Origin: Stappia indica
GTDB taxonomy: Bacteria > Pseudomonadota > Alphaproteobacteria > Rhizobiales > Stappiaceae
Direction: 5' to 3'
Assembly: GCF_009789575.1 (NCBI RefSeq)
Contig: NZ_CP046908.1
Location: forward strand, 806,001-870,000
DNA length: 64,000 bases
Positions within the stretch are counted from its first letter, which is position 1. Each line of letters opens with the position of its first letter. Positions 1 to 64,000 of the stretch are shown here, piece by piece. The notes under the pieces were generated by a model. It was not told the DNA's origin, did not search any database, and worked only from the letters and a program-made list of their open reading frames with translations. A program made the translations under genes and the position numbers.

Positions 1-408
1 TCCCCAATAGACGAAAAAAAACTAAAATATTATACGAATGTATTCATCGAAACTGTCATCTTGGCCAAAACCCAGGAAGAAAAAGATGCGGAAAGAACGA
101 AATTTCGAAAAGGCGCTCCTCCATTCATCTACACGCTCATAGAAAAGAGCGAGGGGAGGATACGGAACTCCACGCTCGGCTCTCCCCGGCTGGGAAGTCA
201 CGACAGATCTCCAGAAGCGATGATCCGCCAAACCGCGGAAGAATTGATCTCCGCCTCCCGCCCCGGGTATTCCGCAATGGCAAGGGCTGCGATCGAACGA
301 CGGCTTGAGGACGACACGACGATCCCGCTGAAGAGCATCGACGAGATCGACCGCCCAGATATTCGGGAGCTCTATCGGGCGGGCAAGTGGGGCGCACCGT
401 CTCGGTGA
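1..408 (+). CDS. Hypothetical protein, 5'-partial
   Basis: The reading frame is open from the first base of the window to TGA at 406-408, and the first possible start inside is a TTG at 61. I therefore read it as a gene whose start lies upstream. The visible part (about 135 residues) is hydrophilic, rich in Glu, Arg and Lys, with no membrane segment or signal peptide. Motifs such as RKGAPPFIYTLIEKSEG and SIDEIDRPDIRELYRAG do not match a family I know. The first 60 bases are AT-rich compared with what follows, so a start at TTG 61 with a promoter just before it remains possible. No function can be assigned. Confidence 0.45.
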   Translation, partial: SPIDEKKLKYYTNVFIETVILAKTQEEKDAERTKFRKGAPPFIYTLIEKSEGRIRNSTLGSPRLGSHDRSPEAMIRQTAEELISASRPGYSAMARAAIERRLEDDTTIPLKSIDEIDRPDIRELYRAGKWGAPSR

Positions 409-499
409 AAAACCGCTCGCCATAACGGGGGTGAAGATTTGCGATCAGTCGGCCATGGCAGTGCTTGCACGCGCGCCCGGCCGGCCTATCTCCTTGCGC

Positions 500-1387
500 A
501 TGAACATCTTTCTCACCGGCGGATCGGGCACGATCGGACGCGCCGTTCTCACCAGACTGATCGAACGCGGACACAAGGTCACGGCGCTGGCCCGTTCGCA
601 GGCGAGCGCCGCGCTCCTGCAGGACGCCGGGGCGCAGCCGCTGCGGGGCGACATCGGCGACACCGCCACCTGGTGCGCGACCGCTCTGGCGGGCGATGCC
701 CTCATCCACCTTGCCAACAGTTTCGACAGCGACGCAAAGGCGGCCGAAGAGGCCCTTGCGACGATCCTGGAGCGAACCCTGCCGGGACGCGGCTCTCCCT
801 TCCGCTTCGTCTATACCGGCGGCATCTGGCTCTATCCGGATGCCCCACCGGCTCCGCTGCGCGAGAGCGTGCCCTTCTCGCCGATCCCCGCCTTCGACCA
901 TGTCGCCGAGACGATAGGCAGGCTGGAACGGATCGACGCCCTGTCGCTCGCGGTTGTACATCCCGCCCTCGTCTGCGCGCCCGGTGCCGGGCCGCTGGAG
1001 GCGATGGCCGAGGCGGCGAGGACTGGCCAGCCTTTTGTCACCCGCGCCGGATCCGGCACGTTGTGGCCATTGGTCGAGGCCGGCGACCTGGCCGACCTTT
1101 ATGTGCGGGCCGTGGAATCGCAGGAGCAGTTGGCCGTCTTCGGTTGCGGGGTCGAGGCCGTTGCCGTCGGCCCCCTTGCCGCTCTCGTCGGCCGGCGCCT
1201 GGGCACGACGCTGTCGCTGGAGCGGGAGCCGGCGCCCACCGACTTGCCGCCGGACCTCGACATCTCCGCCGGCTATGCCCTGTCGCAACGGGTTTCGGGC
1301 GAAACGGCCAGGCAGCGGCTCGGTTGGCAGCCACGCTTCACCGACGCCGAAAGCCTCGTCCGCGCGCTTATCTCCGCATCGGACTGA
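500..1387 (+). CDS. NAD(P)-binding atypical SDR / epimerase-like protein
   Basis: The 295-residue protein opens with the Rossmann glycine motif LTGGSGTIGRAV directly after the start, so I use ATG 500 rather than the earlier in-frame ATG at 431, which would add 23 unrelated residues. It continues with GHKVTALARS (end of the second strand) and GDIGD (cofactor-binding acidic residue), as in atypical short-chain dehydrogenases and NAD-dependent epimerases. The classical YxxxK catalytic pair is not evident; the region reads FVYTGGIWLYP. Substrate is unknown, and an NmrA-like sensor or a sugar-nucleotide enzyme are both possible. It converges on mccA with a 27-nt gap. Confidence 0.75.
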   Translation: MNIFLTGGSGTIGRAVLTRLIERGHKVTALARSQASAALLQDAGAQPLRGDIGDTATWCATALAGDALIHLANSFDSDAKAAEEALATILERTLPGRGSPFRFVYTGGIWLYPDAPPAPLRESVPFSPIPAFDHVAETIGRLERIDALSLAVVHPALVCAPGAGPLEAMAEAARTGQPFVTRAGSGTLWPLVEAGDLADLYVRAVESQEQLAVFGCGVEAVAVGPLAALVGRRLGTTLSLEREPAPTDLPPDLDISAGYALSQRVSGETARQRLGWQPRFTDAESLVRALISASD

Positions 1388-1414
1388 GCCGGCCCGCACC
1401 GGACCGCGCCGGGA

Positions 1415-3340
1415 TCAGTCCTCGTCCGCGAGCGCCACCACCGGCGCGCCCTGGTCGACCTGCGCGCCTTCCGTGACGAAGACCGTCTCGACGGTGCCGT
1501 CGCGCGGCGCGGTGATGGCGTGTTCCATCTTCATCGCCTCGACCACGGCCAGCCGCGCGCCCTTTTCCACCCGGTCGCCGGGCGCCACATCGACAGCGAT
1601 CACCTTGCCGTGCATCGGCGCCTTGACGGCGGATGCGCCTTCCGCGTCCTCTGCGACACGGGCGAGATGATCGACGAGGGCCACGCGCACGGCACGCCCC
1701 GCCTCAACCGCGTAGGTGCCGCGGTCGCTGCGCACCACGCGGCACGCGCCGGAAGCTGCCCCGCCGGCGACGGAAGCGGTACCGCCCTGCCACTCGATGG
1801 CGACCTCGCGCGGCTCGCCATCCACCTCGACGCGAACGCCGGTCTGCCGGCGGCCGGTGAGCTCGAACGCATTTGTTGCCGCGAAGGGGTCCTGCCAGCC
1901 GGAGGTCTCGGCCGCGGCTTCCGGCAGCACCAGCGCGGCGACGGCCGCGGCGATGGTCTCCTCGCCCACCTCGCCGGCCGTCAGCCGGGCAAGGTCGCGG
2001 TCGATGAGCCCGGTATCGAAGCCGCCCCGGCGCACATCCTCATGCGCCACCAGCGCGGCCAGGAAGGCGAGATTGTTCTTCGGGCCGGCGATCAGCGAGC
2101 GTTCGAACTGCGCGGCCAGCCGGTCGAGCGCCGTCTGCCGGTCGGGTCCGTAGGCGATCAGCTTGGCGATCATCGGGTCGTAGAAGGCGGAGATTTCCGC
2201 CCCCGTCTCGACGCCGGTATCGATGCGAACGCCTTCGCAGTCAGGCAGTTCCAGCAGATCGAGCCGGCCGGTCGAGGGAAGAAATCCCGTGTCCGGGTCC
2301 TCCGCGTAGAGCCGCACCTCGACCGCATGGCCGCTGATGGCGATCTCGTCCTGCGACAGCGGCAGGCCTTCGCCGGAGGCGACGCGGAACTGCCACTCGA
2401 CCAGGTCCTGGCCGGTGATCATCTCCGTCACCGGGTGCTCGACCTGCAGCCGGGTGTTCATTTCCATGAACCAGAATCCGTCCGGACGCAGGGTCCCCGA
2501 GCCATCGGCGATGAACTCGATGGTGCCGGCGCCCGCATAGTTGACGGCCTTGGCCGCCGCGACGGCGGCCGCGCCCATGGCAGCGCGCGTCTCCAGCGTC
2601 ATGCCGGGAGCCGGCGCCTCCTCCAGCACCTTCTGGTGTCGGCGCTGTGCCGAGCAGTCGCGCTCGAACAGGTGCACGGCATTGCCCTTGCCGTCGCCGA
2701 AGACCTGGATCTCGATATGGCGCGGGTTGAGGACAAATTTCTCGATCAGCACGCGGGCATCGCCGAAGGCGGACTTCGCCTCGCGCTGCGCCGAGGCGAG
2801 CGCCGCCTCGAACTCGATCGCCTTGTCCACGCGGCGCATGCCCTTGCCGCCGCCGCCGGCAACCGCCTTGATCAGGACCGGATAGCCGATCTCATAGGCC
2901 TTCTGCTTGAGGAACTCGGCTTCCTGCCGCTCGCCGTGATAGCCCGGCACCACCGGCACGCCGGCCTTCTCCATCAGGGACTTTGCGCCATCCTTGAGCC
3001 CCATGGCGCGGATGGCAGAGGCCGAAGGACCGACGAAGACGATGCCGGCCGCCGCGCAAGCCTCTGCAAAGGCGGCATTTTCCGACAGGAAGCCGTAGCC
3101 GGGATGGATCGAGGCCGCGCCGGTCGCCCTGGCCGCCTCAAGGATGCGCTCTCCGACCAGATAGCTCTCCGAGCTCGGCGAGGGACCGATGGCGACCGCC
3201 TCGTCCGCCATGCGCACATGCAGCGCGTCGCGGTCGGCCTCGGAATAGACGGCGATGGTGCGCAGGCCGAGACGGCGCGCGGTCTTGATGATGCGGCAGG
3301 CGATTTCCCCGCGATTGGCAATCAGCACCGAGTCCAGCAT
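1415..3340 (-). CDS. mccA: Methylcrotonyl-CoA carboxylase, biotin-containing alpha subunit
   Basis: Carries out the ATP- and bicarbonate-dependent half of 3-methylcrotonyl-CoA carboxylation in leucine degradation. The 641-residue protein has a biotin carboxylase N-domain (ANRGEIACRI), an ATP-grasp domain (VAGGGGKGMR; RRHQKVLEEAPAPG) and a biotin carboxyl carrier domain with AMKM, its Lys near residue 604. ATG 3340 is preferred over 3367 because GAGGA lies 8 nt upstream and the protein then begins MLDSVLIANRGE like its relatives. It follows mccB on the same strand with a 63-nt gap. A propionyl- or acetyl-CoA carboxylase alpha subunit is less likely because the partner gene is a clear MCC beta subunit. 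Confidence 0.93.
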   Translation of the reverse strand: MLDSVLIANRGEIACRIIKTARRLGLRTIAVYSEADRDALHVRMADEAVAIGPSPSSESYLVGERILEAARATGAASIHPGYGFLSENAAFAEACAAAGIVFVGPSASAIRAMGLKDGAKSLMEKAGVPVVPGYHGERQEAEFLKQKAYEIGYPVLIKAVAGGGGKGMRRVDKAIEFEAALASAQREAKSAFGDARVLIEKFVLNPRHIEIQVFGDGKGNAVHLFERDCSAQRRHQKVLEEAPAPGMTLETRAAMGAAAVAAAKAVNYAGAGTIEFIADGSGTLRPDGFWFMEMNTRLQVEHPVTEMITGQDLVEWQFRVASGEGLPLSQDEIAISGHAVEVRLYAEDPDTGFLPSTGRLDLLELPDCEGVRIDTGVETGAEISAFYDPMIAKLIAYGPDRQTALDRLAAQFERSLIAGPKNNLAFLAALVAHEDVRRGGFDTGLIDRDLARLTAGEVGEETIAAAVAALVLPEAAAETSGWQDPFAATNAFELTGRRQTGVRVEVDGEPREVAIEWQGGTASVAGGAASGACRVVRSDRGTYAVEAGRAVRVALVDHLARVAEDAEGASAVKAPMHGKVIAVDVAPGDRVEKGARLAVVEAMKMEHAITAPRDGTVETVFVTEGAQVDQGAPVVALADED

Positions 3341-3403
3341 GGGGTGGGTCCTCGTTGAAATGGGCAAGGCGAGCGGGGCCGCACATGCGCCCCGCGACGG
3401 GGA

Positions 3404-5011
3404 TTACATGCGGAAGACGCCGAAGCGGGTCTCCGGCACCGGCGCGTTGAGCGTGGACGAGAAGGCAAGGCCCAGCACCGTGCGGGTCTCCTCCGGCAGG
3501 ATGATGCCGTCGTCCCACATGCGCGCCGTGGCGTAGTAGGGATGGCCCTCCGCCTCGTATTTCTCGCGGATCGGCGCCTTGAAGGCCGCCTCCTCCTCCG
3601 GGCTCCAGCTGCCGCCGTCGGCCTCGATATTGTCGCGCCGGACGGTGGCCAGAACGCTGGCCGCCTGCTCGCCGCCCATCACGGATATCCTCGCGTTCGG
3701 CCACATGAACAGGTAGCGCGGAGCGTAGGCGCGCCCGCACATGCCGTAGTTGCCCGCGCCATAGGAACCGCCAACGATTACAGTGACCTTGGGCACCTTG
3801 GCGCAGGCAACGGCCGTGACCAGCTTCGCCCCGTCCTTGGCAATCCCGCCCGCTTCATATTCACGCCCCACCATGAAGCCTGTAATATTCTGCAGGAACA
3901 GCAGCGGAATGCGGCGCTGGCAGCACAGCTCGACGAAATGCGCGCCCTTCACGGCCGATTCCGAAAACAGGATGCCGTTGTTGGCGATGATGCCGACTGG
4001 AATACCGTGGATGCGGGCAAAGCCGGTCACCAGCGTGGTGCCGTAATTCGCCTTGAACTCGTCGAGCTCCGAGCCGTCGACGATGCGGGCGATGACCTCG
4101 CGGATATCGTACTGCTTCTTGAGGTCCACCGGCACGACCGCGTCGAGATCGCGCGGATCGACCGCCGGTGCGCGCACCGGAGCAAGTGCCAGGTCCGGCG
4201 CCTTGGTGCTGTTGAGATTGGCGACGATGCGGCGCGCCTGGGCCAGCGCCTGATCGTCGTCGACCGCGTAGTGGTCGGCAACGCCGGAGACGCGGGTATG
4301 CACCTCGGCACCGCCCAGGTCCTCGGCCGAAACCTCCTCGCCGGTCGCCGCCTTGACGAGCGGCGGGCCGGCCAGGAAGATCGTCCCCTGCTGCCGCACG
4401 ATGATGGTTTCATCAGACATTGCAGGCACATAGGCACCGCCTGCAGTGCACGAGCCCATGACCACCGCGATCTGCGGGATGCCCATGGACGACATGTTGG
4501 CCTGGTTGAAGAAGATCCGGCCGAAATGGTCGCGGTCGGGAAAGACCTCGGTCTGGTTGGGCAGGTTGGCGCCGCCGGAATCGACCAGATAGATGCACGG
4601 CAGCCGGTTCTCCATCGCGATTTCCTGGGCCCGCAGATGCTTGCGCACGGTCATCGGATAGTAGGTGCCGCCCTTGATGGTGGCGTCGTTGCACACGATC
4701 ATGCAGTCGCGGCCCGATACCCGGCCGATGCCGGTGATGAGCCCCGCCCCGTGAATGGCATCGTCATAGAGTCCGTGGGCGGCGAGCGCGCCGATTTCCA
4801 GGAAGGGGCTGCCGGGATCGAGCAGACGGGCGACGCGCTCGCGCGGAAGCAGCTTTCCGCGCGACAGATGCCGCTGGCGCGCCCGCTCGGGACCGCCGAG
4901 CGCGGCCGTGCGGCGCTTGTCGAGAAGGTCGGCGCGAAGTCCGGCCCAGGCGGCGCGGTTGGCCTCCACCTCCGGCCCGTGGGTCGTGGAATTGCTGCGC
5001 AGGATCGCCAC
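3404..5011 (-). CDS. mccB: Methylcrotonyl-CoA carboxylase, carboxyltransferase beta subunit
   Basis: Transfers carboxyl from biotin on MccA to 3-methylcrotonyl-CoA. The 535-residue length is typical. Carboxyltransferase motifs include [19 protein letters not shown] in the N-half and [16 protein letters not shown] with [14 protein letters not shown] in the C-half, which are characteristic of MCC rather than propionyl-CoA carboxylase. The start is GTG 5011 preceded by a G-rich stretch; no better ATG is in frame. It is first in a mccB-mccA unit whose upstream region has a LiuR-like palindrome at 5097-5116. Isovaleryl-CoA dehydrogenase, methylglutaconyl-CoA hydratase and HMG-CoA lyase genes, often neighbours, are absent here. 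Confidence 0.93.
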
Positions 5012-5096
5012 CTGGTCGTCCCCCCGGTTGCTGCCGGGATGGGGCGGCGGGCGCCCCTCCCGAGCTTGTCGATTTCATGCTGCGACGGACAGTGAA

Positions 5097-5116
5097 TGAC
5101 GCTTACGTTTTAGTCA
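5097..5116. promoter_or_regulatory. LiuR-like operator upstream of mccBA
   Basis: TGACGCTTACGTTTTAGTCA is an imperfect palindrome: TGAC/GTCA ends and a central ACGT. This resembles sites described for the MerR-family regulator LiuR, which controls branched-chain amino acid degradation. On the minus strand it lies 86 bases upstream of the mccB GTG, and the TTGAC within it could also serve as a -35 hexamer. Assignment rests on motif shape only; no liuR gene is in the window. Confidence 0.45.
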
Positions 5117-5160
5117 ATACCATCCATATATGCGCGTTATTTCAATAGCTTGCTCGACAT

Positions 5161-5808
5161 TCAATCAACCTCGTCCGCATCTACGACCCAGGTTTCGTTC
5201 GCCGCGCCCTCCCGCCACTCCACAAGGATGGGGTGGGCCATGACCGCCTCGGCATAGGCGCGCTCGACCTCGCCCATCGGCAGAAGGTAGGTGAGAAAGC
5301 GGCTGACGACGGGCGCGAAGAAGCAGTCGGCGGCAGAAAAGGCGCCGAACAGGAAATCCCCCTCGCCGGCATGGGCGGCGCGGCACTCCCGCCAGATCTC
5401 GCAAACCCGCGCGATGTCGCGCGCAGCGTCCGGCGAGCGCGGATGCGGCGAAGGCCTGCGCCGCAGGTTCATCGGGTAATGCCCGCGAAGGTCCGGAAAA
5501 CCGGAATGGAATTCGGCGCAGATCGAGCGCGCCCGCGCCCGCGCCGCCCGGTCCTGCGGCCACAGCCGGCCGGCGGGGGCAAGTTCCGCCAGATACTCGA
5601 TGATCGCCAGCGAATCCCATACGGCAAGGTCGCCGTCGACCAGCACCGGCACCCGCGCCGCCGGAGAGACTTCCCTGACCCGATTGGCGAATTCCGGCGT
5701 GTCCAGCGGCACCAGCACCTCCTCGAAGGCGAGCCCGGAAAGCTTCGCCGCCGCCCAGGCCCGCAGCGACCAGGAGGAGTAGGTCTTGTTGCCGATCACC
5801 AGTCTCAT
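5161..5808 (-). CDS. Glutathione S-transferase family protein
   Basis: A 215-residue protein with an N-terminal thioredoxin-like domain beginning MRLVIGNKTYSSWSLRAW and containing RVPVLVDGDLAVWDSLAIIEYL-type glutathione-site residues (the Pro before VLVDGD and the Asp-Ser before LAI), followed by an all-helical C-terminal domain. ATG 5808 is chosen over 5826 because the family motif starts there. Such proteins conjugate glutathione to electrophiles or act as reductases; the substrate is not predictable. It is separated from mccB by 150 bp that include the mccB promoter, so it is not clearly in the leucine operon. Confidence 0.8.
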   Translation of the reverse strand: MRLVIGNKTYSSWSLRAWAAAKLSGLAFEEVLVPLDTPEFANRVREVSPAARVPVLVDGDLAVWDSLAIIEYLAELAPAGRLWPQDRAARARARSICAEFHSGFPDLRGHYPMNLRRRPSPHPRSPDAARDIARVCEIWRECRAAHAGEGDFLFGAFSAADCFFAPVVSRFLTYLLPMGEVERAYAEAVMAHPILVEWREGAANETWVVDADEVD

Positions 5809-5915
5809 GCACTGTCTCCCGCACAATTCGGCGCAATAACGCCGGCATCACGCAATCCTTCGTAAATCTGACAGGGTTAGAGTGACAGCCTCAATCCCCG
5901 CTCCGGCAAGGTCCG

Positions 5916-6500
5916 ATGATCCCGTTCGTGTTGCAAGCCTTCAGACTGGCGCTCGCTGCGAGCATGCCGCTTTTCGCCGTCATCGCCGGCACGGCTGTCC
6001 CCGCCGGTGCGGAAGGCCAGGCCTACCGCGTAGCCAACACCGCCGTGGTGCGCGGAAACGAGGCGCGCCTGGAGGTGCAGCCCGGAGAGCTCACCCAGCG
6101 CATCGTGTATATCGAACGTCGGGAGAACGACGAAGAGCTGCTGCTCGACATCGGTACCCCCTTGAAATTATGGCGAATTCCCGACGGACTGGCGCGGATC
6201 GCATGGCCGCACAGCGAGGGGATGTCGCTGTCGCGCGAAGACGCCATCGCCCTCGCGGGCCGCGAGAGCGCCGCCGACGTGCTCGCCTGGGGGGCGGATG
6301 TCAGCTGGCCGGGGATCGGCCCGGTGCTGCTTATCCTCTTCGAGGCCGGGCCGGAGAGCTATGGCGGGCTGCTGTCCAGCGCCCCGTCCGGCATCGCCGT
6401 GATGCGGCAGATGATGTTCCAGACGGTGGACCCGCGAGCGCGCCCGCGCAACACTGCCGCTACCGAGCGCCCCATCGGGGTCGAAACGCTACCCGACTGA
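5916..6500 (+). CDS. Secreted hypothetical protein
   Basis: A 194-residue protein with a hydrophobic N-terminal segment (LALAASMPLFAVIAGTAVP) followed by AGAEG, consistent with a Sec signal peptide cleaved near residue 32. The mature part alternates short beta-type stretches (RLEVQPGELTQRIVYIERR) and has a second hydrophobic stretch around WPGIGPVLLILFEAG. I recognise no family. It is transcribed away from the GST gene and converges on the rhodanese gene with only a 3-nt gap, so the two genes probably share or lack a terminator. Confidence 0.6.
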   Translation: MIPFVLQAFRLALAASMPLFAVIAGTAVPAGAEGQAYRVANTAVVRGNEARLEVQPGELTQRIVYIERRENDEELLLDIGTPLKLWRIPDGLARIAWPHSEGMSLSREDAIALAGRESAADVLAWGADVSWPGIGPVLLILFEAGPESYGGLLSSAPSGIAVMRQMMFQTVDPRARPRNTAATERPIGVETLPD

Positions 6501-6503
6501 TCT

Positions 6504-6920
6504 TCAAGCCTTTTTCGGCGCACTTCCGGGCAGGTCGACGGGTCCGCCGGCCTCCCGCCAGGCAGAAAAGCCGCCGGCGACATGCGCGACCGGGGCAAGG
6601 CCCATCTGCTGCACGGCATGGGTCGCCAGCGCCGAACGCCAGCCGGCGGCGCAGAAGAAGACGAACCGCTTTTCCTCGCCGAAGACCGGCTTGAAATACG
6701 GGCTTTCCGGGTCGATCCAGAACTCCAGCATGCCGCGCGGCGCATGCACGGCACCGGGGACACGGCCCTCGCGCTCCAATTCGCGGATGTCGCGGATATC
6801 CACGAAGACGACACCGGGATCGCCATGCAGCACCACGGCCTCACCGACCTCCAGCGTTTCGACGGCGGCATTGGCCTCCTCGAGCAAGGCCTTGTATCCC
6901 TTGGTGATCTGTCCCGCCAT
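6504..6920 (-). CDS. Rhodanese-like sulfurtransferase
   Basis: A single-domain rhodanese of 138 residues. VVFVDIRDIRELEREGRVPGA is the CH2A-type entry, and the active loop is CAAGWRS with Cys at residue 90, so sulfur-transfer chemistry looks intact. Shortly after comes HVAGGFSAWREAGGPV, the usual C-terminal signature. No signal peptide, so cytoplasmic. ATG 6920 is used; the longer in-frame extension to 7376 would run through the small upstream gene and a terminator hairpin. The physiological sulfur donor is unknown. Confidence 0.85.
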   Translation of the reverse strand: MAGQITKGYKALLEEANAAVETLEVGEAVVLHGDPGVVFVDIRDIRELEREGRVPGAVHAPRGMLEFWIDPESPYFKPVFGEEKRFVFFCAAGWRSALATHAVQQMGLAPVAHVAGGFSAWREAGGPVDLPGSAPKKA

Positions 6921-7048
6921 CGCTCTCTCCCTGCACTCCGGCACGCGCCGCCCGGCTCCCGGGCGAGGCCGCCATGTTTGCCGAGCCGCTGCCGCAGGGC
7001 AAGCCCTGTCCCCGCCGGAAACGCCCCTGCACCCGGCCGAAAGACGCG

Positions 7049-7074
7049 AAAAGGGCGCGGATTTCTCCGCGCCC
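7049..7074 (-). terminator. Rho-independent terminator of the 43-aa gene
   Basis: Read on the minus strand: GGGCGCGGA, loop GAAA, TCCGCGCCC, then TTTT. The 9-bp stem is perfect and GC-rich, closed by a GNRA tetraloop and followed by a U-run, so it is a textbook intrinsic terminator. It lies 67 nt past the stop of the small membrane-protein gene and separates it from the rhodanese gene. Confidence 0.85.
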
Positions 7075-7141
7075 TCCGCAATTCCTGCAGTTCGATGACG
7101 TGACCGCCATGCGCCTCCGCTTTTCGCGGGCGCTCTATCGT

Positions 7142-7273
7142 CTAGTTGGCGATGGCCACGGTCGCGGGGGTGACATCCCCGCCGAACACATACATCAGCG
7201 CAAGCGCGCCACCCGCCAGGAGAACGACCCAAGCCGTTACACCCCAACAGGATTTCTGAACCTGTTCGTCCAT
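7142..7273 (-). CDS. Small (43-aa) single-pass membrane protein
   Basis: Encodes 43 residues starting MDEQVQKSCWGVTAW, followed by one strongly hydrophobic helix (VVLLAGGALALMYVFGG) and a short tail. AAGGA lies 6 nt before ATG 7273 and an intrinsic terminator follows at 7049-7074, so the gene has its own translation and termination signals. It is too short for most annotation thresholds. The topology is probably N-in. No family is recognised; subunit of a membrane complex or a toxin-like peptide are possibilities without evidence either way. Confidence 0.65.
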   Translation of the reverse strand: MDEQVQKSCWGVTAWVVLLAGGALALMYVFGGDVTPATVAIAN

Positions 7274-7458
7274 GAAGATCCTTGTTGCCCGAGTGTGGCG
7301 GCGCGTGTTTTGCCCCCCGCGCCGCGTTCGGTCCGAAGCGGGATTTAACGATTTGGCAATTATTTCGCAAGCGCAAAAAATGTGCGAGCTGACCTGCACG
7401 TCACGCATGACAGTTCGATGACCCTCGCCAATCCTCTCGCGATTTTTGCGCGGAGGCG

Positions 7459-7542
7459 TCTCGAAATTTTGCGACGAGCTCTCGAAATTCGCCGAAATCC
7501 GTATCAATTTTTGCGAGATTTCGAGACTCGCCTCTCGAAATC
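7459..7542. repeat. Four TCTCGAAAT motifs including a perfect 10-bp inverted repeat
   Basis: TCTCGAAAT occurs directly at 7459-7467, 7480-7488 and 7533-7541, and inverted (ATTTCGAGA) at 7518-7526. The last two form a perfect inverted repeat, GATTTCGAGA (7517-7526) and TCTCGAAATC (7533-7542), with a 6-nt spacer. The first two start 21 bp apart, about two helical turns. This looks like a multi-site operator about 190-270 bp upstream of the 43-aa gene, but the protein that would bind is unknown. Confidence 0.6.
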
Positions 7543-7764
7543 GCCACCCGGCCTCTCCGCCGAAAACGGGGATAAGCGCCGCCGCAGACAAACAGTCAAC
7601 CGGACACGCAGCCAACGGGGATAGCCGGCAAGCGTACTCCAATTATTTTTGCCGGGAGTTTGCGCGCGCGGGGCGCTGCTCGCCGGCTACGGGAGCATGG
7701 ACACAGGGTCCTAAGCCAGATCGTGAGAACGAACCGGACCGGAGCCCGATCCGAAAGGTCTTGT

Positions 7765-7795
7765 CCGGCGGCTGCTGGCTCGCCCCAGCCGCCGG
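7765..7795 (-). terminator. Probable terminator hairpin of the chemoreceptor gene
   Basis: CCGGCGGCTG (7765-7774) and CAGCCGCCGG (7786-7795) form a perfect 10-bp GC-rich stem with an 11-nt loop, 34 bases past the stop of the minus-strand chemoreceptor gene. The following bases on that strand are ACAAGACCTTTC, with only a weak T-run, so termination may be inefficient. Confidence 0.5.
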
Positions 7796-7829
7796 GCTTA
7801 TACTCGATCAGCAAGGCTCGCAGGTCTCC

Positions 7830-9299
7830 TCACGCGATGGAGCGGGAGGCCTCGCGCACCTTCACCGTCGCCTGCTCGACCCGCTCGGTCTCCGCCGAAA
7901 GCGACTGCATGTTGCCGCTGATCGCGACGACGCCTGCATGGGCCTGCTGCATATTGCCGGAAATATCGCGGGTCACGGCGGACTGCTCCTCGATCGCCGC
8001 CGCGACGCTTGCCGAGATGTCGCTGATCTCCTGGATGATCTTCATGATCGCATGGATGGAGCCTTCCGCCTGGGACGAGGACTCCTGCACGGAGACGATG
8101 CGTGCGTTGATGTCTTCGGTCGCCTTCGAGGTCTGGGCCGCAAGGTTCTTGACCTCGCCGGCCACCACGGCAAAGCCCTTGCCGGCCTCGCCAGCACGCG
8201 CGGCCTCGATGGTGGCGTTGAGCGCCAGGAGATTGGTCTGCGAGGCAATGGTGTCGATCAGTTCCAGCACCTCGCCGATCTTGCGGGCGTTGGCGGCAAG
8301 CCCGGTCATGACGGCAGAGGAATTGCGCGCCTCCTCGACGGCGCGTCCGGCCACATGCATGGCCTGGTCGACCTGCCGGTTGATCTCGCCGATGGAGGCG
8401 ACGAGTTCCTCGGTCGCCGAGGCGACCGCCTGCACATTGCCCGAAGCCTGCAGGGACGAGGCGGATGCGTCGGTCGCCTGGGCGCTCGCCAGGGTAATCG
8501 CGGCAACGACGGAGTCCAGATCGCCGTCGATCTGCTTCTGGACGGCTTCGCGGCGCCTGCGCAACTGCACCTGGGCCGTGCGATCGGTGGCGAACTTGAC
8601 GACCTTAACCGGCTTGCCGTCCTCATCGAGGATCGGGTTGTAGCTGGCCTGGATCCAGACTTCCTTGCCGCCCTTGCCGAAGCGGAGAAACTCGTCCGCC
8701 TGGTAGCGGCCGGCGCGCAGCTCCTCCCAGAACCCGCGATACTCCGGGCTGCGAGCGTACTCCTCGCTGACGAACATGCGGTGGTTCTTGCCGACGATCT
8801 CATCGAGGCGATAGCCCATGGCCTGCAGGAAGTTGTCGTTGGCGTCCAGGATCGTGCCGTCCATGGCGAAGCTGATCACCGCCTGCGAGCGGCGGATCGC
8901 CTCGATCTCGCCGGCCACTTCCAGGTTGTGCCGCTTTGCATCGCTGATGTCCGAGGCGATCTTGACCACCTTCACCGTGCGCCCTGCCCGGTCGAAGACC
9001 GGCGTATAGGTCGCCTGCAGCCAGATATCCCGTCCGTCCTTGCCGATGCGGCGGAACTCGCCGGCGTATTTCTCGCCGCGCGCGAGCTGTGTCCAGAACG
9101 CACGATACTCGGCACTGTCGCGCTCGCTCGGCCGCACGAACATGCGATGATGCTTGCCGCGGATTTCCTCCAGCGCATAGCCGACCGCCTTCAGGAAATT
9201 CTCGTTCGCATCGATGATCGTGCCGTCCGGCTTGAATTCGATCAGCGCCTGCGACCTGCCGATCGCCTCGATGAACGCCGTCTTCCCGCTGTAAAACAT
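7830..9299 (-). CDS. Soluble methyl-accepting chemotaxis protein with two PAS domains
   Basis: A 489-residue chemoreceptor without transmembrane segments. PAS 1 covers about residues 10-125 ([21 protein letters not shown]), PAS 2 about 130-245 ([21 protein letters not shown]), each with a PAC-like tail ([30 protein letters not shown]). The methyl-accepting signalling hairpin follows, with the tip [21 protein letters not shown] and [15 protein letters not shown]. The two PAS repeats are clearly duplicated. Likely senses a cytoplasmic redox, oxygen or ligand signal and feeds CheA; no che genes are nearby. It is shorter than membrane-bound receptors because the periplasmic domain is absent. AGGAG-like GGGAGA precedes the ATG. 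Confidence 0.92.
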
Positions 9300-9626
9300 G
9301 GAGTCATTCTCCCAAGAAAAAATCTATGGGAACGTAGCGTAAGACGAATGAAAAAAGTGCTAATCCAAAGTCCTAAGCAGAACGACACGTAATAATACTA
9401 TAGAACTAGAAATATATAAAATCTTATCGAAATAACTTATGATATATAAGCAATAACCCCAAGGAAGGAAGGCGCTTCCTCGAGGAAAAAAGAGAAGGAA
9501 GTCATAAGTAGAATGCCGGAGCAAAAAATTCGCGCGGACCGTGGACCACCGCCGCAGGGTGGTTGATCCGCACCGCGCACGAGGCCAGACTTCGCAGGCA
9601 ACGCAACGCAAGCGCGGGGACCCTGC
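9300..9626. other. AT-rich intergenic promoter region
   Basis: 327 bp between the divergent chemoreceptor and DUF599 genes. Bases 9355-9470 are markedly AT-rich for this genome and should hold the chemoreceptor promoter (minus strand) and perhaps the plus-strand promoter. No coding potential, tRNA or repeat was recognised. Confidence 0.5.
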
Positions 9627-10385
9627 ATGATCGATCTGGCCGGAACGGATCTGGCGGCGCTGGCCTGGTTCATCGCCGCCTGGCTGTGCTTCAACGTGGT
9701 GGTCGAGCTGTCGCCGCTGAAGACGCGCACCCTCTCCCACCAGATGAACATGCATCGCCGCGGCTGGATGGAGATGATGAGCCGCCGGCCGGTGCGGATC
9801 ATGGATGTGGGGATCGCCGCCGGCCTGCAGCAGGGCACCGGCTTCTTCGCCTCCACCTCGCTGCTGGCCATCGGCGGCTGTTTCGCCCTGCTCACCTCGA
9901 CCGACTCGATCCTCAAGATGATGAGCGACCTCGGCCTGAAGGGCGGCGGCAACCCGGCGCTGTGGGAGCTGAAGGTGATCGGCCTGACGCTGATCTACGC
10001 TTATGCGTTCTTCAAGTTCGGCTGGGCCTACCGGCTGTTCAACTACGCCACGATCCTGATGGGCGCGATGCCGGAGGAGAACGCGCCCGAGCTGCATCGC
10101 CGTGTCTTTGCGGAGAAGGCGGCCGGGATCATGGTGCTCGCCGGAACCCACTTCAATCGCGGCCAGCGGGCGTTCTTCTTCTCGGTCGGCTATCTCGGCT
10201 GGTTCGCAGACCCGCGCCTGTTCATGGCGACCACGCTCTTCGTCGTCTGCGTGCTCGCCCGCCGTCAGTTCGCCTCGAGGGCGAGGGCGCTGGCCGAATC
10301 CTTGCACAAGCTGCCGTCGGCGCCGATCGAGCCGGACGGCGGCATGAAGACGGCGACCGGCTCCTCGAACCCCTTCACCCGGTAG
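9627..10385 (+). CDS. DUF599 family membrane protein
   Basis: A 252-residue integral membrane protein. An N-terminal helix (LAALAWFIAAWLCFNVVVEL) is followed by the family's cytoplasmic stretch around HRRGWMEMMSRRPVRIMD and three to four more helices, including FASTSLLAIGGCFALL and VIGLTLIYAYAFFKFGWAYR. GTHFNRGQRAFFFSVGYLGWF is characteristic of DUF599. Function is unknown across the family. Its last 121 nt overlap the 3' end of the cyclase gene on the opposite strand, so the C-terminal tail (ALAESLHKLPSAP onwards) is read from DNA that also encodes the cyclase tail. Confidence 0.85.
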   Translation: MIDLAGTDLAALAWFIAAWLCFNVVVELSPLKTRTLSHQMNMHRRGWMEMMSRRPVRIMDVGIAAGLQQGTGFFASTSLLAIGGCFALLTSTDSILKMMSDLGLKGGGNPALWELKVIGLTLIYAYAFFKFGWAYRLFNYATILMGAMPEENAPELHRRVFAEKAAGIMVLAGTHFNRGQRAFFFSVGYLGWFADPRLFMATTLFVVCVLARRQFASRARALAESLHKLPSAPIEPDGGMKTATGSSNPFTR

Positions 10386-11509
10386 CTGCCGAGCGCTCCG
10401 GCACGGCAGCCCATCAGGTCGGCAATGGCTTCCGAGACGAGAATGTCCTGCTCCAGGTCGCGGGTCAGCCCGGCGATGCGCGAGGCCAGGTTGACCACCG
10501 GCCCGACGACCGTGAAGTCGAGCCGCGCCTCGGCGCCGACATTGCCGAAGAAGACGTCGCCCGCATGCAGGGCGATGCCGACGCGCAGCGGTGGCTTTTC
10601 GGCGCAGCAGTCGCGGTTCATCTCGGCGAGCGAGGCGCTGGCCTGACGCGCGGCCAGCAGCGCCTGGCGTGCCGCGCCACGGGCGCTGTCCTCGCTGCCA
10701 TAGGGGAAGACGGCCATCACCTCGTCGCCGATGAACTTCAGCACCTCGCCGTCATGCGCCTCCACCGCCCGGGTGACCACATCGAAATAGGCGTTGAGCA
10801 GCTTGATCAGCTTGTCGCCGGGGATGGCGTTGGAGAGCTCGGTGAAGCCGCGCAGGTCGAAGAAGCCGACCACGGCGGAAATCGTCTCGCCGTCGCCGCG
10901 GGTGACCGTGCCCGCCAGCACCCGCGCGCCCGCACGCCGGCCGACATAGGTGTCGAGCAGCGTGTGGCTCATGCGCTTCAGGGTGTAGAGTTCGCACAGG
11001 AGCGCCAGCGGCCGGGCGATGGTCTCCAGCAGCGAGATTTCCGAACCGGTGAAGCCGCCCTGGCGACGGGTGGCGAAGGTGACGCCCTTCACCGAACCGT
11101 CGGAAAACGGCAGCGGCAACGCGATATAGTCGGTGTATCCGGCCTCCAGCAGCTCCGGCACGATGCCGTAGGCCGGCAGATCGCCGCCGGCGCGCAGGCG
11201 AATGCGCACGCTGCGGCGCTCTGAAAACACCACCTTGAACGGGCTGTTGTCGTAAGCCTTGATGCTTTCCGGCGTTTCCATGTAGCGGCGAAGCTCGATG
11301 CCCCTCTCCGCCGTCCAGGTGATGCCTTCCGTGCGCACATTGGGATGCAGCACGGAAATGCCGGTAACGACCCGGTCGACCTGGATGCCGGCCTCGTTGA
11401 GCCGCATCGCCAGCGTCTCGACCAGCGTCGAGACCTCCTCCACCTGCACCGCGTCGCCATGGAGCCACTCCATGACCTCGGCGGCGACGAGACTTGCACT
11501 GATTGTCAT
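10265..11509 (-). CDS. Class III adenylate/guanylate cyclase with N-terminal sensor region
   Basis: A 414-residue protein. ATG 11509 (MTISASLVAAEVMEWLHG) is preferred over 11581 because the extra 24 residues are low-complexity Arg/Ala. Residues about 1-200 form a soluble regulatory region (GAF-like in pattern, HPNVRTEGITWTAERGIE). The catalytic domain spans about 210-400. Both metal-binding Asp residues are present (GFFDLRGFTEL and KFIGDEVMAVFP), as is GPVVNLASRI near the transition-state residues. It should produce cAMP or possibly cGMP; the base-selecting residues cannot be settled by eye. No transmembrane segment. It overlaps the convergent DUF599 gene by 121 nt. Confidence 0.88.
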   Translation of the reverse strand: MTISASLVAAEVMEWLHGDAVQVEEVSTLVETLAMRLNEAGIQVDRVVTGISVLHPNVRTEGITWTAERGIELRRYMETPESIKAYDNSPFKVVFSERRSVRIRLRAGGDLPAYGIVPELLEAGYTDYIALPLPFSDGSVKGVTFATRRQGGFTGSEISLLETIARPLALLCELYTLKRMSHTLLDTYVGRRAGARVLAGTVTRGDGETISAVVGFFDLRGFTELSNAIPGDKLIKLLNAYFDVVTRAVEAHDGEVLKFIGDEVMAVFPYGSEDSARGAARQALLAARQASASLAEMNRDCCAEKPPLRVGIALHAGDVFFGNVGAEARLDFTVVGPVVNLASRIAGLTRDLEQDILVSEAIADLMGCRAGALGSYRVKGFEEPVAVFMPPSGSIGADGSLCKDSASALALEAN

Positions 11510-11716
11510 GCGCGGCGCCCCTTCGGCATTGCTCCGCCGGCATCCGCAATACCGGCGGCCGGCCCGCGCCGCATAGGGCACGAGCGAACGGCTTGCGTGC
11601 AGGCCCGCCCCGCGCGCGTGGTGTCATGTGGTGCGCGAGGGCGCGGAAGGGAAGATGTGCAAGGCACCCTTCCCTTCACAAGATCCTGATCCCAGGCTCT
11701 GAGCCCTGGCCTGATC

Positions 11717-13204
11717 CTAGTGGATCTTGCGCTTTTTCGCCTTCGCCGCATAGGGGTTCTCGCCCTTGCGATAGCTGAGGCGGATCGGCGTGCCGGGCAT
11801 GTTGAAGGTCTCGCGCAGGCCGTTGACCAGATAGCGCGTGTAGCTTTCCGGCAGCACCTCGGGGCGCGAGCAGAAGACGACGAAATGCGGCGGGCGCGCC
11901 TTCACCTGGGTGACGTAGCGCAGCTTGATGCGCCGGCCGGCCACCGCCGGGGGCGGATGGTGGACGAGAACGCCGTCGAGCCAGCGGTTGAGCCGCGAGG
12001 TCGACACGCGCCGGTTCCACATGTCGTAGGACTGGAAGGCGGCGTCCATCAGCCTGTCGAGACCGCGCCCGTGCAGGCCCGACAGGGTGACGATGCGCAC
12101 GCCGCGGATCTGGTTGAGATAGCGTTCGGACGCATCGGAGATGCGCTGCATCGCCTCGGCGTGGTCCTCGATCAGGTCCCACTTGTTGATGGCGATCACC
12201 AGGGCGCGACCCTCGCGGGCGACGAGATCGATGATCTGCAGATCCTGCTTCTCGAAGGGAATGGTCGCGTCCAGCGTGACGATGACCACCTCGGCGAACT
12301 TGATCGCGCGCAGCGCATCGGCGACGGAGAGCTTTTCCAGCTTCTCCTGCACCCGCGCCTTGCGGCGAATGCCGGCGGTGTCGAACATCTTCACGTGCCG
12401 GTCGCGCCAGACCCAGTCGACGGAGATGGAATCGCGCGTGATGCCGGCCTCCGGGCCGGTGAGCAGGCGCTCTTCGCCCAGGAACCGGTTGATCAGCGTC
12501 GACTTGCCCGCATTGGGGCGGCCGACGACGGCCACGCGCAAGGGACGCTGGGCACTGCCGGCGGGCGGGCCCTTGTCCTCTTCCTCCACGACCTCGCCAT
12601 CCTCGTCGGTGGCAAGCTCCACGTCGGTCTCGGCGATCTCGCCCGGCGGCAGCGCCGCTTCCGCGGCCCGCGCCTCGGCGGCGATCAGGGCTTCCTCGCG
12701 CTCCTCCACCGCGTCGACCACCGGCCGCAGCGCCTGGTAGAGATCGGCAAGGCCCTCGCCATGCTCGGCGGACATGGCCACCGGCTCGCCGAAGCCGAGG
12801 CTGTAGGCCTCGTAGAGCCCGCTCTCGCCCGAGCGCCCTTCCGCCTTGTTGGCGACCAGGATGACGGTCTTGTCGCTCCGCCGCAGCACGTTGGCGAAAT
12901 GGCTGTCGCTCGGCGTGATGCCGGCGCGCGCATCGATCACGAAGAGCACCGCATCGGCATCGGCGATGGCCTCGTCGGTCTGGGCGCGCATCCGCCCCTC
13001 GAGGCTGGCGGCGTCCGCCTCCTCGAGGCCCGCGGTGTCGAGGATGGTGAAGCGCAGGTCGCCGAGGCGGGCGTCGCCCGGACGGCGGTCGCGGGTCACG
13101 CCCGGCGTGTCGTCCACCAAGGCCAGCCGCTTGCCCACGAGACGGTTGAAAAGGGTGGACTTGCCGACGTTCGGGCGTCCGATGATGGCGATCTTGGCAG
13201 GCAC
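11717..13204 (-). CDS. der: Ribosome-biogenesis GTPase Der (EngA)
   Basis: Essential double GTPase for 50S subunit maturation. The 495-residue protein has two G domains with P-loops GRPNVGKST (near residue 8) and GRPNAGKST, switch motifs DTAGLEE and [11 protein letters not shown], and specificity motifs ANKAEG and INKWD. The C-terminal KH-like domain runs to the basic tail AKAKKRKIH. The first specificity motif is NKAE rather than the usual NKxD, seen in some alphaproteobacterial Der proteins. Start is GTG 13204, where homologues begin ([16 protein letters not shown]). It follows bamB on the same strand, an arrangement conserved in many proteobacteria. Confidence 0.95.
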
Positions 13205-13274
13205 TGTCCTGTAACCCCGGAAATGGCGAAAGCCCCCGGCGGAATACACCCGCCGCGGGCCTGGATCAAATGAA

Positions 13275-13304
13275 GCATCCCGCGCCGGCATTGGCGCGGG
13301 ATGC
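13275..13304 (-). terminator. Strong hairpin between bamB and der
   Basis: GCATCCCGCGCC (13275-13286) and GGCGCGGGATGC (13293-13304) are a perfect 12-bp inverted repeat with a 6-nt loop. On the minus strand it follows the bamB stop by 43 nt and is trailed by TTCATTTGATCC. It could terminate bamB transcription or separate bamB and der mRNA segments. Confidence 0.65.
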
Positions 13305-13347
13305 GGGAAACGAAGGAGCCGGCCGGGCGATGCGCGCCCGCGCCCCG

Positions 13348-14712
13348 TCAGTTGAACGCGACGACGTCGCCCTTGGAGGTGATGGTCACCATCCGCCCCC
13401 CGGCGATGATCGGCGTCACATAGATGTCTTCCGATGTCTGCGACACCCCGAGCACGCGGCCCGAGGCGGCATCCACCCGCACCAGGCGGCCATCGCTGGA
13501 GGCGGCGACGAGCACGCCGTTGGCGAGCACCGGGCCGGCCCAGTTGATGCGGCTCTTCTTCTTGCCCTCGACATTCGGCAGCACGGTGCGCCACAGCGGG
13601 TTGCCGGTGGAGCGCTCCAGCGCGACCATACGGTCCTCGATATCGATCAGGAACACGCTGCCGCCGGAGACGATCGGCGTGTGCAGCGAGCCGACATCCT
13701 GCTCCCACACGCGCTCGCCGTTGCGCAGCCGCGAGGCGACGAGACGGCCGGACACGCCGGAGGAGAAGACCATGTCGCCGTTGACGACGGGGCTGGCCGA
13801 AACATCGGTGAAGCCGGACACCGCACGGGTGCGGTAAGAGCGGGTCACGCCCTCGACCCATTTCGGCTCGCCGCTCTTCATGTCGAGCGCCATCACCTCG
13901 CCGGAGGTGAAGGGAACGATGACGGTGCCGCCGGAAATCGCCGGATTGGCGAAGGCGAGCAAGCCGCTGCTTTCGGCGATGCCGGCATAGGTCCAGCGCT
14001 CGGCGCCGTCGTCCTGCGCGGCCGCATGGACCTCGCCGGTCTGGGTGACGGCGACGACCGTGCCGCCGGCCGCGGCCGGAGCCTGACGGGCCGGTGCGTT
14101 GATGCTCTTGGTCCACAGCACCGCGCCGGAGGACGCATCCAGCGCCACGAGCTGGCTGTAGCCGGTGGCGACGAAGACGCGGCCGCCATCGACGGCGACG
14201 CCGCCGCCGGAGGCGACACCGCTCTCGCCCTCGGGACGCAGCGAACGGCGCCACAGGCGGCCGCCATTGGTCGACAGCGCGGTCACGTCGCCGTTCTGGT
14301 TGTAGACGAAGATGCGGCCATTGTCGGAAACGGGACGCGCGGCGATGCGCACGGTGCCGGAGAACACGCCGCCGCCGCTGCCGCCGACAGAGGCGCGCCA
14401 GGCGCGGCCGCCGGAGATCGAGGCCGAGACATTGCCGGAATTGTTGCCGGCATCACCCCCGCCCTGCCGCCATACGACGGAGCTGGCCGAGCCGATGCTG
14501 GCCGCCTTGTTGCCGCCCTCGGCGACCGGGACGGTATTGTCGAACAGCGCTTCGCGCTCGCCCGGCAGCACCGTCTCCTTGGAGAAGGGATTGAGATCGG
14601 AAAGGGACGAGCAGCCGACCAGCGCCAGCGCCGCCAGCGACAGGGTCGCGGCGCGAAGGAGGGGGCGGGATCCGCTGCGGTCGAGCGCGTGAATGTTCGG
14701 GCGCATGGTCAT
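13348..14712 (-). CDS. bamB: Outer-membrane assembly lipoprotein BamB-like (PQQ-type beta-propeller)
   Basis: A 454-residue lipoprotein with lipobox LALVGC (Cys 34). The mature part is a repeat of eight-blade PQQ-like strands with recurrent GxxWxxS or GxLW patterns ([44 protein letters not shown]). It is expected to be the BamA-partner scaffold at the inner face of the outer membrane. Its ATG overlaps the upstream TPR gene stop by one base (TGATG), so the two are translationally coupled; a second ATG two codons later is also possible. It is longer than E. coli BamB, with a Ser/Gly-rich insertion after the lipobox. Confidence 0.88.
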
Positions 14713-15383
14713 CAGGAGCCCTCCCCGGCCGGCTTGCCTTCGGCGGCATCGATCAGGTCCAGCAGGGTGCGGGCGCGCGAGGCGACGTCGCCGGGGGCTC
14801 CCTCCTGGTCGAGAATGCCGCCGAGCCAGCGGCGCGCGGCGGCAGGGTCGTTCTGCTTCCAGGCGGACAGGGCCAGCGCTTCGCGGGCGAGGAAGCGCCA
14901 GGCATTGTCGTCGCCCGACAGCGCCTCGAGACGCTGCGAGGCGCCCTGGTAATCCTCAAGGTCGAGCGACAGGTAGCCCGCGCGCAGGCGGGCAATGTCG
15001 CGAAGCAGCGGCGCAGCGCTGTTGTCTGCGGCAACCGCGTCGAAGGCCGCGATGGCACCGGCCTTGTCGTCCGCCTGCGCCTTCAGCGCGGCGGCGCGCA
15101 TGCCGGCCAGCTGCGGATAGCCGCCGGGGCCGTCCGCCAGGTCCGCCAGCCGCGCCTCGGCCTCTGCAAAATTGCCCTGATCGGCAAGCCGGGCGGCGCT
15201 CACGTAGATATCGCCGGCCTCGCGGCCCACGCTCTCCTGCCAGTAGAGCCAGCCGCGCCAGCCGGCCGTGCCGGCAACGATGAGGACGGCAACGGCGATC
15301 AGGTAGGTCCCGAAACGGTTCCACAGGCGCTTGTAGCGCTCGTGCCTGATCTCCTCGTCGACCTCGCGAAAAATGTCGGACAT
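14712..15383 (-). CDS. YfgM-like tetratricopeptide membrane protein
   Basis: A 223-residue protein with a short cytoplasmic N-terminus (FREVDEEIRHERYKRLWNRF), one transmembrane helix at about 26-48 (LIAVAVLIVAGTAGWRGWLYW) and a periplasmic TPR-like helical region (GNFAEAEARLADLADG; DKAGAIAAFDAVAADN). This is the architecture of YfgM, an ancillary SecYEG/PpiD partner. Gene order yfgM-bamB-der matches the E. coli neighbourhood and supports the call. Coupled to bamB by a one-base stop/start overlap. Confidence 0.8.
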   Translation of the reverse strand: MSDIFREVDEEIRHERYKRLWNRFGTYLIAVAVLIVAGTAGWRGWLYWQESVGREAGDIYVSAARLADQGNFAEAEARLADLADGPGGYPQLAGMRAAALKAQADDKAGAIAAFDAVAADNSAAPLLRDIARLRAGYLSLDLEDYQGASQRLEALSGDDNAWRFLAREALALSAWKQNDPAAARRWLGGILDQEGAPGDVASRARTLLDLIDAAEGKPAGEGS

Positions 15384-15578
15384 ACGCTGCGAATTCCCGA
15401 TACTTGAGAAATGCGCCGCCCGGTCTGCCGGTGCGGCGCGGCGCCACCATATCCATTTGACCTTTCACTGGCAAACGGCAGTGTCCGCTCCGAAAAGCGG
15501 CAGGCACCGAAATGAACGCGCGCCTCTCCCCTTGCGCGTCTTCGTGGCGCAAGTGAGGCAGGCGCGCGCCGCGTCTCG

Positions 15579-16157
15579 TTACACGACCGGCACGCCGATC
15601 AGCAGTTCGTGCAGGTAGAAGACGAAGGCGAGATAGAGGCCGAGGCCGACGACGAGCGAGACGATGTCGCCCGCGGCCGACGGCGCGCCGGTCGCGACCC
15701 CGTCCAGCGTCGCGGGGCGGCGCTTCAGCGAGATCCGGTCGGCGACGGCCCAGGCGAGGAAGGCCGCGAACAGCAGCACCGAGGCCAGATCGCCATTGGC
15801 CAGCAGATGCGCCAGGGCCCAGATCTTCACCGCCAGCACCATCGGGTGCTTCACCGCCTTCTTGATCCGACCGGCCGGCGCGCCGGAGGCGACCAGCAGC
15901 ACGAAGACCGGCAGCATCAGGAGCAGGGTGACATGGCGCATCCACACCGGCGGATCGTAAAGGATCGGCGGGCCGTCCGCGCGGGCGGCGCCATAGCCGT
16001 AGACCAGCAGCGCGAAGCCGGCGAGCGAGGCGACCGTGAAAAGAATGCGGTAGCCGCCGGCGCCGAGCCGCGCCCTCAGGCTGTCGCGCAGGCCGGTCAT
16101 CATCGGGACGGCATGGATGCCGATGAAAACGATGAGTCCCAGGACGAGCAGGGTCAT
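15579..16157 (-). CDS. NnrU family membrane protein
   Basis: A 192-residue membrane protein with about six hydrophobic helices. It starts MTLLVLGLIVFIGIHAVPM and contains HPMVLAVKIWALAHLLANGD, the conserved NnrU signature with its histidines. NnrU is associated with nitric oxide metabolism in denitrifiers and is homologous to isoprenoid/methyltransferase-type membrane proteins; its biochemical role is unproven. No nir or nor genes are nearby, so a link with denitrification is not supported here. Confidence 0.88.
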   Translation of the reverse strand: MTLLVLGLIVFIGIHAVPMMTGLRDSLRARLGAGGYRILFTVASLAGFALLVYGYGAARADGPPILYDPPVWMRHVTLLLMLPVFVLLVASGAPAGRIKKAVKHPMVLAVKIWALAHLLANGDLASVLLFAAFLAWAVADRISLKRRPATLDGVATGAPSAAGDIVSLVVGLGLYLAFVFYLHELLIGVPVV

Positions 16158-16414
16158 GGCGATGGTGTCTCCCTCTGTGAGCGGTCAGGGTTGACCTGCC
16201 GCAGCGCCAGGGTCAAGCCGCGCGAGGTGCAGGCCCGGCAGACCCGCGACGAGCCTGCGGCAGTGTTGCAGGAAAGCGACGGGCCGCCCCCCGCAATTCC
16301 GCCACCGCGGTCAATCCGCAAAAAACCCGATTATCGGCCTATTGCAGCCGCATCCCACTTGGAGAATCACTGCAAGTGGGGCCATAGTTCGCGCGAGTTT
16401 GGAGGCGGGATGAG

Positions 16415-16690
16415 ATGACGATTCGCGACAGGCGGAGCAGTCCGCGCCACCGAACGCTGAAAAGCGGGCGGATCGTCGTGGATGGCGGGGCAAAGATCCA
16501 CGAATGCCGTGTCCGCAACCTGTCCGATGACGGCGCCCTGTTGAAACTGCCGAGCACCGCCGAAGTCCCCGACCGTTTCGAGCTGCGCATCTTCAACGAG
16601 GACATGGCCGTCACCGCCATGGTGCGCTGGCGCACCGCCACGGAACTCGGCATCCAGTTCGAGACCGAGGACGGCGAGACGGCAGGCTGA
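16415..16690 (+). CDS. PilZ domain protein (c-di-GMP binding)
   Basis: A 91-residue stand-alone PilZ domain. The c-di-GMP-binding elements are the Arg-rich N-terminus (RDRRSSPRHRTLKSGRI) and the strand-turn motif RNLSDDGALLKLP, matching the (D/N)xSxxG consensus. It has no partner domain, so it probably works as a diffusible adaptor. The binding residues look intact. No diguanylate cyclase or phosphodiesterase is in the window. Confidence 0.88.
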   Translation: MTIRDRRSSPRHRTLKSGRIVVDGGAKIHECRVRNLSDDGALLKLPSTAEVPDRFELRIFNEDMAVTAMVRWRTATELGIQFETEDGETAG

Positions 16691-16743
16691 GCCCCCGTCC
16701 CGCAAAGTTCGTCCCGCAACGTTCGTCCCGAAACGTTTCCCCT

Positions 16744-17616
16744 TCAGGATCCGACCGAGGCCGGTTTCGGCGCCCGGCGCACGGCCACCTGCGCGGCCCA
16801 CACGCCGGCAAGCACCAGCACCACGCCGGCGATCTGCGCCGGGGCGAGCGCCTGGCCGAGCAGACCCCAGCCGAGCAGCACGGCGGTGGTGGGGCTGAGG
16901 AAGCCGAGCGAGGCGACAGCCGAGGGCTCCAGCCGCGAGATGCCGCGGAACCACAGCACATAGGTCAGCGCGCTGGACAGGCTCATGTAGAGGAAGCCCG
17001 CCATGTTGCGCGCGCTCGGCGCGGGCGGCAGCGGCTCCAGCACGACTGCCATCGCCACCAAGAGCACCCCGCCGGCGAGCAGCTGCCAGGCGGCAAAGAC
17101 CAGCGGCGAGACCGGCGGCTGCCAGCGGCGGGTCAGCACCGTGCCGAAGGCCATGGAGACCGCCCCGCCAAGTGCCGCGGCAATGCCGATCGCATCGAGC
17201 GCGGCCTCGTTGCGCAGCACCAGCAGGGCCACCCCGCACAGCCCGGCAAGGGCGGCGAGAACCGCGAGCGGGCGAATGACGCTGCCGAGCAGCATGGCCG
17301 CGACGAAGATGACGATGAGCGGCTGCACCGCGCCGACCGTGGCGGCGATGCCGCCGGGCAGCCGGTAGGCGGAGATGAACAGCAGCACCATGAAGATGGC
17401 GAAGTTCAACGCGCCCAGCACGAAGGACCGCCAGATCCACTGCCCGCGCGGCAGCTGGCGCACGATCAGCAGTAGCAGCAGGCCGGCGGGCAGGACGCGG
17501 GCGGCCGCGACGAACACCGGATGGCCGGGAGGTAGCAGCTCGGTCGTGACGATATAGGTGCTGCCCCAGACCACCGGCGCGAGCGCGGTGGCCAGAAGAT
17601 CGGAAGCGCGGAACAT
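16744..17616 (-). CDS. EamA-type (DMT) transporter
   Basis: A 290-residue protein of about ten transmembrane helices with two EamA repeats. The first starts LLATALAPVVWGSTYIVTTEL and has the typical GxxxPLxxxxxA region (VGAVQPLIVIFVAAML). The second contains SALTYVLWFRGISRLEPS and LGFLSPTTAVLLGW. ATG 17616 is used; the earlier in-frame start (17718) adds a Pro/Arg-rich 34-residue stretch with no membrane character. Members export amino acids or metabolites; the substrate is unknown. Confidence 0.87.
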   Translation of the reverse strand: MFRASDLLATALAPVVWGSTYIVTTELLPPGHPVFVAAARVLPAGLLLLLIVRQLPRGQWIWRSFVLGALNFAIFMVLLFISAYRLPGGIAATVGAVQPLIVIFVAAMLLGSVIRPLAVLAALAGLCGVALLVLRNEAALDAIGIAAALGGAVSMAFGTVLTRRWQPPVSPLVFAAWQLLAGGVLLVAMAVVLEPLPPAPSARNMAGFLYMSLSSALTYVLWFRGISRLEPSAVASLGFLSPTTAVLLGWGLLGQALAPAQIAGVVLVLAGVWAAQVAVRRAPKPASVGS

Positions 17617-17726
17617 GACGGGCCTCGTTTGAGGAAGGGCGGGAACGGGCCGGGCGACAGGCGCGCCGCCCGGCGATCTTGGCGGGAGCGAGACGGGCAG
17701 ACAAGCCCCCTCGCCCATCTGCAGGC

Positions 17727-18359
17727 TCAGGCGTGCGACAGCACCTCGCGGAGCGGACGGCGCGGCTTTTGCGGCCAGTTGCCGGGCGCGGCACGGCCGA
17801 CGGCCAGCAGCATCACCGGCACTTCGCCCTCAGTGAGATCGAACTCGGCTGCGACCTTGGCCGGATCGAAGCCGACCATCGGCCCGCTGGCGAGCCCCCG
17901 GGCCGCGGCGGCAACCATCATGAAGGAGGCGGCGAGCGTCGCCGAACGCACCGCCTCGTCGCGCGCGGCAACCGGGTCCGCGCCATAGGCCGCGGCGACC
18001 GCATCGACCCAGCCCCCGACCATGTCGGCGGGCATGAACCCGGCCTCGACGGAAGGACGCAGCCGCGCGCCGAGAGTTGCCGCCTCGGGATGGCTGCCGA
18101 CGACGATGAAGGTGACGGCGGCCTCCGACACCTTGGCCTGACCATAAGCCGCCTCGCGCAGCCGCGCCTTGGCCTCCGGCGACGTCACGGCGACGAAGCG
18201 CCAGTTCTGCAGGTTGTAGGCGCTGGGAGCCCGGGTCGCGAGATGGACGAGTTCCTCGACCTCGGCGGCGGCAAGACGGGCTGCAGGGTCGAACAGGTTG
18301 GCCGAGACGCGGCCTTCCAGAAGGGTGGCGATATCGGTAGCGACGTCAGGGGCGGTCAT
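17727..18359 (-). CDS. Nitroreductase family flavoprotein
   Basis: A 210-residue FMN-dependent oxidoreductase. It has the N-terminal family motif ATRAPSAYNLQNWRFVAV for FMN binding and the later GPMVGFDPAKVAAEF segment. It is likely a cytoplasmic homodimer reducing nitro, quinone or flavin substrates with NAD(P)H. ATG 18359 begins MTAPDVATDIATLLEGR. The gene faces a lysR 5' fragment across 126 bp, the classic divergent regulator/target layout. The full lysR copy now lies 1.7 kb away (see repeats at 18486 and 20089), so its regulation may have changed. Confidence 0.87.
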   Translation of the reverse strand: MTAPDVATDIATLLEGRVSANLFDPAARLAAAEVEELVHLATRAPSAYNLQNWRFVAVTSPEAKARLREAAYGQAKVSEAAVTFIVVGSHPEAATLGARLRPSVEAGFMPADMVGGWVDAVAAAYGADPVAARDEAVRSATLAASFMMVAAAARGLASGPMVGFDPAKVAAEFDLTEGEVPVMLLAVGRAAPGNWPQKPRRPLREVLSHA

Positions 18360-18485
18360 GATGCAGATCTCTCCGTGGAACTGTGCCGGGAGCCCGTGCT
18401 CCCTCTGCCTCAAGAGATATTCCCGTTCCATCCGCGCGATAATCCGGCTATTCATCCGATCACTCGCAACTGAAAGTGAACAGTC

Positions 18486-18573
18486 ATGGAACAGCTCACC
18501 GCGCTTCGCGTCTTTCGCCGGGTGGTCGACGAGGGCTCCTTCGCCGGCGCCGCGCGTAGCCTCTCGCTGTCGC
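18486..18573 (+). repeat. 88-bp direct repeat, left copy
   Basis: Identical over 88 bp to 20089-20176. The identity begins exactly at the ATG of lysR and ends one base into codon 30. Bases on both outer sides differ. Together the copies bracket a 1,515-bp insert of lower GC. Confidence 0.97.
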
Positions 18574-18614
18574 AAAGTAAGAGGTCTTGCATATTTGCCG
18601 CCGCTCGGCGGTGA
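18486..18614 (+). pseudogene. Truncated lysR 5' fragment
   Basis: Starts at the native lysR ATG opposite the nitroreductase gene. The first 88 bp are identical to those of the intact lysR at 20089. After codon 29 the sequence departs (CAAAGTAAGAGG...) and hits TGA at 18612-18614, giving 42 residues with half a helix-turn-helix. It keeps the ancestral promoter but cannot make a regulator. It marks the left junction of the islet that carries the methyltransferase-like gene. Confidence 0.9.
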
Positions 18615-18728
18615 CACGTCCACAGCCGGGGCAAATAGTCTTGATCGCCAAATCAGTTTCAGCGAAGGTCCCCCAACCGCTAGCGCTTTTCGCCGCCACA
18701 GAATTCTCAGTGACGAGGCCTTGATATT
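18615..18728. other. Left flank of the islet
   Basis: 114 bp between the truncated lysR frame and the methyltransferase-like gene. GC falls across it. A minus-strand frame reads IKTICPGCGRVTAERRQICK, a CxxC pattern, but it has no ribosome site and runs into the lysR repeat, so I do not call a gene. GAGG lies 10 nt before the downstream ATG. Confidence 0.4.
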
Positions 18729-20003
18729 ATGCAATGGAATCTTGACGCATTTTGCCTGGATGAAGCTCGAAGCAACCGGCAAATAAGTGCCAATGATTTG
18801 ATTGAAAGAAGCCGCCTACCTAAAGACAAGCAATTCAAGAATCCCGTATCACGCAGGCGGCACGATTACTTCGCCTATTGCAGCGTACCTTTTATATGCC
18901 GAGGCGCAAACAAAAATAAATTCAAAAATGTACTCGAGGTCGGCTGCGGGCAGGGCGCAAAGATCTACGGCCTAAGCAGGCTCTCCGAAAATTACACCGG
19001 CATCGACATCGACAAAAAATCGCTCGATGAAGCGAACTCTCTCGTTCAAGATCTTGGCTTGAAGAATGTTCGCCTTATTCAGACAAACGGCGATGACCTT
19101 GAAAAAATATGGGACAGCCACGGCCCGTTCGACCTTGTGATATTCTATGCTGTACTCGAGCATATGACGTTCGCGGAAAGAATGTCGGCTTTGAATTCAG
19201 CTAAATCGTTTTTGGAGCGCGGCGCAGCAGTTTATATCGGAGAGGGACCCAACCGGCTGAATCCGATCGACCTGCACACTTCCGAAATACCTCATTTTGA
19301 CGCGCTCCCCGATGACATCGCTGCGGCGTACGCAACCGCTTTCCCGAGCCGGCAGTCTTTTAAGGACCTCGTCCTGAAGACGGAAGGTTTCGACCTCATG
19401 CGCACAAGGGCAGGACGGGGCTTTTCCTATCATGAATTCAATCTCATCTTCGAAGCCACGAGATTGCAGAATGCCGTCAAACGTGACGGCTGGGCCATCG
19501 AGAAACTGAACCAGTATCCGCTGTTTGCATTCGAGGGATACAATCTGGAATCTTTTCCCCTTGTCAGGAATTGGAGCGGAGCCTCCAGCCCTCCTGTCCA
19601 TCCGGCTTTCGCCAGATCGTGGATCGACCTGATACTGGTCGAAGGACAACAGCAACCGGAAGCAAGTCAATCCGTCGTTTTCTCGTCGCATGCAGGGGCC
19701 CAGGCCATAGATTATTTCGGGAACAAAACACTGGACCTGGATGGAAAGCAGAATAACGCCGAGTATGTGACGGACAGCAAAACTACAAAGTTCATTTTGA
19801 ACGTGAAGAGATCTGCTGGATCAATGATCATCCAGAGCGGATCTGTCGAGCGAACAATCGACTTTTCGGAACTGCCTCAGTGGAGCCCCCTCCCTCATGC
19901 ATATCGTTGCTTTGAGATCAGCGGCATTGGGAAGACGGTCCGTTTCACTCCAATCGGCGATGATTCCAGGGTCTCATTAGGACCGATTATCAAGGCTTAC
20001 TGA
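18729..20003 (+). CDS. SAM-dependent methyltransferase-like protein on a low-GC islet
   Basis: A 424-residue protein. Residues about 60-220 are a class I methyltransferase fold: motif I VLEVGCGQGAKIYGLSRLS, acidic motif II YTGIDIDKKSL, and a motif IV-like FDLVIFYAVLEHMTF. The C-terminal 150 residues are beta-rich (SMIIQSGSVERTIDF; KTVRFTPIGDDSRVSLGP) and match nothing I know. Codon choice (AAA, AAT, ATA, TCA frequent) and lower GC than both neighbours indicate recent transfer. It sits alone between two copies of the lysR 5' end. Substrate is unknown; surface-glycan or cyclopropane-type methyl transfer are guesses I do not favour. Confidence 0.75.
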   Translation: MQWNLDAFCLDEARSNRQISANDLIERSRLPKDKQFKNPVSRRRHDYFAYCSVPFICRGANKNKFKNVLEVGCGQGAKIYGLSRLSENYTGIDIDKKSLDEANSLVQDLGLKNVRLIQTNGDDLEKIWDSHGPFDLVIFYAVLEHMTFAERMSALNSAKSFLERGAAVYIGEGPNRLNPIDLHTSEIPHFDALPDDIAAAYATAFPSRQSFKDLVLKTEGFDLMRTRAGRGFSYHEFNLIFEATRLQNAVKRDGWAIEKLNQYPLFAFEGYNLESFPLVRNWSGASSPPVHPAFARSWIDLILVEGQQQPEASQSVVFSSHAGAQAIDYFGNKTLDLDGKQNNAEYVTDSKTTKFILNVKRSAGSMIIQSGSVERTIDFSELPQWSPLPHAYRCFEISGIGKTVRFTPIGDDSRVSLGPIIKAY

Positions 20004-20088
20004 CCGCCCTCAGGACCGACGCATAATAGGACGCATAATAGTCTGTGCGTTGCCAAGTGACGTTCACAAGGAATGAGGCAACGCCGGA
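20004..20088. promoter_or_regulatory. Replacement leader of lysR with tandem and inverted repeats
   Basis: Contains a perfect tandem repeat, GACGCATAATAG at 20018-20029 and 20030-20041, each with a CATAAT -10-like core. It also contains an inverted repeat GCGTTGCC (20047-20054) / GGCAACGC (20077-20084) just before the lysR ATG. This sequence is unrelated to the native lysR leader at 18360-18485, so the intact lysR is now read from different upstream signals. AAGGAATGAGG supplies a possible ribosome site. Confidence 0.55.
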
Positions 20089-20176
20089 ATGGAACAGCTC
20101 ACCGCGCTTCGCGTCTTTCGCCGGGTGGTCGACGAGGGCTCCTTCGCCGGCGCCGCGCGTAGCCTCTCGCTGTCGC
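20089..20176 (+). repeat. 88-bp direct repeat, right copy
   Basis: Right copy of the 88-bp repeat (left copy 18486-18573). Here it forms the natural beginning of the complete lysR gene. Confidence 0.97.
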
Positions 20177-20982
20177 CGGCGGCGATCAGCAAGAATATCG
20201 GCGAGCTGGAAGCCCATCTCGGCGTGCGCCTGCTCAACCGGACGACGCGGCGGATGAGCCTGACCGAGCCGGGCCGGCTCTACTACGAGCAGGTGGCGCG
20301 CATCCTCGATGACCTGACCGAGGCGGACGGGTCAATGCAGCCGCTGCGCCACCGGCCGAGCGGCCTGCTGCGGGTCGCGGCACCGATCTCGCTCACGGTC
20401 ACCCGGTTGTCGCGCACGATCACCGCCTTCATGCTGGCCTATCCCGAAGTGGAGATCGACCTGCACCTGGACGACCGGCAGGTGGACCTGGTCAAGGACG
20501 GCTTCGATATCGCCATCCGCGGCACGTCGAAGCTGGAGGATTCCAGTCTCGTCGCCCGCCGGCTGACGAGCATGCGCCATGTGATCTGCGGCGCGCCCGC
20601 CTATCTCGACAAGGCCGGCCGGCCGCGCCATCCGGAGGAACTCGCATCGCACCGGATCGTCCAGTTTTCGCTGTCCGGCAATGCCACGGAATGGGCGCTG
20701 GAGCGCGAGGGCGAACGCGCGAGCGTGCCGGTCGCCAGCCGCTACCGGGTGTCGACCAGCCTTGCCGTGCGCGAGGCGCTGCTGGCCGGCTACGGCCTGT
20801 CGCTGATCCCCGCACCTTACGTGCGCGAGGACCTTGCCGCCGGGCGGCTGGAGACGGTGCTGGAGGGCTGGGCACCGGAGGACACGCAGATCTATGCGGT
20901 CTATCCCTCGCGCCGCTACCTGCTGCCGAAGGTGCGCGCGCTGATCGACTTCCTGGCCGAGGACCTGCAGGACGAGGCGTGA
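20089..20982 (+). CDS. LysR family transcriptional regulator (intact copy)
   Basis: A 297-residue regulator: N-terminal winged helix-turn-helix (FRRVVDEGSFAGAARSLSLSP, then AAISKNIGELEAHLGVRLL), linker helix and a substrate-binding domain from about residue 90 (GLLRVAAPISL; DLVKDGFDIAIRGT). It resembles the large LysR subgroup often divergent from oxidoreductase genes. The ancestral target was probably the nitroreductase gene at 17727. Its first 88 bp also occur at 18486, so the open frame was restored by the islet junction and the gene looks functional. Confidence 0.92.
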   Translation: MEQLTALRVFRRVVDEGSFAGAARSLSLSPAAISKNIGELEAHLGVRLLNRTTRRMSLTEPGRLYYEQVARILDDLTEADGSMQPLRHRPSGLLRVAAPISLTVTRLSRTITAFMLAYPEVEIDLHLDDRQVDLVKDGFDIAIRGTSKLEDSSLVARRLTSMRHVICGAPAYLDKAGRPRHPEELASHRIVQFSLSGNATEWALEREGERASVPVASRYRVSTSLAVREALLAGYGLSLIPAPYVREDLAAGRLETVLEGWAPEDTQIYAVYPSRRYLLPKVRALIDFLAEDLQDEA

Positions 20983-21007
20983 GCGCCGGGCTTCAGCACA
21001 GGGTCTT

Positions 21008-22234
21008 TCAACGCGAAGCCTTCAGCGCGGCGAACCAGAACCCCAGGCAGAGGAACAGCGCGCCGACGAAGATCGCAGCCAGCACCGCACCGTAGCCGCC
21101 CGAGGCCTGCCACAGCAGCGCGGCGGCGAGCGGGGCGACCGCCTGCATCAGGTTCATCGGCCCGGTGAGCGAGCCGCTGACCGCGCCATAGGCCTCGCGG
21201 CTGACCATCTCCGGCACGGCAAGCCCGCGCACGATGGTGATCATGCCGTTGGCCGCGCCGTAGACGGCGGCAATGGCGCCGATCACCAGCACCGAGGGCG
21301 GGGCGAAGGCGAGCGCTGCGGCGGCGAGCGGAAAGACGATGACGACGGCCGAGCCGATGACCCGCACGGGCGCGGCCGGCGCCAGCATGCGGATGGCGAT
21401 GCGCCCGGCGACCTGGGCCGGGCCGATCACCGCCATCACCGCGACGACGCCGGCCGCATCCAGCCCCCGCTCCAGCAGCAGCGGATAGAGGTGATAGGTC
21501 AGCGAGGAAAACGCCGCCGCATAGGAGACCCAGGCCAGCATCAGCCCCCAATAGGCCGGCCGGCGCATGGCCGCGGCCACCGCGCGGCGGCCCGACAGCG
21601 GCGCGCTGCCGTCCTCTCGCACCGGCACGGGCGCATCGCGCGCGGGATCGATCGCCGCGAAATACAGCGAAGCGCACAGAAGACCATTGACGCCGGCCAT
21701 CACCACCAGCGCGCCGCGCCAGCCCTGCGTCTCGATGAGGATCTGGATGATCGGAATGAAGACGGTGCTGGCGAAGCCGCCCCACAGGGTGAGCGCGGTG
21801 ATGCCACTGCGCGCCCGCAAGGCTCCGACCCGGCGAGCGATGACGGCGAAGGCCGGCTCGTAGAGCGTCGCGGCCTGCAGCATGCCGAGCCCGGCCAGCA
21901 CCACATAGAAGGCGGCGACATCCTCCACTTGCGACCAGGCGAGAAGCAGCAGGCCGGCCAGCACGGAGGCGCCGGCCATCAGGTAGCGCCCGCGCCCCCG
22001 GTCGATCGCCGCCCCCACCGGATAGGCGGCGATGCTGGCCAGCACCACACCGAGGGTCGCCGCGCCGTAGAGCACCGGCTTGGACCAGCCGAGGTCGCCG
22101 CGCATCGCCTCGGCGATCAGCGGAAAGCCGTAGAACAGCGTACCCCAGGAACAGATCTGGGCGATGCCGAGCGCGGTGATGAACCAGCCGGTCCCGGCCG
22201 GCGGCGCATCCACGCCAAGGGGGCGCTGCGACAT
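21008..22234 (-). CDS. MFS transporter linked to the arsenic cassette
   Basis: A 408-residue major facilitator with about twelve helices. It has the loop 2-3 basic motif region (GAAIDRGRGRYLMAGASVLAG) and duplicated halves. ATG 22234 is chosen; the longer TTG start at 22354 adds 40 Pro/Arg-rich residues that overlap the arsR gene. It lies 64 nt downstream of an arsR-type gene on the same strand, so an arsenical or related efflux role is likely by context. MFS exporters of arsenicals are known, but substrate cannot be read from sequence. Confidence 0.8.
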   Translation of the reverse strand: MSQRPLGVDAPPAGTGWFITALGIAQICSWGTLFYGFPLIAEAMRGDLGWSKPVLYGAATLGVVLASIAAYPVGAAIDRGRGRYLMAGASVLAGLLLLAWSQVEDVAAFYVVLAGLGMLQAATLYEPAFAVIARRVGALRARSGITALTLWGGFASTVFIPIIQILIETQGWRGALVVMAGVNGLLCASLYFAAIDPARDAPVPVREDGSAPLSGRRAVAAAMRRPAYWGLMLAWVSYAAAFSSLTYHLYPLLLERGLDAAGVVAVMAVIGPAQVAGRIAIRMLAPAAPVRVIGSAVVIVFPLAAAALAFAPPSVLVIGAIAAVYGAANGMITIVRGLAVPEMVSREAYGAVSGSLTGPMNLMQAVAPLAAALLWQASGGYGAVLAAIFVGALFLCLGFWFAALKASR

Positions 22235-22298
22235 GAACGTGATCCTCGTGAAAGCGCGCCGGACGGTGGCCGGACGATGGCAGGGCCGGGTGGCGGGG

Positions 22299-22661
22299 TC
22301 AGGTGGCGGGGTCGGGAACGGATGCGCCCCGGCAGGAGGGAGGCGCATCGGCAAGATCGGAAGGGCGGGTGCCGTCGGCGCAGCACTCCTCGGCGAGATA
22401 GCCGAGCAGCGCCCGCATGGCCGGATAATGGGCGCGGCAGATCAGCGTCGTCGCCTGGCGCTCGCGCGTGACGAGCCCGGCATCGACAAGCTGCTTGCAG
22501 TGATGGGACAGCGTCGAGGCCGGGATCTCCAGTTGCTCCTGGATGCGGCCGACGGGAAGGCCCTCGGCGCCCGCACGCACCAGGATGCGGTAGATCCGCA
22601 GCCTGAGCGGATTGCCCAGCGCCAGCAACTGGGCTGCCGTCTGCTCGAGCCGCGCGGTCAT
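22299..22661 (-). CDS. arsR: ArsR family regulator (second copy)
   Basis: A 120-residue winged-helix repressor. MTARLEQTAAQLLALGNPLRLRIYRIL is followed by the recognition region PASTLSHHCKQLVDAGLV and an RAHYPAM wing. Near the C-terminus is a vicinal Cys pair in LAEECCADG, a plausible As(III)/Sb(III) site, also present in the other ArsR here. ATG 22661 lies immediately after a perfect 19-bp inverted repeat that contains its AAGGG ribosome site, suggesting operator and RNA-hairpin control. Upstream is acr3, downstream the MFS gene. Confidence 0.85.
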   Translation of the reverse strand: MTARLEQTAAQLLALGNPLRLRIYRILVRAGAEGLPVGRIQEQLEIPASTLSHHCKQLVDAGLVTRERQATTLICRAHYPAMRALLGYLAEECCADGTRPSDLADAPPSCRGASVPDPAT

Positions 22662-22662
22662 G

Positions 22663-22706
22663 TGCCGTAACCCTTGTTCGAAAAAACTCGAACAAGGGTT
22701 ACGGCA
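22663..22706. promoter_or_regulatory. Perfect 19-bp inverted repeat over the arsR leader
   Basis: TGCCGTAACCCTTGTTCGA (22663-22681) and its exact complement (22688-22706) flank a 6-nt loop of A5C. It ends 1 nt before the arsR ATG and includes the likely Shine-Dalgarno AAGGG. It may act as a DNA operator, an RNA structure hiding the ribosome site, or the boundary from acr3. No U-run follows on the minus strand, so it is not a classical terminator. Confidence 0.85.
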
Positions 22707-22757
22707 GGCGGGCAGGCCCGGCAAGTGCTTTCGTCGAAAGGTGTCGGGACGCAGGCG

Positions 22758-23849
22758 TCAGTCTGTGCTGCCCGCGACGCGCGATCCGCGCTCGTACCAG
22801 CCCCGCGACCGGTTGACGATCCAGACCACCGACAGCATCACCGGCACCTCGACGAGGACGCCGACAACGGTGGCCAGCGCGGCACCGGAATTCAGCCCGA
22901 ACAGGGCGATGGCGGCGGCAACGGCGAGTTCGAAGAAGTTCGAAGCGCCGATCAGGGCGGAGGGACCGGCGACGCAGTGCCGCTCGCCGGACATCCGGTT
23001 GAGCAGATAGGCGAGACCGGAATTGAAGTAGACCTGGATCAGGATCGGCACGGCGATCAGCGCGATGATCAGCGGCTGGGCGATGATGTGCTCGCCCTGG
23101 AAGCCGAAGAGCAGCACCAGGGTGGCGAGCAGCGACACCAGCGAGACCGGCTGCAACACCCCGACCAGCCGGTCGAGCGCCAGCTGACCGCCCTTTGCCA
23201 GCAGCCGCCGGCGCAGCACCTGCGCGACGATCACCGGCAGCACGATGTAGAGCAGCACCGAGATCAGCAGCGTGTCCCAGGGCACCGTGATGGCGGACAG
23301 GCCGAGCAGCAGGCCGACGATGGGCGCGAAGGCGACGATCATGATCGCATCGTTGAGCGCCACCTGCGACAAGGTGAAGTTGGGCTCGCCGCGCGTCAGG
23401 TTGGACCAGACGAAGACCATCGCCGTGCACGGCGCCGCCGCCAGGATGATCAGGCCGGCGATATAGGAATCGATCTGGCTTTCCGGCAGCCAGGGCCGGA
23501 ACAGGTAGCCGATGAACAGCCAGCCGAGCAGCGCCATCGAGAAGGGCTTGACCGCCCAGTTGATGAACAGCGTCACGCCGATGCCGCGCCAGAACGTGCC
23601 GACCTGCGCAAGGGCGGCGAAGTCGACCCGCAGCAGCATCGGCACGATCATCAGCCAGATCAGCACGGCAACCGGCAGGTTGACCTGCGCCACCTCGGCG
23701 GAGGCGATGACCCTGAACAGCCCCGGAAGCATGTGGCCGAGGCCGATCCCCGCGATGATGCACAGCGCCACCCAGAGAGTCAGGTACTTCTCGAAAAACC
23801 CGATGGCCGGGGCGGCGCCGTCGCCGTCCCCGATAGCATGATCCGTCAT
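22758..23849 (-). CDS. acr3: Arsenite efflux transporter Acr3
   Basis: A 363-residue, ten-helix permease of the ACR3/bile-acid transporter superfamily exporting As(III). The conserved Cys motif is in LAAAPCTAMVFVWSNLTRG; the second-half helix-breaking motif is PSALIGASNFFELAVAAAIALF. N-terminus MTDHAIGDGDGAAPAIGFFEKYLTLW. It follows arsC by 18 nt on the same strand, giving arsR-arsC-acr3. Confidence 0.93.
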   Translation of the reverse strand: MTDHAIGDGDGAAPAIGFFEKYLTLWVALCIIAGIGLGHMLPGLFRVIASAEVAQVNLPVAVLIWLMIVPMLLRVDFAALAQVGTFWRGIGVTLFINWAVKPFSMALLGWLFIGYLFRPWLPESQIDSYIAGLIILAAAPCTAMVFVWSNLTRGEPNFTLSQVALNDAIMIVAFAPIVGLLLGLSAITVPWDTLLISVLLYIVLPVIVAQVLRRRLLAKGGQLALDRLVGVLQPVSLVSLLATLVLLFGFQGEHIIAQPLIIALIAVPILIQVYFNSGLAYLLNRMSGERHCVAGPSALIGASNFFELAVAAAIALFGLNSGAALATVVGVLVEVPVMLSVVWIVNRSRGWYERGSRVAGSTD

Positions 23850-23867
23850 GATGATATCCTGGATTGG

Positions 23868-24377
23868 TCAGCCGGCCCGGGGCAGGTCGCGGCCGATCTC
23901 GCCGAGGCGCGACTGCAGCGTCATGCGGTCGAGCGAGGCGAGCGGAAGGGCGGTGAAGATGGAGATGCGGTTGGCCAGCATCCGGTAGGTGTCGGCGAAG
24001 GCCAGCGCCACCTCGCTCGCCGTCCCCTCGACGGCGGCCGGGTCCGGCACGCCCCAATGGGCGGTCATCGGCTGGCCGGGCCACACGGGGCAGGCCTCGC
24101 CGGCAGCGTTGTCGCAGACGGTGAAGACGAAATCCATCACCGGCGCGCCGGGCTGCGCGAACTCTTCCCAGTTCTTGGAACGGGCAAAACCGGTGTCGTG
24201 GTTGAGCTTGGCGAGCAGGGCAAGCGCCTGCGGATGCACCTCGCCCTTGGGCTGCGAGCCGGCGGAAAAGGCCTTGAACCGCCCCTGTCCGTCACGGTTG
24301 AGGATCGCCTCGGCCAGGATCGAACGGGCGGAATTGCCGGTGCACAGGAACAGCACATTATAGACGCGATCGGTCAT
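23868..24377 (-). CDS. arsC: Arsenate reductase, thioredoxin-coupled type
   Basis: A 169-residue low-molecular-weight phosphatase-fold ArsC. The active P-loop is CTGNSARS with Cys 12. A second Cys pair, VCDNAAGEACPVWPG, matches the redox Cys pair of the Staphylococcus-type enzyme, so electrons probably come from thioredoxin rather than glutaredoxin. Converts As(V) to As(III) for export by Acr3. Located between arsR and acr3. Confidence 0.93.
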   Translation of the reverse strand: MTDRVYNVLFLCTGNSARSILAEAILNRDGQGRFKAFSAGSQPKGEVHPQALALLAKLNHDTGFARSKNWEEFAQPGAPVMDFVFTVCDNAAGEACPVWPGQPMTAHWGVPDPAAVEGTASEVALAFADTYRMLANRISIFTALPLASLDRMTLQSRLGEIGRDLPRAG

Positions 24378-24407
24378 TTACCCCTCCATTTCCCGCCTGG
24401 CGGGAGA

Positions 24408-24740
24408 TCAGCAATTGCAGGTCACCGCCTCGATCACCGGGCGGCAGAGCTCCGGTGCACCGTTGCAGCAGTCTTCCATCAGGAAGGCGAGAAGATCGCG
24501 GAAGCCGGTCATGTCGGCGGTGTAGCGCACGCTGCGCCCGTCCCGCTCGGCCTGGACCAGGCCGGCCTGGGCGAGCGTCTTGAGATGCGCCGACACGGTG
24601 TTCTGGACCGCGCCGAGGCGCGTCGAGATCTCGCCGGCGGCAACGCCCTGCGGTCCGGCCTTCACCAGCAGGCGGAAGATGTCCAGCCGGGTGTCCTGAC
24701 CGAGCGCCGCCAGCGCCATGAGCGCGGATGACTTATCCAT
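24408..24740 (-). CDS. arsR: ArsR family arsenic-responsive repressor (first gene of ars operon)
   Basis: A 110-residue repressor. MDKSSALMALAALGQDTRLDIFRLL leads to the helix-turn-helix VQNTVSAHLKTLAQAGLV and the wing RDGRSVRYTAD. Cys residues cluster at the C-terminus (EDCCNGAPELC and TCNC), giving candidates for a three-coordinate As(III) site. A strong AGAAGGAG ribosome site is 6-7 nt before ATG 24740. The promoter region at 24741-24770 has ATCCAT/ATGGAT half-sites. Heads the arsR-arsC-acr3 operon. Confidence 0.9.
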   Translation of the reverse strand: MDKSSALMALAALGQDTRLDIFRLLVKAGPQGVAAGEISTRLGAVQNTVSAHLKTLAQAGLVQAERDGRSVRYTADMTGFRDLLAFLMEDCCNGAPELCRPVIEAVTCNC

Positions 24741-24860
24741 TTATCTCTCCTTCTGGATATATGGATACATCGGGACGCCGCCGCGCGCAACCGCCTTGAC
24801 GCGCGCCTCCTCATTCGCCAATCTTGAAACGTTATTACATAACAAATCAGGATCCCCACC

Positions 24861-25205
24861 ATGCGCCTCTTCGTCAATCCGTTCGCACCGCGCGACCGGC
24901 GTCCCTCCCCCGCCGAGACGGCCGGAAGCCACACGGAGGGCGACCGGCAGGCCCTGCGCGAGCGGGTCAAGCAGGGCGTGCGCAAGGTGCTGGCGCCGGG
25001 CGAGGACGCGGTGATCTCGGTCAGCGAGCTGGCCTGCGGCGAGGACGGCTGCCCGGATGTGGAGACGGTGATCGGCATCCACGAGGCGGGCGCGCCCGCA
25101 CGCCGGCTGCGCCTGCACATGCCGCTTGCCGCGGTGGGCCTTGCGGATATCGCGGCAGCCGCCGAGGATGCCCGCCGCACCGCAGACAAGGACCGTTCCG
25201 CATGA
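24861..25205 (+). CDS. Conserved small protein with CGEDGC motif
   Basis: A 114-residue protein whose core is SELACGEDGCPDVETVIGI, with two Cys four residues apart, between a basic helix (DRQALRERVKQGVRKVL) and a C-terminal Ala-rich helix. No signal peptide. I have seen this core in small alphaproteobacterial proteins of no proven function. Its TGA overlaps the next gene's ATG (ATGA, 25202-25205), so it is translationally coupled to a methyltransferase. Metal binding through the Cys pair is possible. Divergent from the ars operon. Confidence 0.65.
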   Translation: MRLFVNPFAPRDRRPSPAETAGSHTEGDRQALRERVKQGVRKVLAPGEDAVISVSELACGEDGCPDVETVIGIHEAGAPARRLRLHMPLAAVGLADIAAAAEDARRTADKDRSA

Positions 25206-25957
25206 GCCCGAACCCCGTCGACCTGATGACCGAGCGCCTGCTGGACGAGGCGGGAATCGCCCCCGGCTGGACGGTGGTCGATATCGGCTGCGGCACCGGC
25301 GCGGTGACGCGGATGATCGCCCGCCGCGTCGGCCCTGGGGGCCGGGTGCTGGCCGTCGACCGCGATCCCGCCATGCTGGAGGCGACCCGGCGGATGGCGG
25401 CGGACGAAGGCCTTGCCAATGTGAGCGTCATCGAGGGCGGCTTCGACGCGGAGCTTCCCGGTCACGGAATGATCGACGCCGTCGTCGGCCGCAGGGTGCT
25501 GATGTACCAAGAGGACCCGGTCGCGGCGGTCGAAGCGCTCGGCACCGCGCTCAAGCCCGGCGGGGTCTTCGCCTTTCACGAGCATGACGCCTCGAAGCTG
25601 GTGCCCGGACGCCATCCCCTGCCCCTGCATGACGAGGTGCGCGACTGGCTGGCGCAAATGCTGCGCCGGGAGGGCGCGCGGCTCGACATGGGGCTGACGC
25701 TGCACGAGGTGATGAGCGCGGCGGGCCTTGCCGTCGAGAGCGTGCGGGCGGAGGCGAACCTCCTGACGCCGGACAGCAGCTATCCCGTCGGCATGATCGT
25801 GCGCGCGGTGATGCCGCGGCTGGAGGGCTTCGGCATCACCGACATGGCCAGCGCCGATCCGGACACGCTGGACGCGCGGCTGCGGCAGGAGCGGCAGGCG
25901 AGCGGCGCCACCTGCCTGTGGGAGCTTGTGTTCCGCGCTGTCGCCCGGAAGGTGTGA
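25202..25957 (+). CDS. Class I SAM-dependent methyltransferase
   Basis: A 251-residue enzyme. Motif I is VVDIGCGTGAVTRMIARRV, the acidic residue is in VLAVDRDPAMLEATRRMA, and the post-motif region is IDAVVGRRVLMYQEDP. C-terminal half is helical. It resembles UbiE/COQ5-like small-molecule methyltransferases. An arsenite methyltransferase (ArsM) is unlikely since the family's conserved Cys residues are not visible: there is only one Cys near the C-terminus besides motif I. Coupled to the upstream CGEDGC protein. Confidence 0.8.
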   Translation: MSPNPVDLMTERLLDEAGIAPGWTVVDIGCGTGAVTRMIARRVGPGGRVLAVDRDPAMLEATRRMAADEGLANVSVIEGGFDAELPGHGMIDAVVGRRVLMYQEDPVAAVEALGTALKPGGVFAFHEHDASKLVPGRHPLPLHDEVRDWLAQMLRREGARLDMGLTLHEVMSAAGLAVESVRAEANLLTPDSSYPVGMIVRAVMPRLEGFGITDMASADPDTLDARLRQERQASGATCLWELVFRAVARKV

Positions 25958-26040
25958 GCGCGGATCCGCCCCGTCCGGTTGACCGGAAAGATCGTTCGAT
26001 ATAATGAACAAATGTCCGGAACGATGGATGGAGCGCGGAA

Positions 26041-26736
26041 ATGGCACGGCATGTCGGCATCATCGCCTGTTCGGCGGAAGGGGCGGCGGAGTGCTACCGC
26101 ATCCTTTGCGCGGAAGCCGAAGCCCTGCTCGGGGCGCATGGCAATCCGCCGGTCAGCCTGCACATGCAGCCGCTCATCGACTACGTCCGCCATCTGGAGG
26201 CGGGGCGCGCCGATCTTGTCGGCGAACTGATGCTGGACAGCGCCAGGCGGCTGCAGGCTTCCGGCGCGCAGCTGCTGATCTGCCCGGACAACACCATCCA
26301 CCAGGGCCTGCCGCATGTGGCGGACCGCATGCCCCTGCCTTTTCTCCATATCGCCGAGGTGGTGGCGCAGGAGGCCGCGCGCCGAGGCTTTCGCCGGCTG
26401 GCTCTGACCGGCACGGTGTGGCTGACCGAAAGCGATGTCTACCCGCAGGCGCTCGGCAGGCAGGGCATCGAGACCGTGCTGCCGACGAAGGCGGAGCGGA
26501 CCGAGATCGGCCGCATCATCATGGACGAGCTGGTGCGCGGAAGGCTGGAAGTCTCGGCGGAGGCGTATTTCCAGCAGGTCATCGGCCGCATGGCGCGCGA
26601 GGACGGGTGCGATGCCGTGGTGCTCGGCTGCACGGAGATCCCGCTCCTGATGAACGACGGCAACTCGCCGCTGCCGACGCTCGATTCGACGCGGCTGCTG
26701 GCGCTCGCCGCCCTGCGGCACGCGGTAGAGGCGTAA
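26041..26736 (+). CDS. Aspartate/glutamate racemase family protein
   Basis: A 231-residue protein of the Asp/Glu/hydantoin racemase superfamily. The first catalytic loop reads LLICPDNTIHQGL, where Cys is followed by Pro-Asp-Asn rather than the common CNT; the second is VVLGCTEIPLLM with the second Cys. N-terminal GIIACSAEGAAECY is the usual glycine-rich entry. Both Cys are present, so a two-base racemase is plausible. Start ATG 26041 has GGAGCG upstream. Confidence 0.85.
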   Translation: MARHVGIIACSAEGAAECYRILCAEAEALLGAHGNPPVSLHMQPLIDYVRHLEAGRADLVGELMLDSARRLQASGAQLLICPDNTIHQGLPHVADRMPLPFLHIAEVVAQEAARRGFRRLALTGTVWLTESDVYPQALGRQGIETVLPTKAERTEIGRIIMDELVRGRLEVSAEAYFQQVIGRMAREDGCDAVVLGCTEIPLLMNDGNSPLPTLDSTRLLALAALRHAVEA

Positions 26737-26743
26737 AGCGGTT

Positions 26744-27412
26744 TCAGCCGTGCTCGATGATCAGCACGGCGCGGGTGTCCGGCTCCAAGGCCTCGAAGGT
26801 GTGAGGGGTGTCCGCCGGATAGGCGGCATAGTCGCCGGCGGCAAGCTCGACCTCCCGTCCTTCCGGCCCCAGACGCGCGCGGCCGCGCATCACGACCACA
26901 TGCTCGCGCGTGCCCGGCCCATGACCGGGCGAGAGATGTGCCGCGGAAAGATGCGGCGAGCCGGGCTCGGCCTCGATCACGTAGAGATCGCGCCTTGTGC
27001 CCGGTCCCGCCGCCGACAAAAGCCGGGCGAGATAATCGGCATGGTCGGAACGGGTCGACGGCCCCTCGCCGGCACGGATCACCTCGATCTCGCCGCGCGG
27101 GGCCTCCAGCAGCGCGGCGACGCTGACGCCCAGCGCATTGGCAAGCAGCCACAGGGTCTCGATGGCGGGATTGCCGCTCCCCGATTCCAGCTGCGACAGG
27201 GTCGACTTGGCAAGGCCGGCCGCGCGTGCAAGCTCGCTTGCCGACAGGCCGGCGCGCAGGCGTTCGCGGCGCACCGCAGCGCCGACGAGCGCGCCGATGC
27301 CGGTTGGTCCCTTGATGCCCTCGCTGGCGTCCACCTGCCCGCCTTTCGCACATGCCGGCCAGGTGCCGGCGCTCATGCGATCACTATAAAAGCGGTCGTC
27401 CCGGAGAGCCAT
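26744..27412 (-). CDS. XRE-family regulator with C-terminal cupin
   Basis: A 222-residue protein: helix-turn-helix at about residues 40-95 (LSASELARAAGLAKSTLSQLE) and a cupin domain from about 140 (HLSPGHGPGTREHVVVMRG; GDYAAYPADTPHTFEA). Such regulators typically control small-molecule catabolic or transport genes, with the cupin as ligand sensor. ATG 27376 is an alternative start removing 12 residues. It converges with the racemase gene with a 7-nt gap. Confidence 0.85.
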   Translation of the reverse strand: MALRDDRFYSDRMSAGTWPACAKGGQVDASEGIKGPTGIGALVGAAVRRERLRAGLSASELARAAGLAKSTLSQLESGSGNPAIETLWLLANALGVSVAALLEAPRGEIEVIRAGEGPSTRSDHADYLARLLSAAGPGTRRDLYVIEAEPGSPHLSAAHLSPGHGPGTREHVVVMRGRARLGPEGREVELAAGDYAAYPADTPHTFEALEPDTRAVLIIEHG

Positions 27413-27470
27413 CTGCCCCGCGACGATTTCCCCCCGTGACAGATGCGCGCGGCGGCGCTAGAGACGATCC

Positions 27471-27869
27471 ATGCACAGCATGAGGGAACTCCTGAAGGAC
27501 CGGTTGCTGACGTGGTCGATGGCCGCGACGATCGTCCTTGCCATGCTGCTGCAGGGGGTCGTCGCCGCCAATGCGCGCACGGTGATGGCCGCCGACGGCA
27601 CCAGCCCGGCCTATGTGCTGTGCTCGCCGACGGCGATTGCCGATCCGGACGACAACCATCCGCTCAAGGACCTGGCCCGCGACTGCTGCTCGACGCTGTG
27701 CAAGCTCGCCTGCGCCGGCGGCACGCTGGCGGCCCCTGTCGCGATCGTCCTGCCCGCTCCCGAGCCGGCCGAGACCGCCGCCTGGGTGCCGGTTCCCGCC
27801 CCGACCGCGGCTGAGCGCGCGGAAGGGCCGCCGCCACCGGCCCGCGCGCCGCCGCCTCTCTCCATCTGA
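27471..27869 (+). CDS. DUF2946-like Cys-containing exported protein
   Basis: A 132-residue protein with an N-terminal membrane segment or signal (LLTWSMAATIVLAMLLQGVVAANA), a central Cys cluster (DLARDCCSTLCKLACAGG) and a Pro/Ala-rich tail. Pattern and position before a PCu(A)C gene match DUF2946-type proteins of copper loci. The Cys cluster could bind Cu(I). Family assignment is by layout and motif only. Confidence 0.6.
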   Translation: MHSMRELLKDRLLTWSMAATIVLAMLLQGVVAANARTVMAADGTSPAYVLCSPTAIADPDDNHPLKDLARDCCSTLCKLACAGGTLAAPVAIVLPAPEPAETAAWVPVPAPTAAERAEGPPPPARAPPPLSI

Positions 27870-27946
27870 CGCAAACCAACACCCAAAGGACCGGCCATGC
27901 CCGATGGCCGCCGGTCAGCATATTTGCGACTTATGGAGCCTATCCC

Positions 27947-28468
27947 ATGCGTACTCTTCAGTTTGTCTTCGCGGCAGCCCTGACGCTCGTCGCCATCGTC
28001 GGTGCCCAGGCCCACAGCTACCGGGTCGGCGAGATCCAGATCGGCCATCCCTGGACCCGCGCGACGCCGCCCGCCGCCAAGGTGGCCGGCGCCTTCATGA
28101 GCTTCACCAACGAGGGCGGCACGGCCGACCGGCTGGTCGGCGGCTCCTCGCCGATTGCCGAGAAGGTCGAGATCCACACGATGGAAATGACCGGCGGCAT
28201 CATGAAGATGCGTCCGCTCGCCGATGGTCTCGAAGTGCCGGCCGGCGCCAAGGTGGAGCTGGCTCCCGGCGGCTTCCACGTCATGCTGATCGGCCTGAAG
28301 CAGCCGATCGTCGAAGGCGACAAGGTGCCGCTGACCCTCACCTTCGAGAAGGGCGGCGACATCGAGGTCGAGCTGGCGGCCGACAAGATGGGCGCCGGCG
28401 GCAAGGCGGCCGACCATGGCAGCCATGGTCACGGCGAGACGAAGAAGACCGACCACAGCACGCACTAA
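27947..28468 (+). CDS. Periplasmic copper chaperone PCu(A)C
   Basis: A 173-residue exported protein. Signal peptide ends at AQA-HS, which would leave a His at the mature N-terminus. The Cu(I) site H/M motif is visible as VEIHTMEMTGGIMKMRPL followed by GGFHVMLIGL. A His-rich extension (HGSHGHGETKKTDHSTH) is added at the C-terminus, suggesting extra Cu(II) binding. PCu(A)C delivers copper to cytochrome oxidase CuA. Between the DUF2946-like and PepSY genes, forming a copper-handling cluster. Confidence 0.9.
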   Translation: MRTLQFVFAAALTLVAIVGAQAHSYRVGEIQIGHPWTRATPPAAKVAGAFMSFTNEGGTADRLVGGSSPIAEKVEIHTMEMTGGIMKMRPLADGLEVPAGAKVELAPGGFHVMLIGLKQPIVEGDKVPLTLTFEKGGDIEVELAADKMGAGGKAADHGSHGHGETKKTDHSTH

Positions 28469-28590
28469 GCAGGGCTGCCCCTGCGGTTACGCGGGGGCGC
28501 CACGCTTCACCCCGAATAACGGCAACTTGGCCGTCCGCCCGCCGCAGCAATACGCGCGGCGAAGGACGCCCTGTGCCCGGAGATCCATCC

Positions 28591-29976
28591 ATGACCGATA
28601 CCACCGCGCAGGACGCCGGAACGGGGGCGCTCGCCTCCCCCGCTTCCAGCTCCGACCTCTACCGTGCCGTCTGGCGCTGGCACTTCTATGCGGGCCTTCT
28701 GGTCCTGCCCTTCATGATCACGCTCGCCGTCACCGGCGCGCTCTATCTCTTCCGCGACGAGCTGGACGCGATCCTGCACGCGGACCTGAAGCGGGTGGAA
28801 ATCCGCGAAAACGCCGCCAGGGCCACCCCGTCCGCCATCATTGCTGCCGCGCTCGACGCCCATCCCGGCCGGGCGGTGAAATATACCGATCCGCCGACCG
28901 CCAACGCCTCGGCCGAGATCACCGTCAGCGCCGACACGGGCGAGCGCCTGGCCGTCTATGTCGATCCCTACGACGCCACGGTGCTGGGCGCCCTGCCCGA
29001 CCGCGGCACGGTGATGTGGACCGTGCGCTACCTGCACAGCTTGCGCTATTTCGGACCCACCGTACGCAGCGTGATCGAGATCGTCGGCGGCTGGTCGATC
29101 CTGCTGGTCGGCACCGGCATCTATCTGTGGTGGCCGCGCAGACGCGGACGCGGCGGCGTCACCAGCGTGCGCGGCACACCGAAGAACCGGATGTTCTGGC
29201 GCGACACACACGCGGTGACGGGCATCTTCGTCGGCTTCTTCATCGTGTTCCTGGCGATCACCGGAATGCCGTGGTCCGGCAACTGGGGCGCCAAGGTCAA
29301 CGAATGGGCCAACGGCACCAATTTCGGCTATCCGTCCGGCGTGCGCGTCGAGGTGCCGATGTCGGACGCAAAGCTGGCCGAGATCGCACCGACCACCTGG
29401 TCGCTGGAACAGGCGCAGATCCCGCAATCGACCGACGCCGCGCCGCAGGCACGCGATATGGGCATCGACCGGGCGGTGGAGATCGTCGACGGGCTGGGCC
29501 TGCACCGGGGCTACACCATCGGCCTGCCGTCCTCGCCGACCGGCGTCTACTCGGCCTCGGTCTATCCGGACGACCTGGCGCAGCAGCGCGTCGTGCATCT
29601 CGACCAGTACAGCGGCAAGCCGCTGGTCGACATGAGCTATGCCGATTACGGCCCGCTCGGCAGGTGGCTGGAATTCGGCATCAACACGCATATGGGCCAG
29701 CAGTTCGGCCTGGCGAACCAGATCCTGCTGGTCGTCGTGTGCCTGGCCATCGTGATGCTGGCCGTCTCCGCCGGCGTGATGTGGTGGAAGCGGCGGCCGG
29801 CGGGAAGCCTCGGCGTGCCGCCGATGCCGGCGGACAGGAAGGTGTTCCGCGGATTGCTGGCGATCCTTGCGGTCGGCGGGATCGTCTTCCCGCTGGTCGG
29901 CCTGTCGCTGATCGCGATGCTGGCCATCGACCTCCTGGTGATCCGCCCGCTCGGTGCGCGCCTCGCCGCGCGCTGA
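28591..29976 (+). CDS. PepSY-associated transmembrane protein
   Basis: A 461-residue membrane protein of the PepSY_TM family. An N-terminal helix with WRWHFYAGLLVLPFMITLAVTG is followed by a periplasmic PepSY-like domain, a helix pair (VRSVIEIVGGWSILLVGTGIYLWW), a second large periplasmic part and terminal helices. His residues in helices (RWHFYAG; RDTHAVTG) suggest heme or metal redox, as in FecR-linked or sulfite-type reductases. By context it may reduce or import copper; iron-siderophore reduction is an alternative. ATG 28591 lies after CCCGGAGATCC. Confidence 0.88.
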   Translation: MTDTTAQDAGTGALASPASSSDLYRAVWRWHFYAGLLVLPFMITLAVTGALYLFRDELDAILHADLKRVEIRENAARATPSAIIAAALDAHPGRAVKYTDPPTANASAEITVSADTGERLAVYVDPYDATVLGALPDRGTVMWTVRYLHSLRYFGPTVRSVIEIVGGWSILLVGTGIYLWWPRRRGRGGVTSVRGTPKNRMFWRDTHAVTGIFVGFFIVFLAITGMPWSGNWGAKVNEWANGTNFGYPSGVRVEVPMSDAKLAEIAPTTWSLEQAQIPQSTDAAPQARDMGIDRAVEIVDGLGLHRGYTIGLPSSPTGVYSASVYPDDLAQQRVVHLDQYSGKPLVDMSYADYGPLGRWLEFGINTHMGQQFGLANQILLVVVCLAIVMLAVSAGVMWWKRRPAGSLGVPPMPADRKVFRGLLAILAVGGIVFPLVGLSLIAMLAIDLLVIRPLGARLAAR

Positions 29977-29991
29977 AGGCGGATCGGAAAC

Positions 29992-30021
29992 GGCTCGCGG
30001 CGGCGACAGCTGCCGCGAGCC
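29992..30021. terminator. Bidirectional terminator hairpin
   Basis: GGCTCGCGGC (29992-30001) and GCCGCGAGCC (30012-30021) form a perfect 10-bp stem with a 10-nt loop between the convergent PepSY and Gate-domain genes. No long T-run follows either way. Confidence 0.6.
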
Positions 30022-30035
30022 CGAAGGACATCGGC

Positions 30036-31022
30036 TCAGGCCGTATCGGTACCGGCTTCGCGCGCGGCACGGGCCTGCGCCGGTTCGGCGAAGAGGATCC
30101 AGTCCGGGATCAGCGAGAGGAGCCGCGCCAGCACCGCCGTCGCGACCACCGCGAAGAGCAGCCGGCCGAAGAAGACGCTGGCGAAATCCGCACCCACCGC
30201 GACGACGATCAGCGTGTCCTCGATGAGGCTGTGGGCAAAGCCCATGAAGGCGCTGGCGAGGAACACCTGGCGCGGGTCGACCCGCGATTCCCGCGCCTCG
30301 CGGATCAGCAGGCCGCCGCCGTAGGAAATGCCGAGCAGCAGGCCGACGGAGGCGAAAGGCACGGCCGGCGGGGCGATGCCGGCGAGACGGAACAGCGGCA
30401 CCAGCGCGCGGATCAGCCGGTCCATGATGCCGGTGACCTTGAGGATGTCCATCAGCCAGCACAGGCCGAACAGGATCACCAGCATCATCAGCAGCGTCTT
30501 GCCGAGGCCGATGGCAAAGCCGATCCAGGTCGAGGTCTCCTCCATCGGCATCCAGACCGGCGACAGCGGCGTGGAGAGCCAGCCGGTCGCGGAATAGAGC
30601 TGGTGGAGGAACGCGGCGCAGGCGAGGCCACCGACGATGCGCAGCACCGTGGTGATCCAGAAGCCCGGCCCGGCGCGCTGGATGATGCGCTGCTCGATGG
30701 GCAGCGCATGGGCGAAGAGCAGCAGGGTCGAGAAGACGGTCATGTCGGCGACGGTGAGTTCGGACACCGGCACCAGCGCGAAGACGATGACGATGGCGCC
30801 CCACAGGCCGATCAGCAGGCCGGTGAGCCAGGCGAGCGCGATCTCCGGCGGCAGGCCGTAGAGCTGCATCACCGGCTCGAAATAGGGCGACATGGCGCGG
30901 ATGGCGCCGAGACGCGCCAGGATCTCCACGATCACCATGACCGGCACGATGATGCGCACCAGTTCCCAATAGATTCCAAAGGTTTCGCGGGTCCGCCGGA
31001 TCAGCTGCGCACGCACAGACAT
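30036..31022 (-). CDS. Nucleoside-recognition (Gate) domain membrane protein
   Basis: A 328-residue integral membrane protein with two Gate-domain halves: [20 protein letters not shown] in the first and [19 protein letters not shown] in the second. The latter is the family's conserved glycine-rich turn. Related proteins include SpmA/SpmB and FeoB gate regions; solute is unknown. ATG 31022 is used since the extension to 31103 overlaps the promoter. It is divergent from an Lrp-type gene with an Lrp-like operator between them. Confidence 0.85.
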
Positions 31023-31087
31023 TCGAGTCACTCCAACATTTTCGTGCCCTACCGATACCGCAGCCGCGCGGCATTTTTGGTCAGACT

Positions 31088-31113
31088 TTGCAAGTTCGTG
31101 CAATTTTATTGCA
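31088..31113. promoter_or_regulatory. Lrp/AsnC-type operator
   Basis: TGCAATTTTATTGCA (31099-31113) is a perfect inverted repeat (6-bp arms, TTT spacer), and TTGCA (31088) pairs with TGCAA (31099) as an overlapping second palindrome. AT-centred palindromes of this size are typical of Lrp/AsnC sites. It lies 26 nt before the Lrp gene start and between it and the divergent membrane-protein gene. Confidence 0.65.
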
Positions 31114-31138
31114 TAGTGTCGCGACCGCCGGAGGGGCC

Positions 31139-31597
31139 ATGGATCGCATCGACAGGAAGCTGCTGAACCTGCTGCAGGCGGACGCCGCGCGCACCAATGC
31201 CGACCTTGCCGAGGAGGTCGGCCTGTCGCCGTCGAGCTGCCTGCGCCGCATCCGCAGGCTGAAGGCGACCGGCGTCATCGACCGCACGGTCGCCATCCTC
31301 AACCCGGCGCGCGCCGGCAAGGGCCTGAAGGCGGTGGTGACGGTGGAGCTGGAGCGCCACGGCGAGCAGCAGACCCGCCGCTTCCTGGCGCTGGTGGAGA
31401 ACGAGCCGGCCGTGGTGCAGGCCTACAGCGTCAGCGGCGAGACCGACGTGGTCCTGATGCTGCGGCTGTCGGGCATGGAGGAATTCGACGGGTTGTGCGA
31501 ACGTCTGTTCCGCAACGAGACCAATGTGGCACGCTTTTACACGATGTTCGTGATCCGCACCGGCAAGGAAACCACGGCGATCAGGCTGACGCCGTGA
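31139..31597 (+). CDS. Lrp/AsnC family transcriptional regulator
   Basis: A 152-residue regulator. N-terminal helix-turn-helix [20 protein letters not shown] with [20 protein letters not shown]-terminal RAM ligand-binding domain ([28 protein letters not shown]). GGAGGGG lies 5 nt before ATG 31139, and an operator-like palindrome is immediately upstream, suggesting autoregulation and control of the divergent Gate-domain transporter by an amino acid. Confidence 0.9.
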
Positions 31598-31622
31598 GGC
31601 GGGCAAGACGGGAGGACGCAGC

Positions 31623-32216
31623 GTGATGGAAACACTGGTCTCCAATCCCGGCGCCTTCGTGCATGTGCGGGTGTTCATCGGCATCATCACCGGCCTGTGC
31701 GTGGCGCGGCTGCTGAACGGGCTCGCCAACATGGTGCAGCACCCGCGGCGCGAGCATCTCTACAGCGTCCATATCGGCTGGGCGCTGTTCCTGCTGCTGG
31801 CGGTGATGCATTTCTGGTGGTTCGAGATCGGCCTTGCCCGCATCGAGCGCTGGACCTTCGGCCTCTACTTCCTGGTGGTGGCCTACGCCTCGTGCTTCTT
31901 CTTCACCTGCGCCATCCTGTTTCCGGACAAGGTCGGCGAGAATTCAAGCTACCGGGACTATTTCCACACCCGCCAGAAGTGGTTCTACGGGCTGCTGGCG
32001 ACGCTGTTCTGCCTCGACATGCTGGACACGGCGATGAAGGGAGCGGAACATTTCCGTTCGTTCGGGACGTTCTACCCGTTGCGGCAGACGGGGCTCGCCG
32101 CCCTGGCCGTTGCGGCGATGTGGATACGCGCGCCGCGCTTCCACATCGCCTTTCTGGTGCTGGCGCTGGCCGCGGAGGTCTTCTGGATCCTCGACCAGTT
32201 CGCCGTTCTGGACTGA
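31623..32216 (+). CDS. Hypothetical multi-pass membrane protein
   Basis: A 197-residue protein with about five hydrophobic helices: VFIGIITGLCVARLLNGL, IGWALFLLLAVMHFWWFEI, FGLYFLVVAYASCFFF, WFYGLLATLFCLDMLD and FHIAFLVLALAAEVFWILD. Conserved-looking polar residues fall between helices (HPRREHLYSVH; RDYFHTRQKW). I recognise no family. It follows the Lrp gene by 25 nt on the same strand and may be co-transcribed. Confidence 0.7.
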   Translation: MMETLVSNPGAFVHVRVFIGIITGLCVARLLNGLANMVQHPRREHLYSVHIGWALFLLLAVMHFWWFEIGLARIERWTFGLYFLVVAYASCFFFTCAILFPDKVGENSSYRDYFHTRQKWFYGLLATLFCLDMLDTAMKGAEHFRSFGTFYPLRQTGLAALAVAAMWIRAPRFHIAFLVLALAAEVFWILDQFAVLD

Positions 32217-32225
32217 GCCGGAAGG

Positions 32226-32636
32226 TCAGGCCGCCTCGAAGCGGATGTCCTGCGCGCCTTCCCACAGGACCTTGCGGCCGAGCTCGGGCAGCTTGTCGAG
32301 GTTCGAGGTCAGCGTGACGAAGTGGTTGCCGGCGAGCTGGCCCATCTTCGAGGAGAAGTCGACGCCGCCATAGGCGAGCAGGATCTCCGTCTCGCTGATG
32401 CCGCCGGGATAGAGCAGGATGTGGCCCGGCGCCGGGTGGCTGGTGTGATTCTCGTAGCCGACGCCGAAGGAGAAGTCGCCGAGCGGGATCCACACGCCCT
32501 CGCCCGACCAGCGCACATGCACGATCTGCCCGGCAAAGGGCATGCGCGCCAGGAACGCCTTGCAGGTCTCAGGCGCCTTCTCGGTCTCCAGCACCGCATC
32601 GAAGGTGAAGGGGCCGGCGGTGATCTTGATCTTCAT
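32226..32636 (-). CDS. DUF3830 family protein
   Basis: A 136-residue cyclophilin-like-fold protein. Family hallmarks are the start MKIKITAGPFTFDAVLE, CKAFLARMPFAGQIVHVRWSG, GYENHTSHPAPGHILLYPGG and GQLAGNHFVTL. DUF3830 genes frequently accompany hydantoinase or dihydropyrimidinase-type genes, as here (21 nt downstream of one). Function is unproven; a hydrolase accessory or amide-handling role is inferred from linkage only. Confidence 0.88.
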   Translation of the reverse strand: MKIKITAGPFTFDAVLETEKAPETCKAFLARMPFAGQIVHVRWSGEGVWIPLGDFSFGVGYENHTSHPAPGHILLYPGGISETEILLAYGGVDFSSKMGQLAGNHFVTLTSNLDKLPELGRKVLWEGAQDIRFEAA

Positions 32637-32657
32637 GTCGTTTCCTCCTTTGGGATT

Positions 32658-34067
32658 TCAGAGCGGTGCGGCACTGCGGGTGCGGGCCGACCGGTAGATG
32701 CCGTCGCCCTTGGCGCCGACGAGCATGTTGTCGCGGACCATCACCCGGCCGCCGAGGATGACCGTGGTCGGCCAACCGGTGACCTCCAGCCCCTCGTAGG
32801 GCGAATAATCGGCCCCGTCATGCAGGTCCGCATGGCGGATGGTGCGCTTTTCCGCAGGGTCCCAGATCGCCAGGTCGGCATGCGAGCCGATGGCGATGGT
32901 GCCCTTTTCCGGATAGAGGCCGTAGGTGCGGGCATGGGCGGTCGCGGCCAGCGAGACGAAGCGCGGCAGGTCGATCCGCCCCTTCATCACGCCTTCGGAA
33001 AACAGGATCGGCAACCGCGTCTCGACCCCGGGAATGCCGTTGGGAATGTGCCGGAAGCTGGTCAGCCCCTTCGGATTGCGCTTGCCGCGCTCGTCGTCGT
33101 AGCGGAACGGGCAATGGTCGGAGGAGAACAGGTCGAAGACGCCCGTCTCGATGCCGCGCCAGCACTCGGCCTGGGCCGCCTTGTCGCGCGGCGGCGGCGA
33201 GCAGACGAACTTCGCCCCCTCCCAGTCCATGCCGTCGAGATCCTCGGCGGTGAGCACCAGGTATTGCGGGCAGGTCTCGCCGACCACCTTGAGCCCGCGC
33301 GCGCGGGCCCGCGCGATCTCCTCCATCGCCTCGCCGTTGGAGACATGGACGATGACGATGGGCACGTCGGCGATCTCGGCGAGCGACAGCGCCCGGTGCG
33401 TCGCCTCGCGCTCAACCGCCACGGGACGGGTGGAGGCATGGGCGCGCGGGACGACGTCGCCGGCCGCCTCGTGCCGGGCGATGAGGAAGCGGATCGCGTC
33501 CTCGTTCTCGCAATGGACCATGACGGTGGCGCCGGTCGAGCGGGCGACGTCCAGCGTCTTGAGGATCTCCGCATCGCTGAGCCGCAGGTCCTCGTAGGTC
33601 ATGAAGACCTTGAACGAGGAATAGCCGTCGGCGGCGAGCGCCGGCAGCTCCTGGCCGAGCAGACTGTCCGTCGGGTCCGAGACGATCAGGTGGAAGCTGA
33701 CATCGGTGTAGCAGTTGCCCTCGGCCAGCTTGTGATAGGCGGTCAGCGCCTCGCGCATCGGCCGCCCCTTCTCCTGCAGGCAGAAGGGCATGATGGTGGT
33801 GTTGCCGCCGAACAGGGCCGAGAGCGTGCCGCTCTCGAAATCGTCGGCCATGACGATGCCCTCGCCCGAGGGCTGCGAGACGTGGACATGGCTGTCGATG
33901 CCGCCGGGCAGCACATATTTGCCGCTCGCGTCGATCACCTCGCACTCGCCCGTCAGCGCCTCGCCGATCTGGGCGATGCGCCCCTCGCGGATGCCGATAT
34001 CGGCGCGGAACACGTCCGAGGCGGTGGCGATGGTGCCGCCGCGCACGATCAGGTCGAAACGCTCCAT
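32658..34067 (-). CDS. Dihydropyrimidinase / D-hydantoinase family cyclic amidohydrolase
   Basis: A 469-residue amidohydrolase. Metal ligands are in GGIDSHVHVSQPSG (HxH), the carboxylated Lys is in YSSFKVFMTYEDL, and later ligands are the His of VMVHCENED, HVSNGEA and the Asp of SSDHCPF. It opens cyclic ureides or amides such as hydantoins or dihydropyrimidines, releasing N-carbamoyl amino acids. ATG 34067 (MERFDLIVRGGTI) is chosen over an in-frame start within the ABC ATPase gene. Neighbours are an amino-acid ABC ATPase and DUF3830, so the substrate is probably an imported amino-acid-like ureide. No N-carbamoylase with an intact catalytic set is nearby. Confidence 0.9.
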   Translation of the reverse strand: MERFDLIVRGGTIATASDVFRADIGIREGRIAQIGEALTGECEVIDASGKYVLPGGIDSHVHVSQPSGEGIVMADDFESGTLSALFGGNTTIMPFCLQEKGRPMREALTAYHKLAEGNCYTDVSFHLIVSDPTDSLLGQELPALAADGYSSFKVFMTYEDLRLSDAEILKTLDVARSTGATVMVHCENEDAIRFLIARHEAAGDVVPRAHASTRPVAVEREATHRALSLAEIADVPIVIVHVSNGEAMEEIARARARGLKVVGETCPQYLVLTAEDLDGMDWEGAKFVCSPPPRDKAAQAECWRGIETGVFDLFSSDHCPFRYDDERGKRNPKGLTSFRHIPNGIPGVETRLPILFSEGVMKGRIDLPRFVSLAATAHARTYGLYPEKGTIAIGSHADLAIWDPAEKRTIRHADLHDGADYSPYEGLEVTGWPTTVILGGRVMVRDNMLVGAKGDGIYRSARTRSAAPL

Positions 34068-34077
34068 GGTCGGCCCC

Positions 34078-34806
34078 TTAGTGATGCAGGATCTTGCCGA
34101 GGAAGGCCTCGGTGCGCGGATTGTGGCGGGCGGTGAAGAACTCCTCGGTCGGGCGGTCCTCGACGATCTCGCCCTGGTCGATGAACACCATGCGGGTGGC
34201 GACGCGCCGGGCAAAGCCCATCTCGTGGGTGACCACCATCATCGTCATGCCCTCGCGCGCCAGAGAGGTCATCACGTCCAGCACCTCGGAGATCATCTCC
34301 GGGTCGAGCGCGGAGGTCGGCTCGTCGAACAGCATCGCCTTGGGGTTCATGGCGAGCGCCCGGGCGATCGCCACGCGCTGCTGCTGGCCACCGGAGAGTT
34401 GGCCCGGATACTTGTGCGCGTGTCCGCTCATGCCGACGCGCTCCAGGAGCTCCATCGTCCTGGTGCGGGCAACCTTCTGGTTGCGGTTCAGCACGATGCG
34501 CTGCGCCAGCATGATGTTGTTCTCGATGGTGAGATGCGGGAACAGCTCGAAATTCTGGAACACCATGCCGACCAGCGAGCGCAGCTCGGGAAGGTTGGTG
34601 CGCGGATCGTTGACCTCGACGCCGTCGACCCGGATCGAGCCTTCCTGGATCGGCTCCAGCGCATTGACGCATTTGATGAGGGTGGACTTGCCCGAACCGG
34701 ACGGTCCGCAGACGACGACGACCTCGCCCTTGGCGACGCTGGTCGAGCAGTTCTTCAGGACGGGGAACTTGCCGTAGTACTTCGTCACTCCGGTGATCTC
34801 GATCAT
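34078..34806 (-). CDS. Polar amino acid ABC transporter ATP-binding protein (GlnQ/HisP type)
   Basis: A 242-residue ATPase with Walker [10 protein letters not shown], signature [15 protein letters not shown], Walker [14 protein letters not shown] and switch His in VTHEMGFA. Sequence style is that of GlnQ/GltL for polar amino acids. Its permease (38646) and binding protein (42280) are in other parts of the same region rather than adjacent. It lies between the hydantoinase gene and the fusion dehydrogenase gene. Confidence 0.92.
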
Positions 34807-34808
34807 GG

Positions 34809-37718
34809 TCACCCTCCTTGGAACCGGGAAATGGAAAAGGCCGTGAGGTCGCGGCCGGGATCGCGGCCGCGCACCAGCGCCGCCGTCAGCTGCCCGACGA
34901 TGGGGCCGAGCGTGTAGCCGTTCGACGTCACGGCGTTGAAGAAGCCGGGCATCGCCGGGTGCTGCCCGAGGATCGGCGCGCCGTCGATGTTGATGTTCAT
35001 CGCTGCCCAACTGCGGATCACATGCAGCTTGCGCAGGCCCGGCACCACATGCTGGGCGACCCAGAGATTGCCTTCCAGGCTGGAAAACAGCGGGCGCGGA
35101 TGGCTGTGCACGGGGTCGAGGCCGGCCGTCCAGCCGCCGCCGATCAGGAAGTTGCCGTTGGCCGCCTGCTTCAATGTCAGGTGCCGGTCGGCATGGGCGA
35201 CGAGATGGGAAACGGCGGGCGCCGCGGCCTCGGTCACCACCATCTGCAGCGGCGCGCCGAAGACCGGCACGTCGAGCCCGAGCATGGCGCCGATCCGGGC
35301 GGCGAAGGCACCGGCGGCATTGACGAGACGCCCGGCGCGCAAGGCGCCCCGCGAGGTATCCACGACGAAGCCCGAGCCCTCGCGCCGGATCGCCAGAACC
35401 TCGGTGCGGTCGAACACCCGGGCGCCGGCCGAGACGGCGGCGTCCAGCACATGGCGGGTGGCGACCAGCGGGTTGATCTTGCCCTCCTGCGGGCAATAGG
35501 CGGCGCCGATCATCGCCGGCGACAGGCCCGGCTCCAGCCGGGCGAGATCCTCGCGGCCGATCACCTGGCAGTCGATGCCGTGGCTGCGCTCGACGCGGGT
35601 CTTTTCCTCCAGGAAGCGCAGATGCGCCTCGCTCTCCGCGACCATCAGCCCGCCGGTGATCTTCATCTCGAAGTCGCGGCCGAGGCGGACTTCCAGCTCC
35701 CGCCACAGGTCGATGGATGCAAGCTGCAGCGGCAGGGTGCGGGCGGCGGCACCGCCGTCTCCTTCCGCCTTGGCGCCGTGGTCGAAGGAGAGCAACTGGG
35801 CGTGCAGGCTGCCGGCATTGCCGCCCGAGGCGAGCCCGCCGGGGAAGCCGCGCTCCAGGACCGCCACCTCCTCCCCCGCCTCGGCGAGGAAGAGCGCCGT
35901 CGACAGGCCTGCGATGCCGGCGCCGATGACGAGGGTTGCGACCTCACGGATCGGCAGCGGTCCCGGAGCCTCCAGCGGCGGGCGCTCGGGCAGCAAGGCC
36001 CGCTTGTGGCCGCCCCATTCGGGCTTCTCGACGGCAAGCGCTGCCAGCGGCACGGGCCGCAGCGGCATTTGCGGGGCGAGCAAGCCGTTCGTCTCGTTGG
36101 CCGGACGCCCCGCAAGCGCGGTCAGCGTGCGCCCGCAATAGCGGCCCTGGCAGCGGCCCATGCCGGCGCGCGTCAGGCGCTTCAAGCTGGCGATGTCCGG
36201 CGGGCCGCCGGCTGCCGTCTCGCGCAGCACGCTCAAACCGACGCTCTCGCAGCGGCAGGACAGGGTGGTCCCGGCGTCGGTCTGCGCTTCCTCCGCCGGG
36301 CGGAACAGCTGCCACAGCGCCGCCTGAAAGCGGCGAGCGCGGGAAAGCCGGCGCAGCGCGGCCGGATCGGTCTCGGCGGCAAACCCGAGCTTGCGCGCGA
36401 TGGCGAGGCCGGCCAGACGGCCGGCGGCCATGGCGACATGGGCCCCGCCGAAGCGCGCGGCCTCGCCGACGATATGCACCTGCGGGTCGGAGCTTTCGCC
36501 GGTCTCCTCGCACTGGGCGACCAGCGTGCCGTCGCCGGCAACCACATGGGCAAGGCCGAGCAGGCGCGACAGCTCGTTGGACGGGGCGAAGTCGCCGCCG
36601 ACCAATACCGTATCGACCTCGAGCACCTCTTCGCCGGACGGACCTTCGAGGCGCACGGCTTCGGCGCGGCTCTCGCCCAGCACCTCGACGGCGCGGGTCT
36701 GCCAGCGAATGGAAACGCCGGCGCGCTGCAGGGCGGCGATCTCGCCCATGCCCTTCAGCGCCAGCGCCGGATCGGCCTGCAGAATGGCGATGGCATCGCG
36801 CGGGCTCGACCAGGGCGCGCGGGCCCTGTCGGCCAGGCACACGACCTCGCCGCCATGGCGCAGGATCTCGCCGGCCACCTGGATGTTGAGCGGGCCATTG
36901 CCGGTGATGGCGAAGCGGCGGCCGGGAAGACTGGCATAGCTGCGCAGGAGGGTCTGCGCCGCGCCCGTGGTCATGACGCCCGGCAGCGTCCAGCCGGGAA
37001 GCGCGGCCGGCCGCTCGAACGCGCCGGTGGCGATGACCAGCATGCGCGGGCGCAGGTAGAAGGCGCCGTCCGGGCCGAGGCAGCCGAGGACGGGGGCGCC
37101 GTCCGCCGGGCGCTCGGCGCCCCAGACGGTAACGCCGGAGAGAAGCTCCGCGCCGCAGGCACGGGCCTCGGCGACAAGGCCGGCACCGTCCTGCGCCTGC
37201 CGGTCGCGGGCAAGCGCTGCCCGCGCGTCCCCGGTTGCCGGCTGCTTATAGAACTGGCCGCCGGCAGCGGGCCGCTCGTCGACAAGGGTGACGCCGGCGC
37301 CGGCACGCGCCGCGGCAATGGCAGCGGAGAGACCGCCCGGCCCTGCGCCGACGACGAGGACATCGACGGCACGCGAGGGCAGCTCCGCCGGCACGGGTGC
37401 AAGATCGGCGAGCGCCGGCGAGAGAATGTCGGGACGGGCGGCCTGCCGCTCGACCCGCATGCCGTCCTGCACCTTGGTCATGCAGGCGCGCTGGCTGGTG
37501 CGCCCGTTGATGGTGACCAGGCAATCGTGGCAGACGCCCATGCCGCAGAAGAGCCCGCGCGGACGGCCCGCAGCATCGCGCGAGAAGGACGCCCGCCCGC
37601 TGGCCGCAAGGGCTGCGGCGACGGACGTGCCTGCATCGACACGGTGCGCCTCGCCGTCCAGATGGACGGTGAGGACATTCAGGGCCGGCCTGGCGTCGTG
37701 CGGGGCCGCAGCGGACAT
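34809..37718 (-). CDS. Four-module fusion dehydrogenase (OoxC-OoxA-OoxB / HcnABC-like)
   Basis: A 969-residue protein that joins all subunits of the heterotrimeric opine/hydroxyproline/cyanide-type dehydrogenases. Residues about 10-95: plant-type [2Fe-2S] domain, Cys 58, 63, 66, 79 (CGMGVCHDC). About 117-470: FAD/NAD domain with GAGPGG at 124-129. About 485-535: BFD-like Fe-S domain, Cys 488, 490, 523, 528 ([14 protein letters not shown]). About 594-969: D-amino-acid-oxidase-type FAD domain with GAGIAG at 599-604. It should oxidise a secondary amine or D-amino acid and pass electrons through the clusters. ATG 37718 is used. Start of the ATPase gene follows after 2 nt. Confidence 0.9.
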
Positions 37719-37732
37719 GGGTCTGTCTCCGG

Positions 37733-38623
37733 TCAGGTCTCGAAACGCAGGCCGAACTGCTCGACCAATGCCTTCATCTGCGCGTCCTGTGCGGGCGGCA
37801 GCGGCAGGCGCGGCGGCAGCGGCGCGCCGGTCGCAAAGCCCATATGCGAGAGCAGCGACTTGGTGCCGGCGACATAGGCCTGCCCACCGACCGCCTGGAT
37901 GATCGGCAGCCACTCCAGATAGAGCGCGCGGGCCGCATCGTAGTCCTTGTCGTCGGCAGCGAGCGTGAAGATGCGCGACATCGGCCCCGGCGCGACGTTG
38001 GAGGCGACCGCCACCCAGCCTTGCGCGCCCATCACGAAAGACTCGAAGCCGAGGATGCCGCCGAACGGCACCATGCGATCGCCGGCGAGGCGAACGATGT
38101 CGCGGATGCGCGTCACCTCGAGGGTGGATTCCTTGACGTAGTCGCAGCCGTCGATCTGCGCGATGCGGGCCAGCAGCTCCGGCTTCATGTCGACATTCGA
38201 CGTCGCCGGGTTGTTGTAGACCATGATCGGGATCGAGATGGCGGCGGCGATGGTGCGGTAGTGCTCGACCAGCTCGTCATCGGTCGGGGTGGAGTAGAAC
38301 GGCGGGATGATCATCACGCCGTCGGCGCCCATCTCCTGCGCCTTGCGGGCGAGCCGGACGCATTCGCGCGTGTCCTCCGCACCGGTGCCGATCAGCACCG
38401 GCACCCGGCCGGCGGCGGTGTCGATCACCGTGCGCGCCACCGCCTCCTTGTCATCCTCGGACAGCGACAGGAACTCGCCGGTGGAACCGAGCGGGATGAG
38501 GCCGTGCACGCCCTCGCGGATCTGCCAGTCGGTAAAGGCCGCGAGCGCTGCGAGATCGGGCCTGCCGTTGCCGTCGACCGGCGTGATCATCACGGTGAAG
38601 ACGCCGCGAAATTTCGTGGACAT
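37733..38623 (-). CDS. DapA-like lyase/hydrolase (DHDPS/NAL family)
   Basis: A 296-residue TIM-barrel aldolase-class enzyme. Visible are GSTGEFLSLS (substrate-binding loop), the Tyr of IMVYNNPATSN and the Schiff-base Lys of CDYVKEST. Members include N-acetylneuraminate lyase and the hydroxyproline-pathway deaminase. It lies 14 nt upstream of the fusion dehydrogenase on the same strand, echoing hydroxyproline loci, but proline-racemase-like and KGSA dehydrogenase genes are missing. Substrate is therefore open; a keto-acid or imino-acid product of the dehydrogenase is likely. Confidence 0.85.
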   Translation of the reverse strand: MSTKFRGVFTVMITPVDGNGRPDLAALAAFTDWQIREGVHGLIPLGSTGEFLSLSEDDKEAVARTVIDTAAGRVPVLIGTGAEDTRECVRLARKAQEMGADGVMIIPPFYSTPTDDELVEHYRTIAAAISIPIMVYNNPATSNVDMKPELLARIAQIDGCDYVKESTLEVTRIRDIVRLAGDRMVPFGGILGFESFVMGAQGWVAVASNVAPGPMSRIFTLAADDKDYDAARALYLEWLPIIQAVGGQAYVAGTKSLLSHMGFATGAPLPPRLPLPPAQDAQMKALVEQFGLRFET

Positions 38624-38645
38624 TTGAAGGTACCCTTATGGAGAT

Positions 38646-39338
38646 TCAGCGCTTTTCCGTGAGACCCACGGCGGCGGTCGACTGGCCGAACCGGCGTTCG
38701 ATGCGTCGCTGGACGAAGTCCCAGAGCGTTGTCAGGATGAGGTAGTAGAGGGCCGCGACCGCGAAGAGCTCCAGCACCATGAACTTTTCCTGGATGAGCA
38801 CCTGCGTGCGGCGCAGCAGCTCTTCCATGGAAATGACCGAGGTGACGGAAGTGGTCTTCAACAGGCCGTTCACCGAGTTGCCGAGCGGCGGGATGATGAC
38901 CTTGAAGGCCTGCGGCATGATGATGTAGCGCATGATCTGGCGCTCGGTCATGCCCAGCGCCCTCGCCGCCCGCGACTGGCCTTCCGGCACCGCCTCGATG
39001 CCCGCGCGGATGATCTCGGCAAGATAGGCCGCCTCGTTGAGGGCAAGGCCGATCAGCGCCGCCTCCACCACCGAAAAGCGGATGCCGAGCTGCGGCAGCG
39101 CGGTGTAGATGACGATGAGCTGCACCAGGAGCGGCGTGCCGCGGAACAGCCAGATGTAGAACCAGGCGATGGCGCGCAGCACCTGCAGCTTCGACCGCCG
39201 CATCAGGGCGATGAGGAAGCCGAGGAACAGGCCGCACAGCAGCGAGACGCAGGTCAGCCAGATCGTCGTCAAGACGCCTTCGAGAATGTAGGCGTTGGTG
39301 AGATAGTTGAAGAAACCTGACCAGTTCCAGACTGACAT
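38646..39338 (-). CDS. Polar amino acid ABC transporter permease
   Basis: A 230-residue permease of the HisM/GlnP type, with about five helices and the EAA loop EIIRAGIEAVPEGQSRAARALG. The first gene of a minus-strand operon running permease, DapA-like lyase, fusion dehydrogenase, ATPase, hydantoinase, DUF3830. ATG 39338 (MSVWNWSGFFNYL) is used. Only one permease gene exists in the region, so it may form a homodimer. Operator site 39543-39561 lies upstream. Confidence 0.9.
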   Translation of the reverse strand: MSVWNWSGFFNYLTNAYILEGVLTTIWLTCVSLLCGLFLGFLIALMRRSKLQVLRAIAWFYIWLFRGTPLLVQLIVIYTALPQLGIRFSVVEAALIGLALNEAAYLAEIIRAGIEAVPEGQSRAARALGMTERQIMRYIIMPQAFKVIIPPLGNSVNGLLKTTSVTSVISMEELLRRTQVLIQEKFMVLELFAVAALYYLILTTLWDFVQRRIERRFGQSTAAVGLTEKR

Positions 39339-39682
39339 GGCGGGCCTTTCTATCGGGTGCGGCAGGAGGCGGCCGGCACCGCCTCCCCGAGGGGAGCAGA
39401 CCGGGGACCGGCTGCAGGCTTTCGGGGACGGAACGGGTCGAACGACATGCAAGCGCCAGCGACAGGATCGCGCCCTTCCAAAAGGGAAGAGACAGCGGGG
39501 TGAGATGGGGCCACGGGTTGGTTTGCTTTTCCCGCATTCATTTGGTATACCGATTTAATACACAGCAACAGGACATGCGCAAGTCCCTTTGTCGGACCTG
39601 TGCACGCCTCTCCCGCAAGGCCTCCCCAGGCCGTTTCCGAAAGGCACAGATGGCGCCCGTCTCGTCCCGCCCGGCGGCGATC
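39339..39682. other. Intergenic region upstream of the permease operon
   Basis: 344 bp between the permease gene and the GntR gene at 39683. The first 150 bases are GC-rich and should be the operon's 5' leader; the operator-like site at 39543-39561 and AT-rich flanks mark the promoter. No coding sequence is supported. Confidence 0.5.
39543..39561. promoter_or_regulatory. GntR-type operator, copy 1
   Basis: TGGTATACCGATTTAATAC, with the perfect palindrome GGTATACC at its left end. It matches copy 2 at 42213-42231 in 17 of 19 positions. GTATAC-centred palindromes are typical for FCD-type GntR regulators, two of which are encoded at 39683 and 40449. Confidence 0.7.
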
Positions 39683-40327
39683 TCAGTAGGTGGAAAGAAC
39701 CCGCTGGCGCACCTTTTCCAGGTGCTGCGCCATGCTCTGGCGTGCGCCTTCAGGATCGCGCGCGGCCAGCGCGGCGAGGATCTCGCGGTGGTCCTCGAGG
39801 CCCGGCTTGCGCTGCGCCAGCCGCCGCTGCCGCTCGAAGATCGTCGTGTAGCGGCGCATCTGGACGATGGTCTCGGCCATGAACGGATTGCCGCTCGCCT
39901 CGCCCAGCCCCTGGTGCAGCGCATCGTCGAAGCGCCAGATCATCGCCGGATCGGGGTCGGGGTCGTCCTCGATGGCGCGCAGCATGGCGGCAAGCTCGGC
40001 GAGCTTGCTCTCAGCGATCTCGGGACAGGCGAGCGCAGCGGCCGTCGGCTCGACCAAGAGGCGCATGGTCAGGCTGTTGAGATAGTCCTTCAGGGTGATG
40101 ACGCGCACGGTGAGCATGCTCTTGCCGTTGCGCACCAGGAGCCCCTGCCCTTCCAGCCGGCCGAGCGCATCGCGCATCGGCGAGCGCGACACGCCGAGGC
40201 GGGCGGCGAGCCGCCGCTCCTGAATGACGACGCCTCCGGCCAGCTGCGCCGACAGGATCTCCTCCAGCAGGGCGCGATAGGTCTCGTCCGCGAGACTTGT
40301 CTCCGTGCCGGTTTCCTGCTCGGCCAT
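39683..40327 (-). CDS. GntR family regulator, FCD type (first)
   Basis: A 214-residue regulator: N-terminal winged helix (AARLGVSRSPMRDALGRLEGQ) and C-terminal FCD ligand domain. The metal-binding His/Asp pattern is partly visible (RFDDALHQGLGEASGN; DHREILAALAARDP). ATG 40327 is used over 40396. It lies downstream of, and convergent in sense with, the permease operon, and is divergent from the second GntR gene across 121 bp. Likely local regulator of the catabolic region. Confidence 0.9.
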   Translation of the reverse strand: MAEQETGTETSLADETYRALLEEILSAQLAGGVVIQERRLAARLGVSRSPMRDALGRLEGQGLLVRNGKSMLTVRVITLKDYLNSLTMRLLVEPTAAALACPEIAESKLAELAAMLRAIEDDPDPDPAMIWRFDDALHQGLGEASGNPFMAETIVQMRRYTTIFERQRRLAQRKPGLEDHREILAALAARDPEGARQSMAQHLEKVRQRVLSTY

Positions 40328-40448
40328 GTGCCGTCTCCACTTCACCATTTGACGATCAGGACTGCTATGCCGCATGCCTCTTGCCAAGGAAAGCATTTCG
40401 CATGAGGTCGGGCCCGCGCAATACCAAGCCTTCGGAGGGGCATGCCAA

Positions 40449-41126
40449 GTGAGCGTTACGGAGGAAAACGGCGGCGGCGCGTCCGCCCGCGGAAGCCACA
40501 GCCTGGCCTCGCTGGCCTACAACGCCGTGTCGGACATGATTCGCCACCGCAAGCTCGGCGGCGGCCATGTCATCGTCGAGGCCCGGCTTGCCGAGACGCT
40601 CGGCGTCTCGCGCACGCCCTTGCGCGAGGCCCTGCAACGGCTGGAAGGCGAAGGCCTCGTCCACAAGGGCGACGGGCGCAACTACGTGGTGCGGCACGTC
40701 GATATCGGCGAGTACATCCAGAGCCTGAAGCTGCGCCTGCTGATCGAGCCGGAGGCGGCGGTGCAGGCGATGGGGAGCATCCCCAGCCGCAAGCTGATCG
40801 AGGTCCGCCACGAGATCGACGACCTGATGGGCACGACCAGCTATCACACGGATGCGCACTGGTTTTCCGACGACCACCTGCACGGGCTGATCATCGACCA
40901 TTGCGGCAACGACGTGATGGCCCAGGTGCTGCGCAACCTGCGCGCCACCACAAGGCTGTTCGAGATCGGCCGGCTGAAGGATCGCCTGACACCCGATTCG
41001 ACCGAGCACCTGATGATCATCGACGCGCTTCAGCGGCAGGAGGCCGACGACGTACGCCGGACGGTCGCCAACCACATCGCCAGCCTGATCGACTTCGCCC
41101 GCAAGCACCTCAACATGACGGACTGA
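40449..41126 (+). CDS. GntR family regulator, FCD type (second)
   Basis: A 225-residue regulator: helix-turn-helix AETLGVSRTPLREALQRLEGEG and FCD domain with WFSDDHLHGLIIDHCGN and EHLMIIDALQRQEADD, which include the metal-binding His/Asp residues. I choose GTG 40449 because GGAGGGG ends 8 nt before it; the longer ATG at 40374 lies in the opposite gene's leader. It converges on the phosphotriesterase-like gene with a 7-nt gap. Confidence 0.9.
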   Translation: MSVTEENGGGASARGSHSLASLAYNAVSDMIRHRKLGGGHVIVEARLAETLGVSRTPLREALQRLEGEGLVHKGDGRNYVVRHVDIGEYIQSLKLRLLIEPEAAVQAMGSIPSRKLIEVRHEIDDLMGTTSYHTDAHWFSDDHLHGLIIDHCGNDVMAQVLRNLRATTRLFEIGRLKDRLTPDSTEHLMIIDALQRQEADDVRRTVANHIASLIDFARKHLNMTD

Positions 41127-41133
41127 GGCGCAC

Positions 41134-42162
41134 TCAAACGAGCGTCAGCAACCGCGCCGGCGTCTCTTTCAGCAGCAGGTCGATCTCGGATTGCGCAAAG
41201 CCGCGGTCGCGCATCAGGGGAATGACGTTGCGCAGCATGTGCGCATAGCCGTGGCCGCCATGGCACTGCAGGCGCGAGCGGGTGCAGATGTCGTGCGACA
41301 GGACGACATTGCCACTGAGCCCCTCCTCGAACAGCCGCCGCACCGCATGGATGCGCATGTAGTCGGTCGGCAGGTCGGCGACCGCCATCCAGTATTGCGA
41401 CTGCTCGATGCCGAAGAAGTCGTATTCGACGACGCAGCCGCGCCGCGCCAGCGCGACCACCTGCTCGACGCTGTCATAGGTGCGGTCCATGTGGTCGATG
41501 ATGACGCGGGAGAGGTCGGCGCCTGCGGCCTGAAGGACGTCGAGGATCTCGTGCGGGGCGTCGGGATGGCGCCCCGGATGCACCGTGATCGCCGCGCCGG
41601 TGCGCTGCTGGGCGATGGCGCCGGCGGCAAGCGAGCGCCGCTCGAACGGGGTCAGCGGCCAGGAACACCCGATCTCGCCGATGATGCCGCAGCGGATATC
41701 GGTGCCCCAGGCGCCCTCCTCGACCTGCGCCGTGACGATATCGGCCAGCGCCTCGACAGACAGCGCCAGCGTCGCCTCGTCCTGATAGCCTTCCGTGTAG
41801 AAACCCGCGCCGAGCACCACATGCACGCCGGTCTCGGCCGAGATCGCCGCCAGCCCTTCCGGGTCCGGACACAGCCCGCCGGTGGTCATCTCGACGATGG
41901 TGCCGCCGCCCGCCTGCGCGAAGCGGCGGGTCTCGGACGTTGCGATGCCGAGGTCCTGGAGCCGGTGATTGCCGTGATAGTCGTTCGGCCGGTAGGTGAC
42001 GTCGAAGACGTTCTCCAGCGTGATCTCGACCTCGGGCAGGCCACTGCCGCGCCGCGCCGGCGGGGTCAGGTCGCACAGCAGGTGCTCGTGCATCAACGCA
42101 TAGCCGAGCGTCTCCGGCGCGACCGGCCCGCACACCGTCTGAACCGTCCCTGCACGCGCCAT
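41134..42162 (-). CDS. Phosphotriesterase-family (PHP-type) hydrolase
   Basis: A 342-residue amidohydrolase-fold protein. HxH ligands are in GYALMHEHLLCDL; the bridging position reads GIIGEIGCSW with Glu, as in phosphotriesterase homology proteins, instead of carboxylated Lys. Further ligands are the His residues of TVHPGRHP and IDHMDRT, and Asp in LSHDICTRSR. Members hydrolyse lactones or esters rather than pesticides. Its promoter faces the binding-protein gene, with a shared operator at 42213-42231 in between. Confidence 0.88.
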   Translation of the reverse strand: MARAGTVQTVCGPVAPETLGYALMHEHLLCDLTPPARRGSGLPEVEITLENVFDVTYRPNDYHGNHRLQDLGIATSETRRFAQAGGGTIVEMTTGGLCPDPEGLAAISAETGVHVVLGAGFYTEGYQDEATLALSVEALADIVTAQVEEGAWGTDIRCGIIGEIGCSWPLTPFERRSLAAGAIAQQRTGAAITVHPGRHPDAPHEILDVLQAAGADLSRVIIDHMDRTYDSVEQVVALARRGCVVEYDFFGIEQSQYWMAVADLPTDYMRIHAVRRLFEEGLSGNVVLSHDICTRSRLQCHGGHGYAHMLRNVIPLMRDRGFAQSEIDLLLKETPARLLTLV

Positions 42163-42212
42163 GCTGCCTCCCCGATTTGCTTGATTTTGACCGCTTGCAG
42201 ACCGCATATAAA

Positions 42213-42231
42213 TGGTATACCGTCTTAATAC
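42213..42231. promoter_or_regulatory. GntR-type operator, copy 2
   Basis: TGGTATACCGTCTTAATAC, matching copy 1 (39543-39561) at 17 of 19 bases, including the palindrome GGTATACC. It lies between the divergent phosphotriesterase and binding-protein genes, 49 nt before the latter's ATG, in an AT-rich promoter stretch. Confidence 0.7.
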
Positions 42232-42279
42232 AATATAAAAACAGGCCTCATCAAACCAACCAGAGCGGAAGATAACCTC

Positions 42280-43155
42280 ATGAAAAACAACGGATTCGAT
42301 CGCATCCTCGGCGCAGGCCTCTCGCGCCGCAGCGTGCTCCTGGGCGCCGCGGCCACCGGCGCCAGCCTCGCCCTCGGCAGCCGGGCGGCCTTTGCGCAGC
42401 CGGCACTCGCCCCGCCGCATATCATCAAGCCGGGCACGCTCGTCATGAGCACCAACCCGACCCTGCCCCCGCTCCAGTTCGTCGACGACAAGGGCGAAGT
42501 GCAGGGCATGCGCATCGAGCTCGGCAAGGAGATCGCCTCCAAGCTCGGCCTGACGCCGGAATACATCAAGGTCGAGTTCGCGGCGATGGTGCCGGGCCTG
42601 GCCGCCGGCCGCTGGGACATGATCAACACCGGCATCTTCTGGACCGAAGAGCGCTCGAAGCTGATGTACATGGTGCCTTACGAGCGCGCCGCCGTGAGCT
42701 TCCTGGTGCCCAAGGGCAACCCGAAAAACATCACCAAGTGGGAAGAGCTGGCAGGCCTGTCCGTCGGCGTCGAACTCGGCGGCATCGAGGAGCGCCGCAC
42801 CCGCGAAGTCGACACGATGCTCAAGAATGCCGGCCTCGAGGGCATCACCGTCCGCGTGTTCAACAACTTCTCGGAAGCCTTCCAGGCCCTGCGCGCCGGC
42901 CAGGTCGACGCGGCGACCTCGATCGACGCGACCGCGAAGTTCCTCGAGGACCGCGACGACTTCACCCGCGCCATCGCCGGCCTGTTCCCGCAGACCGCAA
43001 CGCTCGCCTTCGCCGACAAGACGCTGGCCGAGGCGGTCGTCGGCGCGCTGAACGACCTGCGCGCCAGCGGCTTCTACGACGAGCTGTTCGCCCGCTACGG
43101 CGTGCTGACCATCGAGGAAGAGAAGTTCGCGATCAGCGGCCCCGGACCTGCCTGA
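42280..43155 (+). CDS. ABC transporter substrate-binding protein (polar amino acid family), Tat signal
   Basis: A 291-residue periplasmic binding protein with a twin-arginine-type signal (LSRRSVLLGAAATGASLAL, cleavage near RAAFA-QP). Family-3 binding features include PPLQFVDDKGEVQGMRIEL and RWDMINTGIFWTEERSKLM. Likely partner of the permease at 38646 and ATPase at 34078, which lack a closer binding protein. Followed by two strong hairpins before the next gene. Confidence 0.9.
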   Translation: MKNNGFDRILGAGLSRRSVLLGAAATGASLALGSRAAFAQPALAPPHIIKPGTLVMSTNPTLPPLQFVDDKGEVQGMRIELGKEIASKLGLTPEYIKVEFAAMVPGLAAGRWDMINTGIFWTEERSKLMYMVPYERAAVSFLVPKGNPKNITKWEELAGLSVGVELGGIEERRTREVDTMLKNAGLEGITVRVFNNFSEAFQALRAGQVDAATSIDATAKFLEDRDDFTRAIAGLFPQTATLAFADKTLAEAVVGALNDLRASGFYDELFARYGVLTIEEEKFAISGPGPA

Positions 43156-43158
43156 TTT

Positions 43159-43233
43159 CCGGCCTGAAGGCCGGGCTCGACTGCCCGGCCCTGCTCTCCC
43201 GGACCTGCCAGGTGCCCTGCACCAGGCAGGTCC
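43159..43233 (+). terminator. Double hairpin after the binding-protein gene
   Basis: First hairpin: CCGGCC (43159-43164), loop TGAA, GGCCGG (43169-43174), 3 nt past the stop. Second: GGACCTGCC (43201-43209) pairs with GGCAGGTCC (43225-43233), enclosing an inner GGTGC/GCACC stem with A-A mismatches. No T-run follows. Probably stabilises the binding-protein mRNA or attenuates the downstream enzymes. Confidence 0.6.
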
Positions 43234-43294
43234 TGCGGCGGACGGCGCCCCATCGCCGCCGCCGCGCTCCCCTTTCTGATACGGTCTGGACATC

Positions 43295-44113
43295 GTGATG
43301 AGCACCCGCCCCCGGGACAGGCTCGGGGTCATCGGCTTCGGGCCCATCGGCAGACGACTTGCCGCCCGCTTCCGCGATGCGAGCGAAGGACCGCAGCTTG
43401 CAGCCCTTCTCGTGCGCGAGCGCCAGGCGGGCGATGCTGCCGCCCTTGCCCCCGATGCCGCGATCTGCACCGACATCGACAGTTTCCTGAAAGCCCGGCC
43501 GACCGTCGCGGTGGAATGCGCCTCCGCCGCAACGCTGGTCGAGGCGGCCCCTGCCCTTTTGGCCAGCGGCTGCGATATCCTGCCCCTGTCGCTCGGCGCC
43601 TTTGCCGACCGAGATACGGAACGTCTCCTGCGGGAGGCAGCCGCCACGGGACCGGGCCGGATCGAGGTGCCGGCCGGAGCGCTCGGCTCCATCGGCTTCC
43701 TGACCGCCGCCCGCGAGAACGGCCTTTCCCGCGTTGCCATGCGCATCGGCTATCCGCTGGAGCGCTGGCAGACGATGGGCGCCGACCGCTTCATCGGCCT
43801 CAAGGGCTTGCACGAGCCGACTGTCTTTCTGGAGGCAAGCGCCCGCGAGATCGCTGCGCAGTTTCCCGGCCATCTCAATGTCACCATCGGCGTCGCGCTG
43901 GCCGGTCTCGGCCTCGACGACACCCGGGTGACGCTGGTCGCCGATCCCACGGTCACGCAGGCCTGGTTCGAGGTGGAGGCCGACTCCGCCTCCGGCCCCG
44001 TGCATCTTCGCGTCGACGGGCGCGATGCCCCCGTCCATCACGATCCGCTCGACTACACAACGTTCAGCGTCATGCGCCTCTTGCTGCGCCGCTCGGCGGC
44101 CATCGCGACGTGA
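43295..44113 (+). CDS. Aspartate dehydrogenase (NadX) family protein
   Basis: A 272-residue protein with Rossmann motif GVIGFGPIGRRLA and domain-of-unknown-function-108-type C-half. VPAGALGSIGFLTAARENG matches the SGAIGG loop region, and HLNVTIGVALAGLGLDDTRV the core helix. In many homologues a His follows shortly after ADPxxxxN; here that stretch reads ADPTVTQAWFEV without His, so activity on L-aspartate is uncertain. It could act on another amino acid or as an imine reductase. Downstream gene overlaps by possible GTGA. Confidence 0.8.
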   Translation: MMSTRPRDRLGVIGFGPIGRRLAARFRDASEGPQLAALLVRERQAGDAAALAPDAAICTDIDSFLKARPTVAVECASAATLVEAAPALLASGCDILPLSLGAFADRDTERLLREAAATGPGRIEVPAGALGSIGFLTAARENGLSRVAMRIGYPLERWQTMGADRFIGLKGLHEPTVFLEASAREIAAQFPGHLNVTIGVALAGLGLDDTRVTLVADPTVTQAWFEVEADSASGPVHLRVDGRDAPVHHDPLDYTTFSVMRLLLRRSAAIAT

Positions 44114-44145
44114 CGGCCGACAGAAAGACCGACAGGGAGACCACC

Positions 44146-45462
44146 GTGACATCGATCCTGCAGGACATCGCCAGCGCCTCGGCGCGCCAGCACGCGCGCA
44201 TTCTGGACGGGCTGCGGACCTATGTCCGCGCCGGCAAGGGCGGCGAGGCGGCGGTCCAGACCCTGTTCGCCGAGAGTGCCGAGGCGCTCGGCTGCACCGT
44301 CGAGGCAAGCTCCTACAATCCGGCGGATGTGCGCATGATCGAGGAGTTCGCCGGCGAGGCCGCCATCGATCCGCAGACCCGCACCAGCATCATCGCGCGT
44401 TGCAAGGGGACGGGCGGCGGGCGCAGCCTGATCCTCTTCGCCCACCCGGACGGCGAGCCCGTCACCGGCACCGACCGCTGGCAGCACGACCCGTTCGCCG
44501 GCGAGGTCGAGGACGGCCGGCTCTACGGATGGGGCGTTGCCGACGATCTCTCCGGCGTTGCCGCCGGCCTGCAGGCGCTGGAGCTGCTCGCCTTTCTCGG
44601 CCTGCGCCCGGCTGGCGACGTGCTCATCGCCAGCACGCCGAGCAAACGCCACGCCCGCGGCGTCTCGCGGCTGATGCAGGAGGGAATGACGGCGGATGCC
44701 GCACTCTACCTGCACCCGGCCGAGTCCGGTGTCGGACTGCGGGAGATCAAGGCGCTGGCCTCCGGTCAGGTCGACTTCCGGGTAATCGTCGAAGGCCGGC
44801 AGCCGCCGACGACCGAGCCGCTCCAGACCGCCTTCGGGCATCTGGGCGTCAATGCCATCGACAAGGCCTACGTCGTCTGGGAAGCACTGAAGCGGCTCGA
44901 CGCCCGGCGCGGCGAGGCGGTGCACCACCCCGCGCTGCATGGCGAGGTCGGCCGCTCGACCAACATCATGATGTCGTACATCTCGGCCGGCGATCCGAAG
45001 CGGCTGGCCCGCCTTGCGACCAGTTGCACGCTGGGCGCGGCGCTCGCCTTCCCGCCGCCGGAAAAGCTCTCGGACGTCTGCGCGCAGATCGAGGCGGCGG
45101 TGGCGGAGGCGGCTGCAAGCGATCCCTGGCTTGCGGAAAACCCGCCGCGCATCGTCTGGGACAGCGGCACGACCGGCGCCGAAGTGCCGGGCGACCATCC
45201 GCTGCTGCTCGCCGCCCATGACGCGATCCGCGGGGTCTGCGGCCTGGAGGCGCATGTGAACCCGATGCACACGGGCAGCGACATCCGCAACCCGATGATC
45301 CAGAAGGGCATCCCGACCATCGGCATCGGCCCGCTCTGCGGCGATCTCAGCCAGAACGACGGCGTCGACGAATGGGTCGATACCGAGGATCACGTGCGCT
45401 TCGTCGGCGCGGTTGCCGGCATCATCGCGCAGTGGTGCGGCGTCTCGAAACTGCAGGCCTGA
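44146..45462 (+). CDS. M20-family hydrolase homologue with altered catalytic motifs
   Basis: A 438-residue protein aligned by eye to M20 metallopeptidases/deacylases. LILFAHPDGEPV keeps HxD and GWGVADDLSGVAAG keeps the bridging Asp. Where the family has the Glu-Glu general base, this one reads ASTPSKRHARG, and the last metal His region reads LSQNDGVDEWV. It may be inactive, mono-metal or have new chemistry. GTG 44146 follows AGGGAGA by 7 nt; an upstream GTG at 44110 would overlap the previous stop. The M20 fold is seen again in the dimerisation motif GHLGVNAIDKAY. Confidence 0.8.
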   Translation: MTSILQDIASASARQHARILDGLRTYVRAGKGGEAAVQTLFAESAEALGCTVEASSYNPADVRMIEEFAGEAAIDPQTRTSIIARCKGTGGGRSLILFAHPDGEPVTGTDRWQHDPFAGEVEDGRLYGWGVADDLSGVAAGLQALELLAFLGLRPAGDVLIASTPSKRHARGVSRLMQEGMTADAALYLHPAESGVGLREIKALASGQVDFRVIVEGRQPPTTEPLQTAFGHLGVNAIDKAYVVWEALKRLDARRGEAVHHPALHGEVGRSTNIMMSYISAGDPKRLARLATSCTLGAALAFPPPEKLSDVCAQIEAAVAEAAASDPWLAENPPRIVWDSGTTGAEVPGDHPLLLAAHDAIRGVCGLEAHVNPMHTGSDIRNPMIQKGIPTIGIGPLCGDLSQNDGVDEWVDTEDHVRFVGAVAGIIAQWCGVSKLQA

Positions 45463-45482
45463 GGCCGCTTGTAGAAGATGAT

Positions 45483-45511
45483 TGCGGCGGCGAGACATGC
45501 CCGCCGCCGCA
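45483..45511. terminator. Bidirectional terminator hairpin
   Basis: TGCGGCGGCG (45483-45492) and CGCCGCCGCA (45502-45511) form a perfect 10-bp stem with a 9-nt loop between the convergent M20 and RidA genes. Confidence 0.65.
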
Positions 45512-45518
45512 GAACCCG

Positions 45519-45860
45519 TCAGTCGCAGGCGGCGGTGACGATGATCTCGACCTTGAGGTCGGCGCGGGCGAGCTTGGCCTCGCCGCAGGCGCGGGCGGGT
45601 GCGCAGCCGGCCGGCACCCAGGCATCCCAGACCGAGTTCATCTCGGCGAAGTCGTTCATGTCCGCCAGCCAGATGATGGCCTGCAGCATCTTCTCGGGCG
45701 AGGAGCCGGCGCGATCGAGCAGAGCCTCGACGCGGGCGATGCAGTCGCGGGTCTGCTCGGCGACGGTCTCGCCCTCGCCGACCTGGCCGCACAGATAGAC
45801 AACGCCGTTGTGCTTGACGATCTTGCTCATGCGCGTCGCGACATCGATGCGTTCGATCAT
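45519..45860 (-). CDS. ridA: RidA family enamine/imine deaminase
   Basis: A 113-residue YjgF/YER057c-type protein. It has the family patterns [38 protein letters not shown] and the catalytic Arg region [13 protein letters not shown]. It hydrolyses reactive imines. The ATGA overlap with the oxidoreductase upstream (45857-45860) shows coupling, and an imine is the expected product of that dehydrogenase. Confidence 0.9.
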
Positions 45861-47257
45861 TCCGTAGTCTCCTTGCTTTGCGAGGCGGCCAGTGCCGCCA
45901 GTTCGCCCAATGTCACCGGCTTCAACGGCGGCCGGATGCGGTAGTAACCGGTCTCGTCCTGGCTGCGCCCGTTTGCGGCGGCCAGCAGCTCCGTCACGGT
46001 CAACCCGCAATAGCGCCCCTGGCACGGCCCCATGCCGACCCGGCCGAAGGCCTTGGTCTGGTTGGGACCAAGGCACCCGATGGAGGCATAGCGCCTGATG
46101 TCGCCCGCCGTCACCTCCTCGCAGCGACAGACCAGCGTGTCATCCCCTGGAAGCAGCGCGCCGGCAAAGGGCGGATAGGCCCGATCCAGGAACGGGCGCA
46201 CCGCCAGCTCCCGCGACAGTGCCGCCTGCAAGGGCCGCGCGGCGCGATCCCGCTCGCCCGGCGCAAGGCGGCCAAGATCGCAGGCAATAGCCAGCGCGGC
46301 GAGCCGGCCGGCAAGCGCGGCCGCCCCGGCGCCGCCGATGCCGCCGCCATCGCCGGCGATGAAGACGCCTTCCGGTCCCGCCGCGCGGCCCCAGGGGTCG
46401 CGCTCGGGCAGGAAGGCACGCTGGGCGTCGTCCCAGCGATGCGGAACGCCGATGGAGCGGGCGACCTGGGTGTTGGGCACGACGCCGTGATGCAGCAGCA
46501 CCGTCGAACAGTCGATGCGATGGGTGCGCCCGCCGGCGGTAAAGCGGAGCGCCTGTGCCTGCGACGCGCCTTCCACGGCAAGATCGCTGGCGCCGGTGTA
46601 GCGGCGCACGCCTGCCCGCCGCAGCTCGGCCAGCAGGCCAAGCCCCTTGGCAAGCGCCCGCCAGCCGTGCAGCGCACCGCCGATGTGGCGCAGTGCGGCC
46701 AGCCGATCAGAATGGGTCTGCGTCTCGACCAGGGCCAGCGGCAGCGTGCCGGCGCGGCACATCTGCGCCGCCACGAGATACAGCAGCGGCCCGGAGCCGG
46801 CGAGTACCGCCCCCTCGCAGACGATGCCCGACTGCTTCAGCAGGATCTGCGCGGCACCGGCCGTCATGACGCCGGGCAGCGTCCAGCCGGGGATCGGCAT
46901 CGGCCGCTCCAGCGCGCCGGTCGCGATCAGCAGCCGGCGACCCTCGACCAGCTCCGCCTCGCCGTCGAGGGTGAAGGCAACGCGGCGCCCCTCCTCCACC
47001 TGCCAGGCGGTGGCGCCTGCCAGATGCCGGATATTCGGATGCGGCAGGTCGCGGACGAGCTCCGCACCCTTGAGATAGTCGGCCCCGAGGATCGCGGCGC
47101 GGCTCTCTCCCGCCCGCTCCACATCGCGGTAGATCTGGCCGCCGGCGCGCGGCTGCTCGTCGAGCAGCACCACCGAAAGGCCGGCTTCCGCCGCCGTCCG
47201 GGCAGCAGCCATGCCGGCGGGCCCGGCGCCCAGGATGACGAGATCGGCCTCACGCAT
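45857..47257 (-). CDS. FAD/NAD-dependent dehydrogenase subunit with BFD-like Fe-S domain (OoxA/HcnB-like)
   Basis: A 466-residue subunit. GAGPAG near residue 11 is the FAD site; [14 protein letters not shown]-type second Rossmann motif (GSGPLL) lies mid-protein. The C-terminal BFD-type cluster domain is CRCEEV ... [13 protein letters not shown]. It corresponds to residues 117-535 of the fusion protein encoded at 34809. It overlaps ridA by 4 nt downstream and the small Fe-S gene upstream by 8 nt, so subunits are made in fixed ratio. Confidence 0.9.
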
Positions 47258-47555
47258 CCCCGTCCCTCCCCGCAGCCGGCATCGCGATCTCCATGCCGGG
47301 ACCGACCTCGCACATGCAGGCCTGGCGGGTGACGCCGTCGATCTCCACCAGGCAGTCGAAACAGGCGCCCATCATGCAGAACGGGGCGCGCGGCGCGCCG
47401 GAAACGGGCGTGCGGCGAAACGGGGTGACGCCAGCGGCGAGCAGCTCCGCCGCCAGGTTGCCGCCTTCGCGCAGCATCAGGTCCTGCCCCGCAAAGCGGA
47501 CGCGGACCCTTGGCCCCTCCGGCTCCAGCTCACGAAAGGTCGAAGCGGTCTTCAC
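47250..47555 (-). CDS. [2Fe-2S]-binding dehydrogenase subunit (OoxC/HcnA-like)
   Basis: A 101-residue protein with plant-type cluster motif FCMMGACFDCLVEIDG and a fourth Cys in TRQACMCEV (CxxxxCxxC...C). GTG 47555 is chosen because GGAGG ends 6 nt upstream; a longer frame would lie in the neighbouring gene. It overlaps the DAO-type gene by 26 nt and the FAD/NAD gene by 8 nt, so the three are tightly coupled. Confidence 0.9.
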   Translation of the reverse strand: MKTASTFRELEPEGPRVRVRFAGQDLMLREGGNLAAELLAAGVTPFRRTPVSGAPRAPFCMMGACFDCLVEIDGVTRQACMCEVGPGMEIAMPAAGRDGDA

Positions 47556-48630
47556 TGAACACCTCCAGGTCGGGGGCCTGCGCCGTGCCTTCCAGCCAAT
47601 CGGGCAGGAAGCGCGCATGGGCGGCGGCAAGCGTCACTCCGCTGTGACAGGTCACGAGATAGGCGCCGGGCATCTCCCGGCTTTGCTGGTAGATCGGCAG
47701 ACCGTCGGGCGACAGCACCCGCAGCGCGCCCCAGGCGCGCACCAGCTGGGCCTTGGCCAGCACCGGATAGGCGGTGATGGCCTGCGCGGCGATCCCGGCA
47801 ATGCCGTCCACCGTCACCGTGTCGTTGTGGCCGACCTCCTCGTTGGTCACGCCGATCTGGACGCCGCCCTCGTCCACCTGGCGGGCGATCAGCGAGGGGC
47901 GGTTGAAGATCTTGGGCAGTTTCTCGGTGATCAGCACCTGGCCGCGCTGCGGGCGGATCGGCGCGCGAAACCCCATCTTCGGCCCCAGCACCGCCGAGCC
48001 GAGGCCGGCGGACAGCACCGTGCGCGCCGCCTCCACGATGGTGCCGTCGGTGCACTCGATGCGGAACACGTCGTTGCGGCTGACGGACTGCACGGTCTTG
48101 CCATTCAGCACCCGCCCGCCGCGGCGGCGGACATCGGCGGCCAGGGCCCGGAGCAGCTTCAGCGGATTGGCGTGGCCGTCCTGGTGATGCAGGATCGCGC
48201 CAACGACCTTCGGCCCGATCGCCGGCTCCTCCATGCGCAGTTCGTTATGGCCGAGCACCTCGTAAGGGTAGTTGCCGTCCAGCTTGGCCTTCAACACCTC
48301 GTAGCGGGCGACGGTCTCGGCCAGCGTCTCCTCGGAGAAATGCAGATCGTAGCCGCCGTCCTGCCGAAGCGCGGGATCCTCGCCCGTGCCCTCGCGCAGC
48401 TCCTCGGAAAAATCGCGCCAGGCGGCGGCCGAGCCTTGCGACCAGCTGGCATAGCGCGGCTGGGTCATGCCCTTCGACTGCACCCAGACGAGCCCGAAAT
48501 TGCCGCGGCTGGCGCGAAAGCTGCCGTCGTCGCCGTCGATCACGGTGACCGAGCGCCCGCGCCCGAGCAGGCCCCAGGCAACGGAAAGGCCCACAACGCC
48601 CCCACCGATGATGGCGTAGTCAGAATCCAT
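47530..48630 (-). CDS. FAD-dependent amine/amino acid dehydrogenase catalytic subunit (DAO type, OoxB/HcnC-like)
   Basis: A 366-residue D-amino-acid-oxidase-fold subunit with N-terminal FAD motif YAIIGGGVVGLSVAWGLL and C-terminal GAYLVTCHSGVTLAAAHA. Expected to oxidise a secondary amine, opine or D-amino acid, passing electrons to the coupled subunits. Corresponds to the C-terminal 375 residues of the fusion at 34809. Follows dctP after a hairpin. Confidence 0.9.
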   Translation of the reverse strand: MDSDYAIIGGGVVGLSVAWGLLGRGRSVTVIDGDDGSFRASRGNFGLVWVQSKGMTQPRYASWSQGSAAAWRDFSEELREGTGEDPALRQDGGYDLHFSEETLAETVARYEVLKAKLDGNYPYEVLGHNELRMEEPAIGPKVVGAILHHQDGHANPLKLLRALAADVRRRGGRVLNGKTVQSVSRNDVFRIECTDGTIVEAARTVLSAGLGSAVLGPKMGFRAPIRPQRGQVLITEKLPKIFNRPSLIARQVDEGGVQIGVTNEEVGHNDTVTVDGIAGIAAQAITAYPVLAKAQLVRAWGALRVLSPDGLPIYQQSREMPGAYLVTCHSGVTLAAAHARFLPDWLEGTAQAPDLEVFSEDRFDLS

Positions 48631-48657
48631 GACGATGTCCGATCAGATTGGAAAGGG

Positions 48658-48684
48658 TGCCGGGCAGCACGGGGCCGCCCGGCA
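48658..48684 (-). terminator. Hairpin between dctP and dehydrogenase genes
   Basis: TGCCGGGC (48658-48665) and GCCCGGCA (48677-48684) pair perfectly, with an 11-nt loop, 10 nt after the dctP stop on the minus strand. No T-run. It may stabilise the dctP message and lower expression of the enzymes. Confidence 0.55.
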
Positions 48685-48694
48685 GGAGGCAGGA

Positions 48695-49684
48695 TCAGTC
48701 GCGGGTGTTCTCGAGAACCGAGCGCGCCCAGTCCTCGCCGATGTCCTTCAGCACCTCGGGCCACACGGCCGCGCGCACGCTTTCGGCCATCGCCGACAGC
48801 TGCTCCTCGGAGAGCGCCACCACCGTGGTGCCGAGCTCGTCGGCCAGCCGCTTCTCGTTCTTCGCCTGGTCCTGCTCGGCCACGGTCCAGCGCAGGGTCT
48901 CGAACTCGGTGGCGACACGCTGCATGGCCGCCTGGACGTCCGGGTTCAGCCCCTCGAACACCTCGGTCGAGATGATCATGAACCAGACCTCGAAATGGGT
49001 GTTGGCGGGGATGTAGGTCTTGGTCACATCGCGGAAGGAGGAGTAGTAGCCTTCCGCGCCCGAACCGATCACCCCGTCGACCACGCCGGTCTGGATCGCG
49101 GTGAAGGCCTCCGAGAACGGGATCGGCGAGGGAATGTAGCCGAGCGCCTCGCCGGTGAGCTGGAAGCTCTTGATGCCGGGGACGCGCACCTTGATGCCCT
49201 TGGCCTCGGTCGTGCCGGGGGTGATCGCGTCGCGGTTGAGCGCGATGCCGCCGAAATAGACCGGATAGGCCGCCAGCATCGTGATGTCCTGCTCGGCGAA
49301 AAGCTCCGCCATCGTGGCGTGCATGGCCCCGCCCCGGCCGTAGACCTTGCGCGCCTCCTCCCAGTTGGAGGCCAGGAACGGCAGGGAGGCGATCTGCATC
49401 CGGCGGTCGGCGGCGGTCGCCGCCGGCTGAACCGACATGTCGATGGCGCCGACCGACACGCGCTCCTGCACGGTGGTGTAGTCGCCCAGCGCAGAGGCCG
49501 CGAAGATCTGGATGTTGACCTCTCCCGCGCTCGCCTCGCGGATCGCATCGGCGAAGACCTTCAGCTCGGTGTCGATGGTCGTGCCCTGCGGGCGCACGTG
49601 GCTGATCTTCAGGTCGGCGGCCTGGGCAAGGCCGGCGGTCGCCAGCCATACGGCAGCAGCGGTGACATGCAGCATGTGTTTCAT
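48695..49684 (-). CDS. dctP: TRAP transporter substrate-binding protein DctP
   Basis: A 329-residue periplasmic protein. Signal peptide MLHVTAAAVWLATAGLAQA-AD is followed by DctP motifs (LKISHVRPQGTTIDTELKVFAD; FSEAFTAIQTGVVDGVIGSG). The conserved Arg for carboxylate binding is probably in GIKVRVPGIKSF. GAGGAGG precedes the ATG by 5 nt. Likely binds the substrate of the downstream dehydrogenase, a carboxylate-bearing amine. Confidence 0.9.
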   Translation of the reverse strand: MKHMLHVTAAAVWLATAGLAQAADLKISHVRPQGTTIDTELKVFADAIREASAGEVNIQIFAASALGDYTTVQERVSVGAIDMSVQPAATAADRRMQIASLPFLASNWEEARKVYGRGGAMHATMAELFAEQDITMLAAYPVYFGGIALNRDAITPGTTEAKGIKVRVPGIKSFQLTGEALGYIPSPIPFSEAFTAIQTGVVDGVIGSGAEGYYSSFRDVTKTYIPANTHFEVWFMIISTEVFEGLNPDVQAAMQRVATEFETLRWTVAEQDQAKNEKRLADELGTTVVALSEEQLSAMAESVRAAVWPEVLKDIGEDWARSVLENTRD

Positions 49685-49740
49685 GAGTACCTCCTCTTCA
49701 GGTTTTGAAAGGTCAGCGTTCTTCTTGTTGTTGTCGGGGG

Positions 49741-51039
49741 TCAGTAGCCGAACAGCCGCGGCAGGTAGAGCGACAGGTCCGGCCAGAACGAGGTCAGAAA
49801 GACCACCGGCAGATATCCGGTGGCGATCAGCAGCATCGCCGGCGGGATCACCTTGGTGACCTTCACCTTGCCGATGCGCGCGCCGAGATAGAGGATCGAG
49901 GCATAGGGCGGCGTGACCCCGCCCATCGCCGTGTTGACGCCCATGATCGCCGCGAACTGCACCGGCGAGACGTCCATCGCCTGCATCAACGGCATCAGGA
50001 GCGGGGCGACGAGCAGGATCGCCGTCGTGTCGTTGACCACCATGCCGATCAGGAAGAGCAACACGTTGATCATGATCAGCAGCAGGATCTTGTTCTCGGT
50101 GATGCCGAAGATCGTCTGGACGAGTTGCTGCGGGACACCCTCGTAGACGAACATCTGGCCGACGATCATCGAGAACAGGATCATCAGCATGATCGCGCCG
50201 ACGGCGGTGGCCGCTTCCTTGCCGGCGAGCAGGAAATTGTCGAGCTTCAGCCCCTTGTAGACGAGGAAGCCGACCGGCACGGCGTAGATCACGGCGAGCG
50301 CCGCCGCCTCTGTCGGCGTGACGATGCCGCCATAGATGCCGCCGAGAATGATCACCGGCATCAGCATCGCCGGGAAGGCATGGACGCCGCGCCGCGCCAC
50401 CTCGCCGGCCAGGTCCCCGAGCGCCGGCTTTTCGTCCAGCACCAGGTTGAACTTGCGCGACATCCACAGGTTCACGACCGAGAAGTTGAACATGATCAAG
50501 AGGCCCGGCCCGAGCGTCGCCAGGAAGCAGGCAAGGATCGAGGTCTCGGTCACCCAGCCGAACAGGATCATGCTGAGGGATGGCGGGATCAACAGGCCGA
50601 GGATCGAGGAATTGGCGATCAGGGCAGTGGCGTATTCACGCGGATAGCCGCGCTTTTCCATCTCCGGGATCAGGAGCGGGCCGATCGCCGAGATGCCGGT
50701 GAGGCCGGAGCCGGAGATCGCGCCAATCACCGCGCAGCTGACCGCCGCGACGATGCCGAGGCCGCCGCGCACATGGCCGACGAAGGCATTGACGAAGCGC
50801 AGCAGCGCGGCGGCGATGCCGCTTTCCGACATCACCGCGCCGGCAAGCACGAAGAGCGGAATGGCCAGCAGAACGGGATTGCCCAGCTGCTGGAAGCCCC
50901 AGAGCACCATGCCCTTCATGGTGACGTCGCCGAGATAGTACATCACCATCAGCGCGGCACCGAAGCACCAGGGCAGCGGAACGCCGAAGGACAGCGTGAC
51001 GACGAGGGCCGCAATGGCCAGGAGCGCGATCTCGATCAT
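49741..51039 (-). CDS. dctM: TRAP transporter large permease DctM
   Basis: A 432-residue permease with about twelve helices. Typical segments are GAISGSGLTGISAIGPLLIPEM, NSSILGLLIPPSLSMILFGW and NDTTAILLVAPLLMP. Start ATG 51039 overlaps the dctQ stop (51036) as ATGA, showing coupling. Confidence 0.93.
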   Translation of the reverse strand: MIEIALLAIAALVVTLSFGVPLPWCFGAALMVMYYLGDVTMKGMVLWGFQQLGNPVLLAIPLFVLAGAVMSESGIAAALLRFVNAFVGHVRGGLGIVAAVSCAVIGAISGSGLTGISAIGPLLIPEMEKRGYPREYATALIANSSILGLLIPPSLSMILFGWVTETSILACFLATLGPGLLIMFNFSVVNLWMSRKFNLVLDEKPALGDLAGEVARRGVHAFPAMLMPVIILGGIYGGIVTPTEAAALAVIYAVPVGFLVYKGLKLDNFLLAGKEAATAVGAIMLMILFSMIVGQMFVYEGVPQQLVQTIFGITENKILLLIMINVLLFLIGMVVNDTTAILLVAPLLMPLMQAMDVSPVQFAAIMGVNTAMGGVTPPYASILYLGARIGKVKVTKVIPPAMLLIATGYLPVVFLTSFWPDLSLYLPRLFGY

Positions 51040-51524
51040 CGTGCCGCCTCCCCCGAAAGGGCGCGGACATGGCCGACCATGTGGATCACCGTGTAGAGCA
51101 TCATCAGCGCCAGGCCGATCACCAACGCCACATCCGAGTAGAAGGTCGGGATGTAGAGGGTCGGGCTCTCCTTCCACACGCGCCAGGCGTAGCGGGTGAA
51201 GTCAAAGGCCCAGTAAAGCAGCCAGAGGCCGATGATCAGGCTGAGGATCTCGCCGATGATGGCGAGGATCGTGTGCTGGCGCTTCGTCTTGAGGAAGATC
51301 TCCAGCACGTTGGCCCGGATATGGCTGTTCTCGCGCGAAGCATTGACCGCGCCGAGAATGTAGAGCCAGAGCGTCGGATACATCATCGTTTCCTCCAGCC
51401 CCATCACCGGAACCTGGAAGACGTAACGCGTCAGAGCCTGAGCAAACTGACCGAGCGCCACGATGCATATCAGCGTGGTCAGAAGGTATTTCGCAAACCG
51501 ATCCAAGGCACTCCCCCCTCTCAT
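51036..51524 (-). CDS. dctQ: TRAP transporter small permease DctQ
   Basis: A 162-residue four-helix protein: KYLLTTLICIVALGQFAQALTRYVF, YPTLWLYILGAVNASRENSHIRANV (the typical DctQ loop), IIGEILSLIIGLWLLYWAF and the C-terminal helix. ATG 51524 is used, but a TTG six codons later, preceded by a G-run, is a rival. First gene of the TRAP/dehydrogenase/RidA operon. Confidence 0.88.
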   Translation of the reverse strand: MRGGSALDRFAKYLLTTLICIVALGQFAQALTRYVFQVPVMGLEETMMYPTLWLYILGAVNASRENSHIRANVLEIFLKTKRQHTILAIIGEILSLIIGLWLLYWAFDFTRYAWRVWKESPTLYIPTFYSDVALVIGLALMMLYTVIHMVGHVRALSGEAAR

Positions 51525-51613
51525 GGCGCTCTTGCGAGCCCCACAGCAACCTCCATTGCAGTTGCCATTGTCGGATCTGCTATGGCATAAAATCAAATTA
51601 GAATTACTGCTAT

Positions 51614-51628
51614 ATCGATAAAGTCGAT
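51614..51628. promoter_or_regulatory. LysR-box in the lysR/dctQ intergenic region
   Basis: ATCGATAAAGTCGAT contains the T-N11-A inverted repeat of LysR sites with perfect 5-bp arms. It lies 14 nt before the lysR start, in the 117-bp divergent promoter region, so autoregulation and control of dctQMP are both possible. Confidence 0.5.
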
Positions 51629-51641
51629 CTATGGGACGGAC

Positions 51642-52562
51642 ATGAACCTGTCATTCCGCCAGTTGCAGACATTCGTGGAGGTGATGCGCACGGGCTCGGT
51701 CTCCGAGGCCGGCCGCTCCCTCGGGCGGACCCAGCCGGCGGTGAGCGCCATGATTTCGGGACTGGAGCGGGAAATCGGCTTTCCCCTGTTCGAGCGCGAG
51801 CGCGGGCGGCTGGTCGCCCGCCCCGAGGCCCACTACTTCCTGGAGGAAGCGGAATTCGTGCTGGAGCGCCTGTCGCACTCGGCGCGCACGCTGCAGGAAA
51901 TCGGCAATCTGGAAAAGGGCAAGCTCAGGATCGCCTGCAATCCGGCCGCATCCGGCTTCTTCATGCCCAAGGTGGTGGCAGGGTTCCTGCGCGGCCGGCC
52001 GCAGATCGAGGTGTCGCTGATGATGCAGTCCTCGGTGGTCATCACCGACTGGATCGCCTCGCAGCAATACGACATCGGCCTTGCCGAGACGTCCGAGCCG
52101 CGCCGCACGATCCGCTCGCAGGACTTCGCCTTTCCCGGACTTTGCGCGATGCCCGCGGACGATCCGCTCGCCGAACGCGAGGTGATCACCCCGGCCGACC
52201 TCCACGGCCGGCCGCTCGCCATGCTGTATGACGAGCACATCACCGCGGTGCAGACCTGCCGCGCCTTTCGCGATGCGGGCGCGCAGCTCAACCGCCGCTT
52301 CGAGCTGCGCACCTTCCTGCCGGCGCTGCAGCTCGTCTCCGAAGGACTGTGCTGCACCATCTGCGACAGCTTCACCGCCATCAGCCACGAGGAAACGTTC
52401 GGGACGTCGAGCCGCATCGTCTTTCGCCCGTTCGCGCCAGACCTTTACCTCAACCTGTCGCTGATGACGCCCGCCAACCGGCCGCTCTCCATGCTGGTGC
52501 AGGAGTTTGCCGCAGAGCTGGCCGACCAGCTGGCCGAGCTTGCCGCAAGGCGGGACTGGTAG
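51642..52562 (+). CDS. LysR family transcriptional regulator
   Basis: A 306-residue regulator. Helix-turn-helix: FVEVMRTGSVSEAGRSLGRT with QPAVSAMISGLEREIG. Effector domain from about residue 90. Divergent from the TRAP/dehydrogenase operon across 117 bp, so probably its regulator; a LysR-box-like repeat lies in between. Sequence style resembles regulators of opine and amine catabolism (OccR/NocR-like) but I cannot identify the effector. Confidence 0.9.
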   Translation: MNLSFRQLQTFVEVMRTGSVSEAGRSLGRTQPAVSAMISGLEREIGFPLFERERGRLVARPEAHYFLEEAEFVLERLSHSARTLQEIGNLEKGKLRIACNPAASGFFMPKVVAGFLRGRPQIEVSLMMQSSVVITDWIASQQYDIGLAETSEPRRTIRSQDFAFPGLCAMPADDPLAEREVITPADLHGRPLAMLYDEHITAVQTCRAFRDAGAQLNRRFELRTFLPALQLVSEGLCCTICDSFTAISHEETFGTSSRIVFRPFAPDLYLNLSLMTPANRPLSMLVQEFAAELADQLAELAARRDW

Positions 52563-52635
52563 TGCTGCCGGGCGCTGGAAGAGCGGGCCGGAGCGATGGG
52601 AGCGGAAAATCTCCCCCGGCACGTGGGGCCATCAC

Positions 52636-52680
52636 GGCCGGGGGAAGCCATGGCCAGGGGAAGCCACGGCCGGGAAAGCG
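52636..52680 (+). repeat. 16-bp tandem repeat, 2.8 copies
   Basis: GGCCGGGGGAAGCCAT (52636), GGCCAGGGGAAGCCAC (52652) and GGCCGGGAAAGCG (52668) form a tandem with a 16-bp period between the convergent lysR and tctA genes. May act as a structured terminator; probably slippage-derived. Confidence 0.7.
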
Positions 52681-52685
52681 GACCG

Positions 52686-54209
52686 TCAGGCCCCCTCCCC
52701 CTTTTGGGCAGCGGCGGCAAGACGTGCCGGCCGGATCCGCAGGAACCACACGAACGCCGCCGTCATCAAGAGCAGGATGACGCTTGCCGGGCTGCGCAGG
52801 AAGATCGTCGGATCGCCTTCCGAGACGATCAGCGACCGGCGCAGGAACTCCTCGAAATAGGGCCCGAGGATCACGCCCATCAGCGCGGGGACGACCGGAT
52901 AGCCGAAGCGGCGCAGGAAATAGGCGAGCACGCCGATGGCCAGCGCCATCCACATCTGGAAGATCGAGAAGGACGAGGCATAGACCCCGACCAGCGAGAT
53001 CAGGCCGATGAAGGCATAGAGGAAGCCGCGATTGATCTGCGACAGCCGCAGATAGACCGGGCCGAAGGCCAGCACCGACAGGAACACGAAGATCGAGGCG
53101 ACGAAGAGCGCGGCGAACATCGGCGCGATCAGCGGGAAGTTCGCCCCCAGCAAGGCCGGCCCCGGCACCAGGCCGTGGATCAGCAGCACGCCGAAGATGA
53201 TCGCGGTCACTGCATCGCCCGGAATGCCCATGGTCAGCAGCGGAATGACCGCGCCGCCGCACATGGCATTGTTGGCGCTCTCTGAAGCTGCAAGCCCCTC
53301 GTAGGAGCCCTTGCCGTATTGCTCGGGATGCTTCGATCCGCGCTTGGCATCCGCATAGGCGATGAAGGATGCCATCGACGCGCCGCCGCCCGGCAGCATG
53401 CCGATCACCACGCCGATGACCGAACTCTTCACCGAGTTCCACACGCCGATCTGGCGCAGCTGCTCGCGGCGGGGAATGAAGTCGCGGCGGCGCGGCCGCA
53501 CCACCTGCGCTGCGGACACGCCCTGCACCAGCTTGGCCGGAATGCCGGACTGGGCGATCATCTCGCAGATGGCGAAGAGGCCGATCACCGCCGGCAGCAG
53601 ACCGACGCCCTCGATCAGGTGGTAGCTGCCGAAATCGAAGCGGCCGACCGGCGCCATCGGGTCCATGCCGACGGTCGAGATCATCAGGCCGATGGCCATG
53701 GCCACCGCCGACTTCAGCAGCGATCCTTGCGAGACGATGGTCACCGTGACGACGGCCAGCAGCACCAGCGAGAACTTGTCCGGCGTGCGGAACAGCAGCG
53801 CAAGGCTGCTGACCGGCTGGGCCAGCGAGATCAGCACCACGGTGCCGATGAGGCCGCCGATGGCGGAGGACAGCGCGCTGACGCCCAGCGCCTGAACGCC
53901 CTCGCCGCGCTTCATCAGCGCATTGCCCTCGATCGTGGTGATCGCGCCCGACGGGGCGCCGGGGATGTTCAGCGTGATGCCGGTGATCGAGCCGGCATAG
54001 ATGCCGGCCATGTAGATGCCCGCCACCATGACCAGTGCATCGGCCACCTTCATCCCGAAGGTGAAGGGCAGCAGGAGGGCGATGGCCAGCGTCGCGGTGA
54101 GGCCGGGAATGGCACCGAAGACGATGCCGAGGAGAAAACCGCCGATGAGATAGAGGAAGGTTACGGGGTCGGTGAGCGCGAGAAAACCGTCGGCAAGCTG
54201 TCCAAACAT
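52686..54209 (-). CDS. tctA: Tripartite tricarboxylate transporter large permease TctA
   Basis: A 507-residue permease with about twelve helices. Diagnostic loops: GAIPGLTATLAIALLLPFTF and GITLNIPGAPSGAITTIEG in the N-half, and GMLPGGGASMASFIAYADAKR in the second half. One nt separates it from the tctB stop, so the two are co-translated. The substrate is probably a carboxylate used by the adjacent ThDP enzyme. Confidence 0.93.
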   Translation of the reverse strand: MFGQLADGFLALTDPVTFLYLIGGFLLGIVFGAIPGLTATLAIALLLPFTFGMKVADALVMVAGIYMAGIYAGSITGITLNIPGAPSGAITTIEGNALMKRGEGVQALGVSALSSAIGGLIGTVVLISLAQPVSSLALLFRTPDKFSLVLLAVVTVTIVSQGSLLKSAVAMAIGLMISTVGMDPMAPVGRFDFGSYHLIEGVGLLPAVIGLFAICEMIAQSGIPAKLVQGVSAAQVVRPRRRDFIPRREQLRQIGVWNSVKSSVIGVVIGMLPGGGASMASFIAYADAKRGSKHPEQYGKGSYEGLAASESANNAMCGGAVIPLLTMGIPGDAVTAIIFGVLLIHGLVPGPALLGANFPLIAPMFAALFVASIFVFLSVLAFGPVYLRLSQINRGFLYAFIGLISLVGVYASSFSIFQMWMALAIGVLAYFLRRFGYPVVPALMGVILGPYFEEFLRRSLIVSEGDPTIFLRSPASVILLLMTAAFVWFLRIRPARLAAAAQKGEGA

Positions 54210-54210
54210 C

Positions 54211-54705
54211 TCACAACTCCCACATCGGCAGGTAGAGCCCGAACAGCTTCACGAAGAACAGCCAGCCGAACACCGTGATCACGGCGGAGGTCGCGAGGGC
54301 AAAGAGGACCGACCGGCCCCAGCTGCCGCTTTGCTCGTAATTGAAGAACAGGGCGATCGCGAAGGTGTAGAGCGCGGCGGCGACGATGTAGCCGGCATAG
54401 AAGAAGACGATCACGAACAGGCTGATCAGGGCGATGGCCGCCAGCGGACCGACGATGCCGAGCCGCGGGATCGCGCTGAGGGCGCTCTCGACCTCCGGTG
54501 CCGGCTCGGGGCTGCGGAACTCGTTGGCCAGGATCTTCAGGACCGCCAGATAGACGAAGCCGCACAGCAGCATCGGCATGAAGGCCGGGCCCGGTTCGCC
54601 CGTCGCAAAGGGAAGCGGCATGGCCAGCAGCTGGCTGGCATAGACCGTATTCATTCCGAGCAGGACAAATGCAAACAGCACCTGCCCCGTGACACGTCGC
54701 GTCAT
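54211..54705 (-). CDS. tctB: Tripartite tricarboxylate transporter small permease TctB
   Basis: A 164-residue four-helix protein. Helices include GQVLFAFVLLGMNTVYASQL, FMPMLLCGFVYLAVLKILA, FVIVFFYAGYIVAAALYTFA and VITVFGWLFFVKLFGLYLPM. ATG 54705 lies 7 nt after GGAGGG; an ATG two codons earlier would be only 1 nt from it. Confidence 0.9.
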   Translation of the reverse strand: MTRRVTGQVLFAFVLLGMNTVYASQLLAMPLPFATGEPGPAFMPMLLCGFVYLAVLKILANEFRSPEPAPEVESALSAIPRLGIVGPLAAIALISLFVIVFFYAGYIVAAALYTFAIALFFNYEQSGSWGRSVLFALATSAVITVFGWLFFVKLFGLYLPMWEL

Positions 54706-54762
54706 TGGCATACCCTCCTGCGCCGGCACGGCGCAGCCCCCAGGCCGATCAGGAACGCAAAT

Positions 54763-54788
54763 CGGGCGGGGCACCTTAGCCCCGCCCG
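54763..54788 (-). terminator. Hairpin between tctC and tctB
   Basis: CGGGCGGGGC (54763-54772) and GCCCCGCCCG (54779-54788) form a perfect 10-bp stem with a 6-nt loop, 8 nt after the tctC stop. Like the hairpins after the other two binding-protein genes, it may protect the tctC message and reduce read-through into tctB/A. Confidence 0.65.
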
Positions 54789-54796
54789 CATGAGCC

Positions 54797-55783
54797 TTAC
54801 TTCTGCAGCAGGCCGTCGGCGATCAGCTGGTCGATCAGCGCGAACGCCTTCTTCTGCGACTGCTCGACATAGGCCGCGGTCTCTTCCGCGTTCATCCACA
54901 CGGCGCCCATGCCGGTCTCCTTGGCGGTCGCCTGGAACTCCGGCATCTCGAAGACGGCGGCAAAGCCTTCCTCGAGGGTCTTGCGCATCGCCGGGTCCAC
55001 CTCGGCCTGGGTGCCGACCAGGCGGAAGCCGCCCCAGACGACGTCGTAGCCGGCTTCCTTGAAGGTCGGAACGTCGGGGAAGTTCGGGTCACGCTTGTCG
55101 GCCATCACGCCGAGCACGCGGGCCTGGCCGCTGTCGATGGCCGCATAGGCGGCGGAGATGCTGATGGACGCAGCCTCGGTCTCGCCCGAGAGCAGGGCCT
55201 CGCGCTGTGCGGCCGAGCCGCCCGGATACGGGATGTGCTGCACCTCGATGCCCGCCTGGCTGGCGAAGTCGAGCGCCGGCAGGTGCCAGACGCCGCCGGT
55301 GCCGACGTTCGAGATCTTCAGCGTGCCCGGCGCGGCCTTGGCGGCCTCGACGAACTGCTCAAGCGTCTGCCAGGGCGAATCCGCCCGCACGACGATGGCC
55401 GTCGGGTGCACGGTGACCGAGCCGAGATAGGCGAGCTGGGCCGTGTCGAAACCCGGAACCAGGTCGTAATACGGCACGGTGATCACGCTGTCCCAGGTCA
55501 ACGAGCCGATGGTGTAGCCGTCCGGGCGCGACTTCATCAGGCGCAGCGTGCCGACGCCGCTCTGCGCGCCGGTGATGTTCTGCGTGTTGATGCCGACGCC
55601 GAGCGACTTCTCGGCAAAGCTCATGAAGGTCCGCATGACGGTGTCGGTGCCACCGCCGGCGCTCCACGGCATGATGTGAATGATGTCCTTGCTGGGATAG
55701 TCCTGTGCGCTTGCCGCCGGCACGAACGGCAGGGACAGCGCCGCGGCCATGATCAGGGCCTTGGACAGTTTCGCGAATTTCAT
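54797..55783 (-). CDS. tctC: Tripartite tricarboxylate transporter binding protein TctC (Bug family)
   Basis: A 328-residue periplasmic protein. Signal peptide ends near PAASA-QDYPSKDIIHI. Bug-family features: IMPWSAGGGTDTVMRTFM, and VGTGGVWHLPALDFASQAG with IPYPGGSAAQREALLSGET. First gene of tctCBA in the operon read from 55783. Ligand unknown. Confidence 0.92.
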   Translation of the reverse strand: MKFAKLSKALIMAAALSLPFVPAASAQDYPSKDIIHIMPWSAGGGTDTVMRTFMSFAEKSLGVGINTQNITGAQSGVGTLRLMKSRPDGYTIGSLTWDSVITVPYYDLVPGFDTAQLAYLGSVTVHPTAIVVRADSPWQTLEQFVEAAKAAPGTLKISNVGTGGVWHLPALDFASQAGIEVQHIPYPGGSAAQREALLSGETEAASISISAAYAAIDSGQARVLGVMADKRDPNFPDVPTFKEAGYDVVWGGFRLVGTQAEVDPAMRKTLEEGFAAVFEMPEFQATAKETGMGAVWMNAEETAAYVEQSQKKAFALIDQLIADGLLQK

Positions 55784-55862
55784 GAGCTCATTCCCTCTGG
55801 TTTGCTGATGTTGATTGAAAGCCCGGTGAAAAGGTGGATGACAGGCCCTGCCCGCCTGCGGA

Positions 55863-57584
55863 TCAGGCGAAATACGGCAGCTTCCGCTCCTTGGCCGTGC
55901 GGACCCAGGCCGGCACGAAGGGGACGATCTTGTCCTGCGAGGGCACCATCATCTCGATGAAGTTGGCGCCCGGATTGGCGATCGCCTCGCTGAGCACCGC
56001 CTCGATCTGGTCTTCGCTGGTGATGCGCGCCGTCTTGAAGCCGAAGCCTTCCGCCACCTTGATGTAGTCGACGGCACCGAAGTCGGTGGTCCAGGGCGCA
56101 TCGACATTGTCGAGCAGGATCGCCTCGCCGCGGATCCAGCCATAGGTGTCGTTGCGGGTCAGGATGACGGTGATGTTCTTGCCGCTGCGGCGGATGGTCT
56201 CGAAGTCGCCGAGCACGAAGGCCAGCGACCCGTCGCCGGTGAAGGAGATCACCGGCCCGTCGGAGGCGAAGGCCGCACCGATGCCGGCCGGCACGGAATA
56301 GCCGAGCGAGCCCATCGAATAGTTGGTGATGTAGCGGCGCCCCGCCTCGCGCACCGACATCAGCGCCGACGGGTAGATGGCGCTCACTCCCGGCTCGGCG
56401 GTGACGATGGCATCGGCCGGCAGGATGCGGTCCAGCACCTGCGTCAGCTTGACCGGCGAGACGGTGCCTTCCGGCATCGGCATGTTGGAGTTGAACACCG
56501 CGTCGAGCGCGGTGCGCTTCATCTCCGTGAGATCGATCTTCTCGCGCTTGATGCCCGGATGCTCGGCGCGGATCAGCTCGACCATGTAGTCGAGCGTGGC
56601 ACGCGCATCGCCCACCATGCCGACCTTCAGCGGGAAGTTGTTGCCCACATGCGCCTCGGCGATGTCGAGATGCAGGAAGGTCTTGGTCTTCGGGTCGCCG
56701 TAGAGCTTCCAGTGGTCGGTGCCGCTGGAATCGGTGTTCGAGCCGATGAAGAAGACCGTGTCGGCCTCGCGGACATAGGAGTTGGAATACTCCATGCCGC
56801 CGCGCGCACCGATCACCCGCAGCGACAGCGGATGGGTCTCGGGGATCACGCCCTTGGCGGGCGTGGTGGTTCCGACGGGGATCTGCAGCAACTCGGCCAG
56901 GTCCAGCACGGCCTGCGTCGCCTTGGAGATGAGCGCGCCCTGTCCGCAGACGATCACCGGCTTCTTTGCGGCCAGCAGCACATCGATTGCGGCACGGATC
57001 CGGCTGTGATCGGCGACCGGACGGTGGGCGGGGAAGAACTGGTACTCCGGCTCGGCGTAGAGGTCGGTGATCTCCGCCTCCTCATGGAAGACGTTGATCG
57101 GCACGCGGATATGCACCGGCGCCGGACGGCCCGAGGTGGCGACGCGGAAGGCGCGGCGCAGCAGGAAGGGGATCTCCGCCACCTTGGTGAGGACGAAGGA
57201 CTCCTTGCAGATGCTGGCATAGAGCGCCGTCTGGTCGACGCCGGTCAGGCCGTGCTTCTTGTCCTGGTTGATGGGGATGTCCGAGCTGAAATAGATCACC
57301 GGCACCGAGCTGAGATAGGCCTCGGTGATGCCCGGCGTGCAATGGGTGACGCCGGGGCTCGGCGCCTCGAGCACGCAAGGGCGGCCCGTGATCTTGGCAT
57401 AGGCCTCGGCGGCGAAGGAGGCGGTCCGCTCGTCGCGGGTGAGCACGTATTCGATGTTCGAGTGCTCCTGCCATTCCTTGTACCAACCGATGGTCGTTTC
57501 CCCCGGCAGGCCGAAGACATGCCGGACGCCATGCAGCTCCAGCATCTTCAGGATGACCTGAGCGCCATTCATCGTCTGTGTCAC
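55863..57584 (-). CDS. Thiamine-diphosphate-dependent enzyme, acetolactate synthase-like
   Basis: A 573-residue ThDP enzyme with N-terminal PYR domain (VFGLPGETTIGWYKEW; catalytic Glu in TRDERTASFAAEAYAKI), central domain and C-terminal PP domain (SFTGDGSLAFVLGDFETI then TRNDTYGW, the GDG-Nx motif). The catalytic Glu is retained, so it can activate ThDP. The substrate, probably a keto-acid, is unknown and may be imported by TctABC downstream. GTG 57584 is chosen over ATG 57572 because GAGAGG ends 5 nt before it. Divergent from a GntR gene. Confidence 0.87.
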   Translation of the reverse strand: MTQTMNGAQVILKMLELHGVRHVFGLPGETTIGWYKEWQEHSNIEYVLTRDERTASFAAEAYAKITGRPCVLEAPSPGVTHCTPGITEAYLSSVPVIYFSSDIPINQDKKHGLTGVDQTALYASICKESFVLTKVAEIPFLLRRAFRVATSGRPAPVHIRVPINVFHEEAEITDLYAEPEYQFFPAHRPVADHSRIRAAIDVLLAAKKPVIVCGQGALISKATQAVLDLAELLQIPVGTTTPAKGVIPETHPLSLRVIGARGGMEYSNSYVREADTVFFIGSNTDSSGTDHWKLYGDPKTKTFLHLDIAEAHVGNNFPLKVGMVGDARATLDYMVELIRAEHPGIKREKIDLTEMKRTALDAVFNSNMPMPEGTVSPVKLTQVLDRILPADAIVTAEPGVSAIYPSALMSVREAGRRYITNYSMGSLGYSVPAGIGAAFASDGPVISFTGDGSLAFVLGDFETIRRSGKNITVILTRNDTYGWIRGEAILLDNVDAPWTTDFGAVDYIKVAEGFGFKTARITSEDQIEAVLSEAIANPGANFIEMMVPSQDKIVPFVPAWVRTAKERKLPYFA

Positions 57585-57625
57585 GAAAGCCTCTCTCGTC
57601 GCCGCGCGCGACCTTGCATTCCATT

Positions 57626-57647
57626 CTGTATACAGGACGATACACAG
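57626..57647. promoter_or_regulatory. GntR-type operator in divergent promoter
   Basis: CTGTATACAG (57626-57635) is a perfect palindrome and is followed by the degenerate copy GATACACAG. GTATAC-centred palindromes suit FCD-type GntR regulators. It lies between the ThDP-enzyme gene and the GntR gene at 57716. Confidence 0.65.
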
Positions 57648-57715
57648 AACAAAACACAATTCAATTGTTTTTTCGGGACCGATGGCTAGAGTGATTTGCA
57701 GGGACGGCGCGGGAA

Positions 57716-58417
57716 GTGGAACCCATTGAAAAAATGACAAGAACCGAAGGCAGCGTTGAGCGGACATACCGTGAGCTCAAGGAAATGGCGGCGAATTACC
57801 GGTTCAAGCCGGATTCCCGCCTGAACGAGAGCGAGCTGGCCAAGAAGCTCGACACCAGCCGCACGCCGCTGCGCGAGGCGCTCAACCGGCTGGTCGCGGA
57901 AGGGTTTCTGACGTTCCGCAGCGGCCAGGGTTTCTTCTGCCGCTCGCTGACCCCTGCCGAGATCATGGACCTCTACGAGGCCCGCGCCGCCATCGAATGC
58001 GAGGCGGCCAAGCTCGCGGCCCTGCGCGCCAAGCCCGAGGATGTTGCCGCGCTGGAAACATTCCTCAACGAGTCCCGCGTCGACTATCAGCCCGGCACCT
58101 CGCCAGTCGACCTCGTGCGGCTGGACGAGGAGTTCCACACGCGGCTGACCGCCCTCTCCGGCAATGCCGAGATGGTGCGGATGCTGGAGAACATGAACGG
58201 CCGCATCCACTACGTCCGCCTGATCGACCTCAAGACCCTGTGCGAGCGCGACGGCCCCGACAGCGTGACCACGGAACCGCACCAGCGGATCCTGGAGGCC
58301 GTGAAGCGCGGCGATGCGGACGCCGCGCGGGCCGAAATGGCCGCTCATATCGAGCGGCGCCTGGAATCGATCACAGAGAACGTGCGCAACGCCTTCGCGC
58401 AGCTCTACGCGCCCTGA
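57716..58417 (+). CDS. GntR family regulator, FCD type (third)
   Basis: A 233-residue regulator: winged helix with LAKKLDTSRTPLREALNRLVAEG and FCD domain (VRLDEEFHTRLTALSGN; EPHQRILEAVKRGDADAA), which has the metal-binding Asp/His pattern. The start at GTG 57716 is uncertain; ATG 57734 would remove six residues. Likely controls the ThDP enzyme-TctCBA unit through the palindrome at 57626. Confidence 0.88.
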   Translation: MEPIEKMTRTEGSVERTYRELKEMAANYRFKPDSRLNESELAKKLDTSRTPLREALNRLVAEGFLTFRSGQGFFCRSLTPAEIMDLYEARAAIECEAAKLAALRAKPEDVAALETFLNESRVDYQPGTSPVDLVRLDEEFHTRLTALSGNAEMVRMLENMNGRIHYVRLIDLKTLCERDGPDSVTTEPHQRILEAVKRGDADAARAEMAAHIERRLESITENVRNAFAQLYAP

Positions 58418-58459
58418 GAGGCTGCCCTCAAGACTGCCTGAGAGGCTACGCCAGGGTAG

Positions 58460-58864
58460 TCAGGGCTCGGTGAACCCGTCGATGCTCAATTGCAGGTCCG
58501 CCGGGGAAATGCCCGCATCGTCGAACAGGAAGGCCCCGCGGCGGGTCGCATGGCCGGGCACATAGTCGAACCGGATCGTCTTGCGGATGCGCTGCCCCGC
58601 CGCGCCCATGGTCGCGACCTGGGCGACGACCCCTGCCGCCGTCCGGCCGCCGTCGTTGCGCACGATCACCTCCACGAGGGTGCCGTTACGCATCCGGTCG
58701 ACCCGGTCGATCGACACCGCGAGATCGGGCGGGGTCGCACCGCCAAACAGCGCCTCATAGGCCAGGAAGGCGATGATGCAGGAAACCAACGCGGCCGAAA
58801 CGAAGCCCACGACCCATTCGATTGCCGGTCTGTGCCCTGCCTCGCGGCGGTTGCCCTCAGCCAT
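58460..58864 (-). CDS. TIGR02588 family protein
   Basis: A 134-residue protein with one N-terminal transmembrane helix (WVVGFVSAALVSCIIAFLAYEAL) and an extracytoplasmic beta-sandwich-like domain (VEVIVRNDGGRTAAGVVAQV; IRFDYVPGHATRRGAFLF). Pairing with a TIGR02587-type gene 12 nt upstream on the same strand is the family's normal context. Function unknown. Confidence 0.8.
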   Translation of the reverse strand: MAEGNRREAGHRPAIEWVVGFVSAALVSCIIAFLAYEALFGGATPPDLAVSIDRVDRMRNGTLVEVIVRNDGGRTAAGVVAQVATMGAAGQRIRKTIRFDYVPGHATRRGAFLFDDAGISPADLQLSIDGFTEP

Positions 58865-58876
58865 CGCCGATCCTCC

Positions 58877-59719
58877 TCACAACACCAGCCGCGCCGCGGC
58901 CGCCCCCAGGGCCGAGGGAAACGCCAGCACCACCGCCGTCATCACGATGCTGCCCGCTTCCTGGCCGTCGAGACGGGCGAACACCCACAGCAGGAACAGG
59001 CTCATGGCCAGCGCGATGACGTAGCCGGGCAAGGTCAGGCGCAGGAACGGGCTCCACCACGGCTCCTCCGGCGACGTCGGTGACCCGCCGGCAAAGCCGA
59101 CCGCAAAGACGAAGGCGTGCATCAGGCCGATCGACAGAGCGAGCAGGCCGAGCGCATGCCATGCGCTCATCTGATAGGAGATCAGCATCATTTCCTCGGT
59201 CGGCGCGACGTTGAGGCCGAGGAACAGCGCACCGATCCCCATCAGGAACAGTTCGCCGCCATAGGGCTCGCGAGCCTCCCTCGGAGACTCGTTCCCCTCC
59301 CCGCTGCTGCCGGCAAACTGGCTGCGTGCGAGCAGCGCCCCGATCGACGCCGGAACCATCTGGATGGCGATCTTGCCGGCAAGCACATCGGCGGGCTCGT
59401 CCAACCGGACCACCCCGAACAGGACCAGGACCACCAGGCAGACCACCGCCGATATGCCGAGCGCGAGCGCGGCGTCGAGACAATCGTCGCGCCAGTTGCG
59501 CGTGCTCTCGATGCCGATCCGGCGCGACAGCAGCACCAGCATCGGCAAGGTCACCAGCACCAGCACGAGCAGCCGCACCGGGTCGAGATAAAGACCGAGA
59601 TCCCACATCTCCATCGTCATCAGCATCGGCAGCGAAAAGATCAACGCACCGCCGCCCGCCCGTCCGACATCCCGGGCAAGCTGGGCGATCCCGTAGTCAT
59701 CCCTGCGACGAACCTGCAC
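58877..59719 (-). CDS. TIGR02587 family membrane protein
   Basis: A 280-residue membrane protein with about seven helices. It has IFSLPMLMTMEMWDLGLYLDP, the family signature, and GALFLGLNVAPTEEMMLISYQM. I prefer GTG 59719, which has GGAG 5 nt upstream and gives usual length; ATG 59848 would add 43 basic, unrelated residues. Function is unknown; co-occurs with the TIGR02588 gene downstream. Confidence 0.8.
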   Translation of the reverse strand: MQVRRRDDYGIAQLARDVGRAGGGALIFSLPMLMTMEMWDLGLYLDPVRLLVLVLVTLPMLVLLSRRIGIESTRNWRDDCLDAALALGISAVVCLVVLVLFGVVRLDEPADVLAGKIAIQMVPASIGALLARSQFAGSSGEGNESPREAREPYGGELFLMGIGALFLGLNVAPTEEMMLISYQMSAWHALGLLALSIGLMHAFVFAVGFAGGSPTSPEEPWWSPFLRLTLPGYVIALAMSLFLLWVFARLDGQEAGSIVMTAVVLAFPSALGAAAARLVL

Positions 59720-60133
59720 CGGCGCTCCGCTCCTGCCACCCGGAACCGGCCGAACGACCGGCCGTGATGGCAGGCTAACCCGCAGGAACGCCTCCGGTTC
59801 CCGGGCGGCTGCAGCGTGGGCTTCGGAAAGCCCGTTGAGGCGGCCCACGCTTGGCTTGTCTCCCTCCCCTCGCCTAATGGCTGCGAAGGCCGTGGGCGCT
59901 CGCCGTCCGACGACTGATCATTTTGGTTGGCCGATCCGATCCTCACATCACAGGGCGCTCACCCTGGCGGAGACGACAAGCTGGGCAGCGTCAGAGCCGT
60001 CGCCTTTCAACGGGTAGCCGTGCATGGGCCTGTTCAGGGCGCGGGTGAGGACACGAAAGACGGCTGGCGGATCACTGACAATCGTACCCTGCCGAGTGTG
60101 AGAAACCACCACTAGAGAAGCCGCCGGGCAACC
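59720..60133. other. Intergenic region without a supported gene
   Basis: 414 bp between the TIGR02587 gene and the Abhydrolase_9-like gene. It should hold the promoter of the former. Base composition is normal up to about 60120. Short frames here have no ribosome sites, and no RNA gene or insertion sequence was recognised. Confidence 0.5.
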
Positions 60134-61834
60134 CTAACCGCCGCGATACTCGTAGCCATCATCGTGCAAGCTTCTGCCTCTCAAGTGTAGTTTAAGTGCC
60201 TCAATGTCTTTAGCACTCCACCCCTTTACTCCAGTCGCTTCCAGCCACGCATTCAAATAATGTTCCGGCGCATAAACGTGTCCGTAGCCCATTGGAACAG
60301 TATCCGCTAAAGGCATATCGATGAGCAACTGGAGCATGCTCACAACCGGATACCACCTCAGCGCCGGGGAAACGTCCGGACCGCGCGGGGATTTCATCCA
60401 ATCAGCTTCTTTATAAAGCAAACTCCGATCAAAAAATGTAATCGCGTCGCTGGCATACTGCAGGTATACAAAGCGTACATTGCCCCATCGTGCTGTATTT
60501 CCCTCAGGAGTGCCGTTCTGATTCATGAAACGCACGAACCGTCCATTTTGGAAAACAGGCAACCATTCGGCGGAACCAGCATCACGATTATCCGTAATCG
60601 AGCGCCATTTCTCGCTTGGGAAAGGCGCCCCGCTCCAAACGGCTCCGTCGATCGGATCTCCAAGAATATCAAAAAACGTTATCGATCTCTGAGAGTTAAA
60701 CGCGCCAAGGCTGAGTCCATGAAGATACAATTTTGGGCGTCCGTCCGCGGGCAGTTCTTTCCAGTAATCATAAACGACCCGGAACAAAGCCTGCGCCGAC
60801 TCCAGCCCATGCTCAGGCTGGAATAATAATGAAAGAGGACTGTTTAAATAGGAGTATTGCAATGCAGCGCTCGCAACATCTCCGTTAAACAAATACTCCA
60901 GACCATCTATTGCAGATGGGTCCACCCACCCCGTGCCTGTTGGAGTTATAATAACCAAAGCGGCGCGATCAAAGGCGTTCACGCGGATTAGTTCATCGAG
61001 CAGTAGTTTTGCGCGCTCATTTGGTGTGTCGGCAGCCTGCAGCCCAGCATAAAGCCTTATTGGTTCAAGTGCCGGCCTCTGCGTGAACTCGCTTATTTCG
61101 GTTGCATTCGGCCCTGAGGCAACAAAGGCTCTGCCAGTTCTTCCTAGTTTGCGCCATTCGAGTTTCGATTCGGGACTTCCAGCGCGCTCGGCAATGAGCG
61201 GCTGCGGCCGATCTGGTTCGATCAGGGCGTCCAATTGTTGGAATGAACTATCAAGAACGCGGAATGTATACTCAATAATTATTCCATTTGCGATGAAAAA
61301 AGTAATCGTCACGGTTATCGCGATACCAAAGACAATAGATATCCGTCGAGGAAAGTAATTATAAATCTTGCTCGCTATGAAGCGCCCCAGACCTATCAGA
61401 CCCCGAGCCACAAACAGCAGGACAACAAAGGTCAAAATGGCAATCAGGCTAACGCTAAAAGGATAGCCGGTATCGACCGAAGTCATACCCAACACGCCGC
61501 GAACAGAATCTTGCCAGCCCCCTGCATGGTACAAGGCGAGCATCAAAATGAAAAAGCAAACAACCGCTAGTGCCAACGTAATATAGTATGACGCTTTTGC
61601 GCTTGCATTAGGCATCTCGAGGTATCGCCACAACGATCGGATAAATACGCCTATTCCATATCCAAAGCTAAAAGCGACGCCCGCAAGAATGCCCTGAACC
61701 TCGAAACCACGCGGAATGAGACTGGGTGTTAACGAGGCAGCGAAAAACAAAGATCCAAGTACAAGACCAAACCCACATAGCGAACGTGTTAGCTTGTATA
61801 GCAAACCAGTCATGTCAAAATTGTTCAAAATCAC
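60134..61834 (-). CDS. Abhydrolase_9-type membrane alpha/beta-hydrolase (low GC)
   Basis: A 566-residue protein. About residues 15-190 hold five to six hydrophobic helices (GLVLGSLFFAASLTPSLIPRG; VSLIAILTFVVLLFVARGLIGL), and the C-terminal 350 residues an alpha/beta-hydrolase-like domain with nucleophile-elbow motif LYLHGLSLGAFNS. This layout matches the Abhydrolase_9_N plus Abhydrolase_9 pair. GC is near 48%, far below its neighbours, and an IS remnant follows, so it is probably acquired. It may be an esterase or lipase acting at the membrane; substrate unknown. Confidence 0.8.
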   Translation of the reverse strand: MILNNFDMTGLLYKLTRSLCGFGLVLGSLFFAASLTPSLIPRGFEVQGILAGVAFSFGYGIGVFIRSLWRYLEMPNASAKASYYITLALAVVCFFILMLALYHAGGWQDSVRGVLGMTSVDTGYPFSVSLIAILTFVVLLFVARGLIGLGRFIASKIYNYFPRRISIVFGIAITVTITFFIANGIIIEYTFRVLDSSFQQLDALIEPDRPQPLIAERAGSPESKLEWRKLGRTGRAFVASGPNATEISEFTQRPALEPIRLYAGLQAADTPNERAKLLLDELIRVNAFDRAALVIITPTGTGWVDPSAIDGLEYLFNGDVASAALQYSYLNSPLSLLFQPEHGLESAQALFRVVYDYWKELPADGRPKLYLHGLSLGAFNSQRSITFFDILGDPIDGAVWSGAPFPSEKWRSITDNRDAGSAEWLPVFQNGRFVRFMNQNGTPEGNTARWGNVRFVYLQYASDAITFFDRSLLYKEADWMKSPRGPDVSPALRWYPVVSMLQLLIDMPLADTVPMGYGHVYAPEHYLNAWLEATGVKGWSAKDIEALKLHLRGRSLHDDGYEYRGG

Positions 61835-61891
61835 ATCCTCGGGCTATCCTGAGATGGTACTCACCTGACAGTGCCGCGTTTTGAAGCGGTT

Positions 61892-62098
61892 TCAGGCGGC
61901 TTTGGTTTCATGGTTGATTGAAGCCTGTTTTGAGCTCGCTGTCAGCGGTTCTCTCATCGGTTTCTGCGTTGGCTGCGATGCCCTGCAGAGCAGTCCGTCG
62001 ATGAGGGCCTGAAGCGGCGTTCGCTCGTTCATGTTGCGGCGCTGATGCGGGCGTTTGGTGTTGTATGTGACGAGCCAGGTGTCGAGCGCCTTCTGCAT
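61892..62098 (-). pseudogene. IS481-type transposase C-terminal fragment
   Basis: The 68-residue frame MQKALDTWLVTYNTKRPHQRRNMNERTPLQALIDGLL matches in pattern the C-terminal end of IS481/IS3-like transposases (YN..RPHQ..N..TP). The catalytic DDE part is missing. It begins directly at the left terminus of the 270-bp element at 62099, which may have cut it. A remnant of a mobile element next to the low-GC hydrolase gene. Confidence 0.75.
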
Positions 62099-62368
62099 CT
62101 AGGTCGTGAACTCATAATTCTGGCGAGAAACGGTATGCCTGAACCTGATCGGGCACAAGGAGCAAGCCTGCAGGAAACCGTCCGGTTTTCAAGGTCTTGC
62201 GACGCTGTTGCCGGCAGGTTCGCCCAGACCCGAAGGGCGTCGGCCTGACTTCGATCTGCGGCGTCGGATCGCTCGGCCGGGGGACCTGCCCCGGCCATCA
62301 CGCTCCTCCTAGCATATCATTGCCGGGCCAGACGCCGTTTCCCGCACAATTATGAGTCCACGACCTAG
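62099..62368. mobile_element. 270-bp MITE-like element with terminal inverted repeats
   Basis: The ends CTAGGTCGTGAACTCATAAT (from 62099) and, inverted, CTAGGTCGTGGACTCATAAT (to 62368) match at all but one of 21 bases. Similarity (AAACGG) continues inward for about 15 bp. Both ends carry CTAG, which could be a 4-bp target duplication. Inside is no transposase; a 23-kDa-type gene is impossible at this size, though a short frame with AGGAGG upstream exists (62099-62298). It has the form of a non-autonomous derivative of an IS5-like element with CTAG target; family is inferred. Confidence 0.75.
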
Positions 62369-63894
62369 TCGATGGTCCCCGCACCCTCCGGAGCGATGCC
62401 GCTCCCGTTCGTTTGCGTGCCCTCGGTTTCCGGCGCCGCCCCGGCGGAGCCGGCCGCATCCGGCGATGCGGTTCGCTCGAATGCCGCAACGAACATGTTC
62501 TGCGGCACGCTGCCAAGCATGAAGATATCGAGGAGGCCGCGGAACCCGAAGGAACTCAGGAGCAGCGCCCGATCGCCGGAAATCAGGAACAGAAGCTCGC
62601 CATCCTCACCTCCAGACCTGTGGCGAGAATAAAGCCAATCGTCGGGCGAGCCGATCCACTCGTCCAACGACCCGCCGCCCGTTGCCGGAATGGTGTTCGC
62701 GAGAAACGCCTGCAGGTTCGCCTTGTTCGCCTGCTGTTCGGAGTCGAACGTCCAGCCAGGCTGGGCTGCGGTGAACCTGTTCCCGTTGCTTTCGATCTCG
62801 ATGGTCGATGGGATAAGGGCCCATCCGTTCGCCGGGTCCTCGGGTCTCCAGACGCGCAGATGCGGAACGCCGTAATGCGGCTGGCCGACCATCCTCCACT
62901 CCCCCGCGGGGCCTCGGTTCGCCGTAGCCGCCGATGCAGGACCGGTTTCGCCCTCGCCGGCGGCCTGGCTGCCGGAGGCCGGGGGCACGGGCGTGAGAGG
63001 GCCATCGAGCGGCGTCAGAGCGAACACGGGAGAGAACGTGGCGCCATCCAGGTTTTCAATCCGCGCGACGATGGCGATGCCGTCGAACGGAAGCATCCTG
63101 ATGCGCGCCGTCTGGCCGATCTCGGTATAGTCGGCGGAGGTGGCGGCGGTCCCTTCATAGAGGCTGCCGGTCCCGGAAAGCTGCGCATTCATTCGCATCG
63201 CGAACGGATAAAAGGTCTCCGCCACCTTGTGAAAATTGGACAGCATCGGGAAATTGAAAAGCGTGTGGCTGCTGCTTTGCACCGGGATCGCCTGCAGCGT
63301 TCCGTTGATGCTTCCCGGCCCATCGGCGGAAATCGCCGCCTCCAGCCTCAAGCTGCCGAAATCGGCCTGCCAGTTGCCTTCGGCCCACTCAGCGGCGGGG
63401 CTCGGCTTTTCGTCGGTGCGGGTGACCTCGACGCTCGTCGGAAGCTCGCGGCCGCGCCGCGTGCCGAGATGCTGCAATCGCCCCAGTTCGTTGGCGAAGA
63501 AGGCAAGGCGGACCGGGAAATCCTGGCCGAGCCAGTCGGAGCGGAAGGCGCCTTCGTAGAGGGCGACGAACTGACCCGGCTCGGAGGCCAGGCTCAGTTC
63601 GCCCTCGATGGCGAAGGGCCCATCCTTGTCCACCTTCTCGCAGATCCGTTCGACCAGCACCGGCATGTTCTGCGGACAGATGACCTGTCCTCCGACCGGA
63701 CCATGCACAAGGCCGATCACCGGATAGGAGGAGCCGGACGATGGTTCGACATAGAAATCGATGACGAACCCGTAGCCATCGGCAACCCATCGGCCGACGG
63801 GAGACTTCTCCGACTGTGCCTGTGCGGTTGCGCCCGGCAGCAAGACGGAAAACACGCATGCCAGGAGGAAAAGGGCACGACCTACCTTGTTCAT
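62365..63894 (-). CDS. Secreted hypothetical protein, C-terminus at mobile element
   Basis: A 509-residue protein with Sec signal peptide (ALFLLACVFSVLLPGATAQAQ). No transmembrane helix in the mature part, which is beta-rich with GRWVADGYGFVIDFYVEPSS and repeats around GEWRMVGQPHYGVPHL. Low-complexity Gly/Ala/Thr at the C-terminus (AAPETEGTQTNGSGIAPEG). ATG 63894 (MNKVGRALFLL) is preferred over 63984. The TAG stop is inside the terminal CTAG of the 270-bp element, so the original C-terminus may have been longer unless CTAG is a target duplication. No family recognised. Confidence 0.7.
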   Translation of the reverse strand: MNKVGRALFLLACVFSVLLPGATAQAQSEKSPVGRWVADGYGFVIDFYVEPSSGSSYPVIGLVHGPVGGQVICPQNMPVLVERICEKVDKDGPFAIEGELSLASEPGQFVALYEGAFRSDWLGQDFPVRLAFFANELGRLQHLGTRRGRELPTSVEVTRTDEKPSPAAEWAEGNWQADFGSLRLEAAISADGPGSINGTLQAIPVQSSSHTLFNFPMLSNFHKVAETFYPFAMRMNAQLSGTGSLYEGTAATSADYTEIGQTARIRMLPFDGIAIVARIENLDGATFSPVFALTPLDGPLTPVPPASGSQAAGEGETGPASAATANRGPAGEWRMVGQPHYGVPHLRVWRPEDPANGWALIPSTIEIESNGNRFTAAQPGWTFDSEQQANKANLQAFLANTIPATGGGSLDEWIGSPDDWLYSRHRSGGEDGELLFLISGDRALLLSSFGFRGLLDIFMLGSVPQNMFVAAFERTASPDAAGSAGAAPETEGTQTNGSGIAPEGAGTID

Positions 63895-64000
63895 CGTCTC
63901 ACTCCTCATCTTGCACGCAGGTACTGACTTGAAACCCAGCCCATTGCCCCGGAAGGGCCTGCGCTCCTGTCGGCAACGAAACACCAGCCGTCCTGGCAGC
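63895..64000. other. Upstream region of the secreted-protein gene
   Basis: The last 106 bases hold the 5' leader of the minus-strand gene ending at 62365. GAGTGAGACG immediately before the ATG contains GAG, a weak ribosome site. Nothing else is seen. Confidence 0.4.

Follow-up and report, generated by a model that had tools for sequence, protein, structure and literature searches.

In the genome of Stappia indica, a segment of foreign DNA carrying a single methyltransferase-like gene lies between two identical 88-bp copies of the 5' end of a lysR gene, and the right-hand copy restores the complete reading frame of the regulator. The islet looks like the clean, probably recent, single footprint of a gene capture. 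We infer, with a probability of about one half, that end joining captured a linear foreign fragment at a staggered break whose overhangs were filled in. The genome, of 5,116,759 bp (5.12 Mb), is assembled as one contig and is 99.97% complete. The analysed stretch, referred to as the window, comprises 64,000 nucleotides (genome positions 806001–870000), and coordinates are those of the window unless stated otherwise.

Structure of the locus

The direct repeat occupies positions 18486–18573 and 20089–20176, both on the plus strand, at a spacing of 1603 bp and with no mismatch between the copies. It starts at the ATG of lysR and is exactly 88 bp long, the adjoining bases differing at both sides. 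In 200 first-order Markov controls of the same 5 kb, the longest exact repeats reached at most 17 bp (mean 12.6 bp), and exact repeats in the window reach only 19 bp once the left copy is masked. The perfect repeat of the lysR 5' end claimed in an earlier, sequence-only reading of this DNA was thus confirmed at all 88 positions and with sharp ends.

The native neighbour on the left is a nitroreductase-family gene (17727–18359, minus strand; 210 aa; PF00881, E 2.4e-24), which is syntenic in relatives. It is followed by the 126-bp divergent promoter region of the nitroreductase gene and lysR (18360–18485), which matches the leaders of four genomes of the same genus (G005, G008, G003 and G012) at 107–120 of 126 bases and is therefore native. 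The left 88-bp copy continues into the islet and ends at a stop codon, forming an ORF of 42 codons in all, and is a dead fragment. The right copy is the start of a complete LysR-family regulator of 297 aa (20089–20982, plus strand; PF03466, E 1.1e-47; PF00126, E 2.2e-21), whose reading frame is intact. The 126 bases before its ATG match the native leaders at 66–74 positions in a forced global alignment, which marks this leader as foreign. Its islet portion, the right non-coding stretch (20004–20088, plus strand; GC 0.55), contains a 12-bp unit in two copies (20018–20041) and a GAGG motif (20075–20078) located 10 nt upstream of the ATG. The earlier description of the left copy as a dead fragment with the native promoter, and of the right copy as the full regulator with a foreign leader, agrees with these results. 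The methyltransferase gene now follows the native lysR promoter region and the 42-codon leader ORF; judging from the sequence, both it and lysR may be expressed from their present leaders.

The islet and its methyltransferase gene

The insert (18574–20088) is 1,515 bp long and has a GC content of 51%, while 500-bp windows that do not touch it, in the region 14000–25000, range from about 64% to 74%. The GC content at third codon positions is 0.57 in the methyltransferase gene and 0.84–0.89 in two neighbouring genes. By its composition, the islet DNA is foreign. Its only gene, located to the right of a left non-coding stretch (18574–18728, plus strand; GC 0.54), is an ORF of 424 aa (18729–20003, plus strand) whose residues 65–170 match class I SAM-dependent methyltransferases (PF13847, E 2.2e-15; 57 bits against a family cut-off of 27), and the PDB matches of the protein are likewise methyltransferases. 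The size, the low GC content and the single methyltransferase-like gene are as the earlier reading had described them. At 17700–21100, the left non-coding stretch included, Rfam gave no hit with an E-value of up to 1, no tRNA gene was present in the window, and the folds of the two islet ends were no better than those of shuffled sequences (z −0.68 and 0.36).

A partial PADLOC hit to mad2 (residues 55–174, E 2.5e-18) probably reflects the shared methyltransferase fold and not a role in defence.

The protein was searched in several genome sets. Among 151 genomes, including its own, 66 gave a match at E up to 0.001, the matches outside its own genome being short and partial, with a best E-value of 9.3e-10. 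Among 385 genomes of the class, its own and four others matched at E up to 1e-8, and among 398 genomes of the phylum, only its own did at 1e-10. Contig scans, which detect close relatives only, returned 18 pattern stretches in genome contigs, none of which was confirmed, and one unconfirmed stretch in viral contigs. Three plasmid records and no phage record matched the protein, and the islet DNA itself had no match among plasmids. The two best partial matches by E-value were a Nostoc plasmid protein annotated as a glycosyltransferase (29% identity over 57% of the query) and a protein of genome G249 (36% over residues 36–241). In these genome, contig, plasmid and phage searches, no donor and no close relative of the islet was found. 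The gene of the Nostoc protein adjoins those of an ABC transporter and a sulfotransferase, and next to the G249 gene, an ORF on the opposite strand reads, in our own assessment, as a glycosyltransferase. With two partial relatives located near glycosyltransferases, a glycan methyltransferase is a plausible candidate role.

The site in related genomes and the age of the insertion

The LysR proteins of G005, G008, G003 and G012 are 90–92% identical to that of S. indica. In all four genomes, the start codons of the nitroreductase gene and lysR are 126–127 bp apart, with nothing between them and without the duplication. The empty site had been predicted with a 126-bp gap and with the two genes facing each other; the gap was as predicted, while the genes turned out to be divergent, that is, back to back. 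In a broader comparison of 47 loci, the nitroreductase gene was found next to lysR in 22 (9 of 19 in one set and 13 of 28 in another, with three of the 22 being genomes counted twice). All 22 were divergent and free of an insert, with gaps of about 102–181 bp as extrapolated from BLAST coordinates; the other 25 loci had no nitroreductase match and are uninformative on the empty site. The earlier proposal of an insertion that duplicates and restores its target gene is supported by the empty site in the four same-genus genomes and by the intact reading frame.

Each of the two copies differs from G005, G008, G003 and G012 at the same 7, 9, 5 and 6 of the 88 positions, respectively, while the copies do not differ from each other. 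As the left fragment should be free of the constraint acting on a working gene, and yet shows no difference, the duplication probably took place recently, after the lineage had separated from that of G005, provided that differences were not removed by gene conversion. With the same proviso, copies that are identical and yet 5–9 positions away from the relatives argue against an ancient duplication, for which divergent repeats would be expected.

Mobile-element features

The sequence-only reading had noted an islet without a recombinase, and the Pfam searches bear this out: the long ORF is the methyltransferase, and six further ORFs of 60–164 aa in or across the islet gave no match at E up to 0.1. 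There is no terminal inverted repeat, as only 6 of 40 bases match between the islet ends. Hence, neither the transposase nor the terminal inverted repeats of an insertion sequence or transposon were found. Similarly, of the features of a site-specific integrative element, an integrase in the islet and related elements at the site in the 22 loci were searched for and not found, and a search for attP-like copies in phage records, viral contigs and plasmids gave at most weak plasmid matches. The islet has no second copy in this genome, and a search of its DNA in 60 other genomes gave no match in 59 and one match of 29 bp. The 88-bp sequence had no match in phage records, two 25–26-base patterns taken from it were absent from viral contigs, and its three matches in plasmids were weak (77–89% identity over 41–73% of the query).

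Search for further cases

Exact direct repeats of at least 22 bp with a spacing of up to 15 kb were sought in 1,024,000 bases of the S. indica genome and in 240,000 bases of G005. The scan covered 20% of the genome, mostly as 20-kb stretches, so that pairs across stretch ends and rare cases would escape it. In these 1.02 Mb, no other clearly low-GC insert bracketed by exact repeats of at least 30 bp was found, save for a 16-bp gap inside a tandem array in stretch L127 (GC 0.56). Apart from that gap and from adjoining or overlapping copies without an insert, the other pairs of at least 30 bp enclosed DNA with a GC content of 0.64 or higher, and visual inspection suggests that they represent paralogous genes, GC-rich repeats or tandem arrays. 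A 24-bp repeat pair in stretch L118 encloses DNA with a GC content of 0.59.

A 224-kb alignment with G005 was also inspected; the gap set left out a 17-kb gap (genome positions 865817–883026) and some small gaps. Of the 16 gaps examined, eleven carry at least 900 bp in S. indica, the islet being one of them. The other ten segments have direct repeats of 9–11 bp at their borders; the G005 site is shorter than 40 bp in five of them, and the remaining five are replaced segments. At this sampling, the islet is a single event. No account of a class of inserts that duplicate gene starts was found in the parts of the literature consulted, which does not establish that there is none.

Other features of the genome were also noted. 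A dispersed element of about 270 bp (62099–62368) has at least 24 near full-length copies in the genome with 87–100% identity, counted among the 34 matches listed, for which 40 of 64 candidates were scored. One end of the element matches the other in inverted orientation, a copy is also present in the aligned G005 stretch, and the element resembles a MITE or REP-type family. Stretches L133 (11937–15208), L130 (3086–4374) and L137 (6265–6923) contain GC-rich repeats that are exact over up to 199 bp. A 997-bp segment outside the window (genome positions 781214–782212), in which a transposase-like ORF was recognised by eye, is absent from G005.

Proposed mechanism

In the proposed mechanism, illegitimate (non-homologous) integration would have placed a linear foreign DNA of 1.5 kb with one methyltransferase gene in the 5' end of lysR. 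The most economical path in a single step would be a staggered break with nicks 88 bp apart on the two strands; ligation of the foreign fragment between the broken ends and filling-in of the two overhangs would then have left the 88 bp on each side. A sharp-ended target duplication without inverted repeats is as expected from a filled-in staggered break and a joined fragment. The insert would have been tolerated because the right copy rebuilds the whole lysR frame behind the foreign leader. The host has the end-joining enzymes: two Ku domains are encoded at C1:1896835–1897326 and 1900518–1901063, and between them lies a LigD of 813 aa with polymerase, phosphoesterase and ligase domains. Ku and LigD would be the natural enzymes for the joining, a role proposed from their presence in the genome. 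In stretch L112 (10664–15339), a ku gene and ligD stand in a row, with the second ku convergent to them.

Two points speak against capture at a staggered break. A stagger of 88 nt is, in our judgement, long for a spontaneous break, and the position of the right junction exactly at the ATG is a coincidence that break and joining do not predict. Selection for a working lysR, with its frame whole and GAGG 10 nt upstream, may have chosen the exact junction.

Among the alternatives, integrative elements that carry a copy of the end of their target gene are well known, and the perfect direct repeats and the restored gene would fit a remnant or non-autonomous site-specific element, in which the 88 bp would be attL and attR, attP would have carried the lysR 5' end, and the integrase would have been lost or supplied in trans. 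We consider this unlikely, since no recombinase was found in the islet, the phage, viral and plasmid searches with the 88 bp gave at most the weak plasmid matches, and no element lies between the two genes in any of the 22 loci where both were found. Moreover, an attP from elsewhere should carry mismatches within the 88 bp, because sister species already differ at 5–9 positions. Homology-assisted uptake requires a donor with the lysR of this very lineage, identical at 88 of 88 positions, and none was found. Such uptake could have been a Campbell-type single crossover, the incoming circle bearing 88 bp of lysR together with the foreign gene. Alternatively, the donor DNA could already have had the islet upstream of lysR and have been joined by homology-facilitated illegitimate recombination, with homology at the right end and an illegitimate junction at the left. 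According to the parts of the sources consulted, the latter process was reported in three naturally competent species (PMC2884548), and duplications can arise by transformation (PMC3784515). A ComEC-type competence domain is encoded in the genome, a weak indication, as the same search was positive in 10 of 14 control genomes. The divergence between S. indica and G005 is raised in lysR (0.078) and above all in its 3' part (0.110 at 20604–21103), compared with 0.045 over the left 9 kb; this signal is not specific to lysR, as the right flank also reaches 0.096 at 26604 and 0.112 at 27104. Taken together, the two versions of homology-assisted uptake are likewise improbable.

Template switching during replication or break-induced repair, in which the fork would leave lysR at base 88, copy foreign DNA and return at the ATG, should produce the same end structure as fill-in; any microhomology at the junctions would be readable only against a donor sequence, for which the searches gave no match, and we rate this route as rather remote. 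It is more doubtful still that the islet represents an unrecognised class of recombinase-less single-gene inserts at start codons, moved by an enzyme in trans and bearing a leader, here with the ribosome-binding-like GAGG, by which translation of the interrupted gene would be maintained. An assembly duplication or misjoin as the source of the second copy is hardly credible in a single-contig genome of this completeness, and a misjoin poorly explains a foreign gene between exact copies, with the neighbours otherwise in the order seen in relatives.

Comparison with known systems and significance

Capture by break and end joining looks like an event of an already known type, the illegitimate integration of a short foreign segment, and not like a new kind of mobile element: no recombinase was found in the islet, terminal inverted repeats are missing, four relatives have an empty site, and the host encodes Ku and LigD. 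As in illegitimate integration and homology-facilitated illegitimate recombination, foreign DNA would have been joined with homology at no more than one end, and no mobile-element genes accompany it. Like target-restoring integrative elements and prophages, which are flanked by direct repeats of a gene end and rebuild the gene at one border, the islet has direct repeats of a gene end and a lysR rebuilt at one border; unlike them, it has no other element genes and no integrase was found in it, and no such element occurs in the 22 nitroreductase–lysR loci. It also shares with transposon insertions a target directly duplicated at both ends. Usual transposon target duplications are far shorter than the 88 bp observed here, and the islet differs further in having no terminal inverted repeats; no transposase was found in it. 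In the consulted part of a survey of variable segments of 20–500 bp in three species, 10–18% were flanked by repeats, and 66–94% of the repeats were shorter than 30 bp (PMC2884548); the islet differs from the segments described there in its exact 88-bp target duplication on both sides. Illegitimate integration has also been described, with low efficiency, in E. coli conjugation, according to the part of that report consulted (PMC3240628).

The way in which single foreign genes enter chromosomes without a mobile element usually has to be deduced from junctions that have already decayed. At the Stappia locus, the two junctions are intact, as are the duplicated target and the empty site, and the event can therefore be followed at single-base resolution. 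The role of non-homologous end joining (NHEJ) in bacterial gene acquisition is, as we judge it, more assumed than shown; if end joining produced the islet, bacterial NHEJ would have left at this locus a natural footprint of its part in acquiring a gene.
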